A program made the position numbers and the translations under genes. 64,000 nucleotides of DNA from Nitrospirota bacterium (GTDB taxonomy: Bacteria > Nitrospirota > Thermodesulfovibrionia > Thermodesulfovibrionales > Magnetobacteriaceae), in contig JADFXJ010000001.1 of the NCBI GenBank assembly GCA_015233615.1, forward strand, positions 1-64,000, read 5' to 3'. The notes under the pieces were generated by a model, which was not told the DNA's origin, ran no database searches, and saw only the letters and a program-made list of their open reading frames with translations. How positions within the stretch are numbered: position 1 is the stretch's first letter; the number at the start of each line of letters is the position of its first letter. This document shows, piece after piece, positions 1 to 64,000 of this stretch.

Positions 1-831
1 GCTTTCATATTCATCCGAATGTTTGAATCCATCATCAGTATGAGTATACGCATTAAGTACACTTTTATTTGATTTTTGGAAACATAAAATATAATCGTTA
101 TTCTTAGCGATATTGTCAGTTGATTTCCCTGCTTTTTTTGTGATTCGTGGAAATTCGCTTACAAAATTCTCCTCCCCGAATCTTTCATCGCACATCTTCC
201 GTAAATTACTCACCTCATTATCATCGATGCTGATAAATATCACTCCGTCATCCCGCAGGAGATTTCTTGCTAAAAAAAGGCGCGGATACATCATGTTAAG
301 CCAATTGCTGTGGAAATGGCCACTCTCTCGCGTATTTACCCGATACAGATCTGCGTTGATTACATTGCCGTCTTTATCGATAGCGCCACTTGCAAGAAGC
401 TCATCTTTTTTAGTACGTGAAAACTTGTCATTGTAAATAAAATCATTGCCAGTATTGTACGGCGGATCGATGTAAATCATTTTTACCTTGCCGTAATAGC
501 TCCTTTGCAAAACCTTCAAAACCTCCAGGTTATCGCCTTCTATAAACAGATTCTGCGTTTCGTCGAAATTCACAGACTCATCCCTGCATGGTTTGAGCGT
601 GTTTGTCGTCGTCTCCTGAATCTTCCTGAAACAATCGTTTTTACCGGCCCAGATAAGGCCATACCGCTCCTGATCCGTCATGACGTATTCATCACCAAGC
701 GTAGCCTTGAGCTTTTTGGTATCAATCTTGCCTTCCGAAAAAATCTCGGGCATCTCGGCCATCAGCTTCTTTAAAAGCACTGCTTGTGGGTTAAACGATT
801 GTCCGTCTATTTTTCCAACATCCATTGTCAT
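1..831 (-). CDS. Type III restriction-modification DNA methyltransferase (Mod), 5' part only
   Basis: Reading the minus strand from 831 to the window edge gives an open frame of 277 codons that is absent from the ORF track because it runs off the end. It contains the adenine-methylase catalytic motif DPPY (in IDPPYNTGNDF), preceded by a typical Mod N-terminus with EGDNLEVLK, and a later FISIDDNEV motif. This order, with DPPY before the target recognition region, is the beta-class arrangement of type III Mod proteins. An in-frame TAA sits four codons upstream, so the start is the ATG at 831 or the one at 825; neither has a strong ribosome site. By family knowledge Mod methylates adenine and pairs with a Res helicase-nuclease, which would lie beyond the window. 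The family assignment is secure; subtype and intactness cannot be judged. Confidence 0.85.
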   Translation of the reverse strand, partial: MTMDVGKIDGQSFNPQAVLLKKLMAEMPEIFSEGKIDTKKLKATLGDEYVMTDQERYGLIWAGKNDCFRKIQETTTNTLKPCRDESVNFDETQNLFIEGDNLEVLKVLQRSYYGKVKMIYIDPPYNTGNDFIYNDKFSRTKKDELLASGAIDKDGNVINADLYRVNTRESGHFHSNWLNMMYPRLFLARNLLRDDGVIFISIDDNEVSNLRKMCDERFGEENFVSEFPRITKKAGKSTDNIAKNNDYILCFQKSNKSVLNAYTHTDDGFKHSDEYES

Positions 832-1020
832 TGGTTTAATAGCTTAAGAATTGGCTTTGTCGCTTCGGTCTCCCCACGTTGTCCCAGAGCGGTACTGGGT
901 TACGCCAAACCCTCTAAATTTTCTAAGCACTCCAATATGTTAGCATACAAACCATAATTTTTACAATTCCAGCTAAAATCCAACTAAAATCACGCTACTT
1001 TGCCAGTATAGCGGACCAGA

Positions 1021-1051
1021 TTGTCAAAAAAGGATTGCTTTCTTGTATAAT
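1021..1051 (+). promoter_or_regulatory. Putative sigma-70 promoter of corA
   Basis: TTGTCA and a perfect TATAAT are separated by 19 bases, about 60 bases ahead of the corA start. The spacer is two bases longer than ideal, so the -35 assignment is weak while the -10 is good. Confidence 0.4.
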
Positions 1052-1109
1052 AAGATGCAAACGTTGTAATTGTAATAAGGGCACGTACTATTGGTAGATT
1101 GGAGCATAT

Positions 1110-2201
1110 TTGGAACAGATAAAGAAAAGAGCTAAGAAGGCAGGGTTTTCACCCGGTAGCCGCCTCCACGTTGGTGAAAAAAATGGAGGCTCCTCCGTTG
1201 ATGAGACGAAGTTGGCCGTCTTTGACTATGACGGGGACAATCTTAGTGAACATGCGCCAAAAACGATAGAAGACTACCTTTCTATCGAAAAGCAATTCTC
1301 CGTCAGATGGTTAAACGTAGAAGGTATCCACGAATCTGTCCACAACGTTAAAATACTTGAAATCCTTGGCCGCCATTATGGGTTTCATCCTCTGACGCTG
1401 GAAGACATTTTAAATACCAACCAAAGGCCAAAAGTCGAGGTATTCGATAATTGCGTTTTTATCGTGTTGAAGATGCTTTCCTACGATAACGATAACGGGG
1501 CCAAAGTGAGGATTGAACAGGTAAGTCTGATACTTGGCACCGATTTCGTTATATCCTTTCAGGAAGGAACCGGCGGCAACGTATTCGACGTAATAACAAA
1601 CAGGCTAAGGAAGGGACATGAGCAGTTGAGAAAATCGGGTGCCGATTTCCTTATTTACTCCCTCATGGATTCGATAGTGGACAATTACTTCGTAATTCTC
1701 GAGATGATTTCCGATAAAATAGAAGAACTCGAAGAGGATATAACTCAAAACCCGTCACCCGGAAACCTCCAGGCGCTCCATGCTTTAAAAAGGCATATGA
1801 TCTTTATGCAAAAATCCGTGTGGCCTTTAAGGGAGGTCTTAAGCACTCTTGAAAGGAACGATTGTAAATACTTTCAAAGCACTACAAAACGCTATTTACA
1901 GGATATTTACGACCACACGATACAAGTTATCGACGTGGTTGAGATCTTCAGAGACATGCTCTCGGGTATGCTTGACGTATACCTTTCGAGCATCAGCAAC
2001 AGGATGAATGCGATTATGAAGGTACTGACGATAGTAAGCACCATATTCATGCCTTTAACCTTTATCGTCGGCGTGTACGGAATGAATTTCAAAAATATGC
2101 CCGAACTTCAGTGGGAATGGGGCTACGTTTACAGTTGGTCTCTAATGCTTACCGTTGTCATAGTGATGGTGGTATTTTTTAAACGAAAAAAATGGTTGTG
2201 A
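1110..2201 (+). CDS. corA: CorA-family Mg2+/Co2+ transport protein
   Basis: This 363-residue protein has the CorA layout: a soluble acidic N-terminal domain, a long helical region rich in charged residues (about 175-290), and two membrane segments at the C-terminus. The signature YGMN lies at about 323-326 at the end of the first membrane helix, and a MPE-type loop follows (KNMPEL). The protein ends in a basic FKRKKW tail as expected. CorA pentamers carry Mg2+ (also Co2+ and Ni2+) into the cytoplasm. The start is TTG at 1110 with GGAG five bases upstream. The gene is monocistronic and converges on the GGDEF gene at 2249. Family is certain; the preferred metal is not readable from sequence. 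Confidence 0.95.
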   Translation: MEQIKKRAKKAGFSPGSRLHVGEKNGGSSVDETKLAVFDYDGDNLSEHAPKTIEDYLSIEKQFSVRWLNVEGIHESVHNVKILEILGRHYGFHPLTLEDILNTNQRPKVEVFDNCVFIVLKMLSYDNDNGAKVRIEQVSLILGTDFVISFQEGTGGNVFDVITNRLRKGHEQLRKSGADFLIYSLMDSIVDNYFVILEMISDKIEELEEDITQNPSPGNLQALHALKRHMIFMQKSVWPLREVLSTLERNDCKYFQSTTKRYLQDIYDHTIQVIDVVEIFRDMLSGMLDVYLSSISNRMNAIMKVLTIVSTIFMPLTFIVGVYGMNFKNMPELQWEWGYVYSWSLMLTVVIVMVVFFKRKKWL

Positions 2202-2248
2202 ACGTGATTTTCTACATTGCCTGCAATACCGTCTGCGATTGCCCGATA

Positions 2249-4024
2249 TTACGGTATGTCTGAGCAGGTTCTGTTTCTCCCGCCGTTTTTTGCCTGGTAC
2301 AGTAGAACGTCGGCCCGGTGTATGCAGTCGTCGAGATTTTCCTGCTGTTTTCTGAATGTAAGCCCGGCACTTATGGTTACCCGGTAATTTTTCATGTCTC
2401 CATCGAATTGAAGCTCCGAAACACTGGTTCGTATGCGCTCCGCCGTTTCGAGGGCATGGCATACGGACAGGCCTACGAGAAAGACGATAAACTCCTCGCC
2501 GCCAAGCCTGACTGCCAGGTCGCTCTTGCGCGTCTGGTTTATAAGTTCTTCCGCAACCTTGCGGAGCACTTCGTCTCCCGATACGTGGCCGAAGGTATCG
2601 TTGATCTTCTTAAAATGGTCTATATCGAACATGATGAGAGCCACTATGTAGCCATCGTCCCTGTCGTTAAGGCTAAAGAGACGCTTCGTCGTATCCCTCA
2701 TATATATACGGTTGTACAGGCCAGTGAGCTGATCTTTTATGGACTGATCATATATCTTTTGTCGCTCCATGTCGAGCCTCTGGTAGATAAACTCTCTTTC
2801 CAGAGCGACCTCGAGGGGCATGTCCAGGTGTTTGAGCATCTGGGAGATGTCCTCGGTAATCGGCACGTTATGGTCCAGGTAAAATATGGCTATGGCGTTA
2901 GCGACCTGGCGGACGGGTGAAAAAAGCGGTATGACGAGGCCCTTTACCTCTTCAGACATGTCTATTTCCTTATATAGCCTTGTGTTTTCGGTAATCCAGC
3001 TCTTTCTGTCCACTCCAAGGATTTTTGCAAGCCCGCTATCCGGATTCGAAGCCACCGCCCGGTACCTGTTGGCGGGTGAGAAATAAATGACGGCGCCGTC
3101 GTCCCCGACTGCATAAAACTCAAGCGTGGCCACGGGCAACACCCGTCTGGCTATTTCGGTGATGGCGTTTGCTATGTCGTGGAAATCCCTGTATATGACC
3201 ATGGTCTCCATAATGTCTCTCAATATCCTGTTGATGAGGGACAACCGGTGGATACCGGTTTCGGTTTCGGACAGCAGGTACAGGCCGCAGTCTATACCTT
3301 TGAGCTTGCCCATTATGAATCCCACAAGGTGTGGCGGTATGATGGAGCCATGCTGAGGAGCGATAATCTTAATGGGCAGGGCTTCGAGCTTGGAAAGCCC
3401 CATTATGAGTATCTCGCGGCTTGGCATGTAATGCTCGTGAAACAGGCGTATGCCGTCAAAAACGCTCTCGTCCTTTGCCACAAGGCTCCAGTTTTCGCTG
3501 AAGCCGCCGAAAATATCGCTGGAAAATAGTACTCCCTCGTCGGTATCGAATGTGACGAACGCTCCCGGAAAGTGCAGATATGGGGTATAGACAAACCGAA
3601 GCAGCCTGCCACCCAGGTCCAGCTTCCACTCATGCTCCTCCACCAGCCAGAAGGGGGTTTTTAGTGCGTAGTGTTTAAGCAGCGCCATTGCGCGCCAGTG
3701 GGTTACTATAACGGCGTCGTCGCGGCTTATTAGCTTGTCTATCAGAGGCAGCACCCCCGTTATGTCGGGGTCCTGGTGGTGGCAAACAAAATAACGGATC
3801 TTCGAAAAGGGAATCACCTCTTCTATTTTCCTGAGCGTATGGTTAAACGTCAGGGAGGAGCCGGGGTCGAGTAAAACCGATTGGTCTCCATGCTCTATAA
3901 GATACGGGTGGCACTGGAAGACGTCGTTTTCCATGTAAAAACCAACCCACCATATCCCGTCGGCTATGGCAACGGCATGGTCGTACTGCAATGGGTTTAT
4001 GTCTATCGGATCGTCGTAATTCAT
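2249..4024 (-). CDS. ODP-like metallo-beta-lactamase sensor fused to GGDEF diguanylate cyclase
   Basis: The 591-residue protein has three parts. Residues 1-260 resemble the metallo-beta-lactamase fold of flavodiiron proteins, with CHHQDPDITG at about 81-90 in place of the usual HxHxDH metal motif and APQHGSIIPP near 225. This is the pattern I associate with ODP-type diiron sensors of iron and oxygen. Residues about 265-420 look like a GAF-type linker. The C-terminal GGDEF domain has an intact GGEEF active site at 508-512 and FDIDHFKKIND before it, so it should make cyclic di-GMP. No membrane segment is visible, so it is probably cytoplasmic. AAAGGT stands close before the ATG. The sensor function is inferred from family resemblance; the cyclase call is firm. 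Confidence 0.85.
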   Translation of the reverse strand: MNYDDPIDINPLQYDHAVAIADGIWWVGFYMENDVFQCHPYLIEHGDQSVLLDPGSSLTFNHTLRKIEEVIPFSKIRYFVCHHQDPDITGVLPLIDKLISRDDAVIVTHWRAMALLKHYALKTPFWLVEEHEWKLDLGGRLLRFVYTPYLHFPGAFVTFDTDEGVLFSSDIFGGFSENWSLVAKDESVFDGIRLFHEHYMPSREILIMGLSKLEALPIKIIAPQHGSIIPPHLVGFIMGKLKGIDCGLYLLSETETGIHRLSLINRILRDIMETMVIYRDFHDIANAITEIARRVLPVATLEFYAVGDDGAVIYFSPANRYRAVASNPDSGLAKILGVDRKSWITENTRLYKEIDMSEEVKGLVIPLFSPVRQVANAIAIFYLDHNVPITEDISQMLKHLDMPLEVALEREFIYQRLDMERQKIYDQSIKDQLTGLYNRIYMRDTTKRLFSLNDRDDGYIVALIMFDIDHFKKINDTFGHVSGDEVLRKVAEELINQTRKSDLAVRLGGEEFIVFLVGLSVCHALETAERIRTSVSELQFDGDMKNYRVTISAGLTFRKQQENLDDCIHRADVLLYQAKNGGRNRTCSDIP

Positions 4025-4060
4025 ACCTTTTTAATTGCTTTATTCTCCCATAGGAAACTA

Positions 4061-4180
4061 TTATGATATAATATGATTGTACATCACCCTGACGGAGAAG
4101 TTCAATACCCTGGGAGGGAAGTTCATTGAAAAGTTCAATATAATTTTGTACGTGAATTTTATCGCATATAAGTTCACTAT
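4061..4180 (+). promoter_or_regulatory. Extended -10 promoter and AAGTTCA repeats upstream of the kinase pair
   Basis: TGATATAAT at 4064-4072 is an extended -10 element with no clear -35. The leader that follows contains AAGTTCAAT at 4098 and 4131, AAGTTCATT at 4119 and AAGTTCACT at 4170. These four near-identical 9-mers could be binding sites or simple duplications. Confidence 0.35.
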
Positions 4181-4224
4181 GGAGGCAAGACCGCGGCCTT
4201 CGGGTAAATTGGCCTTCGAGTAAA

Positions 4225-6009
4225 TTGGCAGCGAAAAGCGAAAAGCGAAAAGATATGAACAGTGAAAGAAACCTTTTTAGCCTTTACAACGTGCAGGCAC
4301 TTACCGCCATGCTGTTCATACTGCTTATGGCTTTTCTGTTGGGGCTGGTGATAATATATTGGATGTACATATTAGAACCGCGCCTGAAGAAATCCGCAGA
4401 GGCCAGTGTAAAGGCCCTGGCACAAATGCAGGCGCAGATGCTTGCCGACGAAATGTCAAACGAGACGTTGCCTCCCGGGCAGCCTGCGCTGGACAAGAGA
4501 TTGTCGAAAATAATGGACAGGATAATGTCACTGAAAGACCCCAACACTAACCACCCGTTTGTGGTTAAGATCGCTCTGGTTGCCGATTACGACATACTGA
4601 AGGCCAGACCGGGGTCTCTGGACATGGTTATGGGCGAGGCCGCCTGCAAAAACTGCATCTTTAGCGAAATCCCTCTTTTTTCGACTAAAAACAGGGAACA
4701 TTTGGGATCCGTGCAATTTGACTGCAGCGGTGAATCCTTCGATAACCTTAGGTCGGAGGTTAGATTCAGGCTCTTCATAGGGTCGCTTGCTATCGTCCTG
4801 CTTTTGATGTCGGGGTGGTGGGCGGTAGCCGGTTTAATCGGGAAAATGAGGAAATTTGCCCATCAGCTTGCCGAATCCAGACAGTACCTGGACAATATAA
4901 TCTCATCCATGCACGATGCCCTGTTCGTAGTCAGCACTGAGGGGGCGATACGCTCCACGAACCAGTATGCCCACCAAATGCTGGGCTATAACGAGGATGA
5001 GATCAGCGGTGTATCTTTTGGTAACATAATAGAGGAAGAGAGCTCCGGGCCATCATGGCCATTTCTGAGACAGGAACTCCAGCGCGTTGGTAACGTCAGC
5101 AACGTGGAAAGCTACTTTAGAGGAAAAGACGGCCGGAAACTGGAAGTCCTTCTGTCCGCCTCGAAACTTTCCAGCAACTCCGGCGGCTCTTACGATTGCC
5201 TCTTCGTGGCCAGGGACGTAAGCGGCTTAAAGGAGACCGAGAGGCAATTGAGGGAAAAGCAGTCCCAGTTGATCCATGCAGGACGGCTGACCGCCCTGGG
5301 AGAGATGTCTACCGGCATCGCCCACGAGCTCAACCAGCCCCTGTCCATAATCAGGCTTGCTTCGGAATTTCTCAGGGAATATTTCATTCACGGCGACTTG
5401 AAAACTATAGAAATCGAAGCGGTTAAAAAGATCATAGCGCAGGTTGACCGGGCTTCTACTATTATAAACAACATGCGCACGTTCGCAAGGGCAAAAGAAG
5501 ATGACTTAGAGCCCACGAATATCGGGCAGTCCGTCGATAGGGCACTGTCGTTTTTTCACGAACAGTTTCGTATACACGGCATTAAGACCATTGTTATTAA
5601 AGACGACGAATTGCCCATGGCTATAATTAACTCCCAAAAATTCGAGCAGGTCGTCGTGAACCTTCTGTCCAACGCCAGGTATGCAGTGGACGAGAAAGCC
5701 GTTATGGCCGTACCCGGCTATGAAAAGGAGATAATAATCCGGCTTTATCACGACCAGGTTAAAAATTGTCTGCTCTTCGAGATATGGGACAACGGCACAG
5801 GGATGAGCGATGACGTGCTCAAAAGGTGCATGGATCCCTTTTATACGACCAAAGAAGTTGGTGAGGGTACCGGCCTGGGGCTTTCCATAGTGCATTCCAT
5901 AGTGAAGGAATATGATATGGGTATCAAAGCCAATAGCACCGAAATGGTTGGAACCACTTTTATAATAACGATACCATGTGCGGAGGGCCACCATTGGAAG
6001 ACTCGATAA
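4225..6009 (+). CDS. Membrane PAS-containing sensor histidine kinase
   Basis: This 594-residue kinase has one membrane helix near residues 25-48 and a second near 186-207. They enclose a periplasmic domain with a CKNC pair (in EAACKNCIF), which might hold a metal or disulfide. A PAS domain follows at about 218-335. The phosphoacceptor helix carries IAHELNQPL with His near residue 367, and the ATPase domain shows NLLSNARYAV, DNGTGM and GTGLGLSI. The track start is TTG at 4225; the ATG at 4255 is an alternative. The HELNQPL box and gene order resemble DctB/NtrB-type kinases. It overlaps the next gene, which begins with a receiver domain, so the two probably form one phosphorelay. The signal is unknown. 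Confidence 0.9.
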   Translation: MAAKSEKRKDMNSERNLFSLYNVQALTAMLFILLMAFLLGLVIIYWMYILEPRLKKSAEASVKALAQMQAQMLADEMSNETLPPGQPALDKRLSKIMDRIMSLKDPNTNHPFVVKIALVADYDILKARPGSLDMVMGEAACKNCIFSEIPLFSTKNREHLGSVQFDCSGESFDNLRSEVRFRLFIGSLAIVLLLMSGWWAVAGLIGKMRKFAHQLAESRQYLDNIISSMHDALFVVSTEGAIRSTNQYAHQMLGYNEDEISGVSFGNIIEEESSGPSWPFLRQELQRVGNVSNVESYFRGKDGRKLEVLLSASKLSSNSGGSYDCLFVARDVSGLKETERQLREKQSQLIHAGRLTALGEMSTGIAHELNQPLSIIRLASEFLREYFIHGDLKTIEIEAVKKIIAQVDRASTIINNMRTFARAKEDDLEPTNIGQSVDRALSFFHEQFRIHGIKTIVIKDDELPMAIINSQKFEQVVVNLLSNARYAVDEKAVMAVPGYEKEIIIRLYHDQVKNCLLFEIWDNGTGMSDDVLKRCMDPFYTTKEVGEGTGLGLSIVHSIVKEYDMGIKANSTEMVGTTFIITIPCAEGHHWKTR

Positions 6010-7970
6010 AGTTATTGATAGTTGACGACGAACCGGAACTACTCGATGTTTTGCAGTGGCACTTACAGAAATATTACGAAAAAACCTACCTGACTACGTC
6101 TCCGTACGAGGCACTGGAGATGCTAAGCTCCACAAAGATGGACATCCTCATAACCGACCTCAGGATGCCTGGAATGGACGGGCTCGCTCTTTACAAAAGG
6201 GGTTTGGAGTTCAGTAATGACCTCCAGTGTATAGTAATCACCGGCCACGGTGAAATCGACAGTGCCATTGAGGCGATGAAACTTGGGGCAATTAATTACC
6301 TTCACAAACCCATGAGCATTGCCGCCCTTCTGGCCGCCATAGACAAGGGCAAGGAAAAGATAATACTAATGCGCCGGCTTAAACTCGAGCAGGATAGGCT
6401 AAAGAGTACCAACGAGCTGTTGAAGGAGGAGATCGAAAAGAGAAAGACCGCCGAGGAGGCCATAAGGGATGCCGCCATTAAATACCAATCCCTTATGGAC
6501 TATGCCAGCGACGCCATATTTATAAGCGACGAGAGCGGTTACTTGCTCGAAGTTAACAAAAAAGCCGAAGAGCTCTCCGGCTACAACAAGGGAGAACTGC
6601 TGAAGCTCCACTATAGTGTTTTCGTTCCCGTGGAAAAGCTCGAATTTAGCAGAAAACTTAATGCCCAGCTTGCAGAGACGGGCTTTATGGTGGCTAATGA
6701 CTTGCCACTGTTGAGAAAAGACGGAGCCACAATTCCGGTAGACCTGACCGGCAGCCTCATAGAGCTGGGAGGAGTTAAGCTCGTCCAAACCATAATCAGG
6801 GATATCTCTTACCGAAAAAAGATGGAGGAGGAGATGAACAGGGCGCAGAAGCTGGACGGCTTAGGGCTTTTGGCCGGCGGCATAGCCCACGACTTTAATA
6901 ACATAATGACCGTTATCTTAGGGCAGGTTATGATAGCCATGGAGAAGCTCGATCCAGTCGGCGGGGCCTTGAAAAACCTCTCCGAAGCCGAAAAAGCCAT
7001 AAAAGTAGCCAAGGGGCTTTCCCTGAAGCTTCTCACCTTCTCGCAGGGCGGCTCACCAAAGAAGGCACCGGTACGCTTAGCCAGGCTTTTGTCCGATACG
7101 GTACAATTAACCCTGAGTGGCTCAAACGTAGAATGCAGAATGCACATAGCTCAAGACCTGTGGAGCGTGGTCGCAGACGAGGGCCAGGTAAGCCAGGCCA
7201 TAAGCAATATCGCCATAAACGCGCTGCAGGCGATGAACAATGGAGGAGTCCTGGAAATAAGTGCGGACAACGCCATGATTGAGGACGATACCTACGTTAC
7301 GCTGGCCGGTGGTATGTACGTAAAGCTAGTCTTCAAAGACAACGGCCCGGGGATCCCGGCAGATAACCTGCAGAGGATTTTTGACCCTTACTTTACCACT
7401 AAAGAAAGTGGCAGCGGCCTGGGACTAACCATCGCTTATTCTATCATTAAAAAACATAATGGCTACGTTGACATAGACTCGACTTACGGAGTGGGTACGA
7501 GCTTCACCATATACTTGCCGGCATCGGTAGAAGAACACGACACCTGCCAACCCTGCCAACCCACTCAATCCCACTACGATCATCCATTGACGTTTAGTAA
7601 AAAGAAAGTGCTCCTTATGGACGACAACGAAGGCGTCCTGGAGACTATAAGCGAGCTTCTCGAACTGAACGGTTACGAAGTGGGTAAATCGCGGGATAGC
7701 ATAGAGGCAGTGCAGTTGTATCTGGAGGCTATGAAGTCCTCTGCGCCCTTTGACGTGGTTGTCCTTGACCTTACCGTTCCGGGAGGCTTTGGCGGCAAGA
7801 AGGCCATGGAAGAACTACTGAAAATTGACCCGAAGGTAAAAGCCATCATAGCCAGCGGTTATTCGGACGACCCAATCGTTAGCCAGTACAGGCAGTATGG
7901 CTTTCAAGGGGTGATTACCAAGCCATACGACGTAGACGAGCTTAACAGCCTCATAAATAACATGGCCTGA
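5994..7970 (+). CDS. Hybrid REC-PAS-histidine kinase-REC protein
   Basis: Domains in order are an N-terminal receiver (IVDDEPE, ITDLRMPGMDG, HKPM), a short coiled coil, a PAS domain at about 160-275, a histidine kinase core (GGIAHDFNNIM with phosphoacceptor His, NALQAMNNG, DNGPGI, GSGLGL), and a C-terminal receiver (LMDDNEG, VLDLTVPGG, TKPYD). No transmembrane or DNA-binding domain is present, so output passes to another protein. The track begins at ATG 5976, but TTG at 5994 is better because GGAGG stands seven bases before it. It then overlaps the upstream kinase by 16 bases, indicating translational coupling. The N-terminal receiver is likely the target of the upstream membrane kinase. Confidence 0.9.
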   Translation: MEDSIKLLIVDDEPELLDVLQWHLQKYYEKTYLTTSPYEALEMLSSTKMDILITDLRMPGMDGLALYKRGLEFSNDLQCIVITGHGEIDSAIEAMKLGAINYLHKPMSIAALLAAIDKGKEKIILMRRLKLEQDRLKSTNELLKEEIEKRKTAEEAIRDAAIKYQSLMDYASDAIFISDESGYLLEVNKKAEELSGYNKGELLKLHYSVFVPVEKLEFSRKLNAQLAETGFMVANDLPLLRKDGATIPVDLTGSLIELGGVKLVQTIIRDISYRKKMEEEMNRAQKLDGLGLLAGGIAHDFNNIMTVILGQVMIAMEKLDPVGGALKNLSEAEKAIKVAKGLSLKLLTFSQGGSPKKAPVRLARLLSDTVQLTLSGSNVECRMHIAQDLWSVVADEGQVSQAISNIAINALQAMNNGGVLEISADNAMIEDDTYVTLAGGMYVKLVFKDNGPGIPADNLQRIFDPYFTTKESGSGLGLTIAYSIIKKHNGYVDIDSTYGVGTSFTIYLPASVEEHDTCQPCQPTQSHYDHPLTFSKKKVLLMDDNEGVLETISELLELNGYEVGKSRDSIEAVQLYLEAMKSSAPFDVVVLDLTVPGGFGGKKAMEELLKIDPKVKAIIASGYSDDPIVSQYRQYGFQGVITKPYDVDELNSLINNMA

Positions 7971-8071
7971 GTTTTGTGGCTAAATTTAGGGGTTGGGATC
8001 CGTGTATGAAGCATGGCCTGATGTCGGGGTTAAACTTGTAACGAATGGTAAGGTCGCCCCGCCGATTAGAC

Positions 8072-8749
8072 TTAAAGGTTATAGAGTTCGAAGTTTGCTC
8101 TGTCCAGGATAATTATCTTTCCATCCGATTCCGTTATCAAGCCCTCTTTTTTGAACTTGCTGATAGTGCGTATGGAGGTTTCCACGGTTGTGCCTACCAT
8201 GTCGGCTATGTCCTGCTTGGTTAATTTCATGTCTATATGGGTGCCTTTGCCCTCCTCGCCGCAGGTCTTGTCAGCCAGTTTCAGCAAAAGGGCTGCCACC
8301 CTGGATTCGACCCGTTCGAGCGCGATGTTTTTCAGCGTTTCGTATGAGTTCTTGATCCTCTCGCCAATTATGGAAGTTAAGGTAAGCATTAAGTGGGGAA
8401 ACCTGTCGAGTAACTTCAGCAGGCCTTTTCTGGATATTCTGAGAACCTTTGAACGTTCCATCGCTATAGCGTTAGCGGGGTAGGGTATACCTTTGAACAC
8501 CGCTACTGCTCCGAAAAGCTCTCCCGGCTGTATGAGTTCGAGAATTATTTCTTTCCCGTCGTGGGATAATTTGGTTATCTTAACTTTTCCTTCCGTTACG
8601 ATGTAAAGCCAGCCCGAGTTTTCGCCCTCCGAAAATATCATCTCCTTTTTATTTAAAGAGATGTTGGCGAAATAAGGCATTACCTCATCGAAATCACTTT
8701 CGGTGAAGCCGGAAAAAAACTCCGTTTCTTTAATATTTAACGGTGCCAT
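8072..8749 (-). CDS. Crp/Fnr-family transcriptional regulator
   Basis: This 225-residue protein has a cyclic-nucleotide-binding-like beta barrel at about 10-120 (PGELFGAVAVF), a dimerisation helix, and a winged helix-turn-helix at about 165-215 (LTKQDIADMVGTTVETSIRT). It lacks the N-terminal cysteine cluster of true FNR, so it does not carry an FNR-type 4Fe-4S switch. The recognition helix reads ETSIR, keeping the Glu and Arg of the FNR ETISR motif, which suits TGAT half-sites. Two TGAT-N4-ATCA palindromes occur elsewhere in the window, at 26335 and 40702. The ligand (haem/NO, a small molecule, or none) cannot be told. It stands alone and converges on the kinase pair. Confidence 0.9.
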   Translation of the reverse strand: MAPLNIKETEFFSGFTESDFDEVMPYFANISLNKKEMIFSEGENSGWLYIVTEGKVKITKLSHDGKEIILELIQPGELFGAVAVFKGIPYPANAIAMERSKVLRISRKGLLKLLDRFPHLMLTLTSIIGERIKNSYETLKNIALERVESRVAALLLKLADKTCGEEGKGTHIDMKLTKQDIADMVGTTVETSIRTISKFKKEGLITESDGKIIILDRANFELYNL

Positions 8750-8973
8750 ATCTTTATAAAACTTAAATATTCTAACTCATCGGCGATGAAAAAGTATCTA
8801 TTTAAAAATAACATATTCGAAAGTAACTAATAAATGTAAAATGGATATTTTGAGGCCACCCGACAAAGAGCGAATGTTAAAGTTCAAAAAAGTGTTGCGA
8901 CTCTGGTATTATTGATCATGTAATATTTAGATCGTGTAATACTTAGTATATAATCCTTAACGGAGGGGACTTT

Positions 8974-9261
8974 TTGGAGACGGAAGAGCTGACCAGGGCA
9001 CACGTTGTAATCGACGGGCGGGTTCAGGGTGTAGGGTTCAGGTATTTCACCAGGGACGTCGCCCGCCGGCAAAAGTTACACGGTTGGGTGAAAAACCGTA
9101 GCGATGGATGCGTCGAAGCGGTATTGGAAGGGAGCAAAAGGGACGTGAGCATTGCCGTGGCCAGTTGTTACAAGGGGCCGCCCGGAAGCCTGGTTACGAA
9201 CGTAAAACTCGACTGGGAACTATATACCGGGGAATTTCAAACCTTTGCCATCACCTTTTAA
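8974..9261 (+). CDS. acyP: Acylphosphatase
   Basis: The 95-residue protein carries the acylphosphatase signature [16 protein letters not shown] and the [17 protein letters not shown] motif. Catalytic Arg (GFR) and Asn (KNR) are both present. It hydrolyses carboxyl-phosphate bonds of small acyl phosphates in the cytoplasm. The TTG start at 8974 is supported by CGGAGGGG about seven bases upstream. A TATAAT at 8949 may be its -10 element. It begins a run of plus-strand genes (methyltransferase, glycosyltransferase, biotin genes) but has no evident functional link to them. Confidence 0.93.
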
Positions 9262-9305
9262 GGAATCATCGCGTTTAACCGGCCAAACCATTTAAGGAAG
9301 TTATT

Positions 9306-10295
9306 ATGCAAGGCAACAACGACGTGCAGGGCGATGGCAATATTGTCGTGAATATGGCAGACGGAGATGGCCAACCCCGTTGTGGTCTCTGCGGAGGGCC
9401 GATGGAGTGCGCCTCTACACGGGGGCTTTATGTTTGCAACTCTTGCCATGTGGCGGCCACCTGGCCTCAAGTCAGCGGCGAAGAGCTGGCGGCCTTATAT
9501 GGCACGTACAGGAACGACGTGTCGGGTACCCGGTTTGTAGTTCTCATAGAGTACTTTATACGGTTGTTCAGGTACGGGAGAAAGAGAAAAATCGAAAAAT
9601 ACGTTAAGAAGGGTAAAATTCTCGATGTAGGGTGTGGCCGGGGTCTTTTTTTACACGTCATGGAGCGGGGAGGCTGGAGTGTTTTTGGCGTGGAGTACGA
9701 CGAGGAAACCGCAGTGAGAGTTTCACGGGCTTATGGCATAAGGGTGGTTGCCGGCAGTCACGGAGATTGGGGATTCGAACCGGGTTCCTTCGATTGCGTT
9801 GCACTTTTCCACGTACTTGAGCACTTGCGGGAGCCCATGGCAGTGCTCGAAACGTGCAGGAATCTTTTGAAACCGGGCGGAGTGCTTTACGTTTCCGTGC
9901 CCAATTGGGACTCTTTGCAGGCAAAAGCCGGCAAAGACAAGTGGTTTCACCTCGATCTGCCTTACCACCTCTACCACTTCACCGAAAAGGGGCTCATAAA
10001 GCTTATCGGAAATTGTGGACTCGAAATATTAGAGATAAGACGTTTCGACCTTGAATACGCTCCCTATGGGTGGCTCCAGACCCTGTTAAACCTATCCGGC
10101 ACGGCCAGGAATCTCTTGTACGACGCACTCAGACGCCCCATCGAGGCACTCAAAGGCCCCCACAGGGGTGGGCTCTTTCTAAGCCTTGCGCTGTTGCCCA
10201 TTTACGTGCCCCTGTCGTTGATGTTATCTCTTGTGGAATCGTACACATTAAAAATGGGTGGTATCGTCGACGTCGTTGCCGTCAAAAAGGAGTAA
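9306..10295 (+). CDS. Class I SAM-dependent methyltransferase with N-terminal zinc ribbon
   Basis: The 329-residue protein starts with a small four-cysteine domain ([10 protein letters not shown], then CNSCH) of the kind that precedes sugar and lipid methyltransferases. The Rossmann methyltransferase core follows, with SAM-binding motif [12 protein letters not shown] at about 103 and the post-motif FHVLEHL. A C-terminal hydrophobic stretch ([18 protein letters not shown]) suggests membrane association. The next gene is a dolichyl-phosphate-type glycosyltransferase separated by four bases, so the pair may modify a polyprenyl-linked sugar or surface glycan. That substrate assignment is an inference. 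Confidence 0.8.
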
Positions 10296-10299
10296 CGCC

Positions 10300-11040
10300 G
10301 TGTTTATGGGTAAAAAAGTGGTAGTAGTAATGCCGGCTTACAACGCAGAAAAGACGCTCCGCCGGACTTACGAGGAGATTCCCCACGAATTCGTCGACGA
10401 GTGCATAGTCGTGGACGACTCCTCCGGGGACAAAACCATCGCAGTAGCCCGCTCTCTTGGCTTAAAGACCATCGTGCACGAAAAGAACCGGGGCTACGGA
10501 GGAAATCAGAAAACTTGCTACCACTGCGCGCTGGCAAGTGGCGCGGACGTGATAGTGATGCTCCACCCGGATTACCAGTATTCGCCACGACTGGTCACCC
10601 CTATTGCGGCGATGATACTATCCGGGCACTATGACGTAGTTTTGGGGTCGAGAATACTCGGTGGAGGTGCCCTCAGGGGCGGCATGCCCCTTTACAAGTA
10701 TATCGCCAACAGGTTTCTGACTTTTTTTGAGAACATGATACTTGGCGTAAAACTATCCGAATACCATACCGGCTTCAGAGCATTCAGCTCAAAGGTGCTC
10801 AAAACCTTACCCCTGGAAAAAAATTCGGACGATTTCGTCTTCGACAACGAAATACTTGTACAGGCAGTATACTTCGGTTTTAAAATCGGGGAAATCAGTT
10901 GCCCGACTAAATATTTCGGGGAGGCCTCGTCGATTAACTTCGCAAGGAGCGTAAAGTACGGCGTTGGCGTCGTCGTTACTTCGATAAAGTACCTTCTGCA
11001 GCGTACCGGCACGGTGAAGGTATCGATTTTCGATAAGTAA
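10300..11040 (+). CDS. Family 2 glycosyltransferase, dolichyl-phosphate mannose synthase type
   Basis: The 246-residue protein has the GT-A fold of GT2: [14 protein letters not shown] at the start, VVDDSSGD (nucleotide binding), [11 protein letters not shown], and [10 protein letters not shown], with DPD-like metal binding replaced by HPD. There are no membrane helices after the catalytic domain. The track start (10258) lies inside the upstream gene; GTG at 10300 has AGGAG seven bases ahead and removes that overlap. It most likely transfers a hexose from a nucleotide sugar to a polyprenyl phosphate. The upstream methyltransferase is the likely partner. Confidence 0.85.
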
Positions 11041-11171
11041 TGGTGAAATATCGTGAAATTTATAAGGCGTTCCTGATATTATAGTTATCCGGAGTAATGC
11101 CCGAATCATCGGGTTGGCCGTATGTTTGAGCCGGAATCGGGAATATACGGTACGAGGATGTTTACATCCGG

Positions 11172-12146
11172 ATGTTTACGAAAATGATCACGAAATCGAT
11201 GGAGAAGGCCCTGTGTGGCAAACAGATAAGCAAAGGGGAAGCCCTTATGCTTGCCGGGGTGGAAGGTACTTCCCTTTTCGACCTCTTTTGCGCAGCCAAC
11301 CGCATAAGGGACTATCACAGGAAAGACCTGGTCTCGCTCTGTGCCATAATGAGCGTACGTGCCGGCAATTGTACGGAAGACTGCTCGTTCTGCGCACAAT
11401 CTTCTAAGAGCAAGGCTGACATAGACCGCTTTCCCTTGAAAAAAAAGGAAGAAGTCCATGCCGGGGCCCGGACGGCCAGGCAGTTCGGAGCTAAACGTTT
11501 TTGTTTGGTTACCGGCGGTAAAAGGGTATCCGACAGAGACCTGGCCTCTTTATCGGAGATGATCCCCATTGTCAGGGACATTGGCCATTTGCCATGTGCT
11601 ACCCTTGGCCTTCTTGGCAGGGGCGAGCTCGAAGTCTTAAAGGCTGCCGGGCTTCACAGGTACCACAACAACCTTGAAGCTTCGGAATCTTTTTTCCCTT
11701 CTATATGCTCGACCCACACTTTCAGGGACAAGGTCGACACTATCGTGTCGGCGAAAGAGGCCGGGCTGAGCATTTGCTCCGGGGGCATCTTTGGCCTGGG
11801 TGAATCCTGGGAAGACAGGGTGGACATGGCTATAGCTCTCAGGGAGCTGGACGTAGATTCGGTTCCAATAAATTTTTTGACCCCATTGCAGGGTACCGGC
11901 ATGGAGTCGAGGGTAACGTTAAAGCCACTGGATGCACTGAAGATAATCGCTCTTTACCGGTTTCTATTGCCGGAAAAAGAGATTAGGGTCTGTGGTGGCA
12001 GGGTTCAGACTCTTGGCGATCTGAGTGCCTATATTTTTATGGCCGGGGCCGACGGCCTCCTCATCGGTAATTACCTCACCACGAAAGGATGGGAACCGGC
12101 GAGAGACCTGGCGGTGCTCGATAGCCTGGGGCTTAAATATGCTTAG
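11172..12146 (+). CDS. bioB: Biotin synthase
   Basis: The 324-residue radical SAM enzyme has the BioB cluster motif CTEDCSFCAQSS, the substrate-pocket motif YHNNLEAS, the SICSGGIFGLGESWEDR segment, and the C-terminal VCGGR with the Arg that BioB uses near its second iron-sulfur cluster. It inserts sulfur into dethiobiotin in the last step of biotin synthesis. Length is normal for the family. The start ATG at 11172 has weak upstream pairing; an ATG at 11184 is an alternative. bioW follows 70 bases later, so two steps of biotin synthesis are adjacent while bioF, bioA and bioD are not in this window. Confidence 0.95.
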   Translation: MFTKMITKSMEKALCGKQISKGEALMLAGVEGTSLFDLFCAANRIRDYHRKDLVSLCAIMSVRAGNCTEDCSFCAQSSKSKADIDRFPLKKKEEVHAGARTARQFGAKRFCLVTGGKRVSDRDLASLSEMIPIVRDIGHLPCATLGLLGRGELEVLKAAGLHRYHNNLEASESFFPSICSTHTFRDKVDTIVSAKEAGLSICSGGIFGLGESWEDRVDMAIALRELDVDSVPINFLTPLQGTGMESRVTLKPLDALKIIALYRFLLPEKEIRVCGGRVQTLGDLSAYIFMAGADGLLIGNYLTTKGWEPARDLAVLDSLGLKYA

Positions 12147-12215
12147 GCTTGATATGCCTGGGTATGAAAATGTCCGGGCTTAAGCACACTTACAAGTGAG
12201 ATATTCTTTAGTAGT

Positions 12216-13085
12216 ATGATGTTATTCAGCATAAGAATGAGAGCATCGCAGGGATTGTCCCACGTATCGGGGGGGGAGGGCATTTATGGCCGGGACAACG
12301 TGCAGGAGGAGTGTTGCAGGTTGCTAAATCGTGCTCTTGGACATGAGCGCGGAGTGCCCGATTCGGTTAACATATCCATCGAAAAACTTTCTGCCAGGCC
12401 TTTGACGATTTCGTCGCTGCCGGTTGTCACGTGCCGTGTAAACGACCCCGTAGAGGCCGAATGTGCCGTTGGACGAATTTTAAAGCACGTTGGTATTTGC
12501 GATGAAGCTATCGCAAAAGCCGTTGAGATGGTTAAAGGTGGAACTGGGGTTGCCGGGGCATTGCTCGTCGATGCGTTTTGCGGTACTATGATTCCTGCGC
12601 TTCCCGTGGCCCGGACAGAGCTTGCAACGGAGTCCACGGATGAGGCCCTTCATGAGGCCGTAGCCGGGGACTTTAAAAGGGACTTTAACGTAAGGGTATC
12701 CCGCTTTGGCATTACCCCCGGTGGGAAGGTACGTCTGTCTCAGGCCTTGAGAGACGTGGGGTTAACCCATTTTAGAGTGATAGAGGCACTTCAGGTGGCC
12801 TCGAAGGCAGCCGGTTTCCCTTTCGTTGAAGCGGAGCTGTGCGTATCCGACGACTTGAATTACACAACGGGTTACGTGGCTTCGAGGAGACTTGGCTACG
12901 TGCGCATACCACATATTAAGGCTGAGGGGTCGCCTTCGGGCGGGCGGGTATTTTTTCTGAACCCCGCAGTGAAGCTTTCCCATTTGATGGAATATATGAA
13001 AAAGACGCCGGTCATTATAGACGAAATCGGCCGGATAAAAGGAGTGAAGCCACTTGAGGAGATCCTCTGTACTGCTGATAGCTAA
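12216..13085 (+). CDS. bioW: 6-carboxyhexanoate-CoA ligase (pimeloyl-CoA synthetase)
   Basis: The 289-residue protein matches the BioW family by its start (FSIRMRASQ), a central RVSRFGI segment, and the diagnostic AELCVSDDLNYTTGYVASRRLGY motif, followed by a GGRVFFL strand. BioW activates free pimelate to pimeloyl-CoA with ATP, which BioF then uses. Together with bioB this shows a pimelate-dependent biotin pathway rather than the BioC-BioH route. The gene begins with two adjacent ATGs and its end overlaps the lipid kinase start by 32 bases. Family is clear; the pimelate source is unknown. Confidence 0.9.
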   Translation: MMLFSIRMRASQGLSHVSGGEGIYGRDNVQEECCRLLNRALGHERGVPDSVNISIEKLSARPLTISSLPVVTCRVNDPVEAECAVGRILKHVGICDEAIAKAVEMVKGGTGVAGALLVDAFCGTMIPALPVARTELATESTDEALHEAVAGDFKRDFNVRVSRFGITPGGKVRLSQALRDVGLTHFRVIEALQVASKAAGFPFVEAELCVSDDLNYTTGYVASRRLGYVRIPHIKAEGSPSGGRVFFLNPAVKLSHLMEYMKKTPVIIDEIGRIKGVKPLEEILCTADS

Positions 13086-13929
13086 TCCCACTGCGGGGTC
13101 GTTTACCAGTAGAAAGATCGATAAAGCCAGGGATATTTTCCGGCAGGCAGGGATGCAACTGGATACCTATCTTACCCAAAAAGCAGGCGATGCCGAGCAT
13201 AGGGCCAGGGAAGCCGTAAATGGCGGGTATGCCATGGTTATAGCCGGCGGTGGCGATGGCACCGTTAACGAAGTGGTTAACGGCCTTGCCTTTTCCAGCT
13301 TGCCCATGAGTATTCTTCCCATGGGGATTACCAACGTGTTGGCCAGAGAGGTGGGGATACCCCAGGGTGCAAAAGGCGCGGCCATGGCAATTGTAAACGG
13401 CCGGCAACACCGGGTGTCCCTTGGCAGGCTCGACCAATCCGGCACGAGCCGGTATTTTATACTCATGGCCGGTATTGGATTTGACGGCAGGGTGGTACAC
13501 GAGACCGGCGATACGGCCAAGAGTCTTCTGGGTGCCGCATCTTTTGTGTTACGGGGTATAGAGTGCCTTTTGAACTTAAAAGCCCCGAAGCTTGTAGTCG
13601 ATGCCGATGGCAAGAGATACACGGGGTACACGGTGATAGTGTGCAATGCTTCAAAGTATGGCGGAGACTTCAGGATCGCGCCGGAGGCGGACATCACGGT
13701 GCCAACGCTATGGGTTCGCGTATTTGGGGGGCCGGGTAGAGTGTCGATCTTAAAGAACACTCTTGCCCTGGTAACCGGATTTCATGGCTTGTTGTTTGAT
13801 GGAGACTATTTTGCCTGCAAACGATTGACGATTGAGGGAAGGGCATACGTACAGGTAGACGGAGACGCCCGTGGAGAGAGTCCTGTGGAAATAACCGTAC
13901 AGCCTGAGGCTTTGAGTCTCATTTATTGA
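13054..13929 (+). CDS. YegS/DgkB-type lipid kinase
   Basis: The 291-residue protein shows the diacylglycerol kinase catalytic domain: ANPTAGS, the ATP-binding GGGDGTVNEVVNGL, LPMGITNVLAREVG in place of the usual P-GTxND, and a C-terminal beta sandwich with VDGDARG. It transfers phosphate from ATP to a lipid such as diacylglycerol or a related alcohol. The TTG start at 13054 has AGGAG nine bases upstream and lies within the end of bioW, so translation is coupled. The usual GTAND is altered to GITNV, leaving the Asn; activity is still likely. The substrate is not determinable. Confidence 0.9.
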   Translation: MRRSSVLLIANPTAGSFTSRKIDKARDIFRQAGMQLDTYLTQKAGDAEHRAREAVNGGYAMVIAGGGDGTVNEVVNGLAFSSLPMSILPMGITNVLAREVGIPQGAKGAAMAIVNGRQHRVSLGRLDQSGTSRYFILMAGIGFDGRVVHETGDTAKSLLGAASFVLRGIECLLNLKAPKLVVDADGKRYTGYTVIVCNASKYGGDFRIAPEADITVPTLWVRVFGGPGRVSILKNTLALVTGFHGLLFDGDYFACKRLTIEGRAYVQVDGDARGESPVEITVQPEALSLIY

Positions 13930-14075
13930 CGTAGAATGCCCGGGGTCCTCCGGAGCCATAATCACCGTAGTCTTTATTGTACGCAACCCGGCATTAAAGT
14001 ACGTAATCGAATTCTGTTTCGAAATGTTGTAACAAAAAGTGTTACAGCAAAATGTTATAATGAATAAAGGATAAA

Positions 14076-14873
14076 ATGGCAAAATTACTCAGACACGTTA
14101 ACGTTCTAAACTTAATGCTTATTTCCCTGGTTTTTCTGCTGGGGCATTATGAATATGGAATTTACAAGCAGCCCCTGTCTGTCAGGGTGGCGTCCGACAA
14201 GACAGCGAAGGCAGGGAAGGCTGAGTTGAAAATAGATGAGGGTAAAAAACTGCTTGACAGGGGCAGCTACATGGTGGTTACGGATAAAAATCTCTTTAAC
14301 ACGGAACGGAAATTGATACTGCAGAAAAAGGAGGTTGAAATACCGCCCCCGGATTTAATAGTCTATGGCACAATTATAACTGACAACCTTAAACTTGCTT
14401 ATGTCGAGGACAAACGCGTACCTTTCAGCACACCGGGAAGGGGACAAAGGCAGAGGACGGTGCGCGTTGGGGAAGCGCTCAGTGGTTACACGCTGAAAAC
14501 AGTTACCCCTGATAAGGTGGAATTCGTAAAAGGCGATAAGGTCTTAAGCGTGAACATTCTCGACTCCAATCGCAAGTCCAGGCAGGGTACGGGCTCCACG
14601 CTCACCGCAGGCCAACCCAACGCGCCGGTAAGTAACAGCCCGGTAGCAAATTCTGCATTTACCGCTGCCTCGCCGGGCTTCCCTGGCACAAACCCGGCCA
14701 TACCTTCGTCTGCACAGAATATCCCGATACCCGTGCAGAATGTCCCGCTTCCCCCAAAAGTTAGTGGTCCAAACACGTCTGTAAATCCGGGTGCCGTCGT
14801 ACCGTTGCCTCCGAGAGCATCCCCTCAGTCGGGCTCACATCCATCCATAGTACCGGGGGCCTTTTTCCATTAG
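14076..14873 (+). CDS. GspC/PilP-like inner-membrane protein with Pro-rich tail
   Basis: The 265-residue protein has one N-terminal membrane helix (about 9-24). Its periplasmic region includes VTDKNLFNTERK and LIVYGTIITDNLKLAYVED, which resembles the homology region of type II secretion protein GspC, with a second beta segment (VRVGEALSGYTLKTVTPDKVEFV). Residues about 170-265 are low-complexity Pro/Ser/Asn/Gly. GspC-type HR domains link inner-membrane machinery to the secretin. No other gsp or pil genes lie nearby, so its partner system must be elsewhere. A TGTTATAAT extended -10 sits only 15 bases before the ATG. Confidence 0.6.
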   Translation: MAKLLRHVNVLNLMLISLVFLLGHYEYGIYKQPLSVRVASDKTAKAGKAELKIDEGKKLLDRGSYMVVTDKNLFNTERKLILQKKEVEIPPPDLIVYGTIITDNLKLAYVEDKRVPFSTPGRGQRQRTVRVGEALSGYTLKTVTPDKVEFVKGDKVLSVNILDSNRKSRQGTGSTLTAGQPNAPVSNSPVANSAFTAASPGFPGTNPAIPSSAQNIPIPVQNVPLPPKVSGPNTSVNPGAVVPLPPRASPQSGSHPSIVPGAFFH

Positions 14874-14922
14874 TCTTCTGACGAACTTACAGGTACCTGA
14901 AACTTTACCGGATTTATTATGG

Positions 14923-14928
14923 TATAAT
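14923..14928 (+). promoter_or_regulatory. Extended -10 element placed for a near-leaderless mRNA
   Basis: TGGTATAAT ends 11 bases before the ATG of the next gene. A transcript starting the usual 6-7 bases downstream would have a leader of about five bases, and no ribosome site is visible before this ATG. Confidence 0.4.
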
Positions 14929-14939
14929 ATTAGTTACGT

Positions 14940-16313
14940 ATGTTTAGCATAGAGATGTCCGGCCTTGTGCCGTTCGATACACTTTTGTACTGGCAACGCC
15001 CGCGTACCGTGTTTTTGGAGGTCACCAACACCTGCAATTTAAGATGCGTCACCTGTCATCATTTCAGAGATGACTTCCGCTTCGAAAAGGGGCACATGGA
15101 GTGGGATTTCTTCGAAAGGGTAGTCTCCGGTATAGACGATGTAAGGACGCTCTGTCTTTTTGCGTCAGGGGAACCATTAATCGCGAAGCACTGGGACAGG
15201 ATGATCGACTTTTGCCTGAAATCTATGGACGCTGGCCAGTCTTTAGGTTTTTCCACAAACGGGATGTTTCTGAATATGGACAAGATAATGCCTCTTATAG
15301 GTAAAAACGTTATAATTAACGTCTCGGTGGATGGGGCAACACGTAAAACGTTCGAGAACATACGACGGGGAGCGTCCTTTAACAGGCTGATTGGCAATCT
15401 TGAGTTGTTATGCAAACTGAAAGAAGAACACCACACCGATATGCCTCATTTACAGATGTCCTTTGTTGCCTGGAAGGAAAACATAATGGAACTGCCTCAA
15501 GTGGCGGAATTAGCTTCCAGGTACGGTGCCAGAGAGTTAAACGTGGTACATAGAATATTCTTAGATGAGGATGATTTTTATAAAGATTCTCTCGTGTTTC
15601 ATGAAGATCTCTTTGATCGTTATCTTGAAAAGACTGTAAAAGTATGTGAGAATAATGGCGTAAGGCTCGTTCACACGGGAACGTTTTCCGATTCCATACC
15701 ACCGACGGAGGGATTAAAAGAGACCTTCTTCAGGGAAACGGCAGATGGCGGGCTAACCTGCAGGATTACCTCGGAACAGGCCATCATTTGTTTTAACGGA
15801 GCCGTCAGGGCCTGCTGCTACGTGGACAGGCTTTTTATGGGGAATCTTCACTATGACGGTCTTAACGACATATGGAACGGACCTATTTACAGGCAGCTCA
15901 GGCTTGCTCTGAACGGGGGACAATACCCGGATGATTGCAAGAGCTGTTCCTTCCTCCAGGTGCTAAAGATGGAACGCAGGGCGTGCCTCAGTCCGCTAAA
16001 CACCGGCAGCGTTATTCTTTCATCACCACCCATTAAGCAATCATACTCGGCCACGACACTGGATAAAGAGTTCAGGGATGCGATGAACAACTGGAAAGGC
16101 GGGCGACTGTCTTCGGATGATCTAATAACTTGTTTGTTCGGCATGTGGGAGAAGGATAATAATCTGTTCGAGATCGCTAACAATATTGGAATAATATACT
16201 TTTTGAAAGGCATCTTGCCGGATGCGATAGATTGGTTAAACAAGGCGGCCAGGCTCATGCCGTCAGATGAGAACATAAGGAAAAACCATTCAATCCTCAT
16301 CGCTTCATCATAG
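14940..16313 (+). CDS. Radical SAM/SPASM protein with C-terminal TPR-like region
   Basis: This 457-residue protein has the radical SAM motif CNLRCVTC near residue 31, ASGEPL as the GGE-like strand, and STNGMFL. A SPASM-type segment near 285-340 carries CC and CKSC cysteines (VRACCYVDR, DDCKSCSF) for an auxiliary cluster. Residues about 375-457 form helices resembling a tetratricopeptide (NNIGIIYFLKGILPDAIDWL). It belongs with the MoaA/NirJ/SPASM superfamily, whose members modify peptides, sugars or haem. It is the first of four radical SAM genes within 5.4 kb. No precursor peptide is visible beside it. Substrate unknown. Confidence 0.85.
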   Translation: MFSIEMSGLVPFDTLLYWQRPRTVFLEVTNTCNLRCVTCHHFRDDFRFEKGHMEWDFFERVVSGIDDVRTLCLFASGEPLIAKHWDRMIDFCLKSMDAGQSLGFSTNGMFLNMDKIMPLIGKNVIINVSVDGATRKTFENIRRGASFNRLIGNLELLCKLKEEHHTDMPHLQMSFVAWKENIMELPQVAELASRYGARELNVVHRIFLDEDDFYKDSLVFHEDLFDRYLEKTVKVCENNGVRLVHTGTFSDSIPPTEGLKETFFRETADGGLTCRITSEQAIICFNGAVRACCYVDRLFMGNLHYDGLNDIWNGPIYRQLRLALNGGQYPDDCKSCSFLQVLKMERRACLSPLNTGSVILSSPPIKQSYSATTLDKEFRDAMNNWKGGRLSSDDLITCLFGMWEKDNNLFEIANNIGIIYFLKGILPDAIDWLNKAARLMPSDENIRKNHSILIASS

Positions 16314-16369
16314 TTACCGTTTCATCATATTTATCGTTTCATCCTAGTAATCGCTTTATCATATTTATC
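16302..16369. repeat. 17-bp tandem repeat, four imperfect copies
   Basis: Four successive 17-base units close to GTTTCATCATATTTATC start at 16302, 16319, 16336 and 16353, with a fifth degraded unit after them. The array includes the last codons of the upstream gene and fills the space before the convergent gene. Confidence 0.85.
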
Positions 16370-16378
16370 GCGTCATCG

Positions 16379-17599
16379 TTAACTTTCAAGAAAACCGTAT
16401 TTCGTGCAGTGTTTGCAAATCAGGGACTTGTCCTCCGCCTCCTTACCATACAAATTCCCGTATAAACATTTATGGCTGTGGGACTGCGATTTTACCGATC
16501 CCTTTAAGAAAGAGGCTATAAGGCGTCTTGCGAGTATATATGACGAAGAGTTCCACGTCCTGTGAAATGAAAACCTTCCTGTATAGATGTATGAGCCAAA
16601 ATCCCATTTTTTATCGTACACCGCACAGCAAGGCGATATGGATCCGTCCCAGTTTACGACGGATGCATTCCACAGCCATTTACAAAAACTCTGTTTTGTT
16701 TTGGTCTCCGGCAGGATCTCATAGGCATACCTGTTATAGGCGGGGTTGTGCGGCAACCAGTCTTTAGTCTCGTTGACCCTCTCATACAGGGGCATGGTAA
16801 GTTCCTTATCCATGGCCGTTCTGATAGGCATTAACCATAGTATTAATCCCAGTTGCGACGCAAGCTTTTTTGCAATCTCGACCTCGTTCTCATTATGGCG
16901 GTTTACAATATACTGCCATGCCACGTCCGGTGTGCCTTTGCTTAGTTTGTCTCTGCCCAATGTTTCTTTGCTAAACGTTTCCGTACCCGATGTTTCTTTT
17001 TTCATCGCTTTTAAGTGCTGGATTTTCTTGATATTTGCCATAACTGTCTCAAGATTGCCGCCCGTACGATATGCAGAATAGGTTTCCTGAGTTACCCCGT
17101 CTACCGACAGGACAATAAGATCGACGCCGGAATCTACCAGCTTTTCCGCCATTGCGTCCGGGAGGTAGTTTAGATTTGTGCTGAAACCGACGACGATATT
17201 ATAACTTTTGGCGTACCGGATCATTTCGATAAAATCGGGATTTAAAAGCGGCTCACCCCAGTTACAAAGGTTTAACATAAACAGGAAAGGCCCGACCTCG
17301 TCGATAATCTCCTTGAACATTTTCATCGTCATCTTGCCCTTTGGCCTTCTTTTAACGTCATGCCACGTAGGACACAAAGGACATTTCAGGTTACATATAT
17401 TCGAAGGATCGATTACAAGGTAATAGGGGTAACTCAGTAGACGGGCTCTTGCAGTAAGCATTTCCATCCTGTTGAGTAAAAGGTTGGCAATCTTGTGTTT
17501 TATATATCTTTTTCTTTCGAACAGATTTTTGAGATAGGGATGAATTTCAGAGGGTAGATAGTTATATACCAGTCTTTTTATAGGATTACCGAAGCTCAC
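16379..17599 (-). CDS. Radical SAM/SPASM domain protein
   Basis: This 406-residue protein has radical SAM motif CNLKCPLC (about 67-75), WGEPLLNP, and a C-terminal SPASM region with SPCCAVYD and a final CKHCTKYG. Between residues about 195 and 225 there is a low-complexity insert rich in Lys-Glu-Thr and Ser (KETSGTETFSKETLG), encoded by short direct repeats, that is not expected in the core fold. It stands on the opposite strand from the other three radical SAM genes. The likely start is ATG or GTG near 17599. Function unknown; glycan or peptide modification is possible given the flanking glycosyltransferases. Confidence 0.82.
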   Translation of the reverse strand: MSFGNPIKRLVYNYLPSEIHPYLKNLFERKRYIKHKIANLLLNRMEMLTARARLLSYPYYLVIDPSNICNLKCPLCPTWHDVKRRPKGKMTMKMFKEIIDEVGPFLFMLNLCNWGEPLLNPDFIEMIRYAKSYNIVVGFSTNLNYLPDAMAEKLVDSGVDLIVLSVDGVTQETYSAYRTGGNLETVMANIKKIQHLKAMKKETSGTETFSKETLGRDKLSKGTPDVAWQYIVNRHNENEVEIAKKLASQLGLILWLMPIRTAMDKELTMPLYERVNETKDWLPHNPAYNRYAYEILPETKTKQSFCKWLWNASVVNWDGSISPCCAVYDKKWDFGSYIYTGRFSFHRTWNSSSYILARRLIASFLKGSVKSQSHSHKCLYGNLYGKEAEDKSLICKHCTKYGFLES

Positions 17600-17728
17600 T
17601 AATTAAAAGATAAAATTAAACGGGATGTTTTGTCAATATGAAAATTGCCGGGGAAATTGCCGGGAGAAAGTTGCCATGAGAAAATAGCTCTTCCATTATA
17701 TTTTTCAATTACATTCGTGCGTTACAAG

Positions 17729-17758
17729 TTGACAAATACGGGAGCCCTCTGGTAGTAT
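17729..17758 (+). promoter_or_regulatory. Putative sigma-70 promoter of the B12-binding radical SAM gene
   Basis: TTGACA (17729-17734) and TAGTAT (17753-17758) are separated by 18 bases and lie about 90 bases before the GTG start at 17847. Confidence 0.5.
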
Positions 17759-17846
17759 TAAAGGAATATCTGCCAATAATAGTATATTTACCAAGCGGTT
17801 ACGTTCGGGTAACGAGCAATCGGAACGGGCTTAAGGAGCAACCAAA

Positions 17847-19181
17847 GTGCGCGTACTGTTTATTTTTACCCATATACATATAGTGAGTCCGAAGTTTTCG
17901 GCGGCCGTCGCCACTCTCTCATCCGTGGCTAAGAGGGCCGGCCACACTACGTCTTTACTGTTCGTTTATGGAGCCATCGACGAGGAATACATCAGAGAGA
18001 CGATAGTGAAAGAGGCACCCGACGTCATTGCAATTACCGCTACCACGTCGCAATGGAAATCGGTGGATAAGATTGGAAGCCTGGTAAAGAAGATAACCTC
18101 CGTGCCCATAATTTTCGGGGGTATTCATCCGACTCTATGTCCAGATGAAGTGATGTCGTCGGAGTGGATTGACGCACTATGTATCGGGGAAGGGGAAGAG
18201 CCCTTTGCCGAATACCTGGATGCTCTTGAAGGAAGAGGGAACGCCGAAACAATTAAAAACCTGTGGGTACGGGTTAAGAGTGGCAGCGGCGGGGAAACGA
18301 TAGTAAAAAACCCGATTCGCCCGCCTGTTAAGGATATAGACGTTCTCCCGGTCTGGGATTACGACCTATTTGGCGCACATCATTTTATTGGCCGCAACGA
18401 TTATAGTTTTGTAGGCAAGCCCGGCTTTTTTCCCTTTGCTACGGGCAGAGGCTGTCCCTATCGCTGTACGTACTGCGGAAATACCGGACTTTTGGACGTT
18501 TATGCATCGACTTCCGGCTCGTTTGTCAGGAAGCATTCAGTCAACTATATAATAACTTCTATGAAGGCACTCATGGGGCAGTACAGCATCGAGGGGTTTG
18601 AGCTTTGGGACGAGATGTTAAGTGCCAACGAAAAATGGCTGGAAGACTTTTGTACGCGTTACGGGGGCGAGGTGGGGCTTCCCTACGTAACGGCACTCAG
18701 AGTGGAACACGTTAACGAGAGGGTTATAAAACTCCTCAAGGATTCGGGGTGTTTTATGCTGGGAATGGGCGTCGAAAGTGGTAACGAGGAGTACAGAAAG
18801 CGATACCTGAACAGGAAAATGTCCAATCAGCAGCTTGTCGATGCCTTTGACGCGGCGAAAAGGGCCGGTATAAAGACGCTCTCATGGAACATGATAGGCA
18901 TGCCATTTGAGACCGCCGCACTGATCGAGGAGACTATAGAGTTTAATCGGCGCCTTCGCCCCGACGTCATTGGAGTTGCCGTATTCGAACCCCTGCCGTT
19001 AACCCCCCTCAGAGACCTCTGCGTGAAAGAGGGCCTGTTAAGTGACCGCGAGGTGCTCATCTTTTCGGACCAGTCAACGTTAAACCAGAAGACCATAACC
19101 CAGGAAGAACTATCGAGGTGTTACCGTAAGTTCCAGGAACTCTCCAAAGAACTCACCACCGAGAAGATCGACTGGACGTAA
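17847..19181 (+). CDS. B12-binding domain radical SAM protein
   Basis: The 444-residue protein begins with a cobalamin-binding-type Rossmann domain (about 1-130; FGGIHPTLCPDE, CIGEGEEPF). The radical SAM motif is CPYRCTYC (in GRGCPYRCTYCGNTG) at about 206, and the rest resembles the Elp3/MiaB-like core (GVESGNEEYRKRYLNR, IGMPFET). The cobalamin domain lacks an obvious DxHxxG lower-ligand motif, which is common in this family. Class B radical SAM methylases and cyclases share this architecture. GTG at 17847 follows AAGGAG. The next radical SAM gene starts 12 bases after its stop, so the two are probably one operon. Substrate unknown. Confidence 0.85.
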   Translation: MRVLFIFTHIHIVSPKFSAAVATLSSVAKRAGHTTSLLFVYGAIDEEYIRETIVKEAPDVIAITATTSQWKSVDKIGSLVKKITSVPIIFGGIHPTLCPDEVMSSEWIDALCIGEGEEPFAEYLDALEGRGNAETIKNLWVRVKSGSGGETIVKNPIRPPVKDIDVLPVWDYDLFGAHHFIGRNDYSFVGKPGFFPFATGRGCPYRCTYCGNTGLLDVYASTSGSFVRKHSVNYIITSMKALMGQYSIEGFELWDEMLSANEKWLEDFCTRYGGEVGLPYVTALRVEHVNERVIKLLKDSGCFMLGMGVESGNEEYRKRYLNRKMSNQQLVDAFDAAKRAGIKTLSWNMIGMPFETAALIEETIEFNRRLRPDVIGVAVFEPLPLTPLRDLCVKEGLLSDREVLIFSDQSTLNQKTITQEELSRCYRKFQELSKELTTEKIDWT

Positions 19182-19193
19182 AGGAAGGCCCGA

Positions 19194-20303
19194 TTGTTTT
19201 TAAAAAAAATAGCCGAAAGAATAACCGGAAAAGTAAGCGAGAGAATAACCGGCAAGGCAAATGAAAACATAGCCGGTAAAGTAGCCGGTAAAATAACCGA
19301 AAACATAGCCGCCAAAGTATCCAGCAACATAACCGAAAACGTAACCGAACGTCTTTACCCGGACAGATGCCGGGACAGAGTAATCGGTTTGCCTGATGAG
19401 ATCGTCCTTGAAACAACGAACAAATGTAACCTCAGATGTACGATGTGCCACGTACACAGTGAAGATTTGACGAAAAACCGTCCAGAGGGGTTCATGGCAG
19501 AGGGGTTGTGGAAAAAGATCATAGACGAGATCTCCGGGTGGGATAAGACTGTAAATCTGTATACCTTTGGAGCCGGGGAGACGCTTCTTTACCCGCGTTT
19601 CTCCGAAATAATCGGTTACGCTGCAAGATTTCCAAACATAACCACGGGGTTTCTTACCAACGGAATGCTTCTTAGCAGGGCAAGGGCAAGGGAATTAATC
19701 GATTTAAACATCGGGTGGATTGGTATAAGCCTGGACGGAACAGATGCCGCTTTTGTCGAGAAGTATCGAAAGGGTGCAAAACTCGGTGTTATAGAAGATA
19801 ACATCAGGTCACTGGTTGAAGAAAGAGGGAGTGCAAAGAAGCCGTGTCTGAGAATCAATATGACGCTTATACCCGGCGGAGAGGAACAGCTCGGCGGGTT
19901 TCTCTCCAAATGGCTGCCTCTGGTTGACGAGGTTATGACGTCAAAGTACAGACCACTTGGAGAAAGGACGTTCCTCGATGTAAAAATGAGCAGAACCCCG
20001 TGCCATATCCTTAACAAGATGATGGTAGTAGGATGGGACGGACGCGTTGGCTTGTGCTGCGAAGACAATTTCATAGAGCACGAAATGGGTAACGTTGTTA
20101 ACTCAGGTTTAGAAGACATTTGGTACGGCAATGGTTTTCAAAGCGTTAGAACGCTCCATCAGGAAGGACTTTTCCATAAAATAGGTCTCTGTAAAGAATG
20201 CGACGTCTGGTCGACGAATTCACAGGTCAATCAGTACGTGAGCGATGAAGGATATATCGTAAAGACCTATACCAACCAGAACGTCTACACTATCGGTGGC
20301 TAA
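19194..20303 (+). CDS. Radical SAM/SPASM protein with repeat-built N-terminal helix
   Basis: This 369-residue protein has radical SAM motif CNLRCTMC near residue 80 (in TTNKCNLRCTMCHVH), FGAGETLLYP, and a C-terminal SPASM segment with GLCCEDN and LCKECDVW. The first 50 residues are unusual: repeats of the form ERITGKVS, ERITGKAN, ENIAGKVA, built from near-identical 24-base DNA units, and predicted to form an amphipathic helix. TTG at 19194 is supported by AAAGGAAGG seven bases upstream. It follows the B12 radical SAM gene by 12 bases. Family is firm; the repeat arm's role (membrane or partner contact) is a guess. Confidence 0.85.
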   Translation: MFLKKIAERITGKVSERITGKANENIAGKVAGKITENIAAKVSSNITENVTERLYPDRCRDRVIGLPDEIVLETTNKCNLRCTMCHVHSEDLTKNRPEGFMAEGLWKKIIDEISGWDKTVNLYTFGAGETLLYPRFSEIIGYAARFPNITTGFLTNGMLLSRARARELIDLNIGWIGISLDGTDAAFVEKYRKGAKLGVIEDNIRSLVEERGSAKKPCLRINMTLIPGGEEQLGGFLSKWLPLVDEVMTSKYRPLGERTFLDVKMSRTPCHILNKMMVVGWDGRVGLCCEDNFIEHEMGNVVNSGLEDIWYGNGFQSVRTLHQEGLFHKIGLCKECDVWSTNSQVNQYVSDEGYIVKTYTNQNVYTIGG

Positions 20304-20660
20304 AGATTTAATATTATCACCCGTAGGTTTATTATCACCTGCTGGCTTATTATTACTTGCCTGCTTATTATCATACCATGTTGCAAGCACAAGAGTAATA
20401 CAAGTACAAGGGATGAGGAGGGGAAAGCCTTCCCCTCGCTTCGGCCGCAAACGGCGCGTCCTTTCGCTACCCCTTCTTAGTGTGTGCTCAGGATCCACTG
20501 GCGGCCCCCCGCAACGCCCCCCTGGTGACTGCCAATCGATAATCTCATATTGCTCTGATAGCCCCTTGGTACCACCTGCCTGCTTATTATCATTATCATC
20601 TACCGGTTATCTCGTCACAAGCCGGGGAAATATACGAGGAAATACACGAGGAAAAATGCC
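20304..20660. other. Intergenic gap filled with tandem and dispersed repeats
   Basis: No gene is supported here. The first part (about 20310-20385) consists of imperfect copies of a 19-20 base unit containing GCTTATTATCA. A copy of the palindromic dispersed repeat follows, then more GCTTATTATCATTATC-like sequence and a duplicated AATACACGAGGAAA-type segment just before the next start. Confidence 0.7.
20391..20525. repeat. Dispersed palindromic repeat, copy 1
   Basis: This segment matches 37888-38006 closely over about 90 bases. It contains a near-palindrome GAGGGGAAAGCCTTCCCCTC and a second one around GGCGCGTCC. It is non-coding; the minus-strand ORFs over both copies are by-products of the repeat. 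Confidence 0.8.
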
Positions 20661-21857
20661 GTGAAACAACCTGATGTCTCAGTTATCATCGTAAACTACA
20701 ACAGTTCCGGGTATACCATCGATTGTGTTAAATCGATCACGGACAATGACGTGGAAATAATTATCGTCGATAACTCGCCTCTGCCGGGAGAGCCGGAGCG
20801 GTTGAAATCTATCGATGACGCCCGTGTTAAAATAATCTTTAACGAAATAAACTCAGGGTTTGCAAAAAGTTCGAATCAGGGTATAATTGCATCGAAAGGC
20901 AGATACATATTTCTTTTGAATCCCGATACGATTGTCATAAAAGACTGCATTCGGAAACTCGTTACATATATGGAGACGCTTCCAAAAGCCGGTGCCGTCG
21001 GGCCCCGCATGTGGTGGGATCGGGACAAAACCCTGCAATCGCCAGAGATAATTATGCCTTCACCTCTTGAGGACATAAAACACTCCCTTGCCGGGGTTTC
21101 CGCTTTTTCCGGCCTGATTATGAGACATTACGCGAAGAAGAACCGGCACTTTTACACCGCTGCGCTTCCTTTTAAGGTGGGAATGATTCCCGGTGCGGCG
21201 CTCTTAACAACGAGGGAAGTGATTGAGAAGGTAGGCTTACTGGATGAAAGGTACCCTCTTTATTTTGAGGATGCCGACTGGTCCAGAAGAGTCCTCAGCA
21301 AGGGATTCAAGCTCTATCTCGCTCCGGATGCCGAAATATGTCATTTCATAAGCCAGAGTGCCAGACACTGCCAGGGCGAGTCGGCTAACAAGTTCAGATA
21401 TTCGGAGTCTCTTTACAGATCGAGATACTATAACCGTTTCTTCCATCTCGTATCGAATGGTGTATCGGGGGCAATACATACATTCGATAAATTCGATAAA
21501 TTAGGTAAAATCGGTAAATTAATCAAACCCGGTAAACCCGGAGGTGGAGTCTTAACCGGAGGGCTGACAGACCTTGGACGGATAACTACCCCGCCATCTT
21601 TCATAACGGATGGATGCCCATCGGGTGGGAATTCATCCTATGAACATTCATCGGATGGATATTCGAAAGATAAGTTCCTCTTTCAGCTTTCGACGGATTT
21701 AACCTTCATACCGTCGGTAGGAATGGTATCCGGTTATCCATCGTATACGATAAGCGATGAGATATGGAGTTACATTCATGATGGAGTTTTCTTTACCAGA
21801 TTTATCGAGCTTGCTTCTTACAAGCCCATAAGCACGTGGAGGTTCGAAAAGGCTTAG
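20661..21857 (+). CDS. Family 2 glycosyltransferase, rhamnosyltransferase-like
   Basis: The 398-residue protein has a GT2 core: SVIIVNYNSSGYT at the N-terminus, INSGFAKSSNQGI, LLNPDTIV as the DxD-like metal site, and GAALLTTREVIEKVGLLDERYPLYFEDADWSRRV as the acceptor loop. This is the pattern of WbbL-type rhamnosyltransferases acting on surface polysaccharides. After residue 265 there are low-complexity stretches (DKFDKLGKIGKLIKPGKPGG, then GGNSSYEHSSDGYSKDK) encoded by short DNA repeats. GTG at 20661 is the start. It follows the radical SAM genes and may share a surface-glycan role with them; that is inference. Confidence 0.85.
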   Translation: MKQPDVSVIIVNYNSSGYTIDCVKSITDNDVEIIIVDNSPLPGEPERLKSIDDARVKIIFNEINSGFAKSSNQGIIASKGRYIFLLNPDTIVIKDCIRKLVTYMETLPKAGAVGPRMWWDRDKTLQSPEIIMPSPLEDIKHSLAGVSAFSGLIMRHYAKKNRHFYTAALPFKVGMIPGAALLTTREVIEKVGLLDERYPLYFEDADWSRRVLSKGFKLYLAPDAEICHFISQSARHCQGESANKFRYSESLYRSRYYNRFFHLVSNGVSGAIHTFDKFDKLGKIGKLIKPGKPGGGVLTGGLTDLGRITTPPSFITDGCPSGGNSSYEHSSDGYSKDKFLFQLSTDLTFIPSVGMVSGYPSYTISDEIWSYIHDGVFFTRFIELASYKPISTWRFEKA

Positions 21858-21880
21858 CTTAACTTGTCCGTTCCGTTGTT

Positions 21881-21906
21881 GTCATTCCCGTGAAAGCTGG
21901 AATCCA
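21881..21906. repeat. REP-like hairpin (CATTCCCG..GGAATCC)
   Basis: GTCATTCCCGTGAAAGCTGGAATCCA is an imperfect hairpin of the widespread CATTCCCGCGAAAGCGGGAATCC type. A longer relative lies at 37726-37776 and fragments occur near 48950 and 59585. Confidence 0.6.
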
Positions 21907-22063
21907 CTTTTTTCACATATCACTACACTTTTATAGAATGATTGTATTGACAAAAGTTTAGGAAGCATAAAAAGTATTTTATTATGTTTTCATGATACAA
22001 TGCTTATAGATCAATATCTTATATGCGATTTCACTGAAAATCGCTGCTATTTCAATATATCGC

Positions 22064-22094
22064 TTGACAATTGGATACTCTTATGCGTTATAAT
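22064..22094 (+). promoter_or_regulatory. Putative sigma-70 promoter of the RNase HIII gene block
   Basis: Perfect TTGACA and TATAAT hexamers are 19 bases apart. The position favours a start at ATG 22150 over the track start at 22000, which would lie upstream of the promoter. Confidence 0.5.
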
Positions 22095-22149
22095 GAATCA
22101 TTGCTTATATTTAGATAAACGGGAAATCTGCGTAAATAGGACACGCGGG

Positions 22150-22485
22150 ATGGTGTTTAAGATGGTCTTTGTAACTATTTTGAGCAAAGAGGGAAGTTAT
22201 CGATTAGTATCAAATAATCGCGGCAGGAACTTTGTACAGTTCGAAAAAATTGGCAGAACTGGTAAACTGAGAAACGAATTCAAAGCATACCTGACAACAC
22301 CTGATGCTTTAATCTGTGTGGAGAATCTGTATAACTTTTTACTGGCCAAGCGTCATCCCCTTTCCCCTAATTTTAGACTTGTAAAACCTGCCATTTTATC
22401 CGATAAAGCTGAAGCGGTTGACTTGTTTGATGAGATAATTGCATTAATAATTGAAGTGCACCGTTTTGAGAAGGAGCTGTTTTGA
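22150..22485 (+). CDS. Hypothetical 111-residue protein
   Basis: I do not recognise this protein. The track ORF starts at 22000, but the promoter at 22064-22094 places the start at ATG 22150 or 22162. The product is basic in its first half (NNRGRNFVQFEKIG) and helical in its second, with no membrane segment or signal peptide. Its TGA overlaps the TTG start of the next gene, so the two are co-translated. The AT-rich codon use differs from flanking genes, as in the next two genes, which suggests the block was acquired together. Confidence 0.55.
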   Translation: MVFKMVFVTILSKEGSYRLVSNNRGRNFVQFEKIGRTGKLRNEFKAYLTTPDALICVENLYNFLLAKRHPLSPNFRLVKPAILSDKAEAVDLFDEIIALIIEVHRFEKELF

Positions 22486-22895
22486 ATAAGGTAGTTTACG
22501 GCAATAATCTTGCGTCATATTTCTATATTCAGCGGATTGGCAATCAGCTACTCGTAATCTCTATTGGCTCAGATAATCCATTTGAATATATCGGAGTATT
22601 ATTTGATGCAATTCATAAGCATCCTGAACACATTAATAGCGCTGTTGTAGAAATTTATTTTGATTTGCTATCTTGCGTCGGAAATAATGAAAGCAGATTT
22701 TCAAAACTAACTTATGACAAGAATATCCCAAACTCCGTTATTGATAATTTTGTAAGTATTGATAGCAGCATTCTTCCAAACTCTATTTTAAAGTGCCTTA
22801 AGAAGTTTTCTTCTAAACATTTTGACGAGGCATTGCTATACTCTATTCTTAGCAACAGAGAAAAGAATAGACTTACTGCCTCCTCAATCATCTAA
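22482..22895 (+). CDS. Hypothetical 137-residue protein
   Basis: I do not recognise this protein. It starts with TTG overlapping the stop codon of the upstream gene (TTGA) and ends 11 bases before the RNase HIII gene, so the three form one operon. The sequence is a soluble alpha/beta type with an acidic middle and a Lys-rich C-terminus, and has no signal peptide. The low-GC composition matches its two neighbours. The linkage hints at a role connected with RNA-DNA hybrids or a mobile block, but nothing in the protein itself supports a function. Confidence 0.55.
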   Translation: MNKVVYGNNLASYFYIQRIGNQLLVISIGSDNPFEYIGVLFDAIHKHPEHINSAVVEIYFDLLSCVGNNESRFSKLTYDKNIPNSVIDNFVSIDSSILPNSILKCLKKFSSKHFDEALLYSILSNREKNRLTASSII

Positions 22896-22906
22896 TTAAT
22901 ATCCCT

Positions 22907-23851
22907 ATGTCGATGCAGAGCCTTCAGACTATATATGATGAAATGAAGCAGAAGCTTCAAGATAGTGGGATTGGTGTTGATGCTTATACGAATATCTCAT
23001 ATGGCATTCAGTTCTCAGCTTCGCTTAATGATCAATCGGGACTCATCAGGATATACCAAAACAAAAAGGGGCAAGTTAAGTATGATTTTTCGCAAATTAA
23101 ATACCCTCTTCTACAACAAAGCGTCCAGCATATAACTGAAAGCTCTTCGGAAAGAAATGCAGCTCCTGCCCCTCAGACGCCAATAAGCGAATTTCCAATT
23201 ATTGGCACAGATGAGTCCGGTAAAGGTGATTATTTTGGTCCTTTGGTAGCCGCAGGTGTTTATGTAGACGAGAGCACGTCCAGGCTTTTAGATTTTGAGG
23301 GGGTAAGAGATAGCAAGAAGCTAAGCGACAAGAAAAACCTTGAACTTGCCCAAAAGATAATGTCTATATGCAATGGAAAATTCTCGATTATTGAAATATC
23401 TCCGGAGAAATATAATGATTTATATGAGCGGTTCATAACGGAAAAGAAAAACCTTAACACGTTGCTTGCATGGGGACATGCAAAGGCAATTGAAGAGCTG
23501 CTTTCAAAGGTTGATTGCGATACTGCAATTGCCGACCAATTTGCCGATGAAAGTTTTATTCAGAATAAACTTCAGGAAAGAGGCCGAAAATTAAATCTAA
23601 TACAAATGCATAAAGCGGAACAGAACATAGCCGTAGCGGCAGCTTCGATTCTTGCAAGGGCAAGATTTCTTGAAAAACTTTCCAGGTTGACCTCAGAATA
23701 CAAAATAGAGCTGCCTAAAGGCGTTTCCGACGCCGTTGTTACGAATGCTAAGAGAATTGTAAAAGAGTACGGTAAAGAGCATCTTAGAAAGGTTGCCAAG
23801 ATGCACTTTAAGACGACTATGAAAGTTCTTTCTGGAGATGGGGTATGTTAG
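22907..23851 (+). CDS. rnhC: Ribonuclease HIII
   Basis: The 314-residue protein has an N-terminal TBP-like substrate-binding domain (about 1-85) and a type 2 RNase H domain. That domain starts IIGTDESGKGDYFGPLV, with the Asp-Glu pair of the RNase HII/HIII active site (DESGKGDYFGP is specific to HIII), followed by VRDSKKLSD and MHKAEQNIAVAAASILAR. It cleaves the RNA strand of RNA-DNA hybrids. RNase HIII is common in Firmicutes and scattered elsewhere, so its place in an AT-rich block suggests horizontal transfer. The last gene of a three-gene operon. Confidence 0.95.
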   Translation: MSMQSLQTIYDEMKQKLQDSGIGVDAYTNISYGIQFSASLNDQSGLIRIYQNKKGQVKYDFSQIKYPLLQQSVQHITESSSERNAAPAPQTPISEFPIIGTDESGKGDYFGPLVAAGVYVDESTSRLLDFEGVRDSKKLSDKKNLELAQKIMSICNGKFSIIEISPEKYNDLYERFITEKKNLNTLLAWGHAKAIEELLSKVDCDTAIADQFADESFIQNKLQERGRKLNLIQMHKAEQNIAVAAASILARARFLEKLSRLTSEYKIELPKGVSDAVVTNAKRIVKEYGKEHLRKVAKMHFKTTMKVLSGDGVC

Positions 23852-23916
23852 CTGGATGGTGTCAATCCGATTTATTGCCTTACTTTTCATTAATTATAGT
23901 TTGCTATCATACTATC

Positions 23917-24177
23917 TTACTTATTAAGCATTATATCTTTATATCTTGCTTTAGAAGAATCAACTACGGTAAGTTCCTCTCTTAAGACGTTTTCTCCTTC
24001 ATGTTCCTGACGTGTAATCTCACAATTGGCTTCGATGATCATACGAACGGCTTCTTTAAGATTTTCACGGGTTTCATCGAGGGTTCTGCCTTGCGTGTTG
24101 GCTCCCGGCAGTTCTTCTACGTAGCCTATCCACCAATCTCCTTCTTTTTCGAATACGGCTGTAAATTTTTCCATCAT
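23917..24177 (-). CDS. HicB-like antitoxin, orphan
   Basis: The 86-residue protein has the HicB partial RNase H fold: FTAVFEKEGDWWIGYVEELPGANTQGRTLDETRENLKEAV, close to the consensus of UPF0150. There is no helix-turn-helix or ribbon-helix-helix extension, only a charged tail. The track start (24195) is too long; ATG at 24177 follows GGAG. No HicA toxin lies on either side, so this is an orphan. It converges on rnhC. HicB proteins normally bind and silence HicA mRNA interferases. Confidence 0.85.
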   Translation of the reverse strand: MMEKFTAVFEKEGDWWIGYVEELPGANTQGRTLDETRENLKEAVRMIIEANCEITRQEHEGENVLREELTVVDSSKARYKDIMLNK

Positions 24178-24337
24178 AACTCCATTTAGAACCAATAACG
24201 TAACTAATAATATCTATACTATAATCTAACATAAATCATCAAGGTAAATCGGCAGAATTTTTGAAGTGTCCCCTATTTTTTCTCGTATCACCATATCTTT
24301 CAGTACGGCTTTAAATCTGTTTTTCCGACCTGCCGTA

Positions 24338-24363
24338 GAGGGTGCCGTTATAAAAGCACCCTC
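24338..24363 (-). terminator. Stem-loop downstream of the octaheme cytochrome gene
   Basis: GAGGGTGC and GCACCCTC form a perfect 8-base stem with a 10-base loop, about 85 bases past the stop of the minus-strand gene. No clear T-run follows, so it may be a processing or stability hairpin rather than an intrinsic terminator. Confidence 0.4.
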
Positions 24364-24448
24364 CGGCCTGCCGGGAAGTAAATACTGCTAATTACTGCTA
24401 TAATCTGCCACTAACGATTGCTATCTATTGCTATGTCTGTATAGCTGA

Positions 24449-25921
24449 CTATTTGTAACGCTTGTCGAAGTCTTCCTTACGTTTCATTCTTTCCGCCATA
24501 ACGTCGGGGTCTTCTTTGCCTAAGGACCACTTGTGGTTAGTCGAATTCAGGACTTCGGTTAATAATGCGTCGAGCTCGCCTGCCAGTTTTTGGGCCTCCG
24601 GCTTGCCGCTCTTTTTCCCTTGCTCGATGACTTCTTTAAGTTCGGGTACGTATTCGCCATAGAAGTGTTTGGCGATCTCGTAGTTACCGTGCCACTGGGT
24701 GTAATCCGGGGCCATCATGGAGGCTCCGTGGCGGGCGCGACGACCTTCGTGATGCCAGATCTCGAACCAGGTGTAGTCTATCTTGTGGGCGAATCCGGCA
24801 TATCCCTTACCTTCTATAGCCTTGAGCACTTCAGTTGCTTTACCAAAGAGTTTTTCACCGGGTATTGCCCATTTCTCATTGTAAAGCTCCATTTCCGCCT
24901 CGTACTGGATATAGAAACCGTCTACGAAGTTAACGTTGTGGCAGGCGGCACAGACCTTCTTCATGTTCGCCATGCGTACGTCGCCGGTGATTTTGGTTGA
25001 TTCCAGGTTCAATTGTTTGTCCGTCTCGTTAGCCAGTGTAGGATGTGCAGGGCGATTGTTCCACTTGATGCGCAGGCCTACGTTGTGGGTAACCGGCATG
25101 TCCTTGGTGGCCGACATGTGGCAGGTTGCGCAGGTCGGAGCCGCCGAGTAATCCTCGCCAACCACCCACTTGGCGGAGTCGAGGTTCATCTTTGCCTTGT
25201 TTGCACGGAAGTTGATGCCATGCTTGGATTCGTTGTAGATTTCGATCTGCGGGTGGTCGGGCCCCATGTGGCATTTGCCGCAGTTATCGGGCTGACGGGC
25301 CTGGGCTACCGAAAATTCGTGGCGCTGGTGGCATGCAGAGCAGCTACCCTCGGAGCCGTCGAGGTTTATACGCCCAATGCCGGTATTTGGCCACGTTGCC
25401 GGGTCGAGCTTGCCGTTGGCGTCAACCTTTACTTCGGTGCCATGGCATTGCCAGCAGCCATTGACTGCGGCGGCGGATACACCCTTGGGAAAGGCCTTTG
25501 TTTTCATCCCGTTGTTACCCTCTGCTACGTCTGCAAGGACGTTGTCCAGGGAGCCGGTTATGCGGCCGGCCTTGGAGTGGTGGGAACTCATAAACTCCTC
25601 CGCCTCTTTGCCGTGGCACCTGGCACAATCAAGAGGCGATACGATAACGGATATGAAGAACCCGTTATGTTCGAAACCGCCTTTGGCGTCCTTTTTCGCC
25701 TCATGGCACTCGTAGCAGCCTACGTTTGCCCTAAAATGCTTACTGTTTCCCCATTGCTGGTAGATGTTTACAGTAGTGGAGCTGTGGCACTCCACGCATT
25801 TCTTGCTTTCGTTCGATAATTCCTTAGGAAGGCCGCTCTTTGTTTCTCCGTATGCTCCAAATGATATGAGGAGCAATAAAAACAACCCCGCGCCCGAAAA
25901 CATTAAAACCCGCTTAACCAT
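24449..25921 (-). CDS. Octaheme c-type cytochrome, hydroxylamine oxidoreductase family
   Basis: The 490-residue exported protein has a signal peptide (about 1-25) and exactly eight CxxCH haem motifs (CVECH, CYECH, CARCH, CWQCH, CSACH, CGKCH, CATCH, CAACH) with extra His residues between them. The C-terminal region FEIWHHEGRRARHGASMMAPDYTQWHG is typical of the HAO family. Depending on the catalytic haem-Tyr crosslink, such enzymes oxidise hydroxylamine or hydrazine, or reduce nitrite or hydroxylamine to ammonium. A Tyr occurs in PDYTQWHG, but I cannot confirm by eye that it aligns with the crosslinking Tyr. No HaoC/CycX tetraheme quinol partner is adjacent. The divergent promoter region holds a TGAT-N4-ATCA site. 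Periplasmic; probably nitrogen respiration. Confidence 0.9.
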   Translation of the reverse strand: MVKRVLMFSGAGLFLLLLISFGAYGETKSGLPKELSNESKKCVECHSSTTVNIYQQWGNSKHFRANVGCYECHEAKKDAKGGFEHNGFFISVIVSPLDCARCHGKEAEEFMSSHHSKAGRITGSLDNVLADVAEGNNGMKTKAFPKGVSAAAVNGCWQCHGTEVKVDANGKLDPATWPNTGIGRINLDGSEGSCSACHQRHEFSVAQARQPDNCGKCHMGPDHPQIEIYNESKHGINFRANKAKMNLDSAKWVVGEDYSAAPTCATCHMSATKDMPVTHNVGLRIKWNNRPAHPTLANETDKQLNLESTKITGDVRMANMKKVCAACHNVNFVDGFYIQYEAEMELYNEKWAIPGEKLFGKATEVLKAIEGKGYAGFAHKIDYTWFEIWHHEGRRARHGASMMAPDYTQWHGNYEIAKHFYGEYVPELKEVIEQGKKSGKPEAQKLAGELDALLTEVLNSTNHKWSLGKEDPDVMAERMKRKEDFDKRYK

Positions 25922-26334
25922 AACTGTACCTCCTTTTCTGGATTATTCGTTCGATTGAATTTGCTTCGTTTGTTCGATTGAACTTGATTCGTTTGATTCC
26001 CTGTTGAACGTAGATTCATCATAACGCTGACCCACTGGTAATCCATTGCTGACCCACATCATATCGATTGTTGTTCATACTTACCGATCGTAACGCGCTT
26101 CTTCGCCATCGGTGTTACCATCGATCAGATACTGCCGGAATCGGCCGGCTTTACCGCTCACTGTTCCAGGTATCCGTGCGTTAATGAAAAACATTAACGA
26201 TGCTCCTTGTTGACGTTCTAATCGTAACACCTCCTTATCATATCGTTAGCAAGTTAATAAAATATGACGATAACACTCTCCTCGGCATTCTGTGACTTCC
26301 GTACAGTTATTTAAGCTTTTTAAAATACATAATG

Positions 26335-26352
26335 CTATGATGTGGATCATAG
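26335..26352. promoter_or_regulatory. FNR/DNR-type operator, site 1
   Basis: CTATGAT-GTGG-ATCATAG is a perfect 18-base palindrome with the TGAT-N4-ATCA spacing of FNR-clade regulators. It lies between the divergent octaheme cytochrome and cyclase genes and shares the core ATGATGTRRATCAT with the site at 40702. Confidence 0.6.
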
Positions 26353-26411
26353 AGTTAATATATATTAACTTATTTGCCCGACATTAGTCAACATGACAAT
26401 TTTGTAATGTC
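26353..26411. promoter_or_regulatory. Further palindromes in the 617-base divergent promoter region
   Basis: Directly next to the operator lies a perfect 18-base palindrome AGTTAATATATATTAACT (26353-26370), and GACATTA (26380) is repeated inverted as TAATGTC (26405). The rest of 25922-26537 is AT-rich with no ORF supported. Confidence 0.4.
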
Positions 26412-26537
26412 AAGTATTTTACATAATCATTTGAAATAGATTGATTAAATGTCGAATAGCTTAAAAATATCGATTTGTGTATAATAACCACAATGTCTGT
26501 TCACTTAAAGGCCTTTTGATGGGAAATGGTATGATAA

Positions 26538-27269
26538 ATGCTAAGTGAAGAATCGGGCGAATTTGGCGAATGGGAAGACCTTTCCGTCTCTCTTGAAGAT
26601 GGAATGGTTATGTGGCCCGGTGATCCGCCTTTTTCCATCGGGCGGATAATAGACATGGAAAAGGGTGGCTCTCTGAATCTGTCTCGTATCGAACTGACTG
26701 TACATGCCGGTACTCACGTAGATAGTCCACTCCATTATCTGCAAACAGGTAAGTCCATAGACGAAGCACCCTTATCCGCGCTGATTGGGCGGGCACGGAT
26801 CGTCGAAATAAGAGATCCGGAATCGATAAAAACCGCAGAACTCCGTTCAATTGGTCTCCAAAAGGGTCAAAGGATACTATTTAAGACTGCCAATTCCACT
26901 AAGCACTTGAAGAATATGAAGCAAATGAAGAATATAAGCTATATAAATCCTGGCGCTTTTGCGGAGGATTTTATTCATTTAACCGTGGAGGCGGCCACCT
27001 ATCTGGTTCAATGTGGGGTGCAAACGGTTGGTATAGATTACCTTTCGGTTGGGGGGTATAAAGATGACGGAGACGAGGTACACCGGATACTGCTTGGGGG
27101 TGGGGTGTGGATTATCGAGGGGCTCGATCTTTCGATGGTAACACCGGGAGATTACGAATTCATTTGCCTGCCATTGAAAATAACAGGTGCAGAGGGTGCG
27201 CCGGCCAGGGCAGTGGCCAGGAAGCTGATAAGTGGAGGAAGCCATAAGGCAGTTATTGCAACCATATAG
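26538..27269 (+). CDS. Cyclase-family hydrolase (kynurenine formamidase-like)
   Basis: The 243-residue protein belongs to the cyclase/formamidase family: WPGDPPF near the N-terminus, the metal-binding HAGTHVDSPLHY (HxGTHxDxP) at about 56-67, the GIDYLSVGGYKD motif, and LLGGGVWIIEGLDL near the C-terminus. Members are Mn/Zn amidohydrolases acting on N-formylkynurenine or cyclic and carboxylated substrates. No tryptophan catabolism genes are adjacent, so kynurenine itself is doubtful. It is divergent from the octaheme cytochrome gene and shares its regulatory region. A Lys/Asn-rich insert (KHLKNMKQMKNIS) at about 123-135 is coded by short repeats. Confidence 0.88.
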   Translation: MLSEESGEFGEWEDLSVSLEDGMVMWPGDPPFSIGRIIDMEKGGSLNLSRIELTVHAGTHVDSPLHYLQTGKSIDEAPLSALIGRARIVEIRDPESIKTAELRSIGLQKGQRILFKTANSTKHLKNMKQMKNISYINPGAFAEDFIHLTVEAATYLVQCGVQTVGIDYLSVGGYKDDGDEVHRILLGGGVWIIEGLDLSMVTPGDYEFICLPLKITGAEGAPARAVARKLISGGSHKAVIATI

Positions 27270-27309
27270 CAGGCACTAAGCGAGTATTAAACCGGCACTA
27301 AAACCGGCT

Positions 27310-28311
27310 CTAAAATGGGGTGAAACCGGAAAACACGATTGGCCAGGAAGAAAATCCTACGAATATCGCGATGAGTATTATCGAGACCACGTACCATCTC
27401 TTTTGTGCTTTCCCTACCGGTTCCCGTAAAGATGGGACGCTGCCGAAAAGTTCGGCAACACCGCTAGCCACGGGAAAGAACGAGCCCCCAAAAAGAGACA
27501 CGAATAAGGGATATCCTACGTAGTTGTATGTGCCCTGCAGTATATCGAATGGGCAGTGGTGGGTTGGCAGCTCGTAGTAATATATCGAGATAAAGGATAT
27601 GGTGGAAGCTATGGCGATCGGGAAAAATAAAATGGAGGCGAAGGAAGTAAGATATTTGACGATGCTCGCCTTAACCTTCATGGACAATGCCGACAAGGCT
27701 GCCAGCGTTGCCGCAGCGCAGTAAAAAACGTACATCATTGGTTTTATGGGCAGGCCTGCCAGGCTGCCGGCGACTTTCTTGCTTTCGTCGCTGAAGAGCG
27801 ATCCGCAGCAGGATGTAATAACGTCGGGCTTGAGGCCGGCAAAGTACTTGATTTCAAGGTATCCGTCCAAAAAAATCATCGGTGCTATGAATAAGAGAAA
27901 CTTGTATTTTAGCTTTACCAGCGGGTAGTCCTCGGCCTGGCCGTCCAGATAATTTATGGCAATCCAGGTGGCCGATAAGAAGAAGATCGCTATCCTGGTA
28001 TATAGGACGTACCAGCCGATGGGATTGGCGTTAAGCGACCCCGTCGCACACATGGCCCCTACGAAGAGCACGTGTATGGAGTCGAGGGTATAGACGTAGA
28101 GAAATAAGGAGAGTATCTCAAACCCCATTACGTAATTCATAACGGTAGAAATCAGGTAGGTTCGCCTTTCCAGGGCTAACTGTAGCTCCGAGGAGGAGGA
28201 AATGTCCCAGTGCCAGATAATTTTCAGCGCCAGTACCACGGCATAAGCGGTCATCGAAAAACACAGCACTGCGCCCGTTATGAGCGCAAGGGCACCCGGA
28301 TGAAGTATCAC
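27310..28311 (-). CDS. Polytopic membrane protein of the NosL-ABC operon
   Basis: I do not recognise a named family. The 333-residue protein has about eight hydrophobic segments (for example near 8-30, 60-80, 105-125, 138-160, 195-215, 225-250, 308-330). Two loops contain metal-ligand-like residues: TSCCGSLF near 175 and THHCPFD near 256. The start is GTG at 28311 with AAGGTAG seven bases upstream. It is the last gene of a five-gene minus-strand operon beginning with nosL. The linkage suggests it takes part in copper or thiol handling across the inner membrane, or in assembling a periplasmic metalloenzyme; this is inference. Confidence 0.7.
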   Translation of the reverse strand: MILHPGALALITGAVLCFSMTAYAVVLALKIIWHWDISSSSELQLALERRTYLISTVMNYVMGFEILSLFLYVYTLDSIHVLFVGAMCATGSLNANPIGWYVLYTRIAIFFLSATWIAINYLDGQAEDYPLVKLKYKFLLFIAPMIFLDGYLEIKYFAGLKPDVITSCCGSLFSDESKKVAGSLAGLPIKPMMYVFYCAAATLAALSALSMKVKASIVKYLTSFASILFFPIAIASTISFISIYYYELPTHHCPFDILQGTYNYVGYPLFVSLFGGSFFPVASGVAELFGSVPSLREPVGKAQKRWYVVSIILIAIFVGFSSWPIVFSGFTPF

Positions 28312-28383
28312 GTTTCGACTACCTTGTAAATAATCACGTTCCGATTACCTTATAAAGTGTCACGTTAAGCGTCGCGTAAAATG

Positions 28384-29109
28384 TCACGTCCCGATTACCT
28401 TTCCGTCGCGCATCTCTATTATCCTGTTTACGTACGGTTTGTCGTACACCAGTGGGTCATGTGTTGCGATGACTATGGTCTTGCCTTCGCCGTTTAGCCT
28501 GGAAAGCCTGTCCATGAGGTCTTCCGAGAGTTTCGTGTCGAGGTGCGAGGTCGGCTCGTCGGCCAAAATGATTTCGGGGTTGTTAATGAGAGCCCTGGCT
28601 ATGCTAACCCGTTGTTTTTCACCACCGGAGAGTTTTTCGACGTGATAGTTTCTCTTCTGGTATATGTTGAGGCTTTCGAGTATCGCGTCTGCACGCTCTT
28701 TCATCTCATGTATGGGAATAGAGGTGGGGTAGAGCGGGAGCATTATGTTTTCCTTAACGGTGATTCCTTTAATCAGGTTGAAGTGCTGGAAAATGAAGCC
28801 AAACGTCCTGCGCCGTATATCGGTAAGGAAATGCTCCGGCAGTTTCGCCACGTCTTTACCGTTTACCATGACTTTACCGGACGTGGGTCTCGTCATGCAG
28901 CCGATTATTCCCAGGATGGTAGTCTTACCGGAGCCGCTTGGACCTTTCAGGACGGCCATGCTGCCTTTGGCGACGCTCAGGGTAACCCCATCCAGAGCCC
29001 TCATCTCGTCCGCCTCGCCGGCGTTAAAGATTTTTGATACTCCTTCTACGGCTATGATTGCCGACGGTGCGGTTATTGCGGTTATTGTGGTTGGTGTCGG
29101 GTATGCCAT
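28384..29109 (-). CDS. ABC transporter ATP-binding protein (LolD/MacB type)
   Basis: The 241-residue protein has Walker [11 protein letters not shown]-loop [11 protein letters not shown], signature [15 protein letters not shown], Walker [13 protein letters not shown] and the H-loop ATHDP. The first 25 residues include a Thr/Ala/Ile-rich stretch coded by short direct repeats before the fold starts at [13 protein letters not shown] overlaps the stop of the permease gene upstream, so the two are coupled. Such ATPases pair with FtsX-like permeases that drive mechanotransmission or periplasmic export. Here the partner is the gene at 29113-30264. Confidence 0.95.
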
Positions 29110-29112
29110 GGA

Positions 29113-30264
29113 TTAACTCCTCATTACGGTGTCCGGGTCGGTTACGGCAGCCTTCCAGGAAGGTATTATGGTGCTGGCAAGATATGGTATGACGGTAAGG
29201 AAAAATATGACGAATATTTGATAGAGGTCAATGTAAGGAATCGGATTGAAGGGCGGAAAGAGTACCGACCATCCCTTTAGTACGGGAGCAAAAAGGGCTG
29301 CCCCGAAGTAGAACACGTGTATGTAGGCCAGTATCGAGCCAGTCAGGAACGACGTAAGCGATATGGCCATGCCCTCCCAAAACTTCAACTTCAGCACGTC
29401 TGTCGTCTCCCATCCGATGGCTTTTAAAATACCAATCTCCTGCCGCTCCCCGGCGCTCATCCCCGTGGCTTTGTCCCATGCGAATATGGCAAAGGCCAGC
29501 AGCGGGCCGATGAACATGGTAAGGGCCATGCCGCCGCGCCAGTTAAAGACGTTCTCGTAAGTGCGTACTATCTCCGAACGCGTAATGGGTCTGGTGTCCG
29601 GGTAGTCCCGCCTGATTTTCATCGCTATAGTAGGTACCTCCGAGGCGTTGCTTACGTGTACTATAAGGTCGGTTGCCATGTCTTTGGGCAAGGCAAAGAA
29701 GTTTACCAAATCGTTTTTATCCATCACTACGAGATCATTTGTTAGTATGGCCGAATCTGCGGTGAAAATCCCCACTACCTTCAGCGATACCTTCTGCTGC
29801 GGGTTTATGGACAGAAAGAGCACGTCGTTGAGGTCGGTCAACCTTACGTCTGCTACTCCCTTACCGATGGCGCACTCGCCCGGGCCTTTTGGCAAAGTGC
29901 CTTTTACCATGTGCAGCGCGTCGATATTTCTGGCTATAAGGGTATAGTTGCCCCCGGTGAGGTTATCGTAGTAGTAGCCCCAGTATCTCGGCTCTACAGA
30001 AGAAACTCCGGGGATGGACAGAATCTTTTCCGCGTAGCCGACAGGGATGAGGTCATGTCTGCCGGCGCTCATACGCTGGACAATTAGCTCCGGAGCCTCG
30101 ATAAATACGTCCATCGCTTCCTTTTTCAGCGACTGGGTTAGAAACAAAAGTGAAGTGAGCGTCGCTACGATTATACTGTAAATGAACACGAGAGAAAAAT
30201 TCTTATACTTCTTCCTTAGCAGGGAAGAAAGTGTGAATTCGAGTATGCGAAAGTGATTATTCAG
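29113..30264 (-). CDS. FtsX/MacB-like ABC permease, probable CTG start
   Basis: The permease has the FtsX layout: an N-terminal membrane helix, a large periplasmic domain (about 60-235 of the track protein, with GVSSVEPRYWGYYYDN), then three membrane helices with FLTGSILAYIHVFYFG and the C-terminal PSWKAAVTDPDTVMRS coupling motif. The track starts at GTG 30189, but the frame is open 25 codons further, and RILEFTLSSLLRRK-like sequence (RILEFTLSSLLRKKYKN), typical of FtsX N-termini, lies there. The only plausible initiation codon is CTG at 30264, six bases after AAAGGGGG and overlapping the upstream TGA. It belongs with the ATPase at 28384. Confidence 0.85.
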   Translation of the reverse strand: MNNHFRILEFTLSSLLRKKYKNFSLVFIYSIIVATLTSLLFLTQSLKKEAMDVFIEAPELIVQRMSAGRHDLIPVGYAEKILSIPGVSSVEPRYWGYYYDNLTGGNYTLIARNIDALHMVKGTLPKGPGECAIGKGVADVRLTDLNDVLFLSINPQQKVSLKVVGIFTADSAILTNDLVVMDKNDLVNFFALPKDMATDLIVHVSNASEVPTIAMKIRRDYPDTRPITRSEIVRTYENVFNWRGGMALTMFIGPLLAFAIFAWDKATGMSAGERQEIGILKAIGWETTDVLKLKFWEGMAISLTSFLTGSILAYIHVFYFGAALFAPVLKGWSVLFPPFNPIPYIDLYQIFVIFFLTVIPYLASTIIPSWKAAVTDPDTVMRS

Positions 30265-30551
30265 TTATTCCCCCTTTGAGGCCCGACGATGGAGCCGGCC
30301 GGGAAATGGTCCATGGAAGATGGAAAATCCTGAAAAGCCGAAAAAGTGTCGGCCTGGGAAGGATGTCTCGTATACCTGGCCTCGGTGAATACGGCAAAGT
30401 CCGTTAGAGAGAGCTTCCTGACCAGTTCTCTCTTCGATTGCACCTCCGCATTTCTGGCGGCGATAGTGTGATTTGCGTCTGTGTAAAGGAAGGCGATCAC
30501 GATTATTTCGATGGCAATGAAGGAAAAGAATATTTTCGATTTTATCATCAT
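30261..30551 (-). CDS. Small membrane-anchored hypothetical protein
   Basis: The 96-residue protein has one N-terminal membrane helix (about 5-24) and a short periplasmic region with no recognised motif and no cysteine. It lies between nosL and the permease and its stop overlaps the presumed permease start. Position suggests an accessory subunit of the NosL-linked transporter. AAGGA precedes the ATG pair at 30551/30548. No function can be read from the sequence. Confidence 0.6.
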   Translation of the reverse strand: MMIKSKIFFSFIAIEIIVIAFLYTDANHTIAARNAEVQSKRELVRKLSLTDFAVFTEARYTRHPSQADTFSAFQDFPSSMDHFPAGSIVGPQRGNN

Positions 30552-30655
30552 TTCCTTAATTATGGCTACAATTATGGTTACTATTACTAAATTATGGCTA
30601 CTATGGTTTATTCCCGGGGCCTATTCGAAACCGTTATACCCGCTTATACATCATC

Positions 30656-31153
30656 TTACTTCATGTGATGCATGTGGCCGTCGGGTATGTCTGCATCCGT
30701 AACTTCGGAGAATTTTAAGGCCTTAACGCCTTTATGGTCCGACGTGAAGGTCTTTACTTTGTCGTTGGTTATGGCTACGAGCTCTTTACCCATGGGGCCC
30801 ATTACGTCACTGCCTGACACGAAGGTGACGCCATCGGCTTTCATGACTTTAGTCGAATAATATTCCGTAACGTAAATATCCGAAATATCGGCACTGGTCT
30901 TGCTCTTGTTATACTTAGGTATGTCCAGGTAGTACTTGAACATGTCCTTTGGACCGTCGAAAAAGGCGTAAGTACCGTCTTTAAAAATAATTTGCGCGCT
31001 CCATTGAGTATATGGGTGTACCAGCATGCCGCATACGGGGCACTTGTCCTTAGAAGTTGGTTTTAACGGATCTGCCGCTAATGCCATCGAAACTGATAAA
31101 AAAACGGCTGAAACTATACTTAAGACAATTAAAACGAATGACTTCCTTCTCAC
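30656..31153 (-). CDS. nosL: NosL-family copper-binding protein
   Basis: The 165-residue product has a signal peptide (about 1-22 from the GTG at 31153) and the NosL core: CPVCGMLVHPYTQWSAQI, FKDGTYAFFDGPKDMFKYY, and a C-terminal FTSDHKG region plus HMHHMK. NosL is a periplasmic Cu(I) chaperone for nitrous oxide reductase, but NosL-like proteins also occur without nosZ. No nosZ is in this window. The N-terminus has no lipobox Cys. Two GTGs are in frame; the second (31153) is five bases after GGAGG, while the first (31159) lies inside that GGAGG. First gene of the five-gene operon. Confidence 0.88.
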   Translation of the reverse strand: MRRKSFVLIVLSIVSAVFLSVSMALAADPLKPTSKDKCPVCGMLVHPYTQWSAQIIFKDGTYAFFDGPKDMFKYYLDIPKYNKSKTSADISDIYVTEYYSTKVMKADGVTFVSGSDVMGPMGKELVAITNDKVKTFTSDHKGVKALKFSEVTDADIPDGHMHHMK

Positions 31154-31737
31154 GTCCACCTCCGTTACCTGTCGTTACCCGTTTGATTTATGCTAATCTT
31201 TATAGTATGTGTTTACCTTAAGATGTATTTATGATGTAGGCACGATATTACGATATACACACATCTATAATATGTAGTTTACATAAAAGGTTCGCAGATT
31301 GTAAATAAACCCCGAAATAAATACTGTCTGCATATTTCTTCTATGATGGAGAACAAATTTACCGCGGGCAATCCCTCCGATGCCACGTAGAGAAATATTA
31401 CGATATTCCTGAAAATAGAGCCTGGGGCTTCGTTAATAGTAAGGTACTAACCCTTTTTCGATGTTGGTATACCGTAAGGCTTTTGATGGGAGGGTTGCCA
31501 ACCCCTGAGTACCGGAGTTAGCGACCCCTTAGTTTGGCCTACTGTCTCCCCTTTTGAGGAGAGCTCCCTTTTTGAGGAGAGACATCTATGGTTCTTAACC
31601 CGGCAGCGGCGGTTGGATAGGCCAAAGGTAATTCCGTAGGGCCTTCCACGCCTGTGAGTCCGATCATGTCACGGACCATGCTTGCTTACCGGCAAGTGCC
31701 CACAGGCCACAGGCACCGTCCGCTTCAGGGTTTATGG
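31154..31737. other. 584-base gap with no supported gene; possible transposase remnant
   Basis: The half next to nosL is AT-rich and presumably holds its promoter. The segment about 31490-31750 has the composition of a gene end, and on the minus strand reads RRNNDAFIAINPEADGA then CGLWALAG, which faintly recalls the DRDxNAAxNI tail of IS605 TnpB. The duplicated hairpin-like TTTTGAGGAGAG at 31554 and 31574 is also present. No intact frame remains. Confidence 0.3.
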
Positions 31738-31923
31738 CTATGAACGCGTCATTATTACGTCGAGGTTGCTTGGTATAGACTGATTCTGTCTGAGCTTGAA
31801 GCCGAATACAGGCAAAGTGGGTATGAAGTGCACGGTTTCACATTTAATACATTTATACATGCTGCCGCTAAGAAAATTTCCCTTAAGTACGAGGGGCGAT
31901 TCACACCTTTCACACTTTTTCAT
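31738..31923 (-). CDS. Small zinc-ribbon protein
   Basis: The track starts at 31965, but ATG at 31923 follows GGAGG by six bases and gives a 61-residue protein, MKKCERCESPLV. It has two CxxC knuckles (CERC and CIKC) 21 residues apart, making a probable zinc ribbon of the nucleic-acid or protein-binding type. No signal peptide. The C-terminus (SNLDVIMTRS) lacks recognisable features. Family cannot be named; it may be a regulatory or ribosome-associated ribbon. Confidence 0.55.
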   Translation of the reverse strand: MKKCERCESPLVLKGNFLSGSMYKCIKCETVHFIPTLPVFGFKLRQNQSIPSNLDVIMTRS

Positions 31924-31968
31924 TTCATCCTCCATATTTCTATGTGTATTTGGCGTTTCTACCAAGCA

Positions 31969-32112
31969 CTACGGCCAGGGGCCGATTGTAACTTTCATTA
32001 TCGTTTTAGTTTCGTCAACAGTGTCAAATCTTTGACAGCCTATATGGCCGTTACCACTAACGTAGCCCCTTTTTTTCGCATCCTTTAGCAGTACATTGCT
32101 CATATCTATCAT
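31969..32112 (-). CDS. Possible 47-residue small protein
   Basis: An open frame too short for the track starts at ATG 32112 (or ATG 32103) and ends just before the zinc-ribbon gene. It is mixed charged (LLKDAKKRGYVSGNGHIGC) with a single Cys and no membrane segment. There is no clear ribosome site, so this is tentative. The rest of 32113-32462 holds no gene that I can support, only short GGAGG-rich repeats near 32320-32360 and a hairpin at 32399. Confidence 0.25.
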   Translation of the reverse strand: MIDMSNVLLKDAKKRGYVSGNGHIGCQRFDTVDETKTIMKVTIGPWP

Positions 32113-32398
32113 CGGTTCTATTACTCCCTTACTTAAGCCTTAATTAAGTCTCGTTTGCCGCTCTTAGGGGGCCATGAATGTATTATTTGCATATTCTATG
32201 CCAGGATAGCACAAAAAAAGTGGCCAAACCGCAGTACTCCATGCCAAACCGCCGTATGAACGCCCGCACGTGGCGTTAGCTAACTTCGAAGGCAACTGGA
32301 GACTCTTCGTGGGCGTTTTGGGAGGCGCTTCGGGAGGTGGCCTGGAGGCACATGGAGGCTTAAGAGTGTAGGAAATATGTTCCCGCTAGTATATTATT

Positions 32399-32425
32399 TG
32401 CCACATTTATTTAACAAATGTGGCA
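32399..32425 (-). terminator. Stem-loop 3' of the RmlC-like gene
   Basis: TGCCACATTT and AAATGTGGCA form a perfect 10-base stem with a 7-base loop, 38 bases past the stop of the minus-strand gene. The following sequence is AT-rich but lacks a strict T-run. Confidence 0.45.
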
Positions 32426-32462
32426 TGTGTCATTATTTGTCAATTGCGGGCAACGCAGGTTA

Positions 32463-32924
32463 TCAATCGAGTGTAAATGGACTTTCTTTGTCGCCTTCGT
32501 GGCGAATCTCGTCAACCGGTTCTTTTTTGCCCCAACCCGCGTAGAGTTTATCGGGGAAGTTTAGTACGAGTCCGTCAGAGGTGGTGTCGTTCTTATAGGC
32601 GTGCACGACTCCAGGGGGTATAATTACGGTCTTTCCCCTGGTCTCTTCCATAACCAGCATGTTGAGATAGGTGGTGGAAGATTTTCGGTTATCCCACAGA
32701 TAGAGCTTAAAGTTAGATAAGAAGTAAAAGTAGTCGCTCTGGTATGAATGCTCGTGCGGCCCGCGGGCGACACCTGGAATCGTCATGGATACGTAAGACA
32801 TCAGGGGAGAGAAACCTTCGGGCAGTTCGTCGGCTCTGAATATCTCGGCCAGCCATCCGCGGGCATCCCTGAAGAGCTTCACTTCGCGTATTATAACGCC
32901 GTCTATATCGCCTTTGCGAAACAT
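32463..32924 (-). CDS. RmlC-like cupin (dTDP-sugar epimerase family)
   Basis: The 153-residue protein resembles dTDP-4-dehydrorhamnose 3,5-epimerase: DARGWLAEIFRADEL at the N-terminus, GPHEHSYQSDYFYFL (metal or base His region), and IPPGVVHAYKND. It is shorter than RmlC (about 180) and ends with a charged tail. Family members either epimerise dTDP-keto sugars or act as sugar-binding cupins. No rml genes adjoin it. It is probably a surface-sugar enzyme used with glycosyltransferases elsewhere; substrate unproven. Confidence 0.8.
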   Translation of the reverse strand: MFRKGDIDGVIIREVKLFRDARGWLAEIFRADELPEGFSPLMSYVSMTIPGVARGPHEHSYQSDYFYFLSNFKLYLWDNRKSSTTYLNMLVMEETRGKTVIIPPGVVHAYKNDTTSDGLVLNFPDKLYAGWGKKEPVDEIRHEGDKESPFTLD

Positions 32925-33047
32925 AACAATCTAAATAATATCATAACCCGTATTTTCAGGTCAATTGCCTTTTTGATTCCAATTTCCGGTATAGTAAGGT
33001 TGTCATCGTCTTTTTTATCTGCTTCCCGGTCGTAGCCGGGGACAGGG

Positions 33048-33119
33048 TTAATCTGCGTCATCTGTGGATGATTTTCTCTGTCTTTGTTATCCGCAGATGA
33101 CACGGATTAACGCAGATTA
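33048..33119. repeat. Inverted pair of AATCTGCGT..CATCTG repeats
   Basis: TTAATCTGCGTCATCTGTGGAT at 33048 is repeated inverted as ATCCGCAGATGACACGGATTAACGCAGATTA ending at 33119. This looks like a snap-back dispersed repeat. It is preceded by a small hairpin CCCGGTCGTAGCCGGG. Confidence 0.6.
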
Positions 33120-33146
33120 CGGAGCCAAATTCATTGAAATACGTTA

Positions 33147-33830
33147 TTACATTTGTGTCTTGGAAACAACGGTGCCGTCGAAGTTGATTATATACAAGTA
33201 TGAGCTGCCCTGCTGCGGATTGGAAACAACACCCGAACCCATCATCGAACCACCGAAATCGGTTGTTGAAACGTAAATTTTATTATTAACAATCACCGGA
33301 ACCGAAGCATAATTGCCGGCGAGCGAGACTGCCGTTAGCTTCGAATTCTGTGTAAGTGGCAACTGAATAACATACAATGTCGATAGCGAGGTGGTTGACG
33401 TACTGAAATTTCCCATCATGTTGTACTGGCTCATATCCGGCATGGATGTAGTTGCAAACAAAAGCCCGCCGTCGGAGGATAAAACAGGACGGGATACAAT
33501 ACCCGTAAGCGTAATCGACGTTTTTTGACCGGAAAGGGTTACCGCCGACAGGGTTGACTTAAACGTGCTGCTGCTGGTGCCGGATGTCGATGATAATTGG
33601 TACGTTAATAAATATGCCGTACCATCGCTGCCTACTACCGGTGAACCGGACATGCCATTCATCATGCCATAGTTATCGGTGCTGCCCATCATTGCCGTGG
33701 TCGAACCAATGCCCATCCCGGATCCTGTCCCCATCCCGGATCCCATGCCCATACCATAGACCTGTACTCCCGTTACTAACGATAATGTACACAGTATCGA
33801 CAATGCACATAGTACGTAATACTTTTTCAA
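33147..33830 (-). CDS. Secreted Met/Gly/Ser-rich protein, possibly beta-propeller
   Basis: The 227-residue protein has a signal peptide (about 1-25). A Met-Gly-Ser-rich stretch follows (about 26-60; MGMGSGMGTGSGMGIGS), then repeated beta-strand segments with SPVVGSDGTAYLLTY and SRPVLSSDGGLLFATT, which recall PQQ-like or WD-type blades (SPVxxxDGTxY). Met-rich stretches in exported proteins commonly bind Cu(I) or Ag(I). The TTG start at 33830 follows a strong AAGGAGGT. Two other Met-rich exported proteins lie within 4 kb. The copper role is an inference. Confidence 0.6.
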   Translation of the reverse strand: MKKYYVLCALSILCTLSLVTGVQVYGMGMGSGMGTGSGMGIGSTTAMMGSTDNYGMMNGMSGSPVVGSDGTAYLLTYQLSSTSGTSSSTFKSTLSAVTLSGQKTSITLTGIVSRPVLSSDGGLLFATTSMPDMSQYNMMGNFSTSTTSLSTLYVIQLPLTQNSKLTAVSLAGNYASVPVIVNNKIYVSTTDFGGSMMGSGVVSNPQQGSSYLYIINFDGTVVSKTQM

Positions 33831-34046
33831 TACAACCTCCTTAACTTTGGTACTTTAATATTTGTAATGCCAGTTCTACCCGGCGCCTAATGCTACCCTA
33901 CTAATGCTACCCTAATAGTTAAACATGAAAATGTGAAGAAATTGTGAAGACATGCTTGCTATGTCAGGAATTTTTAGTGTATTGTATATTAGTATATTGT
34001 ATATATATTGAAATAGGATATGCTACAATAGATTTACGTTTATATT

Positions 34047-34373
34047 ATGCCAACACAACCATTTTTGATACCATCGCTGCTAATCCTGATAGCGTCAATC
34101 CCGCTTGCCATGGGCGTTGTTCCAAGGAATCGTGTCTACGGCATAAGAACATGTAAAACGTTGTCCGATGATAGTATTTGGTATCCTGCAAACAGATTGG
34201 GGGGCCGGGCGTTAATTATATCGTGTATTATTTATCTGTCTATATCTGTGCTGATCCCCTACGACGTACACACACAAAGCAATTCTTCTGTCTGGACAAT
34301 CCATTTCATAAGCTTCTTGCTTCCCCTGGCTGCCGGGATTATTGTAACACTGCTGTACGTTAGGAAATTATAA
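34047..34373 (+). CDS. SdpI-family membrane protein
   Basis: The 108-residue protein has three hydrophobic segments and the SdpI motif VPRNRVYGIRTCKTLSDDSIWYPANRLGG, close to the PxNxxYGxRTxxTLxxxxxWxxxNrxgG consensus. SdpI is an immunity and signalling membrane protein in Bacillus; small relatives occur widely and have unknown roles. It is followed 39 bases later by a histidine kinase, so the pair may form a membrane signalling unit. No response regulator is next to them. Confidence 0.75.
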   Translation: MPTQPFLIPSLLILIASIPLAMGVVPRNRVYGIRTCKTLSDDSIWYPANRLGGRALIISCIIYLSISVLIPYDVHTQSNSSVWTIHFISFLLPLAAGIIVTLLYVRKL

Positions 34374-34412
34374 TGGAATATCCTTTATTTTCCGGTTAGA
34401 GATGATTAAAAG

Positions 34413-35759
34413 ATGAAAACCAAAATATTTTGCTCCTTCATAACTATAATAATTATAACGATATTTTCCAATGTCATTTTCCGGCATATGATCGTAAAAG
34501 ACTTCGACGATTATATACAAGGAATTCGGCAAACCAATATTTACTGGTTGATCGCATCCGTGGAAAGTAGTTACGAGCAAGGAAATTGGAATGAAAAAAG
34601 CCTGATGGAATCCCTGCACTGGGGTTTAATGCTTGGAGAGGATATCGTTGTTTTTGACGTCGATGGAAAGAAGATAATGGACTCCGCACAAGTGATTGAA
34701 CATATAAGCCCGCCAATGAGGCAAAAAATGGAACATATCGTTAGTATAAACGAATATGCTAAAGAATTTAAAGACTACGATATCTTTGCCCTTGACAAGA
34801 AAATCGGACGGTTGAAATTCAAACCTCTCGTAAGAAAGGAAATTACCGCAAAGGAAGATGCCTTCAAGGAATGGGCAATGAAATTTATGATAGTATCGTT
34901 CACCATTGCCAGTGCCGGCTCGCTTTTGCTCGCATTGCTTTTTAGTACGTTGCTTTCATTACCGTTAAAAAGGCTCCGTGAGGGTGCCACAAAGATAGCT
35001 GACGGAGATTTCGATGTAAGAATCCCCTATAAAGGACATGATGAGGTAAGCAGTCTTACCGCGTCTTTTAATTACATGGCTGAGGCCTTAAAGCGGGAAT
35101 CCGACATTAGAAAACACGTTATGGCTAACGTTACGCATCAATTAAGGACCCCTCTTACGATAATCAACGCAAATGCAGAGGCAATTATCGATTGTGTGGC
35201 CGAGCCCATGGGAGCAACACAAAATATTAAGGCAGAGGCGGAAAAATTAATAGGGTATATAAAGAGTATCGAAGACCTTACACGCGCGGAGGCCAGTTTT
35301 TTCGAACGTAGTGAATGCAGCGAATTTAATTTAAAGGTATATTTAAGTAAATTGGTTAGTGGATACAAACAGGTAGCTCTAAATAAATCGCTCGATATTT
35401 CTTTTTATGGCGAGGATATGGTTATCTGCACGGACGGTGAAATATTGACGACTATACTGGATAATTTAATATCTAACGCCATAAAATACACTAATGAAGG
35501 TGGAATATACATAGAAAATGGAAGAGACGCGGATGCCTTCCACATTAAGATAAAGGACACAGGAATTGGAATTCCGCTCGAAGAACTCCCTCTTGTCTTC
35601 GAACGCTTTTACAAAGGCCGGAGTAAGGGCCAACAGTCGACAGGCGTGGGTATAGGGCTTTCCATCGTAAAAGAACTGGTGAGTGTTCTCAAAGGAAAAA
35701 TCAGCATTAAAAGCATTCCCGGACAAGGTACCGAGGTTACGTTAACGATACCATACTGA
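34413..35759 (+). CDS. HAMP-containing sensor histidine kinase, orphan
   Basis: The 448-residue kinase has membrane helices near residues 5-25 and 155-180 around a periplasmic sensor domain. A HAMP domain follows (LPLKRLREGATKIADGDFDVRI), then HisKA with NVTHQLRTPLTI (phosphoacceptor His) and an ATPase domain (NLISNAIKYTNEG, DTGIGI, GVGIGLSI). This is the architecture of CpxA/BaeS-type envelope-stress and metal kinases. No response regulator adjoins it, though Met-rich exported proteins lie on both sides. The signal is unknown. Confidence 0.88.
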   Translation: MKTKIFCSFITIIIITIFSNVIFRHMIVKDFDDYIQGIRQTNIYWLIASVESSYEQGNWNEKSLMESLHWGLMLGEDIVVFDVDGKKIMDSAQVIEHISPPMRQKMEHIVSINEYAKEFKDYDIFALDKKIGRLKFKPLVRKEITAKEDAFKEWAMKFMIVSFTIASAGSLLLALLFSTLLSLPLKRLREGATKIADGDFDVRIPYKGHDEVSSLTASFNYMAEALKRESDIRKHVMANVTHQLRTPLTIINANAEAIIDCVAEPMGATQNIKAEAEKLIGYIKSIEDLTRAEASFFERSECSEFNLKVYLSKLVSGYKQVALNKSLDISFYGEDMVICTDGEILTTILDNLISNAIKYTNEGGIYIENGRDADAFHIKIKDTGIGIPLEELPLVFERFYKGRSKGQQSTGVGIGLSIVKELVSVLKGKISIKSIPGQGTEVTLTIPY

Positions 35760-36075
35760 CGGCGTCAACGAAACCATACGGAAGGCGTTAACTTCATGTC
35801 TTTAAAAGGCAATGTATATTTATAGTGGCGAGTGTCAAAGCAAAATTCCCATAGTGCTACTAATATTTTATCGTGGGGGGATGTCATCTTCATAATTAAT
35901 TCATATTTCAGGTGTAGAATAAAAGCCGACTATAGAAGTTGAAAAAGGCAGGATAAAACAAAATTGCGAACAATATCAACATCTTAACTTTAAAGTTGGC
36001 TGAAGCGATAATTCCAAATAGTTAAGCTAGGGAATTATGAAAATACACAACATTTATTAAAAAGGAGGTCTTAAG
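35760..36075. other. 316-base gap, presumed promoter region
   Basis: AT-rich sequence with no ORF. It contains the 12-base palindrome AACTTTAAAGTT near 35988 and ends with AAAAAGGAGGTC, the ribosome site of the next gene. Confidence 0.4.
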
Positions 36076-36285
36076 ATGAAGAGGGTAATTGCTTTAACAC
36101 TAATTGTACTGATACTAGCTGTATTCAGTGTTTTTGCTTTTGCGGGCGAAGGCATGTGTGGCATGCACGGCCCCGGCATGAGTAAAATGAGCCATGGTAA
36201 CGACATGGGCAACGGCAACGGAACCGGCATGGGCAACGGCCACGGAACCGGCATGGGCAACGGCTACGGCATGAACGCAAAATAG
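36076..36285 (+). CDS. Exported Met/Gly/His-rich small protein
   Basis: The 69-residue product has a signal peptide (about 1-22, ending VFAFA). The mature part is almost wholly Met, Gly, His and Asn: CGMHGPGMSKMSHGNDMG followed by three tandem copies of a GNG(T/Y)GMGN(G/A)-type octapeptide. It has one Cys at the start of the mature part. Such composition fits weak multivalent Cu(I)/Ag(I)/Ni binding in the periplasm. A strong AAGGAGGT site supports translation. The DNA repeats that encode the octapeptides are nearly identical, showing recent expansion. Confidence 0.7.
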   Translation: MKRVIALTLIVLILAVFSVFAFAGEGMCGMHGPGMSKMSHGNDMGNGNGTGMGNGHGTGMGNGYGMNAK

Positions 36286-36356
36286 TAGAGATTTAAAGTA
36301 AATATTGTCCGGGAAATGTCCTTCGGGAAATGACCAATTAAAAGGACTTATTAAGT

Positions 36357-36399
36357 AGTGAGTATGCTTCTTTGTTTTGTTAAATGAAGCATACTCACT
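36357..36399. terminator. Perfect 14-base stem hairpin
   Basis: AGTGAGTATGCTTC and GAAGCATACTCACT pair perfectly around a 15-base loop, between the Met-rich gene and the DUF1566 gene. Without a T-run it may be a terminator, a processing site or an operator for the next gene. Confidence 0.45.
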
Positions 36400-36426
36400 A
36401 AGCATTTAATATTGAAGAGAGGAAAA

Positions 36427-36921
36427 ATGAAAATATTAAAATACAGAGATGCTAAAATTATAGTATGTTTTTCCCTTGCCTTTTTTTACATGTTATTGCT
36501 TTCATTGCCTCTTGTTGCATCTGCTGACAATACAAGATTTACAATTCTCTCCGATTTGACAGTAAAAGACAACACAACGGGTCTCATATGGACAAGAAAT
36601 GCCAATCTGGCCAGAGGTTTAACATGGACTGCCGCCTCAAACTATATAAATCAGTTAAATAAGCAAAAGTATGGTGGGTATAACGATTGGAGATTTCCAA
36701 CTGTACATGAATTTGTCACCTTGGTTGATTACTCGCATGCGGAACCTGCACTTCCGTCTGAACATCCCTTTATAAACGTTCAGATGAGCGATTATTGGAC
36801 ATCGGACATTTGTGTATATTATAAAGATAGAAGTGTGTGGGCAATAAATCTAATGCACGGTAATGTAAAAACACAGGATAATTCGATAGGACTAAGCATA
36901 TGGCTGGTTCGCAAAAATTAG
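36427..36921 (+). CDS. Secreted DUF1566 (Lcl C-terminal) domain protein
   Basis: The track begins at TTG 36412, but ATG at 36427 follows AGAGG and gives 164 residues. It has a signal peptide (about 1-31) and one complete DUF1566 domain: VKDNTTGLIWTRNANLARGLTWTAASNYINQLN, GGYNDWRFPTVHEFVTL, DYWTSD and a terminal WLVRKN. The domain is a C-type-lectin-like fold found in adhesins and many exported proteins of aquatic bacteria. Ligand unknown. A second family member is encoded at 61918. Confidence 0.85.
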   Translation: MKILKYRDAKIIVCFSLAFFYMLLLSLPLVASADNTRFTILSDLTVKDNTTGLIWTRNANLARGLTWTAASNYINQLNKQKYGGYNDWRFPTVHEFVTLVDYSHAEPALPSEHPFINVQMSDYWTSDICVYYKDRSVWAINLMHGNVKTQDNSIGLSIWLVRKN

Positions 36922-37026
36922 AATAACCGCTTTTGAAATCCTACAATAATGTAAGATCAGATTTTACATATCATAGAAATAATATTTCAATATACGCATT
37001 AGTAACCATTCACACGCATTTTTTAC

Positions 37027-37055
37027 TTGACATAACTTTAAAGAAGTGGCACAAT
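37027..37055 (+). promoter_or_regulatory. Putative sigma-70 promoter of the Met-rich helical protein
   Basis: TTGACA and CACAAT with a 17-base spacer lie about 170 bases before the ATG at 37226. The 305-base gap holds no other feature I can support. Confidence 0.45.
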
Positions 37056-37225
37056 AAATAAATGATTATGTAACATAAAACTAGGTAGAAAAATTATAAC
37101 ATTAATGTAAGCCGGAACAGGAGGTTAACTATGTGATCGATAGTGAGGAAATACTTTAACAAATGGAGTAGTTGATATTACATGTCCGGCGACAATTACA
37201 ATAAATCTTTAAACAGGAGGTTACA

Positions 37226-37600
37226 ATGAAGAAAGTTGTTATTACAATTCTGGTCGTATTTTTAGTAGCATTGGGTGTTAATTTTGTCTCGGCTGAGGAT
37301 AAAGCTCAACCCGAGTTTAAAATGAAGCACGCACATGAGGATATGCCAAAGATGATGCAGCAAATGGGTGAAGTTATGGAGAAAATGCATGAAGCCATGC
37401 AGAAAGAACCGGTTGATAAAGGTACTCTGAAGGATATCTCCGACTCAATTTCCGAAATGGCAACGTGTATGAAAGAAATGTCCCAGTTGATGAAAAAAAC
37501 AAAGGTATCCAGGCAAGATTTAGAAAAAATGGAAGAGCGGATAATAAGGATTAACGATAAATTCACCGTCCGTGTACCCGTACAAAAAGATACTAAGTAA
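37226..37600 (+). CDS. Exported Met/His-rich helical protein
   Basis: The 124-residue protein has a signal peptide (about 1-23) and a mature part of two or three amphipathic helices rich in Met and His (HAHEDMPKMMQQMGEVMEKMHEAM, then MATCMKEMSQLMKK). The pattern recalls small periplasmic metal-sponge or Spy-like helical proteins, but no family signature is certain. GGAGG stands before the ATG. With the Met-rich proteins at 33147 and 36076 it suggests a local set of exported soft-metal binders; that is inference from composition. Confidence 0.65.
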   Translation: MKKVVITILVVFLVALGVNFVSAEDKAQPEFKMKHAHEDMPKMMQQMGEVMEKMHEAMQKEPVDKGTLKDISDSISEMATCMKEMSQLMKKTKVSRQDLEKMEERIIRINDKFTVRVPVQKDTK

Positions 37601-37725
37601 CCGGGCATAAAGAACCTACTCATTTAGTAATTACAGGCAGTTCAGTGGCAGTGCAATACAACTGACAGATGGATTCCCACTTTCGCAGGAATGATACATA
37701 CGGGGTTGTGTTTGTCGCTCTTTTT

Positions 37726-37776
37726 GTCATTCCCGCGAAACCTGTACACGGCTACGACCGGGGAGCGGGAATCCAG
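37726..37776. repeat. REP-like hairpin element
   Basis: GTCATTCCCGC at the left pairs with GCGGGAAT near the right end across a short insert containing GGCTACGACCGGGG. It is a longer relative of the element at 21881. Confidence 0.55.
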
Positions 37777-37887
37777 TCCTTGCCCTTGTCCATGACCTTT
37801 ACTACCCATCTACTTTGCAGGGCTTGTCTTGGCTGTATGCATGGGATATGCATCATCTGCTGAAGATTAATACCAATTTGCAGTCCT

Positions 37888-38006
37888 AAGAGTAACAAAA
37901 GTACAAGAAATGAGGAGGGGAAGGCCTTCCCCTCGCTTCGGCCGCAAAGGACGCGTCCTTTCGCTACCCCTTCTATCGGGGGAGCGCCCCCGCAACCCCC
38001 CCCTGG
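37888..38006. repeat. Dispersed palindromic repeat, copy 2
   Basis: This copy matches 20391-20525 from AAGAGTAA through CTACCCCTTCT, with a perfect 20-base palindrome GAGGGGAAGGCCTTCCCCTC and the palindrome AAAGGACGCGTCCTTT. A GGGGGAGCGCCCCC hairpin follows. Confidence 0.8.
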
Positions 38007-38079
38007 AACCGCCTTCGGATAATTTATTCATATGATTGCAAGTTAGTATAAGGACTAGACTGCCGGACAAGCCGCAATG

Positions 38080-38335
38080 GTGCGCCTGCGAGTGTGCATA
38101 GTCGGAAGGGTGAAAGTCCCTTTCAGGTATACGCTCTCCGGCCTGTAACAGAACGTAACTGCGTCGCCGCGAGGCGGGGTGGCAAGCTTCGGGAAGTGAA
38201 GAGCCAGTCCGTAGGATGACGAACTTGATTCGGCCTAATGTAACGGCGAGCCTGCCATTCGATGGCGAAGCCCAGACCGCTCGATATACGTATGTGGGGG
38301 GATGACAGTAAGAGGTCGGGGTGACGTCAAGGGTA
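38080..38335 (+). mobile_element. Group II intron 5' fragment (domain I)
   Basis: The sequence starts GTGCGCC, matching the group II 5' consensus GUGYG, and continues with AGGGTGAAAGTCCCT, CAAGCTTCGGGAAGTGAAGA and GCCAGTCCGTAGGATGACG, which are typical of bacterial group II domain I. No reverse transcriptase frame and no domain V/VI or 3' end follow within the window, because a REP-like repeat and a MITE come next. It is therefore a truncated, immobile remnant. Assignment rests on recalled consensus segments. Confidence 0.55.
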
Positions 38336-38340
38336 AGGGC

Positions 38341-38380
38341 AGATTCCGAGCCGTCAGCCGAATTCGCGGGATCGAAATTC
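38341..38380. repeat. GAGCCGTCAGCCG repeat, copy 1
   Basis: GATTCCGAGCCGTCAGCCGAATTCGCGGGATCGAAAT is shared, with small changes, with 57541-57590 and 57663-57697. It joins the intron fragment to the following MITE. Confidence 0.6.
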
Positions 38381-38396
38381 ATTTGCCAGTACCTTA

Positions 38397-38553
38397 GGGC
38401 TCGTTCAAAAATAAGTGAGCCATTTGGCTTGTCTTTTTGCCCGCCCGTTGCTGCGTAAAGGCTCGTGTACATCCAGTACACGAGCCTTTTACGCTCCTTG
38501 CGGATCGAACAAAAATCCTTCGCCATCTGATTCACTTATTTCTGAACGAGCCC
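38397..38553. mobile_element. MITE with 22-bp inverted ends and TTA target duplication
   Basis: GGGCTCGTTCAAAAATAAGTGA at the left matches the inverted right end TCACTTATTTCTGAACGAGCCC with one mismatch, and TTA flanks both sides. A long internal hairpin (AAGGCTCGTGTAC, loop ATCCA) fills the middle, so the 157-base element folds back on itself. No transposase is encoded. The TNA-type duplication would fit mobilisation by an IS5-group transposase, which is inference. Confidence 0.75.
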
Positions 38554-38741
38554 TTAGTAGTTACAACTATTGTTAGCAATTACGGGTTTTCCAGTATTTT
38601 CCCCATTCAAGGTACATGTCCTCAAATGAGGATAACTCTAAATTTTAAATCATCAATATTCAGCCTATTTACAATTGGCATGATTATTGATATGTTAATA
38701 GTCTACCGGCAACGGTAAGAGGGTATCAGGAGGGTCTTTTT

Positions 38742-38909
38742 TTGAACAGCACGGTTAGTGTTTCTACAAGTACGTACATATCTCGTTACAAAATATGGTG
38801 TGTTACCGAATCGAAGCACCTTAGCTGCTCCGAATGCATAACCAACCAGATTTGCGGTGGAGAGGACTGTTTTTGGTGTGCCTACTATTTTAGCGATCTT
38901 TCTTCCTAA
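38742..38909 (+). CDS. Cys-rich 55-residue protein upstream of fdhD
   Basis: A frame too short for the track starts at TTG 38742, preceded by CAGGAGGG about seven bases upstream, and ends 19 bases before fdhD. The product has six Cys in the spacing C-x8-C-x2-C-x5-C-x4-C-x2-C (KHLSCSECITNQICGG, then EDCFWC), so it probably binds one iron-sulfur cluster or zinc ions. There is no signal peptide. Its strong ribosome site and tight linkage to fdhD suggest a role in formate dehydrogenase or molybdenum-cofactor handling, but I know no matching family. Confidence 0.6.
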   Translation: MNSTVSVSTSTYISRYKIWCVTESKHLSCSECITNQICGGEDCFWCAYYFSDLSS

Positions 38910-38928
38910 GGCTATTTCTTCTTAAGGA

Positions 38929-39711
38929 ATGTTTTTCCCACCGGCATCGATGGAAATTTACGTAGAGAAGGTAATCACCAGGTTCGAAGCGGGCGACCGC
39001 GATGAAGTCAAAGACTTTATAGCGGTAGAGAGGCGTCTTGTCCTGTTCGTAAACAACGTGGAGACATTGAGCCTTTACTGCTCACCGGTAATGGTGCGGG
39101 AACTCGTAACGGGCTTTCTGATGACCGAAGGAATTATCAAAGGGAGCTGGTGTACGGAAAAGATGGTCATAGAGCACGGCGAGAGCATGATACGCGTGAG
39201 TCTGGACACCGAAGCGGAAGTATCGACGACCGGCAGGACTATAACTTCGGGCTGCGTGGGAGGGGTTACTTTTGCAAGACCGGTCCCTGGAAGAATGCAG
39301 ATGGGGGATTTCACAGTTTCACCGGACATTCTCATGCGTCTTTTCAGGGTCTTTCAATCGCGCTCGGACTCTTACAGGAACACCGGTTGTATACACAGTG
39401 CCGCGCTTGCCGACTGCTCCAGCCTCCTCGTGTTAGCCGAGGACATAGGCAGACACAACGCCGTGGACAAGGTGATCGGCCACTGCCTGATTAACGACAT
39501 ACCATTCACGGACAAGATTTTGCTGCTCAGCGGACGGCTTTCGTCGGAGATAGGCACTAAGTGCTCCAGGTGGGAGATACCGGTAGTCGTAAGCCGTACC
39601 GCACCCACGCTTCTTTCGGTCTCGATAGCGCAGGAGCGGGGTATTACGATGGTTGGCTTCATGAGAGGCGAGCGGTTTAACGTCTATAGCCACCCCCACA
39701 GGATATCGTAA
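38929..39711 (+). CDS. fdhD: Formate dehydrogenase accessory sulfurtransferase
   Basis: The 260-residue protein has the FdhD motifs TEGII, TGCIHSAAL, LAEDIGRHNAVDKVIG and LSGRLSSEI. FdhD moves sulfur from a cysteine desulfurase to the molybdenum or tungsten cofactor of formate dehydrogenases. The loop that carries CGxCG in E. coli reads TSGCVGGVTF here, so only one of the two Cys remains; this short-loop form is seen in other anaerobes as far as I recall. No formate dehydrogenase gene is in the window. ATG 38929 has weak ribosome pairing, and ATG 38947 is possible. Confidence 0.93.
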   Translation: MFFPPASMEIYVEKVITRFEAGDRDEVKDFIAVERRLVLFVNNVETLSLYCSPVMVRELVTGFLMTEGIIKGSWCTEKMVIEHGESMIRVSLDTEAEVSTTGRTITSGCVGGVTFARPVPGRMQMGDFTVSPDILMRLFRVFQSRSDSYRNTGCIHSAALADCSSLLVLAEDIGRHNAVDKVIGHCLINDIPFTDKILLLSGRLSSEIGTKCSRWEIPVVVSRTAPTLLSVSIAQERGITMVGFMRGERFNVYSHPHRIS

Positions 39712-39907
39712 AGCCTCCCAAAGTTTCCCGTCTTACCGGCTCCCTTCGCTTACCGGTGTCCCTTCGCCGTATCGATTGGTGCCTTTCGAGTTGTATTCGA
39801 AAGAGTAACAAGGCGGCAAGGAGAAAGCGACACAGGCGTACTGTTACGTACGTCGGGGAGCTTTCGACGATCGGCTTCGAAGTTAATCGAATGAATGCAA
39901 TTTGGTA

Positions 39908-40660
39908 TTAGGTGGCTTGTGGTTTGCGGGTTCTCAGGTACTTTATACCGGTCCACACCAGGACAATGGCGAAGACGACTCTCAGCGTTCCGTCCTGGAG
40001 GTATCGTGCAAGGGTTGCGCCCGAATATGTGCCTATAATTATGCCGGGTATGAGGCCTGCCAGGAGGCCAATCTGAACGTTGCCGAGTTTCCAATGCGTG
40101 TAGGCTCCAACCGACCCCGCGGGAACCATGGCCAGGAGAGACACTCCCTGGGCTAAGTGCTGCCCAAAACCCAGCACCAGTACCATGGCCGGGACCATGA
40201 TAGTACCACCTCCAACGCCCATCATGCCGGAGAGGAATCCGGTGAATACGCCGGTTATAATGAGTACTGCGCCCTTTAAAACTCCGGTAACGGCCGCATC
40301 GCCGTGGGTAATGTAGGGTTTCAGCAACATGATTACGGATACCAGCAAAAGAAAACCGCCGAATGAGCGCTTTAGCTTCCACTCCGGCAGAGAGTTGGCA
40401 AAACGGGCTCCCCATCTGGCTGTAAATACGGCCGAAACTGCGATTAATATTGCCGCAATCACGTCCATGCTCCCCGATCGGGCATAGGTAAAAGTTCCGG
40501 CCAGGCCGGTGAACACCAGAGCAACCAGAGAGGTGCCGTGTGCCTTGTGCTGTCCCAATCCGAGAAACTGCACCATCAGAGGGATCATGATCACGCCGCC
40601 GCCAAGACCCACGAGTCCCCCGAAAACCCCGGATGCAAGTCCTATTATCAGGCTGACCAA
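39908..40660 (-). CDS. TauE/SafE-family anion exporter
   Basis: The 250-residue integral membrane protein has the internal repeat of the family: LASGVFGGLVGLGGGVIMIPLMVQFLGLGQHKAHGTSL in the first half and FLSGMMGVGGGTIMVPAMVLVLGFGQHLAQGVSL in the second. About eight membrane helices are expected. Members export sulfite, sulfoacetate or related anions. TTG at 40660 follows AAAGGTGG by eight bases. It is divergent from the HPP gene and shares a promoter region that has a TGAT-N4-ATCA operator. Because the HPP family moves nitrite, the cargo could be a nitrogen or sulfur oxyanion; that is unproven. Confidence 0.92.
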   Translation of the reverse strand: MVSLIIGLASGVFGGLVGLGGGVIMIPLMVQFLGLGQHKAHGTSLVALVFTGLAGTFTYARSGSMDVIAAILIAVSAVFTARWGARFANSLPEWKLKRSFGGFLLLVSVIMLLKPYITHGDAAVTGVLKGAVLIITGVFTGFLSGMMGVGGGTIMVPAMVLVLGFGQHLAQGVSLLAMVPAGSVGAYTHWKLGNVQIGLLAGLIPGIIIGTYSGATLARYLQDGTLRVVFAIVLVWTGIKYLRTRKPQAT

Positions 40661-40701
40661 AGTGTAACCACCTTTAGGGTAAGCACTTTTGTATATAAAG
40701 C

Positions 40702-40717
40702 ATGATGTAAATCATGT
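40702..40717. promoter_or_regulatory. FNR/DNR-type operator, site 2
   Basis: CATGAT-GTAA-ATCATG is a perfect 16-base palindrome with the same core and spacing as the site at 26335. It lies 42 bases from the TauE start and about 100 bases before the HPP start. Confidence 0.6.
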
Positions 40718-40818
40718 ATATTCATGGTCTGTTAATGATATAACAAGAATATAGGAAAATGCACTAATGAAAGTGCAACAGGAAGACACACTTACGAAAA
40801 TATACTAAGAGAAAAGAG

Positions 40819-41367
40819 GTGAGTGCCATCAAAGAGTATTTTAACAAGATGAGGGGTACGAGCAAAAGTCCCGGTGCCGTAAGTTCGGTCGAGATATTCT
40901 GGTCCTGGACGGGCGCCTTTGCCGGCATATCGGCCGTGGCGTTGATTCACTACAAGATATTGTCCGGCACCGGCTATCAAATGGTAATCGGTTCCTTCGG
41001 AGCGTCCGCGGTGCTGATATACGGCGCTATAAAGAGCCCACTGGCACAACCGAGGAACCTGATAGGCGGCCACGTAATATCGGGTATTATAGGCGTGGCC
41101 TCTTATACTTTGTTTCACAACGAAATGTGGCTTGCCTCCTCCGTGGCAGTAGCTACAGCTATAGCCGTGATGCACGCCACGAAGACCCTTCATCCTCCCG
41201 GTGGTGCTACCGCCCTTATCGCAGTAATAGGGGGGGAGAGCATCCATAAGCTGGGCTTTCTCTACGCCATAGTACCGGCCGGCACGGGTGCCTCCATAAT
41301 GCTCGTCGTAGCACTCCTTGTTAACAACATTCCCAGGACGAGACGCTATCCTGAGTTCTGGCTATAA
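40819..41367 (+). CDS. HPP-family membrane protein (putative nitrite transporter)
   Basis: The 182-residue protein has four or five hydrophobic segments and the family signature HPPGGATALI at about 126-135, plus GSFGASAVLIYG and PRNLIGGH. HPP proteins of cyanobacteria and chloroplasts have been linked to nitrite transport. The GTG start at 40819 overlaps its own GAGG, so the true start is uncertain and an in-frame ATC at 40828 or ATG at 40849 is possible. An FNR-type operator lies upstream. With the octaheme cytochrome under a similar site, nitrite traffic is the most coherent role. Confidence 0.88.
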   Translation: MSAIKEYFNKMRGTSKSPGAVSSVEIFWSWTGAFAGISAVALIHYKILSGTGYQMVIGSFGASAVLIYGAIKSPLAQPRNLIGGHVISGIIGVASYTLFHNEMWLASSVAVATAIAVMHATKTLHPPGGATALIAVIGGESIHKLGFLYAIVPAGTGASIMLVVALLVNNIPRTRRYPEFWL

Positions 41368-41500
41368 ACCGGTTATTGGCTATAAGCCGGCATATTTTAA
41401 TCTTTTCCCTTACCGGCATCTTGTAAAAACCCCCTCCGTAATGTTAATTTTAGTTGATTAATTAGCTGATTAATTCTAAATGACCGGAGGTTAATGTCGC

Positions 41501-42919
41501 TTGAATACCAGAATAGAGACTGACAGCATGGGCCGGGTAGAGGTAAGGGCGGACCGTTACTGGGGAGCCCAGACGGAGCGTTCCCTTCTGCACTTTTCAA
41601 TAGGCGGCGACGTTATGCCTATAGAAGTGGTACGCGCCTTTGGAATACTAAAGAAGGCCGCCGCCCTGGCGAACCTGGAGCTTGGCATTTTGAACGAGGA
41701 AAAGGCCCGTCTCATAGTCGCCGCCGCTGAGGAAGTGGTACAGGGGAAGCTCGACGGGCACTTCCCGCTCAGGGTGTGGCAGACCGGCAGCGGTACGCAG
41801 ACGAATATGAACGTTAACGAGGTCATATCCAACCGTGCCATCGAAATGGCCGGAGGGCTACTCGGATCAAAAAAACCCGTACACCCAAACGACGACGTCA
41901 ACATGTCCCAGTCCTCCAACGACACGTTTCCGACCGCCATGCACATAGCCGCGGCATCGCTTATGGTAAACTCCGTGCTGCCGGCACTCGTTGATCTCAG
42001 GGATGCTCTCGACGAAAAGAGCGTGGAGTTCCGCGACATTGTAAAAATAGGCCGGACGCACCTTCAGGATGCCGTGCCCCTAACCCTGGGGCAGGAGTTC
42101 TCCGGCTACACGGCCCAGTTAAACAACTCCGTATCCCACGTAGAATCGGTACTACCACACCTATACCAATTGGCCATAGGCGGTACGGCAGTGGGTACGG
42201 GATTAAATATGCCTCATGGGTTCGACAAGCTATCAACAACCTACGTGGCCACCGAAACGGGGCTGCCCTTTACGCCTGCCGCCAATAAGTTTGCCGCCCT
42301 GGCCTCGCACGACGCGGTGGTTATGGCAAGCGGTGCTCTGAGGACACTGGCCACTTCCCTCATGAAGATAGCCAGGGACCTGTCGATGCTGGGCTCCGGC
42401 CCTCGTTGTGGCCTGGGTGAACTCATATTGCCGGCTAATGAGCCGGGCTCTTCCATAATGCCCGGCAAGGTTAACCCAACCCAGTGTGAGGCGATGGCAA
42501 TGGTCTGCGTCCAGGTGCTCGGAAACGACGTAGCTATTGCAATGGCGGGCTCACAGGGAAATTTTGAGCTAAACGTGTTCAAACCGGTGATCATACACAA
42601 CTTTATACATTCGGCCGTACTTCTCACCGACGCCTGCCGCTCCTTCGAAAGGTACCTTGTAAGGGGTATAAGGCCCAACGTGGAGCGTATCGGTGCACAC
42701 GTGAACAACTCGCTCATGCTCGTTACCGCTCTGAACCCCGTCATAGGTTACGACAATGCTTCGAAAATAGCCGGCAAGGCCTACGCCGAAGGCATCACCC
42801 TCCGGGAAGCGTGCATGCAACTGGGATACCTGACGGGTGAGGAGTTCGACGTGTACGTCAGGCCCGGGGAGATGACGGGTCCTGCACCGGATAAAAAGCA
42901 GGTAAAAAAAATCGATTGA
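41501..42919 (+). CDS. fumC: Fumarate hydratase, class II
   Basis: The 472-residue protein carries the fumarase/aspartase signature [16 protein letters not shown] and the fumarase-type segments [20 protein letters not shown] and [21 protein letters not shown]. Class II fumarase is an iron-free homotetramer that interconverts fumarate and malate in the citric acid cycle. It is favoured over aspartase by [11 protein letters not shown] and length. TTG at 41501 follows GGAGG by ten bases. No other cycle genes are adjacent. Strong conservation throughout. Confidence 0.95.
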
Positions 42920-43054
42920 TTTGCCGGTCCGATTGGTTGACATAGATTGGCGGCCAAATGAAATTGTCCGCCGGAAATTGTTTGTCATTAGCCGGAAATT
43001 GTTTGCGATTAGATTTCCTGCCGGAAAATATATGCCATGAAATTGTATGTCATG

Positions 43055-43083
43055 TTGACTATTCTGCGGCGTTTCTATATAAT
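43055..43083 (+). promoter_or_regulatory. Strong sigma-70-type promoter upstream of the PAS kinase
   Basis: TTGACT and a perfect TATAAT are separated by exactly 17 bases, about 190 bases before the kinase start. The rest of the 354-base gap contains tandem copies of CCGGAAATTGTTTG-like sequence (42961-43030) and no ORF. Confidence 0.6.
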
Positions 43084-43273
43084 CTTATACCGTAGACGTA
43101 TTTGGGTAATACTATAGGCGTTTTTGGGTTGTGCCGTAGTACGTGTTTAGGCGCTCCTGGGAAAACCGGTGGAAATACCTCCGGAAACAATTCACGGGAA
43201 CAATTATGATTTATTTGCGCTTGCACCTTTGCGTCCTTGAGGGATTATTGTTTACACATTCGGAAACAGAGCT

Positions 43274-44725
43274 ATGATCCGGGCTTTCGCCAGGAGTGAA
43301 TTGTGCGGGTGTCCCCTTTTCAACCTCTTTATGGACATGTACTTTAGGGTAGGCATGGACGGGGTAGTTAAGGAAATCTCCAACTCCGCGGGGCGTTTAA
43401 CCGGTTATTCGGGCGCCGGTGCCATGGCCCTCGATTTCTCACGCCATCTTTTCCTCTCGCCCGGGGAGTGGGACAAATTCGTCGGTAAGACAAAAGAACA
43501 AGGTGCCGTCGAGGGGTACGTTACACGGTTAATGAAAAAAGACGGAACTCTCTTCTGGGCTTCCATAAATGCCTATGTTTCGAACAATTATGGCGGGGAC
43601 ATAGAGGGTATGGTCAGAGACATAACCGTACAGAAGAACATGGATGAGGCTCTCGCAAGGAATGAAAAGCGCTATCTTGCCATAATAGAGGATCAGACGG
43701 ATCTTATATGCCGTTTTCTACCCGACGGTACCCTTACCTTCGTCAACGAGGCCTACTGCCGGTACTTTGGCAAGCACAGGGAGGAACTCGTCGGTAAGAG
43801 CTTTACACCGATTGTCTATGCCGACGACAGGCAGATGTGCGAAAAACAGATAGCCTCGCTGGGAATCGACAACCCCGTGGTAGAAGTAGAGCACCGCGTC
43901 GTCATGGGAAACGGTGAGGTCAGGTGGCAACGGTGGACTAACCGTGCCATATTCGACGATAGCGACAAGCCCCTTGAGTTCCAGGCCGTAGGCCGGGACA
44001 TCACGAAAAGGAAAAAGGCGGAACTCGCTCTCCTTCAGACTGAAAAGCTTGCAGCCATAGGCCGGCTCGCCGCCGGAGTCGCCCACGAGATTAACAACCC
44101 GCTGACCAGCGCCTCTCTTTCCATCCAGATACTGAAGATAAAGCTCAACGAAATCGCGGTGGACCCCTCACTTTTGGAAAAGTTGGAGACAACCGACAAG
44201 AGTATCGACGCAGCCTCTACGATAACTAAAAAACTGCTTACCCTTACCAGGATGGACAGGGAAGCCTTCTCGATAATAAACTTAAGCGAACTTATCGAAT
44301 ATGCCCTTAAAGAATGCGAAGAAGCTTTCGATAGGGTTACGCTTGAAAAAAGATTTGACGGTACGTTTTATGTAATGGGACAACAGGGCGCTCTGAACCA
44401 GGCCTTTTCCAACGTGTTAAAAAATTCCCTGCAATCGGTGCCCGACTCCGGAGGTATGGTGGCAATACACACGTCATGCATTGCCGGCTGGGTGAACGTC
44501 GAGATTTCGGATACGGGCGCCGGTATTTCCGAAAGTGACATACTGAGGGTTTTTGACCCGTTTTTTACTACGAAAGAGCTGGGAGAGGGTTTGGGACTGT
44601 CCGTGGCTTACGGTATAATAAGGCAGCATGGTGGCACTATAGAAGTTACGAGCACACCTAAACAGGGCTCAAGAGTGCTTATAACCCTGCCGGCCGTGGA
44701 GGACCATTGCACAAAATCCTGGTAG
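43274..44725 (+). CDS. Cytoplasmic double-PAS histidine kinase
   Basis: The 483-residue kinase has two PAS domains: one at about 15-125 (SNSAGRLTGYSG, TLFWASINAYVSNN) and one at about 130-250 (CRFLPDGTLTFVNEAYCRYFGKHREELVG, RWQRWTNRAIFD). The kinase core follows, with AAGVAHEINNPLTSA holding the phosphoacceptor His near 275, then NSLQSVPDSGG, DTGAGI and GEGLGLSVAYGI. No membrane segments. ATG 43274 is the likely start. The downstream response regulator overlaps its end by 19 bases, so the two are a cognate pair. The signal probably binds the first PAS, but no haem or flavin site is evident. Confidence 0.9.
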   Translation: MIRAFARSELCGCPLFNLFMDMYFRVGMDGVVKEISNSAGRLTGYSGAGAMALDFSRHLFLSPGEWDKFVGKTKEQGAVEGYVTRLMKKDGTLFWASINAYVSNNYGGDIEGMVRDITVQKNMDEALARNEKRYLAIIEDQTDLICRFLPDGTLTFVNEAYCRYFGKHREELVGKSFTPIVYADDRQMCEKQIASLGIDNPVVEVEHRVVMGNGEVRWQRWTNRAIFDDSDKPLEFQAVGRDITKRKKAELALLQTEKLAAIGRLAAGVAHEINNPLTSASLSIQILKIKLNEIAVDPSLLEKLETTDKSIDAASTITKKLLTLTRMDREAFSIINLSELIEYALKECEEAFDRVTLEKRFDGTFYVMGQQGALNQAFSNVLKNSLQSVPDSGGMVAIHTSCIAGWVNVEISDTGAGISESDILRVFDPFFTTKELGEGLGLSVAYGIIRQHGGTIEVTSTPKQGSRVLITLPAVEDHCTKSW

Positions 44726-45360
44726 CCGACGACAACGCCGACCTTAGGAAGCAGATCGTAGAAATACTTGACGCCGCCGGCTACGCTATCGAAGAAGCGG
44801 CAAACGGCAGGGAGGCTGTAGAAAAAGTCGGCAAAGGCGATTTCGACGTTATTATCCTGGACTCTATCATGCCCATAATGAAGGGACTGGAAGTCATATC
44901 CGAGATAAGGAAGGTGAGTCCGAAGACGAAAGTCGTTATTATGACCGCATTTGCCACGATAGAAAACGCGGTGGACTTCATTAAAAAGGGTGCCGCCCAC
45001 TACCTGCCTAAACCATTCAAGATCAGCGAACTACTCACAATCGTAAGGCGAGAGATAGAAGAATCGAGCTTCGACGAAGGTGCGTCGAGTGCGGACATGG
45101 ATTACGTGCTCAACGCCCTGGCAAATCCCATTAGAAGGAGGATAATCAAACTTCTGCATTCGTCAAACGGAATGCGCTTCATGGAGATAAACAGAATGCT
45201 CGCCATAGAGGACCATACGAAACTCGTCTTTCATCTGAGAATACTGAAAGAAGCCCACATCGTCTCCCAGGACGACGCAAAGACCTATCTGCTCACCGGG
45301 GAAGGGCAGAGGGTGCTCACTAGTCTTTCGATACTGGAAAAGCACCTTACCACCGGCTGA
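44707..45360 (+). CDS. Response regulator with ArsR-like winged helix output
   Basis: The 217-residue protein has a receiver domain (VADDNADLRKQ, phosphoacceptor in VIILDSIMPIMKG, TAFATI, LPKPF) and, after a short linker, a C-terminal winged helix at about 125-215: ALANPIRRRIIKLLHSSNGMRFMEI with HTKLVFHLRILKEA as recognition helix. This is the ArsR/DUF7342-like fold and is rare as a response-regulator output, where OmpR, NarL or Fis types dominate. The TTG start at 44707 overlaps the kinase and follows GGAGG. Its target genes are unknown. Confidence 0.85.
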   Translation: MHKILVADDNADLRKQIVEILDAAGYAIEEAANGREAVEKVGKGDFDVIILDSIMPIMKGLEVISEIRKVSPKTKVVIMTAFATIENAVDFIKKGAAHYLPKPFKISELLTIVRREIEESSFDEGASSADMDYVLNALANPIRRRIIKLLHSSNGMRFMEINRMLAIEDHTKLVFHLRILKEAHIVSQDDAKTYLLTGEGQRVLTSLSILEKHLTTG

Positions 45361-45942
45361 GCACCACCACCAGTCGGTCAACGCCATGCGATTACCGCCG
45401 ATCGATTACAACCAGAGGAGCAACGCCAGTCGGTTACCGCCGATCGATTACTACCAGCCTGTTACCACCGGCCGATTGCCTTAGATTATCCCGCACTATG
45501 TTAGATTATCCCGCATTATCTTAAAGACTCGGCAAAGGCGGACGCATTATACCAATTTGGTATTAGTATCGCTTTTTTGCCCGTGGTTAACCCGATAAGC
45601 ATCTCCTTTCCTATTTATGTGAATAATTGTTCACATAATTGGTATTACTTTGAATAACATTTCTCTTGTTTCTCTGCGTCATATAGTTTATTATTAAACC
45701 ATGGGACATGGAATAAGAAAGAGTGTCCGAAGGAATAAGGAGATAAAGAAAGAGAATTTAAGTGATATAGAATATTAAGGTGTCAAAAGGGAGCAGTTGT
45801 ACCACAAATCCTACCCAAAGAGCGCCTATGTTACATTGTGTTTTGCTATCAGTGAAATCTCCCCTCATTGGTTGTAAAATATTCCAAAAGCTGCTCCCTT
45901 CCTCCCTCCCTTTTTTAGAAAGGGAGTAATCCTCAGTGAAAA
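45361..45942. other. 582-base gap of short tandem repeats and palindromes
   Basis: No gene is supported. It holds two imperfect copies of CGATTACCGCCGATCGATTAC, two of TTAGATTATCCCGCA, the palindrome TACCAATTTGGTA near 45549, and the inverted repeat TATGTGAA-N6-TTCACATA at 45616-45637. It lies between convergent genes, so these are more likely repeat debris or terminators than promoters. Confidence 0.5.
45787..45900. mobile_element. Small inverted-repeat element (possible MITE relic)
   Basis: AAGGGAGCAG at 45787 is repeated inverted as CTGCTCCCTT at 45891, enclosing about 94 bases of non-coding sequence. The overlapping minus-strand 62-residue ORF is rejected as a gene. Confidence 0.35.
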
Positions 45943-47775
45943 TCAAACCCTTTTAGATAAGTCTATCACGTTTTGTCTTTTTTTGGCGTCACACTCCCAG
46001 AACACCCTGTGGGGGCATTTGGCGCAGACTTTCGCGTCAAGATTATATACAATTTCCCTGACTGCCTCTTCTTCACCCTCGAATATGTTCGCCGGCCCGA
46101 TCTCATTTACGGCTCCGCTTTTTTGCATCATCGTCATAACCTCAGGCTGCATCTTACAGAAAAACATGTCTATCCCGTTTTTCCTGTACTCCTTAACCAT
46201 GTTAACCATGGATTCCACACCCATGAGGTCTATGATGTTTATGCTTCTGCATAGTATGAGAATCTTCTTCTGGGTTGGTACGTAAGAGTGTATAGTGGAG
46301 ATATGTGTTTCCACGTGGTTCATGGCTGCAAAGTAGAGGTCGCCGTCTATGCGAATGATGCCAAACTGCGGGCATTGAGGCAGATAGGGGTCCGCAACGA
46401 ACTGTCTGCTGCCGGGTTCGGGCACGTGGGGAAAAATTTTTGGCCTCGCCGTCTTGTTCAGGTAGAGTCCTATGGATAGGAGGGCTCCCACGTATATGGC
46501 AAATTCGAGTTCCAGAAACAGGGTTGCCAGAAATGTAACGGCAATAACCGCGGCATCCTGTTTGGACAGACGCACGGTATCTACTATGTGGTGAAAGTCG
46601 ATAAGGTTATACGCCACCACGAGTATGACTGCGGCCATGGCTGCTATGGGCAGGTAAGCGGCGAAAGAGACTACGAAAAGAAGTATAACCATGAGCCACA
46701 TGGCGGCACATATGGCCGCAAAGGGAGTTTTGGCACCCGCGGAATAATTGACGCCGCTTCTGGTGAAAGAGCCCGAAGAGGCGTAAGACGACAGGAACGC
46801 CCCAAACATGTTGGAGAGGCCCTGGCCGATGAATTCCTGGTTGCCGTCGATTTTTTGTCCGGACTTCAGCGCCACGGACCTCGCTATGGAGACCGCCTCC
46901 ATTATGCCAAGCATCGATATGGCCATGGCAGGTGATGCCAGTGCGTGTATGCTGTGAAAGGATAAGTCAGGCAGCGAAAATGGGGGGATAGCCGAGGGAA
47001 GGGCGCCTATTACGCGTACTCCCTGGTTATACCAGCCCATGCCGTAGTTTAACAGGCCGCCCGAAAACATTCCTATGAGCATACCGGGCCACCTGGGCTT
47101 GAAATTGCGTATGCCTACTACGACTGCCAGTGTGACTGCGGCTATTATCATAGAGTAGAGATGGTAATGGTTAATGTTTTCGAAAAGGAGTTTTAGGTTT
47201 TCGGTAAAGTGGGGTGCATTTTTGTATCTCAGGCCAAAAATGTGCTTAAGCTGACTTGCCCCTATGAGGATGGCAGCTCCGGAGGTAAACCCGACTACAA
47301 CGGAATGGGAAACGAAGTCAACGAGTCCGCCGAGGCGCACAACCCCCAGGCCGAGCTGCATGATGCCCGCCATTAGGGTCAGGAGCATTACAAGTTCTAT
47401 GTAATGTGCCGAGGAAGGCTCGGCCATGACCGACACCGTACTGAATATGACTAGGGATATGGCCGTCGTAGGGCCGGATATGAGGTGCCGCGAAGAGCCG
47501 AAGAGTGCCGCTATTACGGCCGGCACCATGGCGGTATAAAGACCGTACTGCGGGGGCATGCCCGCTATCATGGCAAAGGCCACACCCTGGGGCAGCACCA
47601 CCACCGCCCCGGTAAGTCCCGCGAAGAGGTCCGCTTTCCACGTATCTTTTACCTCGTGCACCCACTTAAGGAACGGAAAAACTTTGGCGGGCCACGTCTT
47701 GTTCAACTTGTTATTCAGCCTGTTACTCTGTCTGTTATTCGGCCTGTTATTTTGCCCTCCGCTATTTGCCCTCAT
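45943..47775 (-). CDS. SulP-family anion transporter with STAS domain
   Basis: The 610-residue protein has the SulP core with about 12 membrane segments (DLFAGLTGAVVVLPQGVAFAMIAGMPPQYGLYTA, SGPTTAISL, GSFTRSGVNYSAGAKTPFA). A C-terminal STAS domain follows at about 470-580 (FGIIRIDGDLYFAAMNHVETH, ILICR in its core). The very C-terminus has CAKCPHRVFWEC, an unusual Cys cluster after STAS. The N-terminus is an Asn/Arg repeat (NNRPNNRQSNRLNNK) from DNA duplication. Members carry sulfate, bicarbonate or other anions. It overlaps the universal stress protein gene by four bases (ATGA), so both form an operon. Confidence 0.92.
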   Translation of the reverse strand: MRANSGGQNNRPNNRQSNRLNNKLNKTWPAKVFPFLKWVHEVKDTWKADLFAGLTGAVVVLPQGVAFAMIAGMPPQYGLYTAMVPAVIAALFGSSRHLISGPTTAISLVIFSTVSVMAEPSSAHYIELVMLLTLMAGIMQLGLGVVRLGGLVDFVSHSVVVGFTSGAAILIGASQLKHIFGLRYKNAPHFTENLKLLFENINHYHLYSMIIAAVTLAVVVGIRNFKPRWPGMLIGMFSGGLLNYGMGWYNQGVRVIGALPSAIPPFSLPDLSFHSIHALASPAMAISMLGIMEAVSIARSVALKSGQKIDGNQEFIGQGLSNMFGAFLSSYASSGSFTRSGVNYSAGAKTPFAAICAAMWLMVILLFVVSFAAYLPIAAMAAVILVVAYNLIDFHHIVDTVRLSKQDAAVIAVTFLATLFLELEFAIYVGALLSIGLYLNKTARPKIFPHVPEPGSRQFVADPYLPQCPQFGIIRIDGDLYFAAMNHVETHISTIHSYVPTQKKILILCRSINIIDLMGVESMVNMVKEYRKNGIDMFFCKMQPEVMTMMQKSGAVNEIGPANIFEGEEEAVREIVYNLDAKVCAKCPHRVFWECDAKKRQNVIDLSKRV

Positions 47776-48704
47776 CTTACCACCATTACGGAGTTTTCCG
47801 CGTTCAATACGATATTAAAGGAAGTGCCTCCCATAAAAAAGCGCCTTAAACCGACCTGATCATCGGCTGCCACCACTATTATGGAATATTTACGTCCGTA
47901 CCCGACGATCTTTTCCACGGGGTTGCCCACAACCACCGCGCTGTCGAGACTCTCGAAGCCTGCATCCCTGAGCCTCCTCAAGCCTTCGGTGACGATCGTC
48001 TTGTGGGTATCTTCATCCTCCGGTTTGGGGGCTACGGATAGGAGGGAAACGGGACATTCGCAGTGGGACGCCAACATAAAGTCTTTAAGCATCACCTCGT
48101 AGGCCCGCTCGCTGCCATCGAGACAGACGAGGTGTCCGTGTCCTTCCTCGAGATTCCTGGCAACCAAAACGGAGCAGGGTGCGTGTACGACCACTTTTTG
48201 CACCTCCGACGATACGAAAATGCGCCCGTATGTGCGCCTAACCCTGGATGCCCCCAGGATTACAAGTCCGTAACCGCCGCACAGGGCCTCGTCCAATATT
48301 TCGGCGGCTACGTTGCGGCCGCTTTTCAGTTTCAGGTTTATTTTTCGTCCACTGGTGGACCTGTAGCTTATCTGGAAGTTGTTCAGGGGGTCGCCGTCGA
48401 AAGTTCTCACGACGTCCTCACTCCAGTTTTCGCCCACCCACTCGTGGCTTATAAGAGCTTGTCTGGCCTCCTCCAGGTACCGGAGTTCGGCTATAAACAT
48501 ACCCCAGTTGCCTGTGATGGCGTTTAAGCTGTCTTCGGGGACTTCACTCTTGCCGGGGCCATCGTCCGAACGCACATGGAATATGGTTATTTCGGCATCT
48601 ATACCGCTGCCCAGCCTGGCACCGTAGTGCATTCCCCTCAACGAATCCCGTGAGCCGTCTATGCAGATAAGTACTTTGAATCCAGCTTTTTTTTCGGTTG
48701 CCAT
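47772..48704 (-). CDS. Tandem universal stress protein (UspA) domains
   Basis: The track start (48803) is too long; ATG at 48704 follows GGGGGTG and gives 310 residues. The first UspA domain (about 5-155) starts FKVLICIDGSRDSLRGMHYGARLG and ends with GASRVRRTYGRIFVSSEVQKVVVHAPCSVLV. The second (about 165-305) starts HLVCLDGSERAYEVMLKD and ends FFMGGTSFNIVLNAENSVMVV. Both keep partial G-2x-G-9x-G(S/T) ATP-binding spacing. Usp proteins bind nucleotides and act in stress or transport regulation. It is translationally coupled to the SulP transporter, so it may regulate anion uptake. Confidence 0.88.
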   Translation of the reverse strand: MATEKKAGFKVLICIDGSRDSLRGMHYGARLGSGIDAEITIFHVRSDDGPGKSEVPEDSLNAITGNWGMFIAELRYLEEARQALISHEWVGENWSEDVVRTFDGDPLNNFQISYRSTSGRKINLKLKSGRNVAAEILDEALCGGYGLVILGASRVRRTYGRIFVSSEVQKVVVHAPCSVLVARNLEEGHGHLVCLDGSERAYEVMLKDFMLASHCECPVSLLSVAPKPEDEDTHKTIVTEGLRRLRDAGFESLDSAVVVGNPVEKIVGYGRKYSIIVVAADDQVGLRRFFMGGTSFNIVLNAENSVMVVR

Positions 48705-49166
48705 TACACCCCCACAATCGGCATTATAAAAGGCATACCCGATATAACTCCGTCTAATGGATTTATGCTTAACGATGATTTTCTGTAACCCTTCATGCAA
48801 CAATCCCTCCTGCTGTTTTTACTAATCAGAACCGCTACTCATCAGATACCAATCAGAACCGCCTGGAATCAACATACATTACCGACAACGATGTCAATAT
48901 TGTAACTATCCTATTCTAATGTAACATAATCTGACGCGATGCTCAACTCTTTTGTTGTCCTTGCCCTTGCCCGGAATGACGAAGAAGGGAAGGGACAATA
49001 TTGCGGCCCGCCAATACCACCGTCACGGGGGGGGTAGGGGGAGGGCGGCAGACGGCTCTATCCGGCAGTGACGGCGGAGGGGAGAGGAGGGGAGAGGATT
49101 TTTTTTATTCTTATCCTCTTTTCCTTCATTTTGTTATATAATATAAATAAGAGGGGGTATTTAGTG
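48705..49166. other. 462-base divergent gap with G-quadruplex-type run
   Basis: This region separates the divergent Usp-SulP and hydrogenase operons. It contains G8-TA-G5-A-G3 at 49027-49045, which fits a four-run quadruplex motif, then AT-rich sequence with TATATAATATAA at 49133 that could hold the hydrogenase -10. No ORF is supported. Confidence 0.45.
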
Positions 49167-50333
49167 ATGAAGGGGCTAAAAGATTGCACCCTGAATTGTC
49201 AATTGTCCCGAAGAACTTTCCTTCAGTTTTGTTCCGTTATTGCTGCAACGTTAGCTCTTCCCTCCGGCTCGGTGTCAAAAATAGCTGAAGCCATCGTAAA
49301 TAAACAAAAACCTTATGTCGTTTGGCTGGAGTTTTCCGATTGTGCAGCCGACACGGAAGCTCTTCTCAGAGCGACGAATCCCGCGGTCGAAAACGTTCTC
49401 CTCGACCTCATATCCATCGAGTACCACGAAACCATTATGTCACCGTCCGGTGCCGGTGCCGAAAAATCTCTGACGGACGTAGTAAACCAGCATCGGGGTG
49501 AGTACCTGGCCATTGTCGAGGGGGCCATACCCACTGCAAACGCAGGTGTGTACTGTTGCGTAAGCGGCAAAACGGCACTTGAGCGAGCCCGCGAGGTATG
49601 CGGTAACGCCCGGGCTGTCATTGCAGTTGGCTCTTGTGCAAGCTTTGGCGGCCTGGCTGCTGCCGTGCCGAATCCAACCGCTGCGGTGGGCGTAAAGACG
49701 GCAGTTCCCCAGGCCAACGTGATTAATCTGCCAGGTTGTCCCGTCAACCCGATAAACCTGACGGCACTTCTTGTCCATTACCTGACGTTCGGGAGTTTCC
49801 CGGCCCTTGACAACCTGAGCCGTCCCCTCTTTGCATATGGCAAACGCATTCACGACAACTGCGAACGCCGTCCCCACTTCGACGCCGGGCAGTTCGTGAA
49901 ACACTGGGGAGACGAAGGACATCGTCTCGGCTGGTGTCTCTACGAGATGGGATGTAAGGGGCCCCAGTCGTACATGAACTGTCCGACGGTTCGGTTCAAT
50001 CAGGGGGTAAGCTGGCCCGTTATGTCAGGCCATCCATGTTTTGCCTGCGCCATGCCGGACAGTTGGGACGCTCTTGGGCCCATTTATTCGCGCCTGCCAA
50101 ACGTAAAAGGGGCGGGACTCGAGGCGGCTGCCGATACATTAGGATTAACGCTCGTGACGGGTGCCGCCGCGGGAGCAGTCACCCACGCCGCCATTCGCTT
50201 ACTGAAGTCAAAACGGGAAAAGCCCCGCCACGGCGAGCCGACGGTCGAAACGGATTATTATAAATCGAGCAGCACCTCCATCGAAAAAAAAGTTCACAGA
50301 AGAATTCACAAAAAAAGAGAGATTAATCCATGA
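49167..50333 (+). CDS. [NiFe] hydrogenase small subunit, proximal-cluster Cys replaced by Asp
   Basis: The track start at 49068 is too long; ATG 49167 follows GAGGGGG and gives 388 residues with a Tat signal (LSRRTFLQFC). The electron-transfer chain is that of group 1 uptake hydrogenases: proximal-cluster ligands at C59 with GSCASFGG and LPGCPVNP, and the distal and medial sets in RIHDNCERRPHFD, EMGCKGPQSYMNCPTVRFNQG and MSGHPCFACA. The expected second Cys of CTGC is Asp (SDCAADTEALL, C59-x-x-D62). The extra Cys of the O2-tolerant six-Cys proximal cluster is absent. A basic tail may replace the usual C-terminal membrane anchor. The TGA overlaps the large-subunit ATG. Exported, H2 oxidising. 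Confidence 0.93.
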   Translation: MKGLKDCTLNCQLSRRTFLQFCSVIAATLALPSGSVSKIAEAIVNKQKPYVVWLEFSDCAADTEALLRATNPAVENVLLDLISIEYHETIMSPSGAGAEKSLTDVVNQHRGEYLAIVEGAIPTANAGVYCCVSGKTALERAREVCGNARAVIAVGSCASFGGLAAAVPNPTAAVGVKTAVPQANVINLPGCPVNPINLTALLVHYLTFGSFPALDNLSRPLFAYGKRIHDNCERRPHFDAGQFVKHWGDEGHRLGWCLYEMGCKGPQSYMNCPTVRFNQGVSWPVMSGHPCFACAMPDSWDALGPIYSRLPNVKGAGLEAAADTLGLTLVTGAAAGAVTHAAIRLLKSKREKPRHGEPTVETDYYKSSSTSIEKKVHRRIHKKREINP

Positions 50334-52039
50334 CAAAATTGGTATTTGATCCCATCACACGCATAGAAGGGCACCTTCGCGTAGAGGTGCAGGTCGATGG
50401 CGGTAAAGTTACCGACGCCTGGGTCTCGGGCACTATGTGGAGAGGAATCGAAAAGATTCTTAAAGGACGCGACCCACGGGAGTGCTGGGCCATCACCTCG
50501 CGCATCTGCGGAGTATGTACGACGGTACATTCGACGAGTTCCGTAAGAGCCGTAGAAGACGCATTAGGGATAGACATTCCCGATAATGCCCGCGTGATTA
50601 GAAACATTATTACCGCCGCCCAGTTCGTTCAGGACCACGTCATCCACTTCTATCACCTCCATGCCCTGGACTGGGTGGACGTGGTAAGCTCACTGAAGGC
50701 GGACGCCGCCCAAACCGCTTCCCTGGCACAGTCGCTATCTCCCTGGCCAAACGCCACCGCAGGCTACTATAAGGGCGTGCAGGACAGGATTCGAACGCTT
50801 GTACAGAGCGGCCAGCTTGGCCTCTTTGCAAACGGCTACTGGGGACACCCGGCCTTTAAACTTCCTCCGGAGGTAAACCTCATGGCGGTAGCCCACTATC
50901 TGGAAGCCCTCAAGTGGCAGCGGGACGTTATTGCGATTCATGCCCTACTGGGAGCTAAAAACCCCCATCCCCAGACCTTTTTGGTCGGCGGTATGGCCAC
51001 CCCCATAGACCCTAACAGCCAAAACGCCATCAACGCCCACACCCTCGCCACGCTGAAATCTCTTGCCGAAGAGGCCCTGGAGTTCGTAAAGCACGTGTAT
51101 CTGCCGGATCTTCTGGCCATCGCCTCATTTTACAAGAACTGGGCGTCCATAGGCGCGGGCGTAGGTAATTACCTTTCCTACGGAGAGTTTCCCCGCGACT
51201 CGGTACACAATTCGACGAACACGTGGCTACCGTCAGGCTTCATACGCTTTAAAAACATTGGCGCCATAGAGCCGGTAGACCAAAAAAAGGTGGCCGAAGA
51301 CGTCCTTCGGGCCTGGTACTCATATACCGGCGGCGACGGCATACCAAAACATCCCTACGATGGTGAAACCACGCCCAATTACACGGGACCGACGCCTCCC
51401 TACGAATTTTTAGAAACCGACCGGAAATACTCGTGGGTCAAAGCGATTAGTTACGACGGCGTTCCTGCGGAGGTCGGGCCCCTGGCGAGAATGCTCGTGG
51501 CTTACGCCAACGGTCATAAACGGGTTCGGGAACTGGTGGGACTGGTACTGGCCAAATTAGGTGTCGGCGTGGAATCTCTCTTTTCCACGCTAGGGAGAAC
51601 CGCCGCCCGCGGCATCGAAACCCTGGCCGTTGCGGAAATGCTCCCCGTTTGGATAGACGAACTTGTGGCAAACATCAAAGGAGGAGACTACCGAATCCAC
51701 AACGGTGAAAAATGGGAACCCAACACCTGGCCGGCCGAGGCACGCGGTTTTGGTTTCCACGAAGCCCCGCGCGGCGCTCTGTGCCACTGGATAGTTATTA
51801 AGGACAAAAAAGTGGCAAACTACCAATGCGTCGTACCGAGCGGTTGGAATGCCTCACCCAGAGACGTCGCGGACAGGCGGGGCCCTTACGAGGAAGCACT
51901 CGTGGGAACCCCCGTCGAAGACGCGGAAAAACCCCTGGAAATTCTCCGCACCATCCACTCGTTTGACCCGTGCATGGCCTGCGCCGTTCATCTCATAAAT
52001 AAAACGGGAAAGGAACTATCCGTCATAGGTGTGCGTTAA
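50330..52039 (+). CDS. [NiFe] hydrogenase large subunit
   Basis: The 569-residue protein has both nickel motifs, RICGVC in SRICGVCTTVHS near the N-terminus and DPCMACAVH near the C-terminus, and PITRIEGHLRVEV at the start. Fifteen residues after the final His (LINKTGKELSVIGVR) form the peptide removed by the maturation protease after nickel insertion. The cognate protease is encoded two genes downstream. It shares four bases (ATGA) with the small-subunit gene. Closest overall layout is group 1 membrane-bound uptake enzymes. Export rides on the Tat signal of the small subunit. Confidence 0.96.
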   Translation: MTKLVFDPITRIEGHLRVEVQVDGGKVTDAWVSGTMWRGIEKILKGRDPRECWAITSRICGVCTTVHSTSSVRAVEDALGIDIPDNARVIRNIITAAQFVQDHVIHFYHLHALDWVDVVSSLKADAAQTASLAQSLSPWPNATAGYYKGVQDRIRTLVQSGQLGLFANGYWGHPAFKLPPEVNLMAVAHYLEALKWQRDVIAIHALLGAKNPHPQTFLVGGMATPIDPNSQNAINAHTLATLKSLAEEALEFVKHVYLPDLLAIASFYKNWASIGAGVGNYLSYGEFPRDSVHNSTNTWLPSGFIRFKNIGAIEPVDQKKVAEDVLRAWYSYTGGDGIPKHPYDGETTPNYTGPTPPYEFLETDRKYSWVKAISYDGVPAEVGPLARMLVAYANGHKRVRELVGLVLAKLGVGVESLFSTLGRTAARGIETLAVAEMLPVWIDELVANIKGGDYRIHNGEKWEPNTWPAEARGFGFHEAPRGALCHWIVIKDKKVANYQCVVPSGWNASPRDVADRRGPYEEALVGTPVEDAEKPLEILRTIHSFDPCMACAVHLINKTGKELSVIGVR

Positions 52040-52081
52040 TGCCGGCTGTTCGTTAATGGATATTCGTTAAAGGACAATAAC

Positions 52082-52723
52082 GTGGCAAAGAAAATCTACG
52101 TCTGGTCGCTTACGGTACGCCTTACCCACTGGGTAAACGTCGTTACCGTAACTATTCTGTCGCTTACCGGGTACGCCATCGGTAATCCGGCCCTTTTTGC
52201 CGGCATGAGAGAATTCCTGCCCATGGCTACGGTACGATTTATCCATATCCTTAGTGCCTATATGCTTACGGCGAGCGTCTTTCTGCGTTTCTATTACATG
52301 AGTACGGAGGACGGATACGCCAGGCCCGGAGAACTTCTACCCTTGAAAAAAGAGCGGTGGCGGAGCTTTAGGGATGCTCTGTTTTTTTACATGTTTTTGC
52401 GAAAATCCCCGCCCTCTTATCCGGGCCATAACGCGTTGGCGGGAGTCAGTTACTTTTTTATTTTCATCGCCTTTGCCACCGAAATCGTTACCGGCTTTGC
52501 CCTCCACTCCCAAAGCCACCACGGGGTGCTTTGGTGGGTACTTGGCGGGTGGATGCTTAACTTTACCGACGCCATGTCGATTCGGCTTATTCACCACCTG
52601 TTAATGTGGTTTTTGTGGGTCTTTGTGGTGATTCACCTTTACATATCCGTCCATAACGATTGCTTTGAAAAAAACGGCCTGATCAGCTCCATTGTAAACG
52701 GATATAAAATCGTCGATGAATAA
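52082..52723 (+). CDS. Hydrogenase cytochrome b subunit
   Basis: The 213-residue protein has four membrane helices and the HyaC/HupC haem ligands: VRLTHWVNV in helix 1, RFIHILSAYMLT in helix 2, and two histidines in helix 4 (LIHHLLMWFLWVFVVIHLYISVHND). It anchors the hydrogenase on the periplasmic face and passes electrons to quinone. A short linker of tandem TTCGTTAA-type repeats separates it from the large-subunit gene. Its stop is followed by repeats of a GTCGATGAATAAG unit before the protease gene. Family and role are secure. Confidence 0.93.
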   Translation: MAKKIYVWSLTVRLTHWVNVVTVTILSLTGYAIGNPALFAGMREFLPMATVRFIHILSAYMLTASVFLRFYYMSTEDGYARPGELLPLKKERWRSFRDALFFYMFLRKSPPSYPGHNALAGVSYFFIFIAFATEIVTGFALHSQSHHGVLWWVLGGWMLNFTDAMSIRLIHHLLMWFLWVFVVIHLYISVHNDCFEKNGLISSIVNGYKIVDE

Positions 52724-52747
52724 GGTTGCCGATGAATAAGATCGTCG

Positions 52748-53236
52748 ATGGATAAGACTTGCCTGATAATCGGTCTTGGTAACGTCCTTTTGGGCGACGA
52801 AGGGGCTGGTGTGTACGTTGCGGAGGCGATCAATACCCGTTACGTACTGAGCGAGGGTACAAAAACCATCGACGGCGGCACTCTGGGGCTTGATCTTCTT
52901 CCCATCATCGAAGGATATGAAGAGGCCATTGTTATCGACGCCGTAAACTTTGGACGGGAACCCGGATACGTAGAGGTTTTCGACGGCGGGGATAGCGGAC
53001 TGGATTACGTACCCCGGTTTTCGTCACACCACGAGGGTGTTGGGGACATCGTTACGGCCTTAACCCTTTTGGGTGTATATTCCGAAGCAAAACCACCGCG
53101 TCTGTTTATCATCGGCATTCAACCGGGAGACATCGGAGAAGGTATCGGGCTTTCCGACGAGGCAAAGGCCGGTGTAGAGCGAGCTATCGGTATTGTCAGG
53201 CAGCGGCTGATGCTTTTCCCTACCGGCACCACTTAG
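52748..53236 (+). CDS. Hydrogenase maturation endopeptidase
   Basis: The 162-residue protein belongs to the HyaD/HybD family: GLGNVLLGDEGAGVYVAEAI with metal-binding Glu, VIDAVNFGREPGYVEVF with the second ligand Asp, and SSHHEGVGD with the third ligand His. It reads nickel incorporation and cleaves after the His of DPCMACAVH in the large subunit. It closes the four-gene operon in the standard order small-large-cytochrome b-protease. Hyp maturation genes are not in the window. Confidence 0.93.
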   Translation: MDKTCLIIGLGNVLLGDEGAGVYVAEAINTRYVLSEGTKTIDGGTLGLDLLPIIEGYEEAIVIDAVNFGREPGYVEVFDGGDSGLDYVPRFSSHHEGVGDIVTALTLLGVYSEAKPPRLFIIGIQPGDIGEGIGLSDEAKAGVERAIGIVRQRLMLFPTGTT

Positions 53237-53291
53237 CCCCCATTGCCGGGAATGTCCATTTGAGTATATTATGGTAGTATATGCTCTATAG

Positions 53292-53579
53292 ATGAAGGGA
53301 AAAGCCGAATTAATAAATTATGAAAAATACCCGTTAGAAGACGGTATAATAGAGATTAAGATTTATATGGTAACGAAGAGTAAGGACAAACCTCATGGAT
53401 TTAAATATTCTCTGGCATATATAGAAAATGGTGAACGTATAATAGGTTATGATAATTGTGAGGGTAAAGGTGATCATTTTCATTACGCAGGCCATGAGGG
53501 ATATTACGAATTCATAGACCTGGATCGATTGAAACATGATTTTTTCAGCGCAATAAGGAGACGAAAAGATGAAGGATAA
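53292..53579 (+). CDS. DUF6516-like protein of a two-gene toxin-antitoxin-type module
   Basis: The 95-residue protein has the look of the DUF6516 family found beside HTH regulators: YPLEDGIIEIKIYMV near the start, HGFKYSLAYIENGERIIGYDNCEGKGDHFHYAGHE in the middle with Asp/His that could be catalytic, and a charged C-terminus. It overlaps the next gene by 11 bases. TGGTAGTAT (extended -10) lies 12 bases before the ATG with no ribosome site, so it may be leaderless. Partner and order suggest a toxin or effector with its regulator; toxicity is not established. Confidence 0.6.
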   Translation: MKGKAELINYEKYPLEDGIIEIKIYMVTKSKDKPHGFKYSLAYIENGERIIGYDNCEGKGDHFHYAGHEGYYEFIDLDRLKHDFFSAIRRRKDEG

Positions 53580-53964
53580 GAAATACAAGACCGTAAGATT
53601 AGGGGTAAAACCTTTGGAAGATGGTTTGGACGACGCCGTCGATCTAATGAAACGTATCGAGAAAGGGGAACACGTAAAAAAACGTAAACCGGGTATATAC
53701 TTTGAAAACGTTACGGCTATTCCCAGGATTTTAACGCAAGATCGCCTGAAGATGCTCAACGTAATAAAGGAAAACCATCCATCGTCTATTTCCGATCTTG
53801 CTAAACTACTTGGCCGCGACGTTAACAACGTAAAGACAGACGTTCAATATTTATCGGATTTAGGACTGATTAAGCTTAAGAAATCAAAAAACGGCGACGG
53901 TGAAAATGAATTGACAACTCCAACTGTCAATTACGAGAAACTTCTTCTTGAGATAAATATTTAG
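53569..53964 (+). CDS. Winged-helix regulator (HVO_A0114-like) paired with DUF6516
   Basis: The 131-residue protein has an N-terminal charged region and a winged helix-turn-helix at about 62-115 (DRLKMLNVIKENHPSSISDLAKLLGRDVNNVKTDVQYLSDLGLIKLK), typical of the COG4190 putative transcriptional regulators that sit behind DUF6516 genes. Its start lies inside the upstream gene, so the pair is co-translated. It probably autoregulates the module, possibly as antitoxin. Downstream lies a hicB stub, so this is a toxin-antitoxin-rich site. Confidence 0.7.
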   Translation: MKDKKYKTVRLGVKPLEDGLDDAVDLMKRIEKGEHVKKRKPGIYFENVTAIPRILTQDRLKMLNVIKENHPSSISDLAKLLGRDVNNVKTDVQYLSDLGLIKLKKSKNGDGENELTTPTVNYEKLLLEINI

Positions 53965-53977
53965 TAGGATGACCGGG

Positions 53978-54013
53978 ATGTCTTATTCGATAAAAGTATT
54001 CTACAAGGGTTAA
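53978..54013 (+). pseudogene. hicB stub (first 11 codons)
   Basis: ATGTCTTATTCGATAAAAGTATTCTAC followed by a stop encodes MSYSIKVFYKG, nearly the same as the N-terminus MFYSIKVFYSE of the intact hicB at 60295. About 29 bases are identical. It is the remnant of a lost or recombined HicB gene. Confidence 0.65.
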
Positions 54014-54042
54014 CCTCTACAATGATTTAAGGCTACGATTTT

Positions 54043-54051
54043 TGCTATAAT
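54043..54051 (+). promoter_or_regulatory. Extended -10 element upstream of the chemoreceptor
   Basis: TGCTATAAT is an extended -10 motif without a good -35, 259 bases before the chemoreceptor ATG. The rest of the 296-base gap shows no ORF, only GGCGAA-type duplications near 54215-54285. Confidence 0.35.
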
Positions 54052-54309
54052 TAACCTAGACGTCGCTAAAAACTCTAAATATGCGGAGCATTTCATTTCA
54101 GCACGTTTCATGTGATTGCTTTTATCGGGTAAACGCTTGTTGTACACTGTAGAGACGACATTAACCGCCGTTTTCAGGATAATACTTGCGTTTTGGAATC
54201 AACCCGATAGGAGAACTGGCAACCGGCGAAAAAGCGGGGAATGAATCCGGCACTACATCGGGAAATAAAGTTAACACCGGCGAACACTTAAAGAAAGAGG
54301 AATAAAGTT

Positions 54310-56139
54310 ATGCAAATCAAGAATTGGTCTCTAAGTATGAAAACGTGCGTGCCTATATTGCTGATAATGGCGGTAGGCGCATTTCTTAACACCGGGATAG
54401 CCAACGTTCTGACTAAAAGAATGGTCGTGGATGAAATCAAGAATGGCGCCATAATGGGCTACAAGAACACCGTTTTGGATGCCATTACGTCCATGATGGT
54501 GGCGGGCAGTTTTAAGGAGGCAAAGGACCCGTTCTTGCAGCAACTAAGAAGTATGATAGACATCAGGGTTATCAGGAGTGAAGCGGTTGATGCAACCTTT
54601 GGGAAGGGAAAGCCAGAAGATTACAACCAGGACGACGTGGAGAGAGAGGTAATGCGTACCGGGAAGGAGCAGGTGTTCGTCGAAGGCTTATCGGTTCGGG
54701 GCGTTTATCCTTATATTGCCGGCCATAGCGTCATGGGCAGGGACTGTCTTTCATGTCACACCGTAAAGGAAGGCGAGGTTTTGGGCGTTGTCAGCATATC
54801 GGTACCTTTAGCCGGGACTATGGAGAAGCTGAAGTACCTGAAACTCGTGTTTATAATCCTGGGGCTTTTGGGCATACTCGGTATGGGGACTGCCGTTTAC
54901 GTAATTGTAAAGATAACTCATAAACCACTGTCGGCCCTTACGGAGAAAGTGAAGGAAATCTCCAACGGTAACCTGATGGTAGACATCGAAATTAACGGAA
55001 AAGATGAGATCAACCAGCTTCTTTTTGCCATGAAAAACATGACCGATACCATAAAAAGTATTCTTCGTGAAACACAAGGCATGATAGATGCCGTAGCCAG
55101 TGGTGATCTCGAAAGCCGTGCAAATGCAGGGTTGTTTGTAGGCTCATGGCAGCAACTGGTTGCCGGCATAAACGATACGGTAATCAACATAGTGAACCCT
55201 TTGATGGTAACCGCCGATTACGTGGATAAGATTTCCAGGGGTGTAATCCCGCCCGTTATCAAAACGCAGTACAAGGGCCAGTATAACGTAATTAAGGAAA
55301 ACCTCAACACCATGGTGACCAGGCTTACCGGTGTTGTATCGGAAATAAGAACGGCAGCCGACAACGTTGCATCGGGAAGCCAGGAACTTAGTGCCACCGC
55401 CCAGGTGATGTCCCAGGGTGCTACCGAGCAGGCGGCCTCGGCAGAGGAGGTATCTTCTTCCATGGAGCAGATGGCTTCCAACGTCAGGCAAAATGCCGAT
55501 AATGCCCATGAAACACAGAAGATTGCCGACAAATCCGCAGTAAATGCCAGGGAAGGCGGCAAGGCGGTAGCCGAAACCGTAACGGCCATGAAGGAGATAG
55601 CACGCAAGATTACTATAATCGAAGAAATAGCCCGGCAAATTAACCTTTTAGCCCTTAACGCAGCAATCGAGGCAGCCCGCGCGGGTGAACACGGAAAGGG
55701 CTTTGCCGTAGTTGCCTCGGAGGTGAGGAAATTGGCCGAGCGCAGCCAATTGGCCGCCGGCGAGATAACCGGTCTTGTTACGACAAGCGTTGAGATAGCT
55801 GAAAAGGCAGGCACCATGTTTTCTGCAATGCTGCCGGACATCCTGAAGACTGCCGGGTTGATAAAGGAAATAAGTGCCGCCAGTAGCGAACAAAACTCCG
55901 GTGCACAACAGATTAACATGGCCATTCAGCAATTGGATCAGGTCATCCAGCAAAACGCCTCTGCCTCCGAGGAGATGGCGTCCACCTCGGAGGAACTCTC
56001 AAGCCAGTCTGAACAACTTCAACACACCATATCGTTTTTCAGAATCGACGATGAAGATGGGGGAGGTTTTTCCACATACGGCGTGCAGCGAAGACCTCAA
56101 CCGCTTCAACAAAAGGGAAACCGTAGTTCAAGGATATAA
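54310..56139 (+). CDS. Methyl-accepting chemotaxis protein with periplasmic haem-c motif
   Basis: The 609-residue chemoreceptor has membrane helices near 13-34 and 178-203. Its periplasmic domain carries one c-type haem site, CLSCH at 146-150, just before the second helix, followed by [13 protein letters not shown]. This resembles the haem-c PAS-type sensors of Geobacter chemoreceptors. A HAMP domain (about 204-256), a second HAMP-like/linker region to about 345, and the signalling domain with hairpin [41 protein letters not shown] follow. It should sense redox state or a haem ligand such as O2 or NO and report to CheA. The next gene starts one base after its stop. Confidence 0.93.
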
Positions 56140-56140
56140 G

Positions 56141-57517
56141 ATGGAAGAAGATTTTTTTTATGAAGAGACTACTATAGAAGATTCTTTAATTAACCCCGGT
56201 GAAAAGTGGAAAGTAATGATCGTCGATGATGACGAAGAGGTTCATAAAGTTACTATCCTCGCCTTGAGGAATATGGTTATTAAAGACAGAGGTCTTCATT
56301 TTATTCATGCTTACACGGCAAAGGAGGCCATAGGTTTAATAACGCAACACCCCGACACGTCTTTGATTCTTCTCGACGTTGTGATGGAAACCGAATATGC
56401 CGGTTTACTTGTGGTGGATTTTATAAGAAATGAGTTGAAAAACTCCTCCGTGAGGATAGTGCTTCGCACCGGCCAGCCGGGTCAGGCCCCTGAAGTGGAG
56501 ATCATAAAAAAGTATGACATCAACGATTATAAGGAAAAGAGCGAACTTACTACACAGAAGCTTTTTACCACACTGTATTCGTCCATAAGTACCTATAACG
56601 ACATCGTTACTATCGAAAAGTATAAGAATCACCTGGAGTCATTAGTACAACAACGTACTCACATGCTTATCGAAAAGACGGAGGCTCTCGAAGATCTAAA
56701 TAGAAATCTTGAGGTTAAGGTCAAAGAGGAAATCGAAAAAAGAATGTACAGCGAACGAATGCTTATACAGAAATCCAGACTTGCTTCCATGGGGGAGATG
56801 CTTTCCGTTATTGCCCATCAATGGAAGCAGCCTCTAAACGGAATGTATCTCCTGATTCAGGATATTGAGGATGCCTTAGATTTCGGACAAATCGATAGAA
56901 ACTATATTGCCAACTACGTATCGGAGGGAAAGAATTATATACACTTTTTGGATAGAACTGTAAACGATTTCAGGGATTTCCTGAAGGTAGGAAAGAAAAG
57001 AGATCTCTTTGACGTGGCAAATGCCGTCAAAGAAGTGCTTGGCTTACTATCGGGTTTATTAAAAAACTTACAAATAGAAGTTTCTTTCGATATTCATGAG
57101 GGAGAGTCTTATATAACCGACGGTTATGAAAACGAGTTCAAACACGTGGTGCTGAACTTAATAAATAATTCCAGGGATGCTATTATTCAAAGAAATAAGA
57201 AAGAAACCGACGATAATAAAACAAAAGGGTTGATAGAAATAAGAATTATAGGCGCCGGCTCCCGTATAATGGTAACCATTACCGATAACGGTTGCGGAAT
57301 ACCGGAGGATATCGCCGACAAAATTTTCGAGCCCTATTTTACCACAAAGGATGACGAAACAGGTACGGGAATAGGACTATACCTGAGTAAAATCATCATC
57401 GAGAAAAACATGGGGGGACGCCTGTACGTTACCAATCCGGGCAATGGAGTTAGTTTTACTATAGAACTCGTTGCAGAGCATAGTAATACCACAGAAGGTA
57501 AAAAAAATACCGGATAG
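56141..57517 (+). CDS. Receiver-histidine kinase protein coupled to the chemoreceptor
   Basis: The track start at 55874 is false, being the chemoreceptor read in another frame; ATG 56141 follows AAGGA and is one base after the upstream stop. The 458-residue protein has an N-terminal receiver (KVMIVDDDEEVHKV, ILLDVVMET, LRTGQPGQAPE), a coiled coil, a HisKA domain with MLSVIAHQWKQPLNGM (phosphoacceptor His), and an ATPase domain (NLINNSRDAI, DNGCGI, GTGIGLYLSK). No membrane or DNA-binding part. RTGQPGQAPE is typical of DUF3369-family-associated receivers that sense via a fused module. The TAG stop lies in the end of a mobile element. Confidence 0.88.
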   Translation: MEEDFFYEETTIEDSLINPGEKWKVMIVDDDEEVHKVTILALRNMVIKDRGLHFIHAYTAKEAIGLITQHPDTSLILLDVVMETEYAGLLVVDFIRNELKNSSVRIVLRTGQPGQAPEVEIIKKYDINDYKEKSELTTQKLFTTLYSSISTYNDIVTIEKYKNHLESLVQQRTHMLIEKTEALEDLNRNLEVKVKEEIEKRMYSERMLIQKSRLASMGEMLSVIAHQWKQPLNGMYLLIQDIEDALDFGQIDRNYIANYVSEGKNYIHFLDRTVNDFRDFLKVGKKRDLFDVANAVKEVLGLLSGLLKNLQIEVSFDIHEGESYITDGYENEFKHVVLNLINNSRDAIIQRNKKETDDNKTKGLIEIRIIGAGSRIMVTITDNGCGIPEDIADKIFEPYFTTKDDETGTGIGLYLSKIIIEKNMGGRLYVTNPGNGVSFTIELVAEHSNTTEGKKNTG

Positions 57518-57759
57518 TGTCGTGTCAACTGTAAAATGCCGGATTCCGAATATAGCCGTCAGCCTGATTAGCGGACAGGAATCTGTCCTTTCGTCATTAC
57601 GCTTCGTTTTCGTTATTCCTGGTATCCTCCGTTATCCACCCACTTATCGTCATCTTTCCGGCTAGAGCCGTCAGCCGCATTCGCGGGCCGGAATCGCCCT
57701 TGCCCTTGCCGTTATTCGGGGAAACCGAAATGTGACATAATACCCTTGACGCGACACTA
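57515..57759. mobile_element. MITE-like element with 14-bp inverted ends
   Basis: TAGTGTCGTGTCAA at 57515 pairs with the inverted TTGACGCGACACTA ending at 57759 (one mismatch). The 245-base interior has no ORF and two copies of the GAGCCGTCAGCCG repeat (57541-57590 and 57663-57697). The left end supplies the TAG stop codon of the upstream kinase. No clear target duplication is visible. Confidence 0.55.
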
Positions 57760-57775
57760 GTTATGGTGACATTGT

Positions 57776-58183
57776 TTAATACAATTCAGATTCGCAAGGG
57801 TCAGTCTCTTGTCCCCGGCAACCAAACTCCGGGTTGCCATGTATGTCTAAGAAAATTATTTTATTACCTTTTATTTGAACGAAACCGTCATCGACTTTCA
57901 TTACTTCGGCATACTTGCCTTTATAAATAATCTTAGCCGCGGGAGGTTTACCTGGTTCAATCATTGCGCCAAAAAGCTTAATGGTAGTATCACCGTTTTT
58001 CTTGATTTTAATTGTATAGTTTGTACTACTACCTTCATAAAAATTGAAGGATTTCTCACCAACGAATGGTAGTTTTATTTTCCGAGTACCCTTTTGACTG
58101 GAATCGGCAGTTGCAGCCATCGAGACTATTGAGAATGACAGTAAACAGATGGATAAACACGAAACAAGAAATATTTTTTTCAT
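57776..58183 (-). CDS. Secreted hypothetical protein, 135 residues
   Basis: The track starts at 58213, but ATG 58183 follows AGGAG. The product has a signal peptide (about 1-22, VSMAATA) and a small beta-rich mature domain (KIKLPFVGEKSFNFYEGSS, TIKLFGAMIEPGK) ending with two Cys (FGCRGQETDPCESELY) that may form a disulfide. I do not recognise a family. It stands alone, convergent with the MITE. Confidence 0.7.
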   Translation of the reverse strand: MKKIFLVSCLSICLLSFSIVSMAATADSSQKGTRKIKLPFVGEKSFNFYEGSSTNYTIKIKKNGDTTIKLFGAMIEPGKPPAAKIIYKGKYAEVMKVDDGFVQIKGNKIIFLDIHGNPEFGCRGQETDPCESELY

Positions 58184-58520
58184 AGGCTCTCCTATTATCG
58201 TATTACTTTTCACAAGATAGACGGCATAGTGCCGCTGACACTACTTTGAAATTCATATGCATTAAATTCATTTACATGGGTATGCACTTGACTCCTGTTA
58301 AAACAATAACCTGCTGTTATTGCGAGCATTTTATGCGCTTGATAATTTCGTTGTTTGTATACGATAAACTCATTCTTTTTAATAAGTTACGATTATTTTA
58401 CATTATTGTACGGGACTCATCGGCATACCCAGGTTCATTTATTTACTTCACATGTGAAAATCCGTGAATTGATTGTAATTAATATCCCTATGGTTTTTAC
58501 CTTAAACTACACCCGGTTTG
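58184..58520. other. 337-base gap, nothing recognised
   Basis: AT-rich intergenic sequence that should hold the promoter of the minus-strand secreted protein. The 73-residue plus-strand ORF inside it has no ribosome site or recognisable feature. Confidence 0.4.
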
Positions 58521-59393
58521 TTATTGATTAAAATAATTGGCAGTCGGGACAACCCTGTTTACTTTAACGCTGATTCCTTTACCGCTTTCCGTATTGCCGT
58601 GAACCACGAATTCGCTCAACCCGACATGGTTCCTGGAGTTGCCCCAGTCATATGTATATCCAAGCCGCGTCCACGGATATGGATACTCAGACACATAGAG
58701 ATAAGTCCGCCTGTTTACAAACCACCTATAATAATCCTTAAATCCGCACTGGTTAAGGTCGCAGGCCTGATCCGCATATACCTTCAGAGTTAAGCTGAAA
58801 ATCAAGAACTGGTCATCCGGATAGTCGAGCGGGCATTCCGTAGTCGTAATATCAGGATCGGCGCAGGGACGGAAAAGATCGTTCGGAGAAACCCAGAGTT
58901 CAAGTAAGTACGTCTTTCGCACGGCATCGTCGGGCGGAAGACCGAGAAGCTGCGCGATCCTCAGAGGCTCAGGGCTGACGCCCGCGAAAAACCTTTTAAG
59001 CTCAGGCACTACCGTAACCCAGGTATCATATGTATAGTTCGGGCATTCACGCCCTTCCTTGCAGGTATCGGATGCCTTGCACCCTTCAGAGGGGCAGCGA
59101 TAACTATTTCCTACGGCTTCCGTAACCCAGCTTGCGACAAGTACCCTCGTTCCCGGAATGCCGTTTTCCCAGTCGAGCACTCTATTTTCAGGGATTATCG
59201 GAATCAGGTTCTTCGATATCTTATCCTGAGTCGCGCGCCCGGCGGCATCTTGTACGGCCACGAGATAAGCATCCTGAGAATTATGAATCGAGTCGCTTTG
59301 GCCGCCGCAGGATGTCAGGACTAATGCAAGATAGAAAAAAACCAAAACTACTGCTGGATGGTGCCGCTGTTTACGGGCAAGATATGCAGACAT
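58521..59393 (-). CDS. Lipoprotein of unknown function
   Basis: The 290-residue protein has a basic N-terminus, a hydrophobic stretch and a lipobox LVLTSC with Cys at 29, so it is probably lipidated and placed in the outer membrane or periplasm. The mature part has several Cys pairs (YRCPSEGCKASDTCKEGRECPNY; ADQACDLNQCGF) that could form disulfides, and a terminal beta region (TRLGYTYDWGNSRNHVGLSEFVV). I do not recognise the family. Its GC-richer composition differs from the AT-rich gene before it. Monocistronic. Confidence 0.75.
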   Translation of the reverse strand: MSAYLARKQRHHPAVVLVFFYLALVLTSCGGQSDSIHNSQDAYLVAVQDAAGRATQDKISKNLIPIIPENRVLDWENGIPGTRVLVASWVTEAVGNSYRCPSEGCKASDTCKEGRECPNYTYDTWVTVVPELKRFFAGVSPEPLRIAQLLGLPPDDAVRKTYLLELWVSPNDLFRPCADPDITTTECPLDYPDDQFLIFSLTLKVYADQACDLNQCGFKDYYRWFVNRRTYLYVSEYPYPWTRLGYTYDWGNSRNHVGLSEFVVHGNTESGKGISVKVNRVVPTANYFNQ

Positions 59394-60044
59394 AAGGCCT
59401 CCTTAGATTGTTAGTGAAGTGCAACCTATTTTAATACACGAAGTTAGAAAATTACAACCGTCCGCAATGTCACGTTACTTGTGTCCGATCTTTTATGGTA
59501 GAAGTATAAAATATTGCATCCGTCCGGATCTGCAAGCTCTCGAAGCGCTCACATACGTCAGCGACCACTCTTTGACACCCGTTTCCCTCTCATACGTCAT
59601 TCCGGCTTGACCGGAATCGCCTTTGTTCTTGATCTTTACGACATTTCATTCTTGACACGTAACCGGTGGGGTCTTACAACATAAAGCACGCTAAAACCTG
59701 TCTTTACTCGCTCTACGAGTTTTTTAGCCGTCTAACTCTTAAACTTCCGTAAAACTCCCATCTAATCCGCAGATTGCGGAGATATTGGGATGAACGTACC
59801 CACTTTAGCCGGCAACGAGGGTATTGGGGCTTCGTCATAGCCTTAACCCGGGAGTTTATAAAGAAAAAAGCATCAAGATCTGAATCGATACCGATCTAGG
59901 TCGATTCCGGGCATTCGTTGATGCTTCCAGCCAGTCATCATCAAGAGTACGGATATACATTTTTTCTTTGCCGAAAGGAAGAAGGTCTCCAAGATAAAAA
60001 AAATTGTAAAAAAAGATGCCTTTATAGTATCCTTTAATTAGATT
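59394..60044. other. 651-base gap with hairpin and sequence remnants
   Basis: No intact gene. It contains a GTCATTCCGGCTTGACCGGAATC hairpin near 59588 and a nested hairpin at 59870-59924 (GCATCAA..TTGATGC outside, GAATCGA..TCGATTC inside). A short minus-strand frame starting MYIRTLDDDWLEAS near 59960 may be the tip of a lost gene. The 3' end should hold the hicA promoter. Confidence 0.45.
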
Positions 60045-60290
60045 ATGAGTAAAAAGAAAAAGTTACTGGAGAAAATAAAGAACAATCCGGCAAATGTAAG
60101 ATTTTGTGATATATGCAAAGTTGCAGAAAGTTATGGTTTTAAGTTTAAAAACCAAAAAGGGAGTCACGTGACGTATGGCAGAGAAGGTATCTACGAGAAA
60201 TTAAACTTTCAAGATACGAATGGTAATACGCCAGGGTACCAGGTAAGGCAATTGTTAAATATATTAGAGAAATACGCCTTGGAGGATTAG
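60045..60290 (+). CDS. hicA: HicA-type mRNA interferase toxin
   Basis: The 81-residue basic protein has the HicA double-stranded-RNA-binding-like fold with AESYGFKFKNQKGSHVTYGR, whose GSH carries the catalytic His, and an N-terminal extension with two Cys (FCDIC). HicA cleaves mRNA when free. It lies four bases before hicB and is co-transcribed with it, in the usual toxin-first order. The C-terminus (TPGYQVRQLLNILEKYAL) matches the family helix. Confidence 0.9.
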   Translation: MSKKKKLLEKIKNNPANVRFCDICKVAESYGFKFKNQKGSHVTYGREGIYEKLNFQDTNGNTPGYQVRQLLNILEKYALED

Positions 60291-60294
60291 CGAG

Positions 60295-60681
60295 ATGTTT
60301 TATTCGATAAAAGTATTCTACAGCGAAGAAGACAAAGGTTTTATAGCCATTGTACCGGACTTACCCGGATGTTCGGCTTTTGGTGAAACGGAGGATGACG
60401 CGATAAGAGAGGTAAAAATTGCTCGTGAAAGCTGGTTAGAATTGGCTGAAGAGATGGGTCAATCGATTCCACAACCGTCGCCTCACGAAAGTCGATATTG
60501 CGGTAAGACGTTCGTGGATCTACCCAAGTCATTACATAAGGAGCTAAATTTGTTAGCAGAAGAAGAAGGCGTAAGCATGAATCAACTGATTATAAATATA
60601 CTATCAAAAGAAATAGGTAGACGTCAACAAGCGTTATCTATGGTAACAATGGAATCGGGGCAAAAGTGCTATCAGTTCTAA
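60295..60681 (+). CDS. hicB: HicB-type antitoxin with ribbon-helix-helix domain
   Basis: The 128-residue protein has the HicB fold at about 1-65 (DKGFIAIVPDLPGCSAFGETEDDAIREVKIARESWLELA) and a DNA-binding Arc/MetJ-like domain at about 78-112 (FVDLPKSLHKELNLLAEEEGVSMNQLIINIL). It neutralises HicA and represses the operon. The first 30 bases recur as a stub at 53978, so the gene or a copy of it has moved. Confidence 0.92.
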   Translation: MFYSIKVFYSEEDKGFIAIVPDLPGCSAFGETEDDAIREVKIARESWLELAEEMGQSIPQPSPHESRYCGKTFVDLPKSLHKELNLLAEEEGVSMNQLIINILSKEIGRRQQALSMVTMESGQKCYQF

Positions 60682-60796
60682 CGATAGATATTGATATATA
60701 GTCGCTATATATTTTTTTAAAATAAGAAAATGATTGCTTTGCTAAAAGAGGAGCTAAACAATGAACGCAACAATGGCGTGGAGTAGGTAACAGGCA

Positions 60797-60958
60797 ATGA
60801 ATGACAATGAAATAATAGAATACAAGAAAGGACTAATGAAGGCGTATTGGGTAGAGGACAGACATCATAAGTTAAAAGAACTTCCGATCGAGGATGCTAA
60901 AAAAGTTGTTGAATCAATGAATAATCTTGAGATTCATCAAAATGTGTCTGCAATCTGA
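60797..60958 (+). CDS. Possible 53-residue small protein
   Basis: A short frame downstream of hicAB begins ATG 60797 with a weak CAGG site and encodes an acidic-basic helical product (NEIIEYKKGLMKAYWVED, KVVESMNNLEIHQN). No family is recognised. The rest of the 628-base gap up to 61309 holds no other CDS except the tiny hydrophobic frame at 60977. Confidence 0.3.
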   Translation: MNDNEIIEYKKGLMKAYWVEDRHHKLKELPIEDAKKVVESMNNLEIHQNVSAI

Positions 60959-60976
60959 CCGCACGGTAAATTTGCG

Positions 60977-61063
60977 ATGTCGCCATATACAAGCTTAACT
61001 TTTGTTGTTGTCGTTGTTGTTCTTGGCATACTTGTCGCTTTAGCATCAGCGCCCTTCTACTGA
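60977..61063 (+). CDS. Possible 28-residue hydrophobic peptide
   Basis: ATG 60977 opens a frame for a single-helix peptide (FVVVVVVLGILVALASAPFY). No ribosome site is visible. Such hydrophobic micropeptides may be type I toxins or chance ORFs. Confidence 0.25.
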   Translation: MSPYTSLTFVVVVVVLGILVALASAPFY

Positions 61064-61277
61064 CCTAAATGCTTAAGGGTTAGAAGGAATTCCTTTTTCG
61101 GTTATCTATGTCTATCCGGTCAAAGTTAGGTTGCTTTTTCTAGCCCAGAAAAAAGCCCGATGGCGTGTAAATGTCCGGAAATAGCTGCAACTTCCCGTAG
61201 TAACTCGCTTTTTTTCTGTCAGAATAAATTCACCGTGTTAGACGAATATATTGGCAGCCCTCCTATATCAATATATA

Positions 61278-61286
61278 TGTTATAAT
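61278..61286 (+). promoter_or_regulatory. Extended -10 promoter of the second hicB
   Basis: TGTTATAAT lies 24 bases before ATG 61310, and GAGGAGGGC provides the ribosome site between them. No good -35 at standard distance. Confidence 0.45.
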
Positions 61287-61309
61287 TTGTCTAAAGAGGA
61301 GGGCGTAAG

Positions 61310-61534
61310 ATGAGCGTATATAAGTTTTCAGTGGTAACCGAAAAGGATATCGAAAGCTATTTTGCTGTCTGTCCCGAGCTTCAAGGGTGCTACACACAGG
61401 TTGGTACTTATGAAGAGGTTCAGGAAAATATCAAAGATGCAATTCGGCTTCACATAGAAGACAGACTGGATAATGGGGAAGAGATTCTACAACCTGAATC
61501 AGTAAACCTAACCCTGATGGAAGTCGCAGTATGA
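61310..61534 (+). CDS. HicB-like antitoxin without DNA-binding domain
   Basis: The 74-residue protein has the HicB fold only (FSVVTEKDIESYFAVCPELQGCYTQVGTYEEVQENIKDAIRLHIEDRL). A strong GAGGAGG site precedes the ATG. Its TGA overlaps the ATG of a decayed hicA, the antitoxin-first order seen in many HicBA pairs. With the toxin dead it is now probably an orphan. Confidence 0.88.
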   Translation: MSVYKFSVVTEKDIESYFAVCPELQGCYTQVGTYEEVQENIKDAIRLHIEDRLDNGEEILQPESVNLTLMEVAV

Positions 61535-61690
61535 GCGAAAACATCCGAGAGTGACTGCTGCTGATACAATCAAAGTATTGGAAAGGGGTTGATTTGTCTT
61601 TTTGCGACAAAGCGAAAGCCACAAGATACACAAAAATAAGGAAGGTTAGAATTGGAACTGAAGATTTAAAGGCTATAAATCGGATTGACA
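61531..61690 (+). pseudogene. Decayed hicA toxin
   Basis: After the ATG at 61531, loss of one base in the GAAAA run shifts the frame. The frame beginning at 61542 reads HPRVTAADTIKVLERG, then a TGA, then FVFLRQSESHKIHKNKEG and a TAG at 61647. This matches the HicA core (..RVTAxDxIKVLERxGFVxxRQSGSHKIxK..), with the Gly before the catalytic SH changed to Glu. One frameshift and at least two stops make it non-functional. The remainder to 61917 shows nothing else. Confidence 0.8.
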
Positions 61691-61917
61691 TAGTTCAGCT
61701 AACATATCACAACCTTTTATGTATCTTGCATGTTCGCAATATTCGTGAGGATGTCATCTATTAAAATATCTTGAACAGTACCTATCATTGTATACCTTAA
61801 AGGAATCATTATTAGTTCTTCGTCGCTGATACTCATATCCGTATAATTTTTCCTCATAGAACTTATCAATTGACTAAGTTTTTCTCCCTTTATAATAAGA
61901 CGTTCATTCTGGTTATT

Positions 61918-62994
61918 TTAAAGATTAAATCCTAATAATTTATTAGTGTACCAGTCAATGTTATTACTTTCTAAGGTTAGCTCTAATACTTTGATATATT
62001 CCTCGAAGTCATCACAGTTTACAAATTCATTTTCTATAAATGAAATGATAGGCTCATTGTAATATGTAAATGCCTTATTATCTTTTAAAATAAAACTTAT
62101 ATACATCCAGAAAGCTTTAAACATTTCTAAATCAGATTTAATAGAATTCCTACGACTCTGTATATAGTAGATATCTTCGTGAGACAACAATCCCATAAAC
62201 TCAGGCGGCTCACCTTCTCCGTTTGCAACCTTTTGCATATTGTCATTAAACAATTTTATTTTCTTAGTGATATTATTCCAGGATGAGGATGGGTTACTAA
62301 ATGAATCGATAATTATGTTTCCAAATAAACCTTTAAGCAAGTCTTGCATAGAATCTTTCTCCCGTAGTATTTTTATATTCCCATCAAAATAATCCTCATT
62401 AGGATGTTTTAACTCTTTTTGCAGTAACGTGTTTTCTTGTAACTGTATACCACCACGCACTGGCCAGACATAACAATTACCCCGCTTATTATAGCCAGCT
62501 ACATGACCAAACCACATACCGACAATCAAGGCATGAGTTTTGGTAGAAGATGTAGTAGACGACCAATAATAATTTGATCTTGCTTTTATGAACCCTTGTT
62601 CGTTTAACCAGAGGTCTAAGAGCCCCTGTTCATCTTTAAAGGTTTTTGCTTCTAACGTATTTAGGAGGCTTGCAATTTCGTTTATATTTGGTAATCTCCA
62701 CTCACCAACTTTAGAGCCATCCGACAAGTCGCATTTTCCACTTTTAAAGCCATTTACAGCCTCAATAGCGCCGTACCAATCTTCCCAAAGACAATTAGCT
62801 TTCTTTAACCATATAAGACCCGTGAGATTGTCTGTTATAGTACCATTGTTATTATCGATAAATCTTGGGTTCGGCCAGGGGACTCCACATCGTAAATCAC
62901 CATCCTGACCTGAATTATAACAAGAAATCAAATTTCCAAACTGATCCCAACATTCTATTTGCCCTGTTTGCTGGAGATTGACAGTGTTATTCAT
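61918..62994 (-). CDS. DUF1566 (Lcl C-terminal) domain protein with helical tail
   Basis: The 358-residue protein begins with TGQIECWDQFGNLISCYNSGQDGD, the usual DUF1566 lead-in. The domain follows at about 40-185 (FIDNNNGTITDNLTGLIWLKKANC, GEWRLPNINEIASLLN, YYWSSTTSSTKTHALIVGMWFG, YVWPVRGG). Residues about 190-358 are an unrelated helical, charged domain I do not recognise. No signal peptide is present in this frame, unlike the family member at 36427, so it may act inside the cell or have a different start. Low GC. Confidence 0.8.
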   Translation of the reverse strand: MNNTVNLQQTGQIECWDQFGNLISCYNSGQDGDLRCGVPWPNPRFIDNNNGTITDNLTGLIWLKKANCLWEDWYGAIEAVNGFKSGKCDLSDGSKVGEWRLPNINEIASLLNTLEAKTFKDEQGLLDLWLNEQGFIKARSNYYWSSTTSSTKTHALIVGMWFGHVAGYNKRGNCYVWPVRGGIQLQENTLLQKELKHPNEDYFDGNIKILREKDSMQDLLKGLFGNIIIDSFSNPSSSWNNITKKIKLFNDNMQKVANGEGEPPEFMGLLSHEDIYYIQSRRNSIKSDLEMFKAFWMYISFILKDNKAFTYYNEPIISFIENEFVNCDDFEEYIKVLELTLESNNIDWYTNKLLGFNL

Positions 62995-63211
62995 AGATTT
63001 ATTATATTGATTAAAAGAAAAGTCAAGATATTTTCACAGGAATAATTTTAATTATATTTTAGCTTCATTCCACTTAAAACATAACCCTTTCAGATAACCG
63101 TATATGTTACAATTACATATGCCTAAACTGCTTATAGAATACTTGAGGGATGAAAGACTTCATAAACTGATAATATAGTAATCTAACGACAAGAACGTAA
63201 AAGGGGGCTTT

Positions 63212-64000
63212 ATGAAGCAAAGCGAAGCAATACCCGAAAGTGGAGTACCCAAACGCGGCATACTTCAACGACTGAAAGAGGGCATCGTACTTGGTGCCGA
63301 GGGATACCTCTTCGAGTTAGAACGGCGCGGATACTTAAAGGCAGGCCCCTACGTGCCCGAGGTGGTGCTCGATTACCCCGAAGCAGTAAAGGAGCTTCAC
63401 AGGGAGTTTTTACATGCAGGTTCCGAGGTAATGGTAGCCTTTACTTACTACGCCCATAGAGACAAGATGCGCGTCATAGGCAGAGAGGCAAACCTGGAGG
63501 AGCTTAACAGGCAGGCTTTGAGGCTCGCTATAGAAGTTGCAAACGAAGCTGCTAATAATGCCGCCCCTGAGGATGCCGCCCTCGTTGCCGGCAACTTGAG
63601 TAATACGTGGAAATATGACCCCGACGATCACGAAGCCTCCGAAAAGATAGTCGCACCCATGTTTGAGGAGCAGGCCGCGTGGGCAAAGGAAGAAGGCGTG
63701 GACTTCATAATAGCCGAAACATTCAGCCACGTGGGAGAGGCCCTGATTGCACTGAAGGCCATCAAACAAACGGGCCTGCCTTCAATGGTTACATTCATTC
63801 CCATCTACGAGCGCTCCCTGGACGGCCACACCTGGGAGGACGCGTGTAAAATGCTCGAAGATAGCGGCGCAGACATCGTAGGACTGAACTGCGGCAGGGG
63901 CCCAAACACCATGAACGGGTTTCTGAGGTCATTAAGGAAAAAGGCAGGCTCCTACCTGGCCGCTCAACCGGTCGCTTACAGGACTACGGAAAAGCAGCCG
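63212..64000 (+). CDS. Betaine-homocysteine S-methyltransferase-like protein, 5' part
   Basis: The frame is open to the window edge (263 codons) and is absent from the track. It resembles BHMT: RGYLKAGPYVPEVVLDYPEAVKELHREFLHAGSEVMVAFTYYAHRDKM, then LVAGNLSNTWKY, DFIIAETFSHVGEALIAL, and GLNCGRG, where the Cys is the first zinc ligand. The final GGCC zinc pair would lie beyond the edge. BHMT moves a methyl group from glycine betaine (or a related donor) to homocysteine. ATG 63212 follows AAGGGGG. Donor not certain. Confidence 0.85.
   Translation, partial: MKQSEAIPESGVPKRGILQRLKEGIVLGAEGYLFELERRGYLKAGPYVPEVVLDYPEAVKELHREFLHAGSEVMVAFTYYAHRDKMRVIGREANLEELNRQALRLAIEVANEAANNAAPEDAALVAGNLSNTWKYDPDDHEASEKIVAPMFEEQAAWAKEEGVDFIIAETFSHVGEALIALKAIKQTGLPSMVTFIPIYERSLDGHTWEDACKMLEDSGADIVGLNCGRGPNTMNGFLRSLRKKAGSYLAAQPVAYRTTEKQP

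Follow-up and report, generated by a model that had tools for sequence, protein, structure and literature searches.

A conserved CRP/FNR-superfamily operator upstream of HPP and octahaem cytochrome genes points to a nitrogen-oxide stress regulon in Thermodesulfovibrionales

In a 64-kb stretch of DNA (the window) from a 4.0-Mb draft genome, the perfect palindrome CATGATGTAAATCATG occupies 40701-40716, where a TauE/SafE-type permease gene and an HPP gene diverge. The best explanation overall, and in our judgement a likely one, is that it represents a conserved Thermodesulfovibrionales operator of the CRP/FNR superfamily, used for class II activation by the regulator encoded at 8072-8749 in response to NO or nitrite stress. 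In the proposed mechanism, a dimer of this regulator would bind TATGAY-N4-RTCATA with its centre ~41.5 bp upstream of the transcription start, acting as a class II activator of the HPP gene. Through a second site at 26335 it would also activate an octahaem cytochrome gene, and the set of targets across the order indicates that these anaerobes thus answer nitric oxide or nitrite stress. At the level of sequence, the evidence consists of the motif, its conservation, the coherence of its targets, the promoter geometry and the linkage to the regulator.

The operator proper spans 16-18 bp, and 40658-40831 is the complete TauE-HPP intergenic region. In its longer form the operator reads GCATGATGTAAATCATGT (40700-40717, no strand assigned), with the core CATGAT-N4-ATCATG centred at 40708.5. 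The first-pass annotation had described a palindrome between these genes with a core common to a site at the octahaem cytochrome gene. Both observations are confirmed: the palindrome is present exactly as described, and ATGATGTRRATCAT occurs in the draft genome at exactly two places, the 40701 site and the octahaem cytochrome site. Within the window, ATGAYN4RTCAT matches only at 26337 and 40702. The numbers expected per window from the counts of each arm are 0.003 for CATGATN4ATCATG and 0.008 for TATGATN4ATCATA. Scored with a weight matrix made from the relatives' sites only, the 26335 site reaches 22.0 bits and the 40701 site 14.4 bits, and the next best score in the window is 7.5 bits. In 3 Mb of order-3 random sequence, no match reached 22.0 bits and seven reached 14.4 bits (~0.15 per 64 kb). 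The matrix score of the 40701 site alone is unusual but not overwhelming. Support for this site therefore comes from its position, its conservation and its promoter geometry.

The motif recurs throughout the Thermodesulfovibrionales (Nitrospirota) as TATGAY-N4-RTCATA. ATGATGTRRATCAT, with its two exact genome matches, is too narrow to serve as the motif. The sharpest test used 56 non-redundant loci for which the presence of an 8072 orthologue was the sole ground of selection. When the spacer of TATGAY-Ns-RTCATA was varied from 0 to 12 in these loci, all 31 matches fell at s=4. The shorter arms ATGAY/RTCAT give 43 matches at N4 and at most 3 at other spacers, and in the HPP loci the corresponding numbers are 12 and at most 1. 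An N4 peak is missing for FNR-type TTGAY/RTCAA in the regulator loci, as is any peak for TGTGA/TCACA. Across 61 genomes, 232 sites were found versus 52 for the reversed pattern; this control is not composition-matched and the spacer test is therefore preferred. The motif is thus a fixed-spacer palindrome with TGA and TCA half-sites, as in CRP/FNR-superfamily operators, and the 31 matches versus none agree with the earlier assignment of the operator to this type. In the genome-wide search the sites are enriched in promoters rather than frequent outside them, and the targets are functionally coherent across genomes, so that neither result counts against the first-pass reading. Sites in the window's own genome with 5-bp arms only were set aside; they are mostly within genes and near chance level (10 observed matches to ATGATN4ATCAT, versus ~6 per 4 Mb of order-3 random sequence).

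The position of the -10 hexamer provided insights into how the operator may work. Of 90 oriented promoters, 51 have a TANNNT beginning 21 or 22 nt beyond the 16-mer. At other offsets it is mostly found in 0-5 promoters, with smaller peaks at 4 and 26. With this spacing the predicted centre of the site is near -41.5, where CRP/FNR activators of class II bind, as expected of a class II operator of this superfamily. Hexamers in the window's own genome start at 22 nt for HPP (TATAAC), CO dehydrogenase (TATAAT) and CBS (TATCAT). A perfect inverted repeat between genes could also act as an RNA hairpin or terminator, a reading that we consider extremely improbable. The 6-bp stem is AT-rich and without a T run, the flanking genes are divergent, and the arms are constant while the 4-base spacer varies freely. 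Moreover, the constant spacing to the -10 hexamer in relatives puts the palindrome upstream of the transcript.

The HPP gene (TM_HPP, PF04982; 40819-41367, plus strand, 182 aa, GTG start) encodes a putative nitrite transporter and is a likely target of the 40701 operator. Its candidate -10 hexamer is at 40739-40744 on the plus strand, which predicts a transcription start near 40751. The divergent TauE/SafE-type permease gene (40660-39908, minus strand) is probably not a target. On its side of the operator there is no -10 hexamer at class II distance, so the operator most likely serves HPP. In the relatives examined, moreover, no TauE gene adjoins HPP, and on these two grounds TauE was rejected as a co-target, together with the earlier suggestion that anion export is under the same control. 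According to Maeda 2014 (cited by PMC7438415), cyanobacterial and chloroplast members of the HPP family transport nitrite, and a like role has been proposed for those of anammox bacteria (PMC7438415). It is because of the function reported for the cyanobacterial and chloroplast proteins that the window HPP can be read as a route of nitrite entry, and by this analogy the assignment is putative.

HPP homologues are present in 33 of the 61 genomes. In G055, which belongs to another family, TATGATTCAAATCATA lies ~120 bp upstream of HPP, the same distance as in the window. In six further genomes the site is upstream of a CBS-HPP operon, where it often faces a divergent cupin gene as well. The window's own genome has its CBS partner gene apart from HPP, with a perfect site of its own. 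These observations bear on whether the match at 40701 arose by chance in the HPP promoter, the motif being genuine elsewhere. A score of 14.4 bits does arise in random sequence at the rate given above, the outer pair of the site is C-G where the consensus has T-A, and in the window's own family the majority of HPP genes show no recognisable site. However, an operator in the HPP promoters of seven other genomes, the distance shared with G055, the class II -10 spacing and the operator at the CBS partner gene make such a coincidence very unlikely.

The second operator, CTATGATGTGGATCATAG (26335-26352, no strand assigned), has the octahaem cytochrome gene (24449-25921, minus strand) as its likely target. 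The cytochrome belongs to the HAO superfamily and contains eight CXXCH motifs. Among solved structures 4QO5 is nearest to it, and hydroxylamine oxidoreductases come next. The site is ~410 bp before the gene, with a weak -10 hexamer (TTAAAT, offset 21). It is kept in G005, 80 bp before the counterpart gene. The cyclase gene at 26538 was also considered as the target of this site and was rejected, the -10 hexamer being missing in that direction. Near the cytochrome gene, at 28384-31159, ABC transporter genes are followed by a gene for a small secreted protein (30656-31159). This protein has a CPVCGM motif and is NosL-like by eye; an NCBIfam search gave no match.

The best candidate for the regulator of the operator is the clade of the CRP/FNR-family protein encoded at 8072-8749 (minus strand) in the same window, 32 kb from the 40701 operator. 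The first-pass annotation had named the same gene, and its orthologues adjoin a motif-bearing target in many families. Orthologues (41-66% identity) are present in most of the 61 genomes, and the named relatives come from Candidatus Magnetobacterium casense, Magnetobacteriaceae, Thermodesulfovibrio and other Nitrospirota. These relatives place the window in the Thermodesulfovibrionales, most probably in the Magnetobacteriaceae. In seven families, the orthologue is convergent with a motif-bearing cbb3/NOR-like gene, and the motif is typically 55-110 bp before the start of that gene. Genomes with an orthologue have 4.1 sites on average versus 1.6 in those without (p=0.005; the genomes are related, so the p value is a guide only). 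The recognition helix GTTVETSIRT is nearly invariant in the clade and is FNR-like. Published co-variation in CRP/FNR proteins couples R180 to a G at position 3 of the site and E181 to an A at position 6 (PMC1274295). The 8072 protein has V at 180 and E at 181, and the site has A3 and A6, in agreement with this rule. From the linkage and the helix logic we infer that the operator is bound by the 8072 protein itself; the promoter geometry is that of activation, which is probably its mode of action rather than repression.

The linkage is not uniform. In the window's own genome, none of the neighbours of the 8072 gene is motif-bearing, and autoregulation was rejected, the promoter of the gene (8750-8973) having no site. 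Three genomes have an orthologue and no perfect site. The converse is seen in G054 (95% complete), where five perfect sites were found and neither an 8072 orthologue nor another CRP/FNR transcription factor was detected; either its regulator is missing from the assembly or the sites are read by something else. A genuine operator with another reader is a possibility for the window's own genome too, although an unlikely one. The reader might then be C19, the only other CRP/FNR regulator with a helix-turn-helix found there. It might also be a factor encoded in the 20% that the draft (79.9% complete) lacks, or a protein outside the CRP family such as an Rrf2-type NsrR. G025 also has a different CRP/FNR gene adjoining its CBS-HPP site. 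Yet C19 and the G025 factor carry R180, which predicts G3 (TGTGA-like) sites, and the NsrR motif has different arms and an N5 spacer (PMC1274295). The G025 protein, with the helix VREVVSR, was rejected as the general regulator for the same reason. No clade other than that of 8072 shows a link to the motif across many families, and we retain it as the best candidate. The earlier proposal that one regulator controls nitrite entry, anion export and nitrogen reduction thus holds in part, since comparative evidence supports it well for HPP and the octahaem cytochrome and not for TauE.

The wider regulon points to nitrogen-oxide and NO stress. Across the order, the site precedes genes for Hcp (two loci), hybrid-cluster-associated disulfide proteins (five), NorC/NorB-like proteins (four), HAO-like multihaem cytochromes (six) and Fe-S proteins that we take to be FrdX-like (six). 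For most target types a single example was compared with family models, and the names NorB and FrdX are a reading of the sequence. Further site-bearing targets are a cbb3/NOR-like subunit of 135-139 aa, a cupin, CBS-HPP and CO dehydrogenase; several sites are within genes or before housekeeping genes. Four sites with 6-bp arms were found in the window's own genome, one each upstream of HPP, the octahaem cytochrome, CBS and CO dehydrogenase. Another, with one mismatch, TATGAGTAAAATCATA, precedes the gene for a hybrid-cluster-associated protein (TIGR03980, E=6e-11, just under the model cut-off) adjoining the CBS gene. Hcp was not found in this draft (79.9% complete); 'Prismane' matches that had been considered as Hcp turned out to be CO dehydrogenases. 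The CO dehydrogenase under the operator (C98; L039, 1-1114, minus strand), an unexpected member of a nitrogen-oxide regulon, is closest to 7B7Q, presumably CODH-IV of Carboxydothermus, and its site recurs in another genome, G019.

Several neighbouring features were also observed. The cbb3/NOR-like membrane protein (MDRFVKNFI..HSHLMLLGWVSMMIYGVGYHILPRF; PF00115, 39 bits) resembles a fragment of subunit I of haem-copper oxidases or NOR and is unusually short for a stand-alone subunit. In the 27 loci of relatives where it was noted, its gene and that of the regulator are convergent, and the operator precedes it in nearly all. In the window, a NiFe hydrogenase cluster (49068-53236) encodes a large subunit, a cytochrome b, a maturation protease and a small subunit matching TIGR00391; no operator was found upstream of it. 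A repeated sequence (VIPNCIHSINFEANRRKLLDVR..) in the same genome (L051, 29-238; L255, 1486-1671) is apparently a dispersed repeat.

Targets such as Hcp, hybrid-cluster-associated, Nor-like and HAO-like proteins indicate a response to NO or nitrite stress, and from this regulon content we infer the signal. A genuine regulon that answers instead to oxygen, redox state or CO, as a general anaerobic switch, is conceivable and in our view clearly the less probable reading. It would account for CO dehydrogenase and haem-copper-oxidase-like subunits among the targets and for the FNR-like recognition helix. On the other hand, none of the cysteines is invariant among 15 orthologues of the 8072 protein, so the clade is not an Fe-S FNR; a conserved His or Cys haem ligand is not evident in the clade either. 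In its Hcp, hybrid-cluster-associated and HAO-like targets, the regulon agrees with NO/nitrite regulons already known (PMC1274295).

We therefore prefer NO or nitrite as the signal, and lean towards an undescribed NO/nitrite-stress regulon that spans the Thermodesulfovibrionales, including the magnetotactic Magnetobacteriaceae, and in which a new clade of CRP/FNR regulators has TATGAYN4RTCATA as an operator of its own. Shared regulation would link HPP, its CBS partner, the cupin and the small cbb3/NOR-like subunit, and likewise CO dehydrogenase and the octahaem cytochrome, to nitrogen-oxide stress. If so, HPP, CO dehydrogenase and octahaem HAO-family cytochromes would have a part in NO detoxification or nitrite handling, and the regulator would sense NO although it has neither conserved cysteines nor conserved histidines. 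A largely uncultured order would gain a regulon open to testing, for which the operator is defined, the promoter positions are exact and a candidate regulator is at hand.

The system resembles several known ones. A strict FNR has the operator TTGATN4ATCAA and conserved cysteines for a [4Fe-4S] cluster. The regulon described here is similar to that of FNR in its TGAT half-site register, N4 spacer, V/E/R recognition residues and class II activation. However, the half-site is ATGAY, and the 8072 clade lacks conserved cysteines and has I at the equivalent of S212. A strict FNR was rejected on the cysteines and the half-site, and the first-pass label 'FNR-type' does not apply in this sense. NsrR shares nitrosative-stress targets including hcp, and its motif gATGyAT-N5-ATrCATc (PMC1274295) has a superficial likeness to an ATG...CAT palindrome, but the arms and spacer differ and the regulator linked to the operator here is of the CRP/FNR and not the Rrf2 family. 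HcpR is a CRP/FNR-family regulator of anaerobes, with published operators wTGTGAN6TCACAw, TTGACN4GTCAA or GTAACN4GTTAC (PMC1274295, PMC5701242). The systems have in common anaerobic hosts, a CRP/FNR-type palindrome and hcp, FrdX-like, cytochrome and nitrite-related targets, and the HcpR core targets hcp and frdX-like are present here in relatives. They differ in the recognition helix and in the operator, TGTGA/TCACA and TTGAY/RTCAA having no peak in the regulator loci, and HPP, CBS, cupin and CO dehydrogenase are additional targets here. A full-text search, with incomplete literature coverage, returned no paper that joins HcpR with Thermodesulfovibrio or Nitrospirae. DNR, whose sites are TTGATN4ATCAA (PMC1274295), is likewise an FNR-like factor without an Fe-S cluster, with an N4 spacer and NO-related targets including nor genes. 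The sites described here have A at position 3, and the 8072 protein is only distantly similar to DNR (3dkw, 65 bits), so that neither the DNR operator nor a close sequence relationship was found. The regulon appears to work in an HcpR/DNR-like manner while falling outside the operator definitions tested, suggesting that it is a variant of the HcpR/DNR type.
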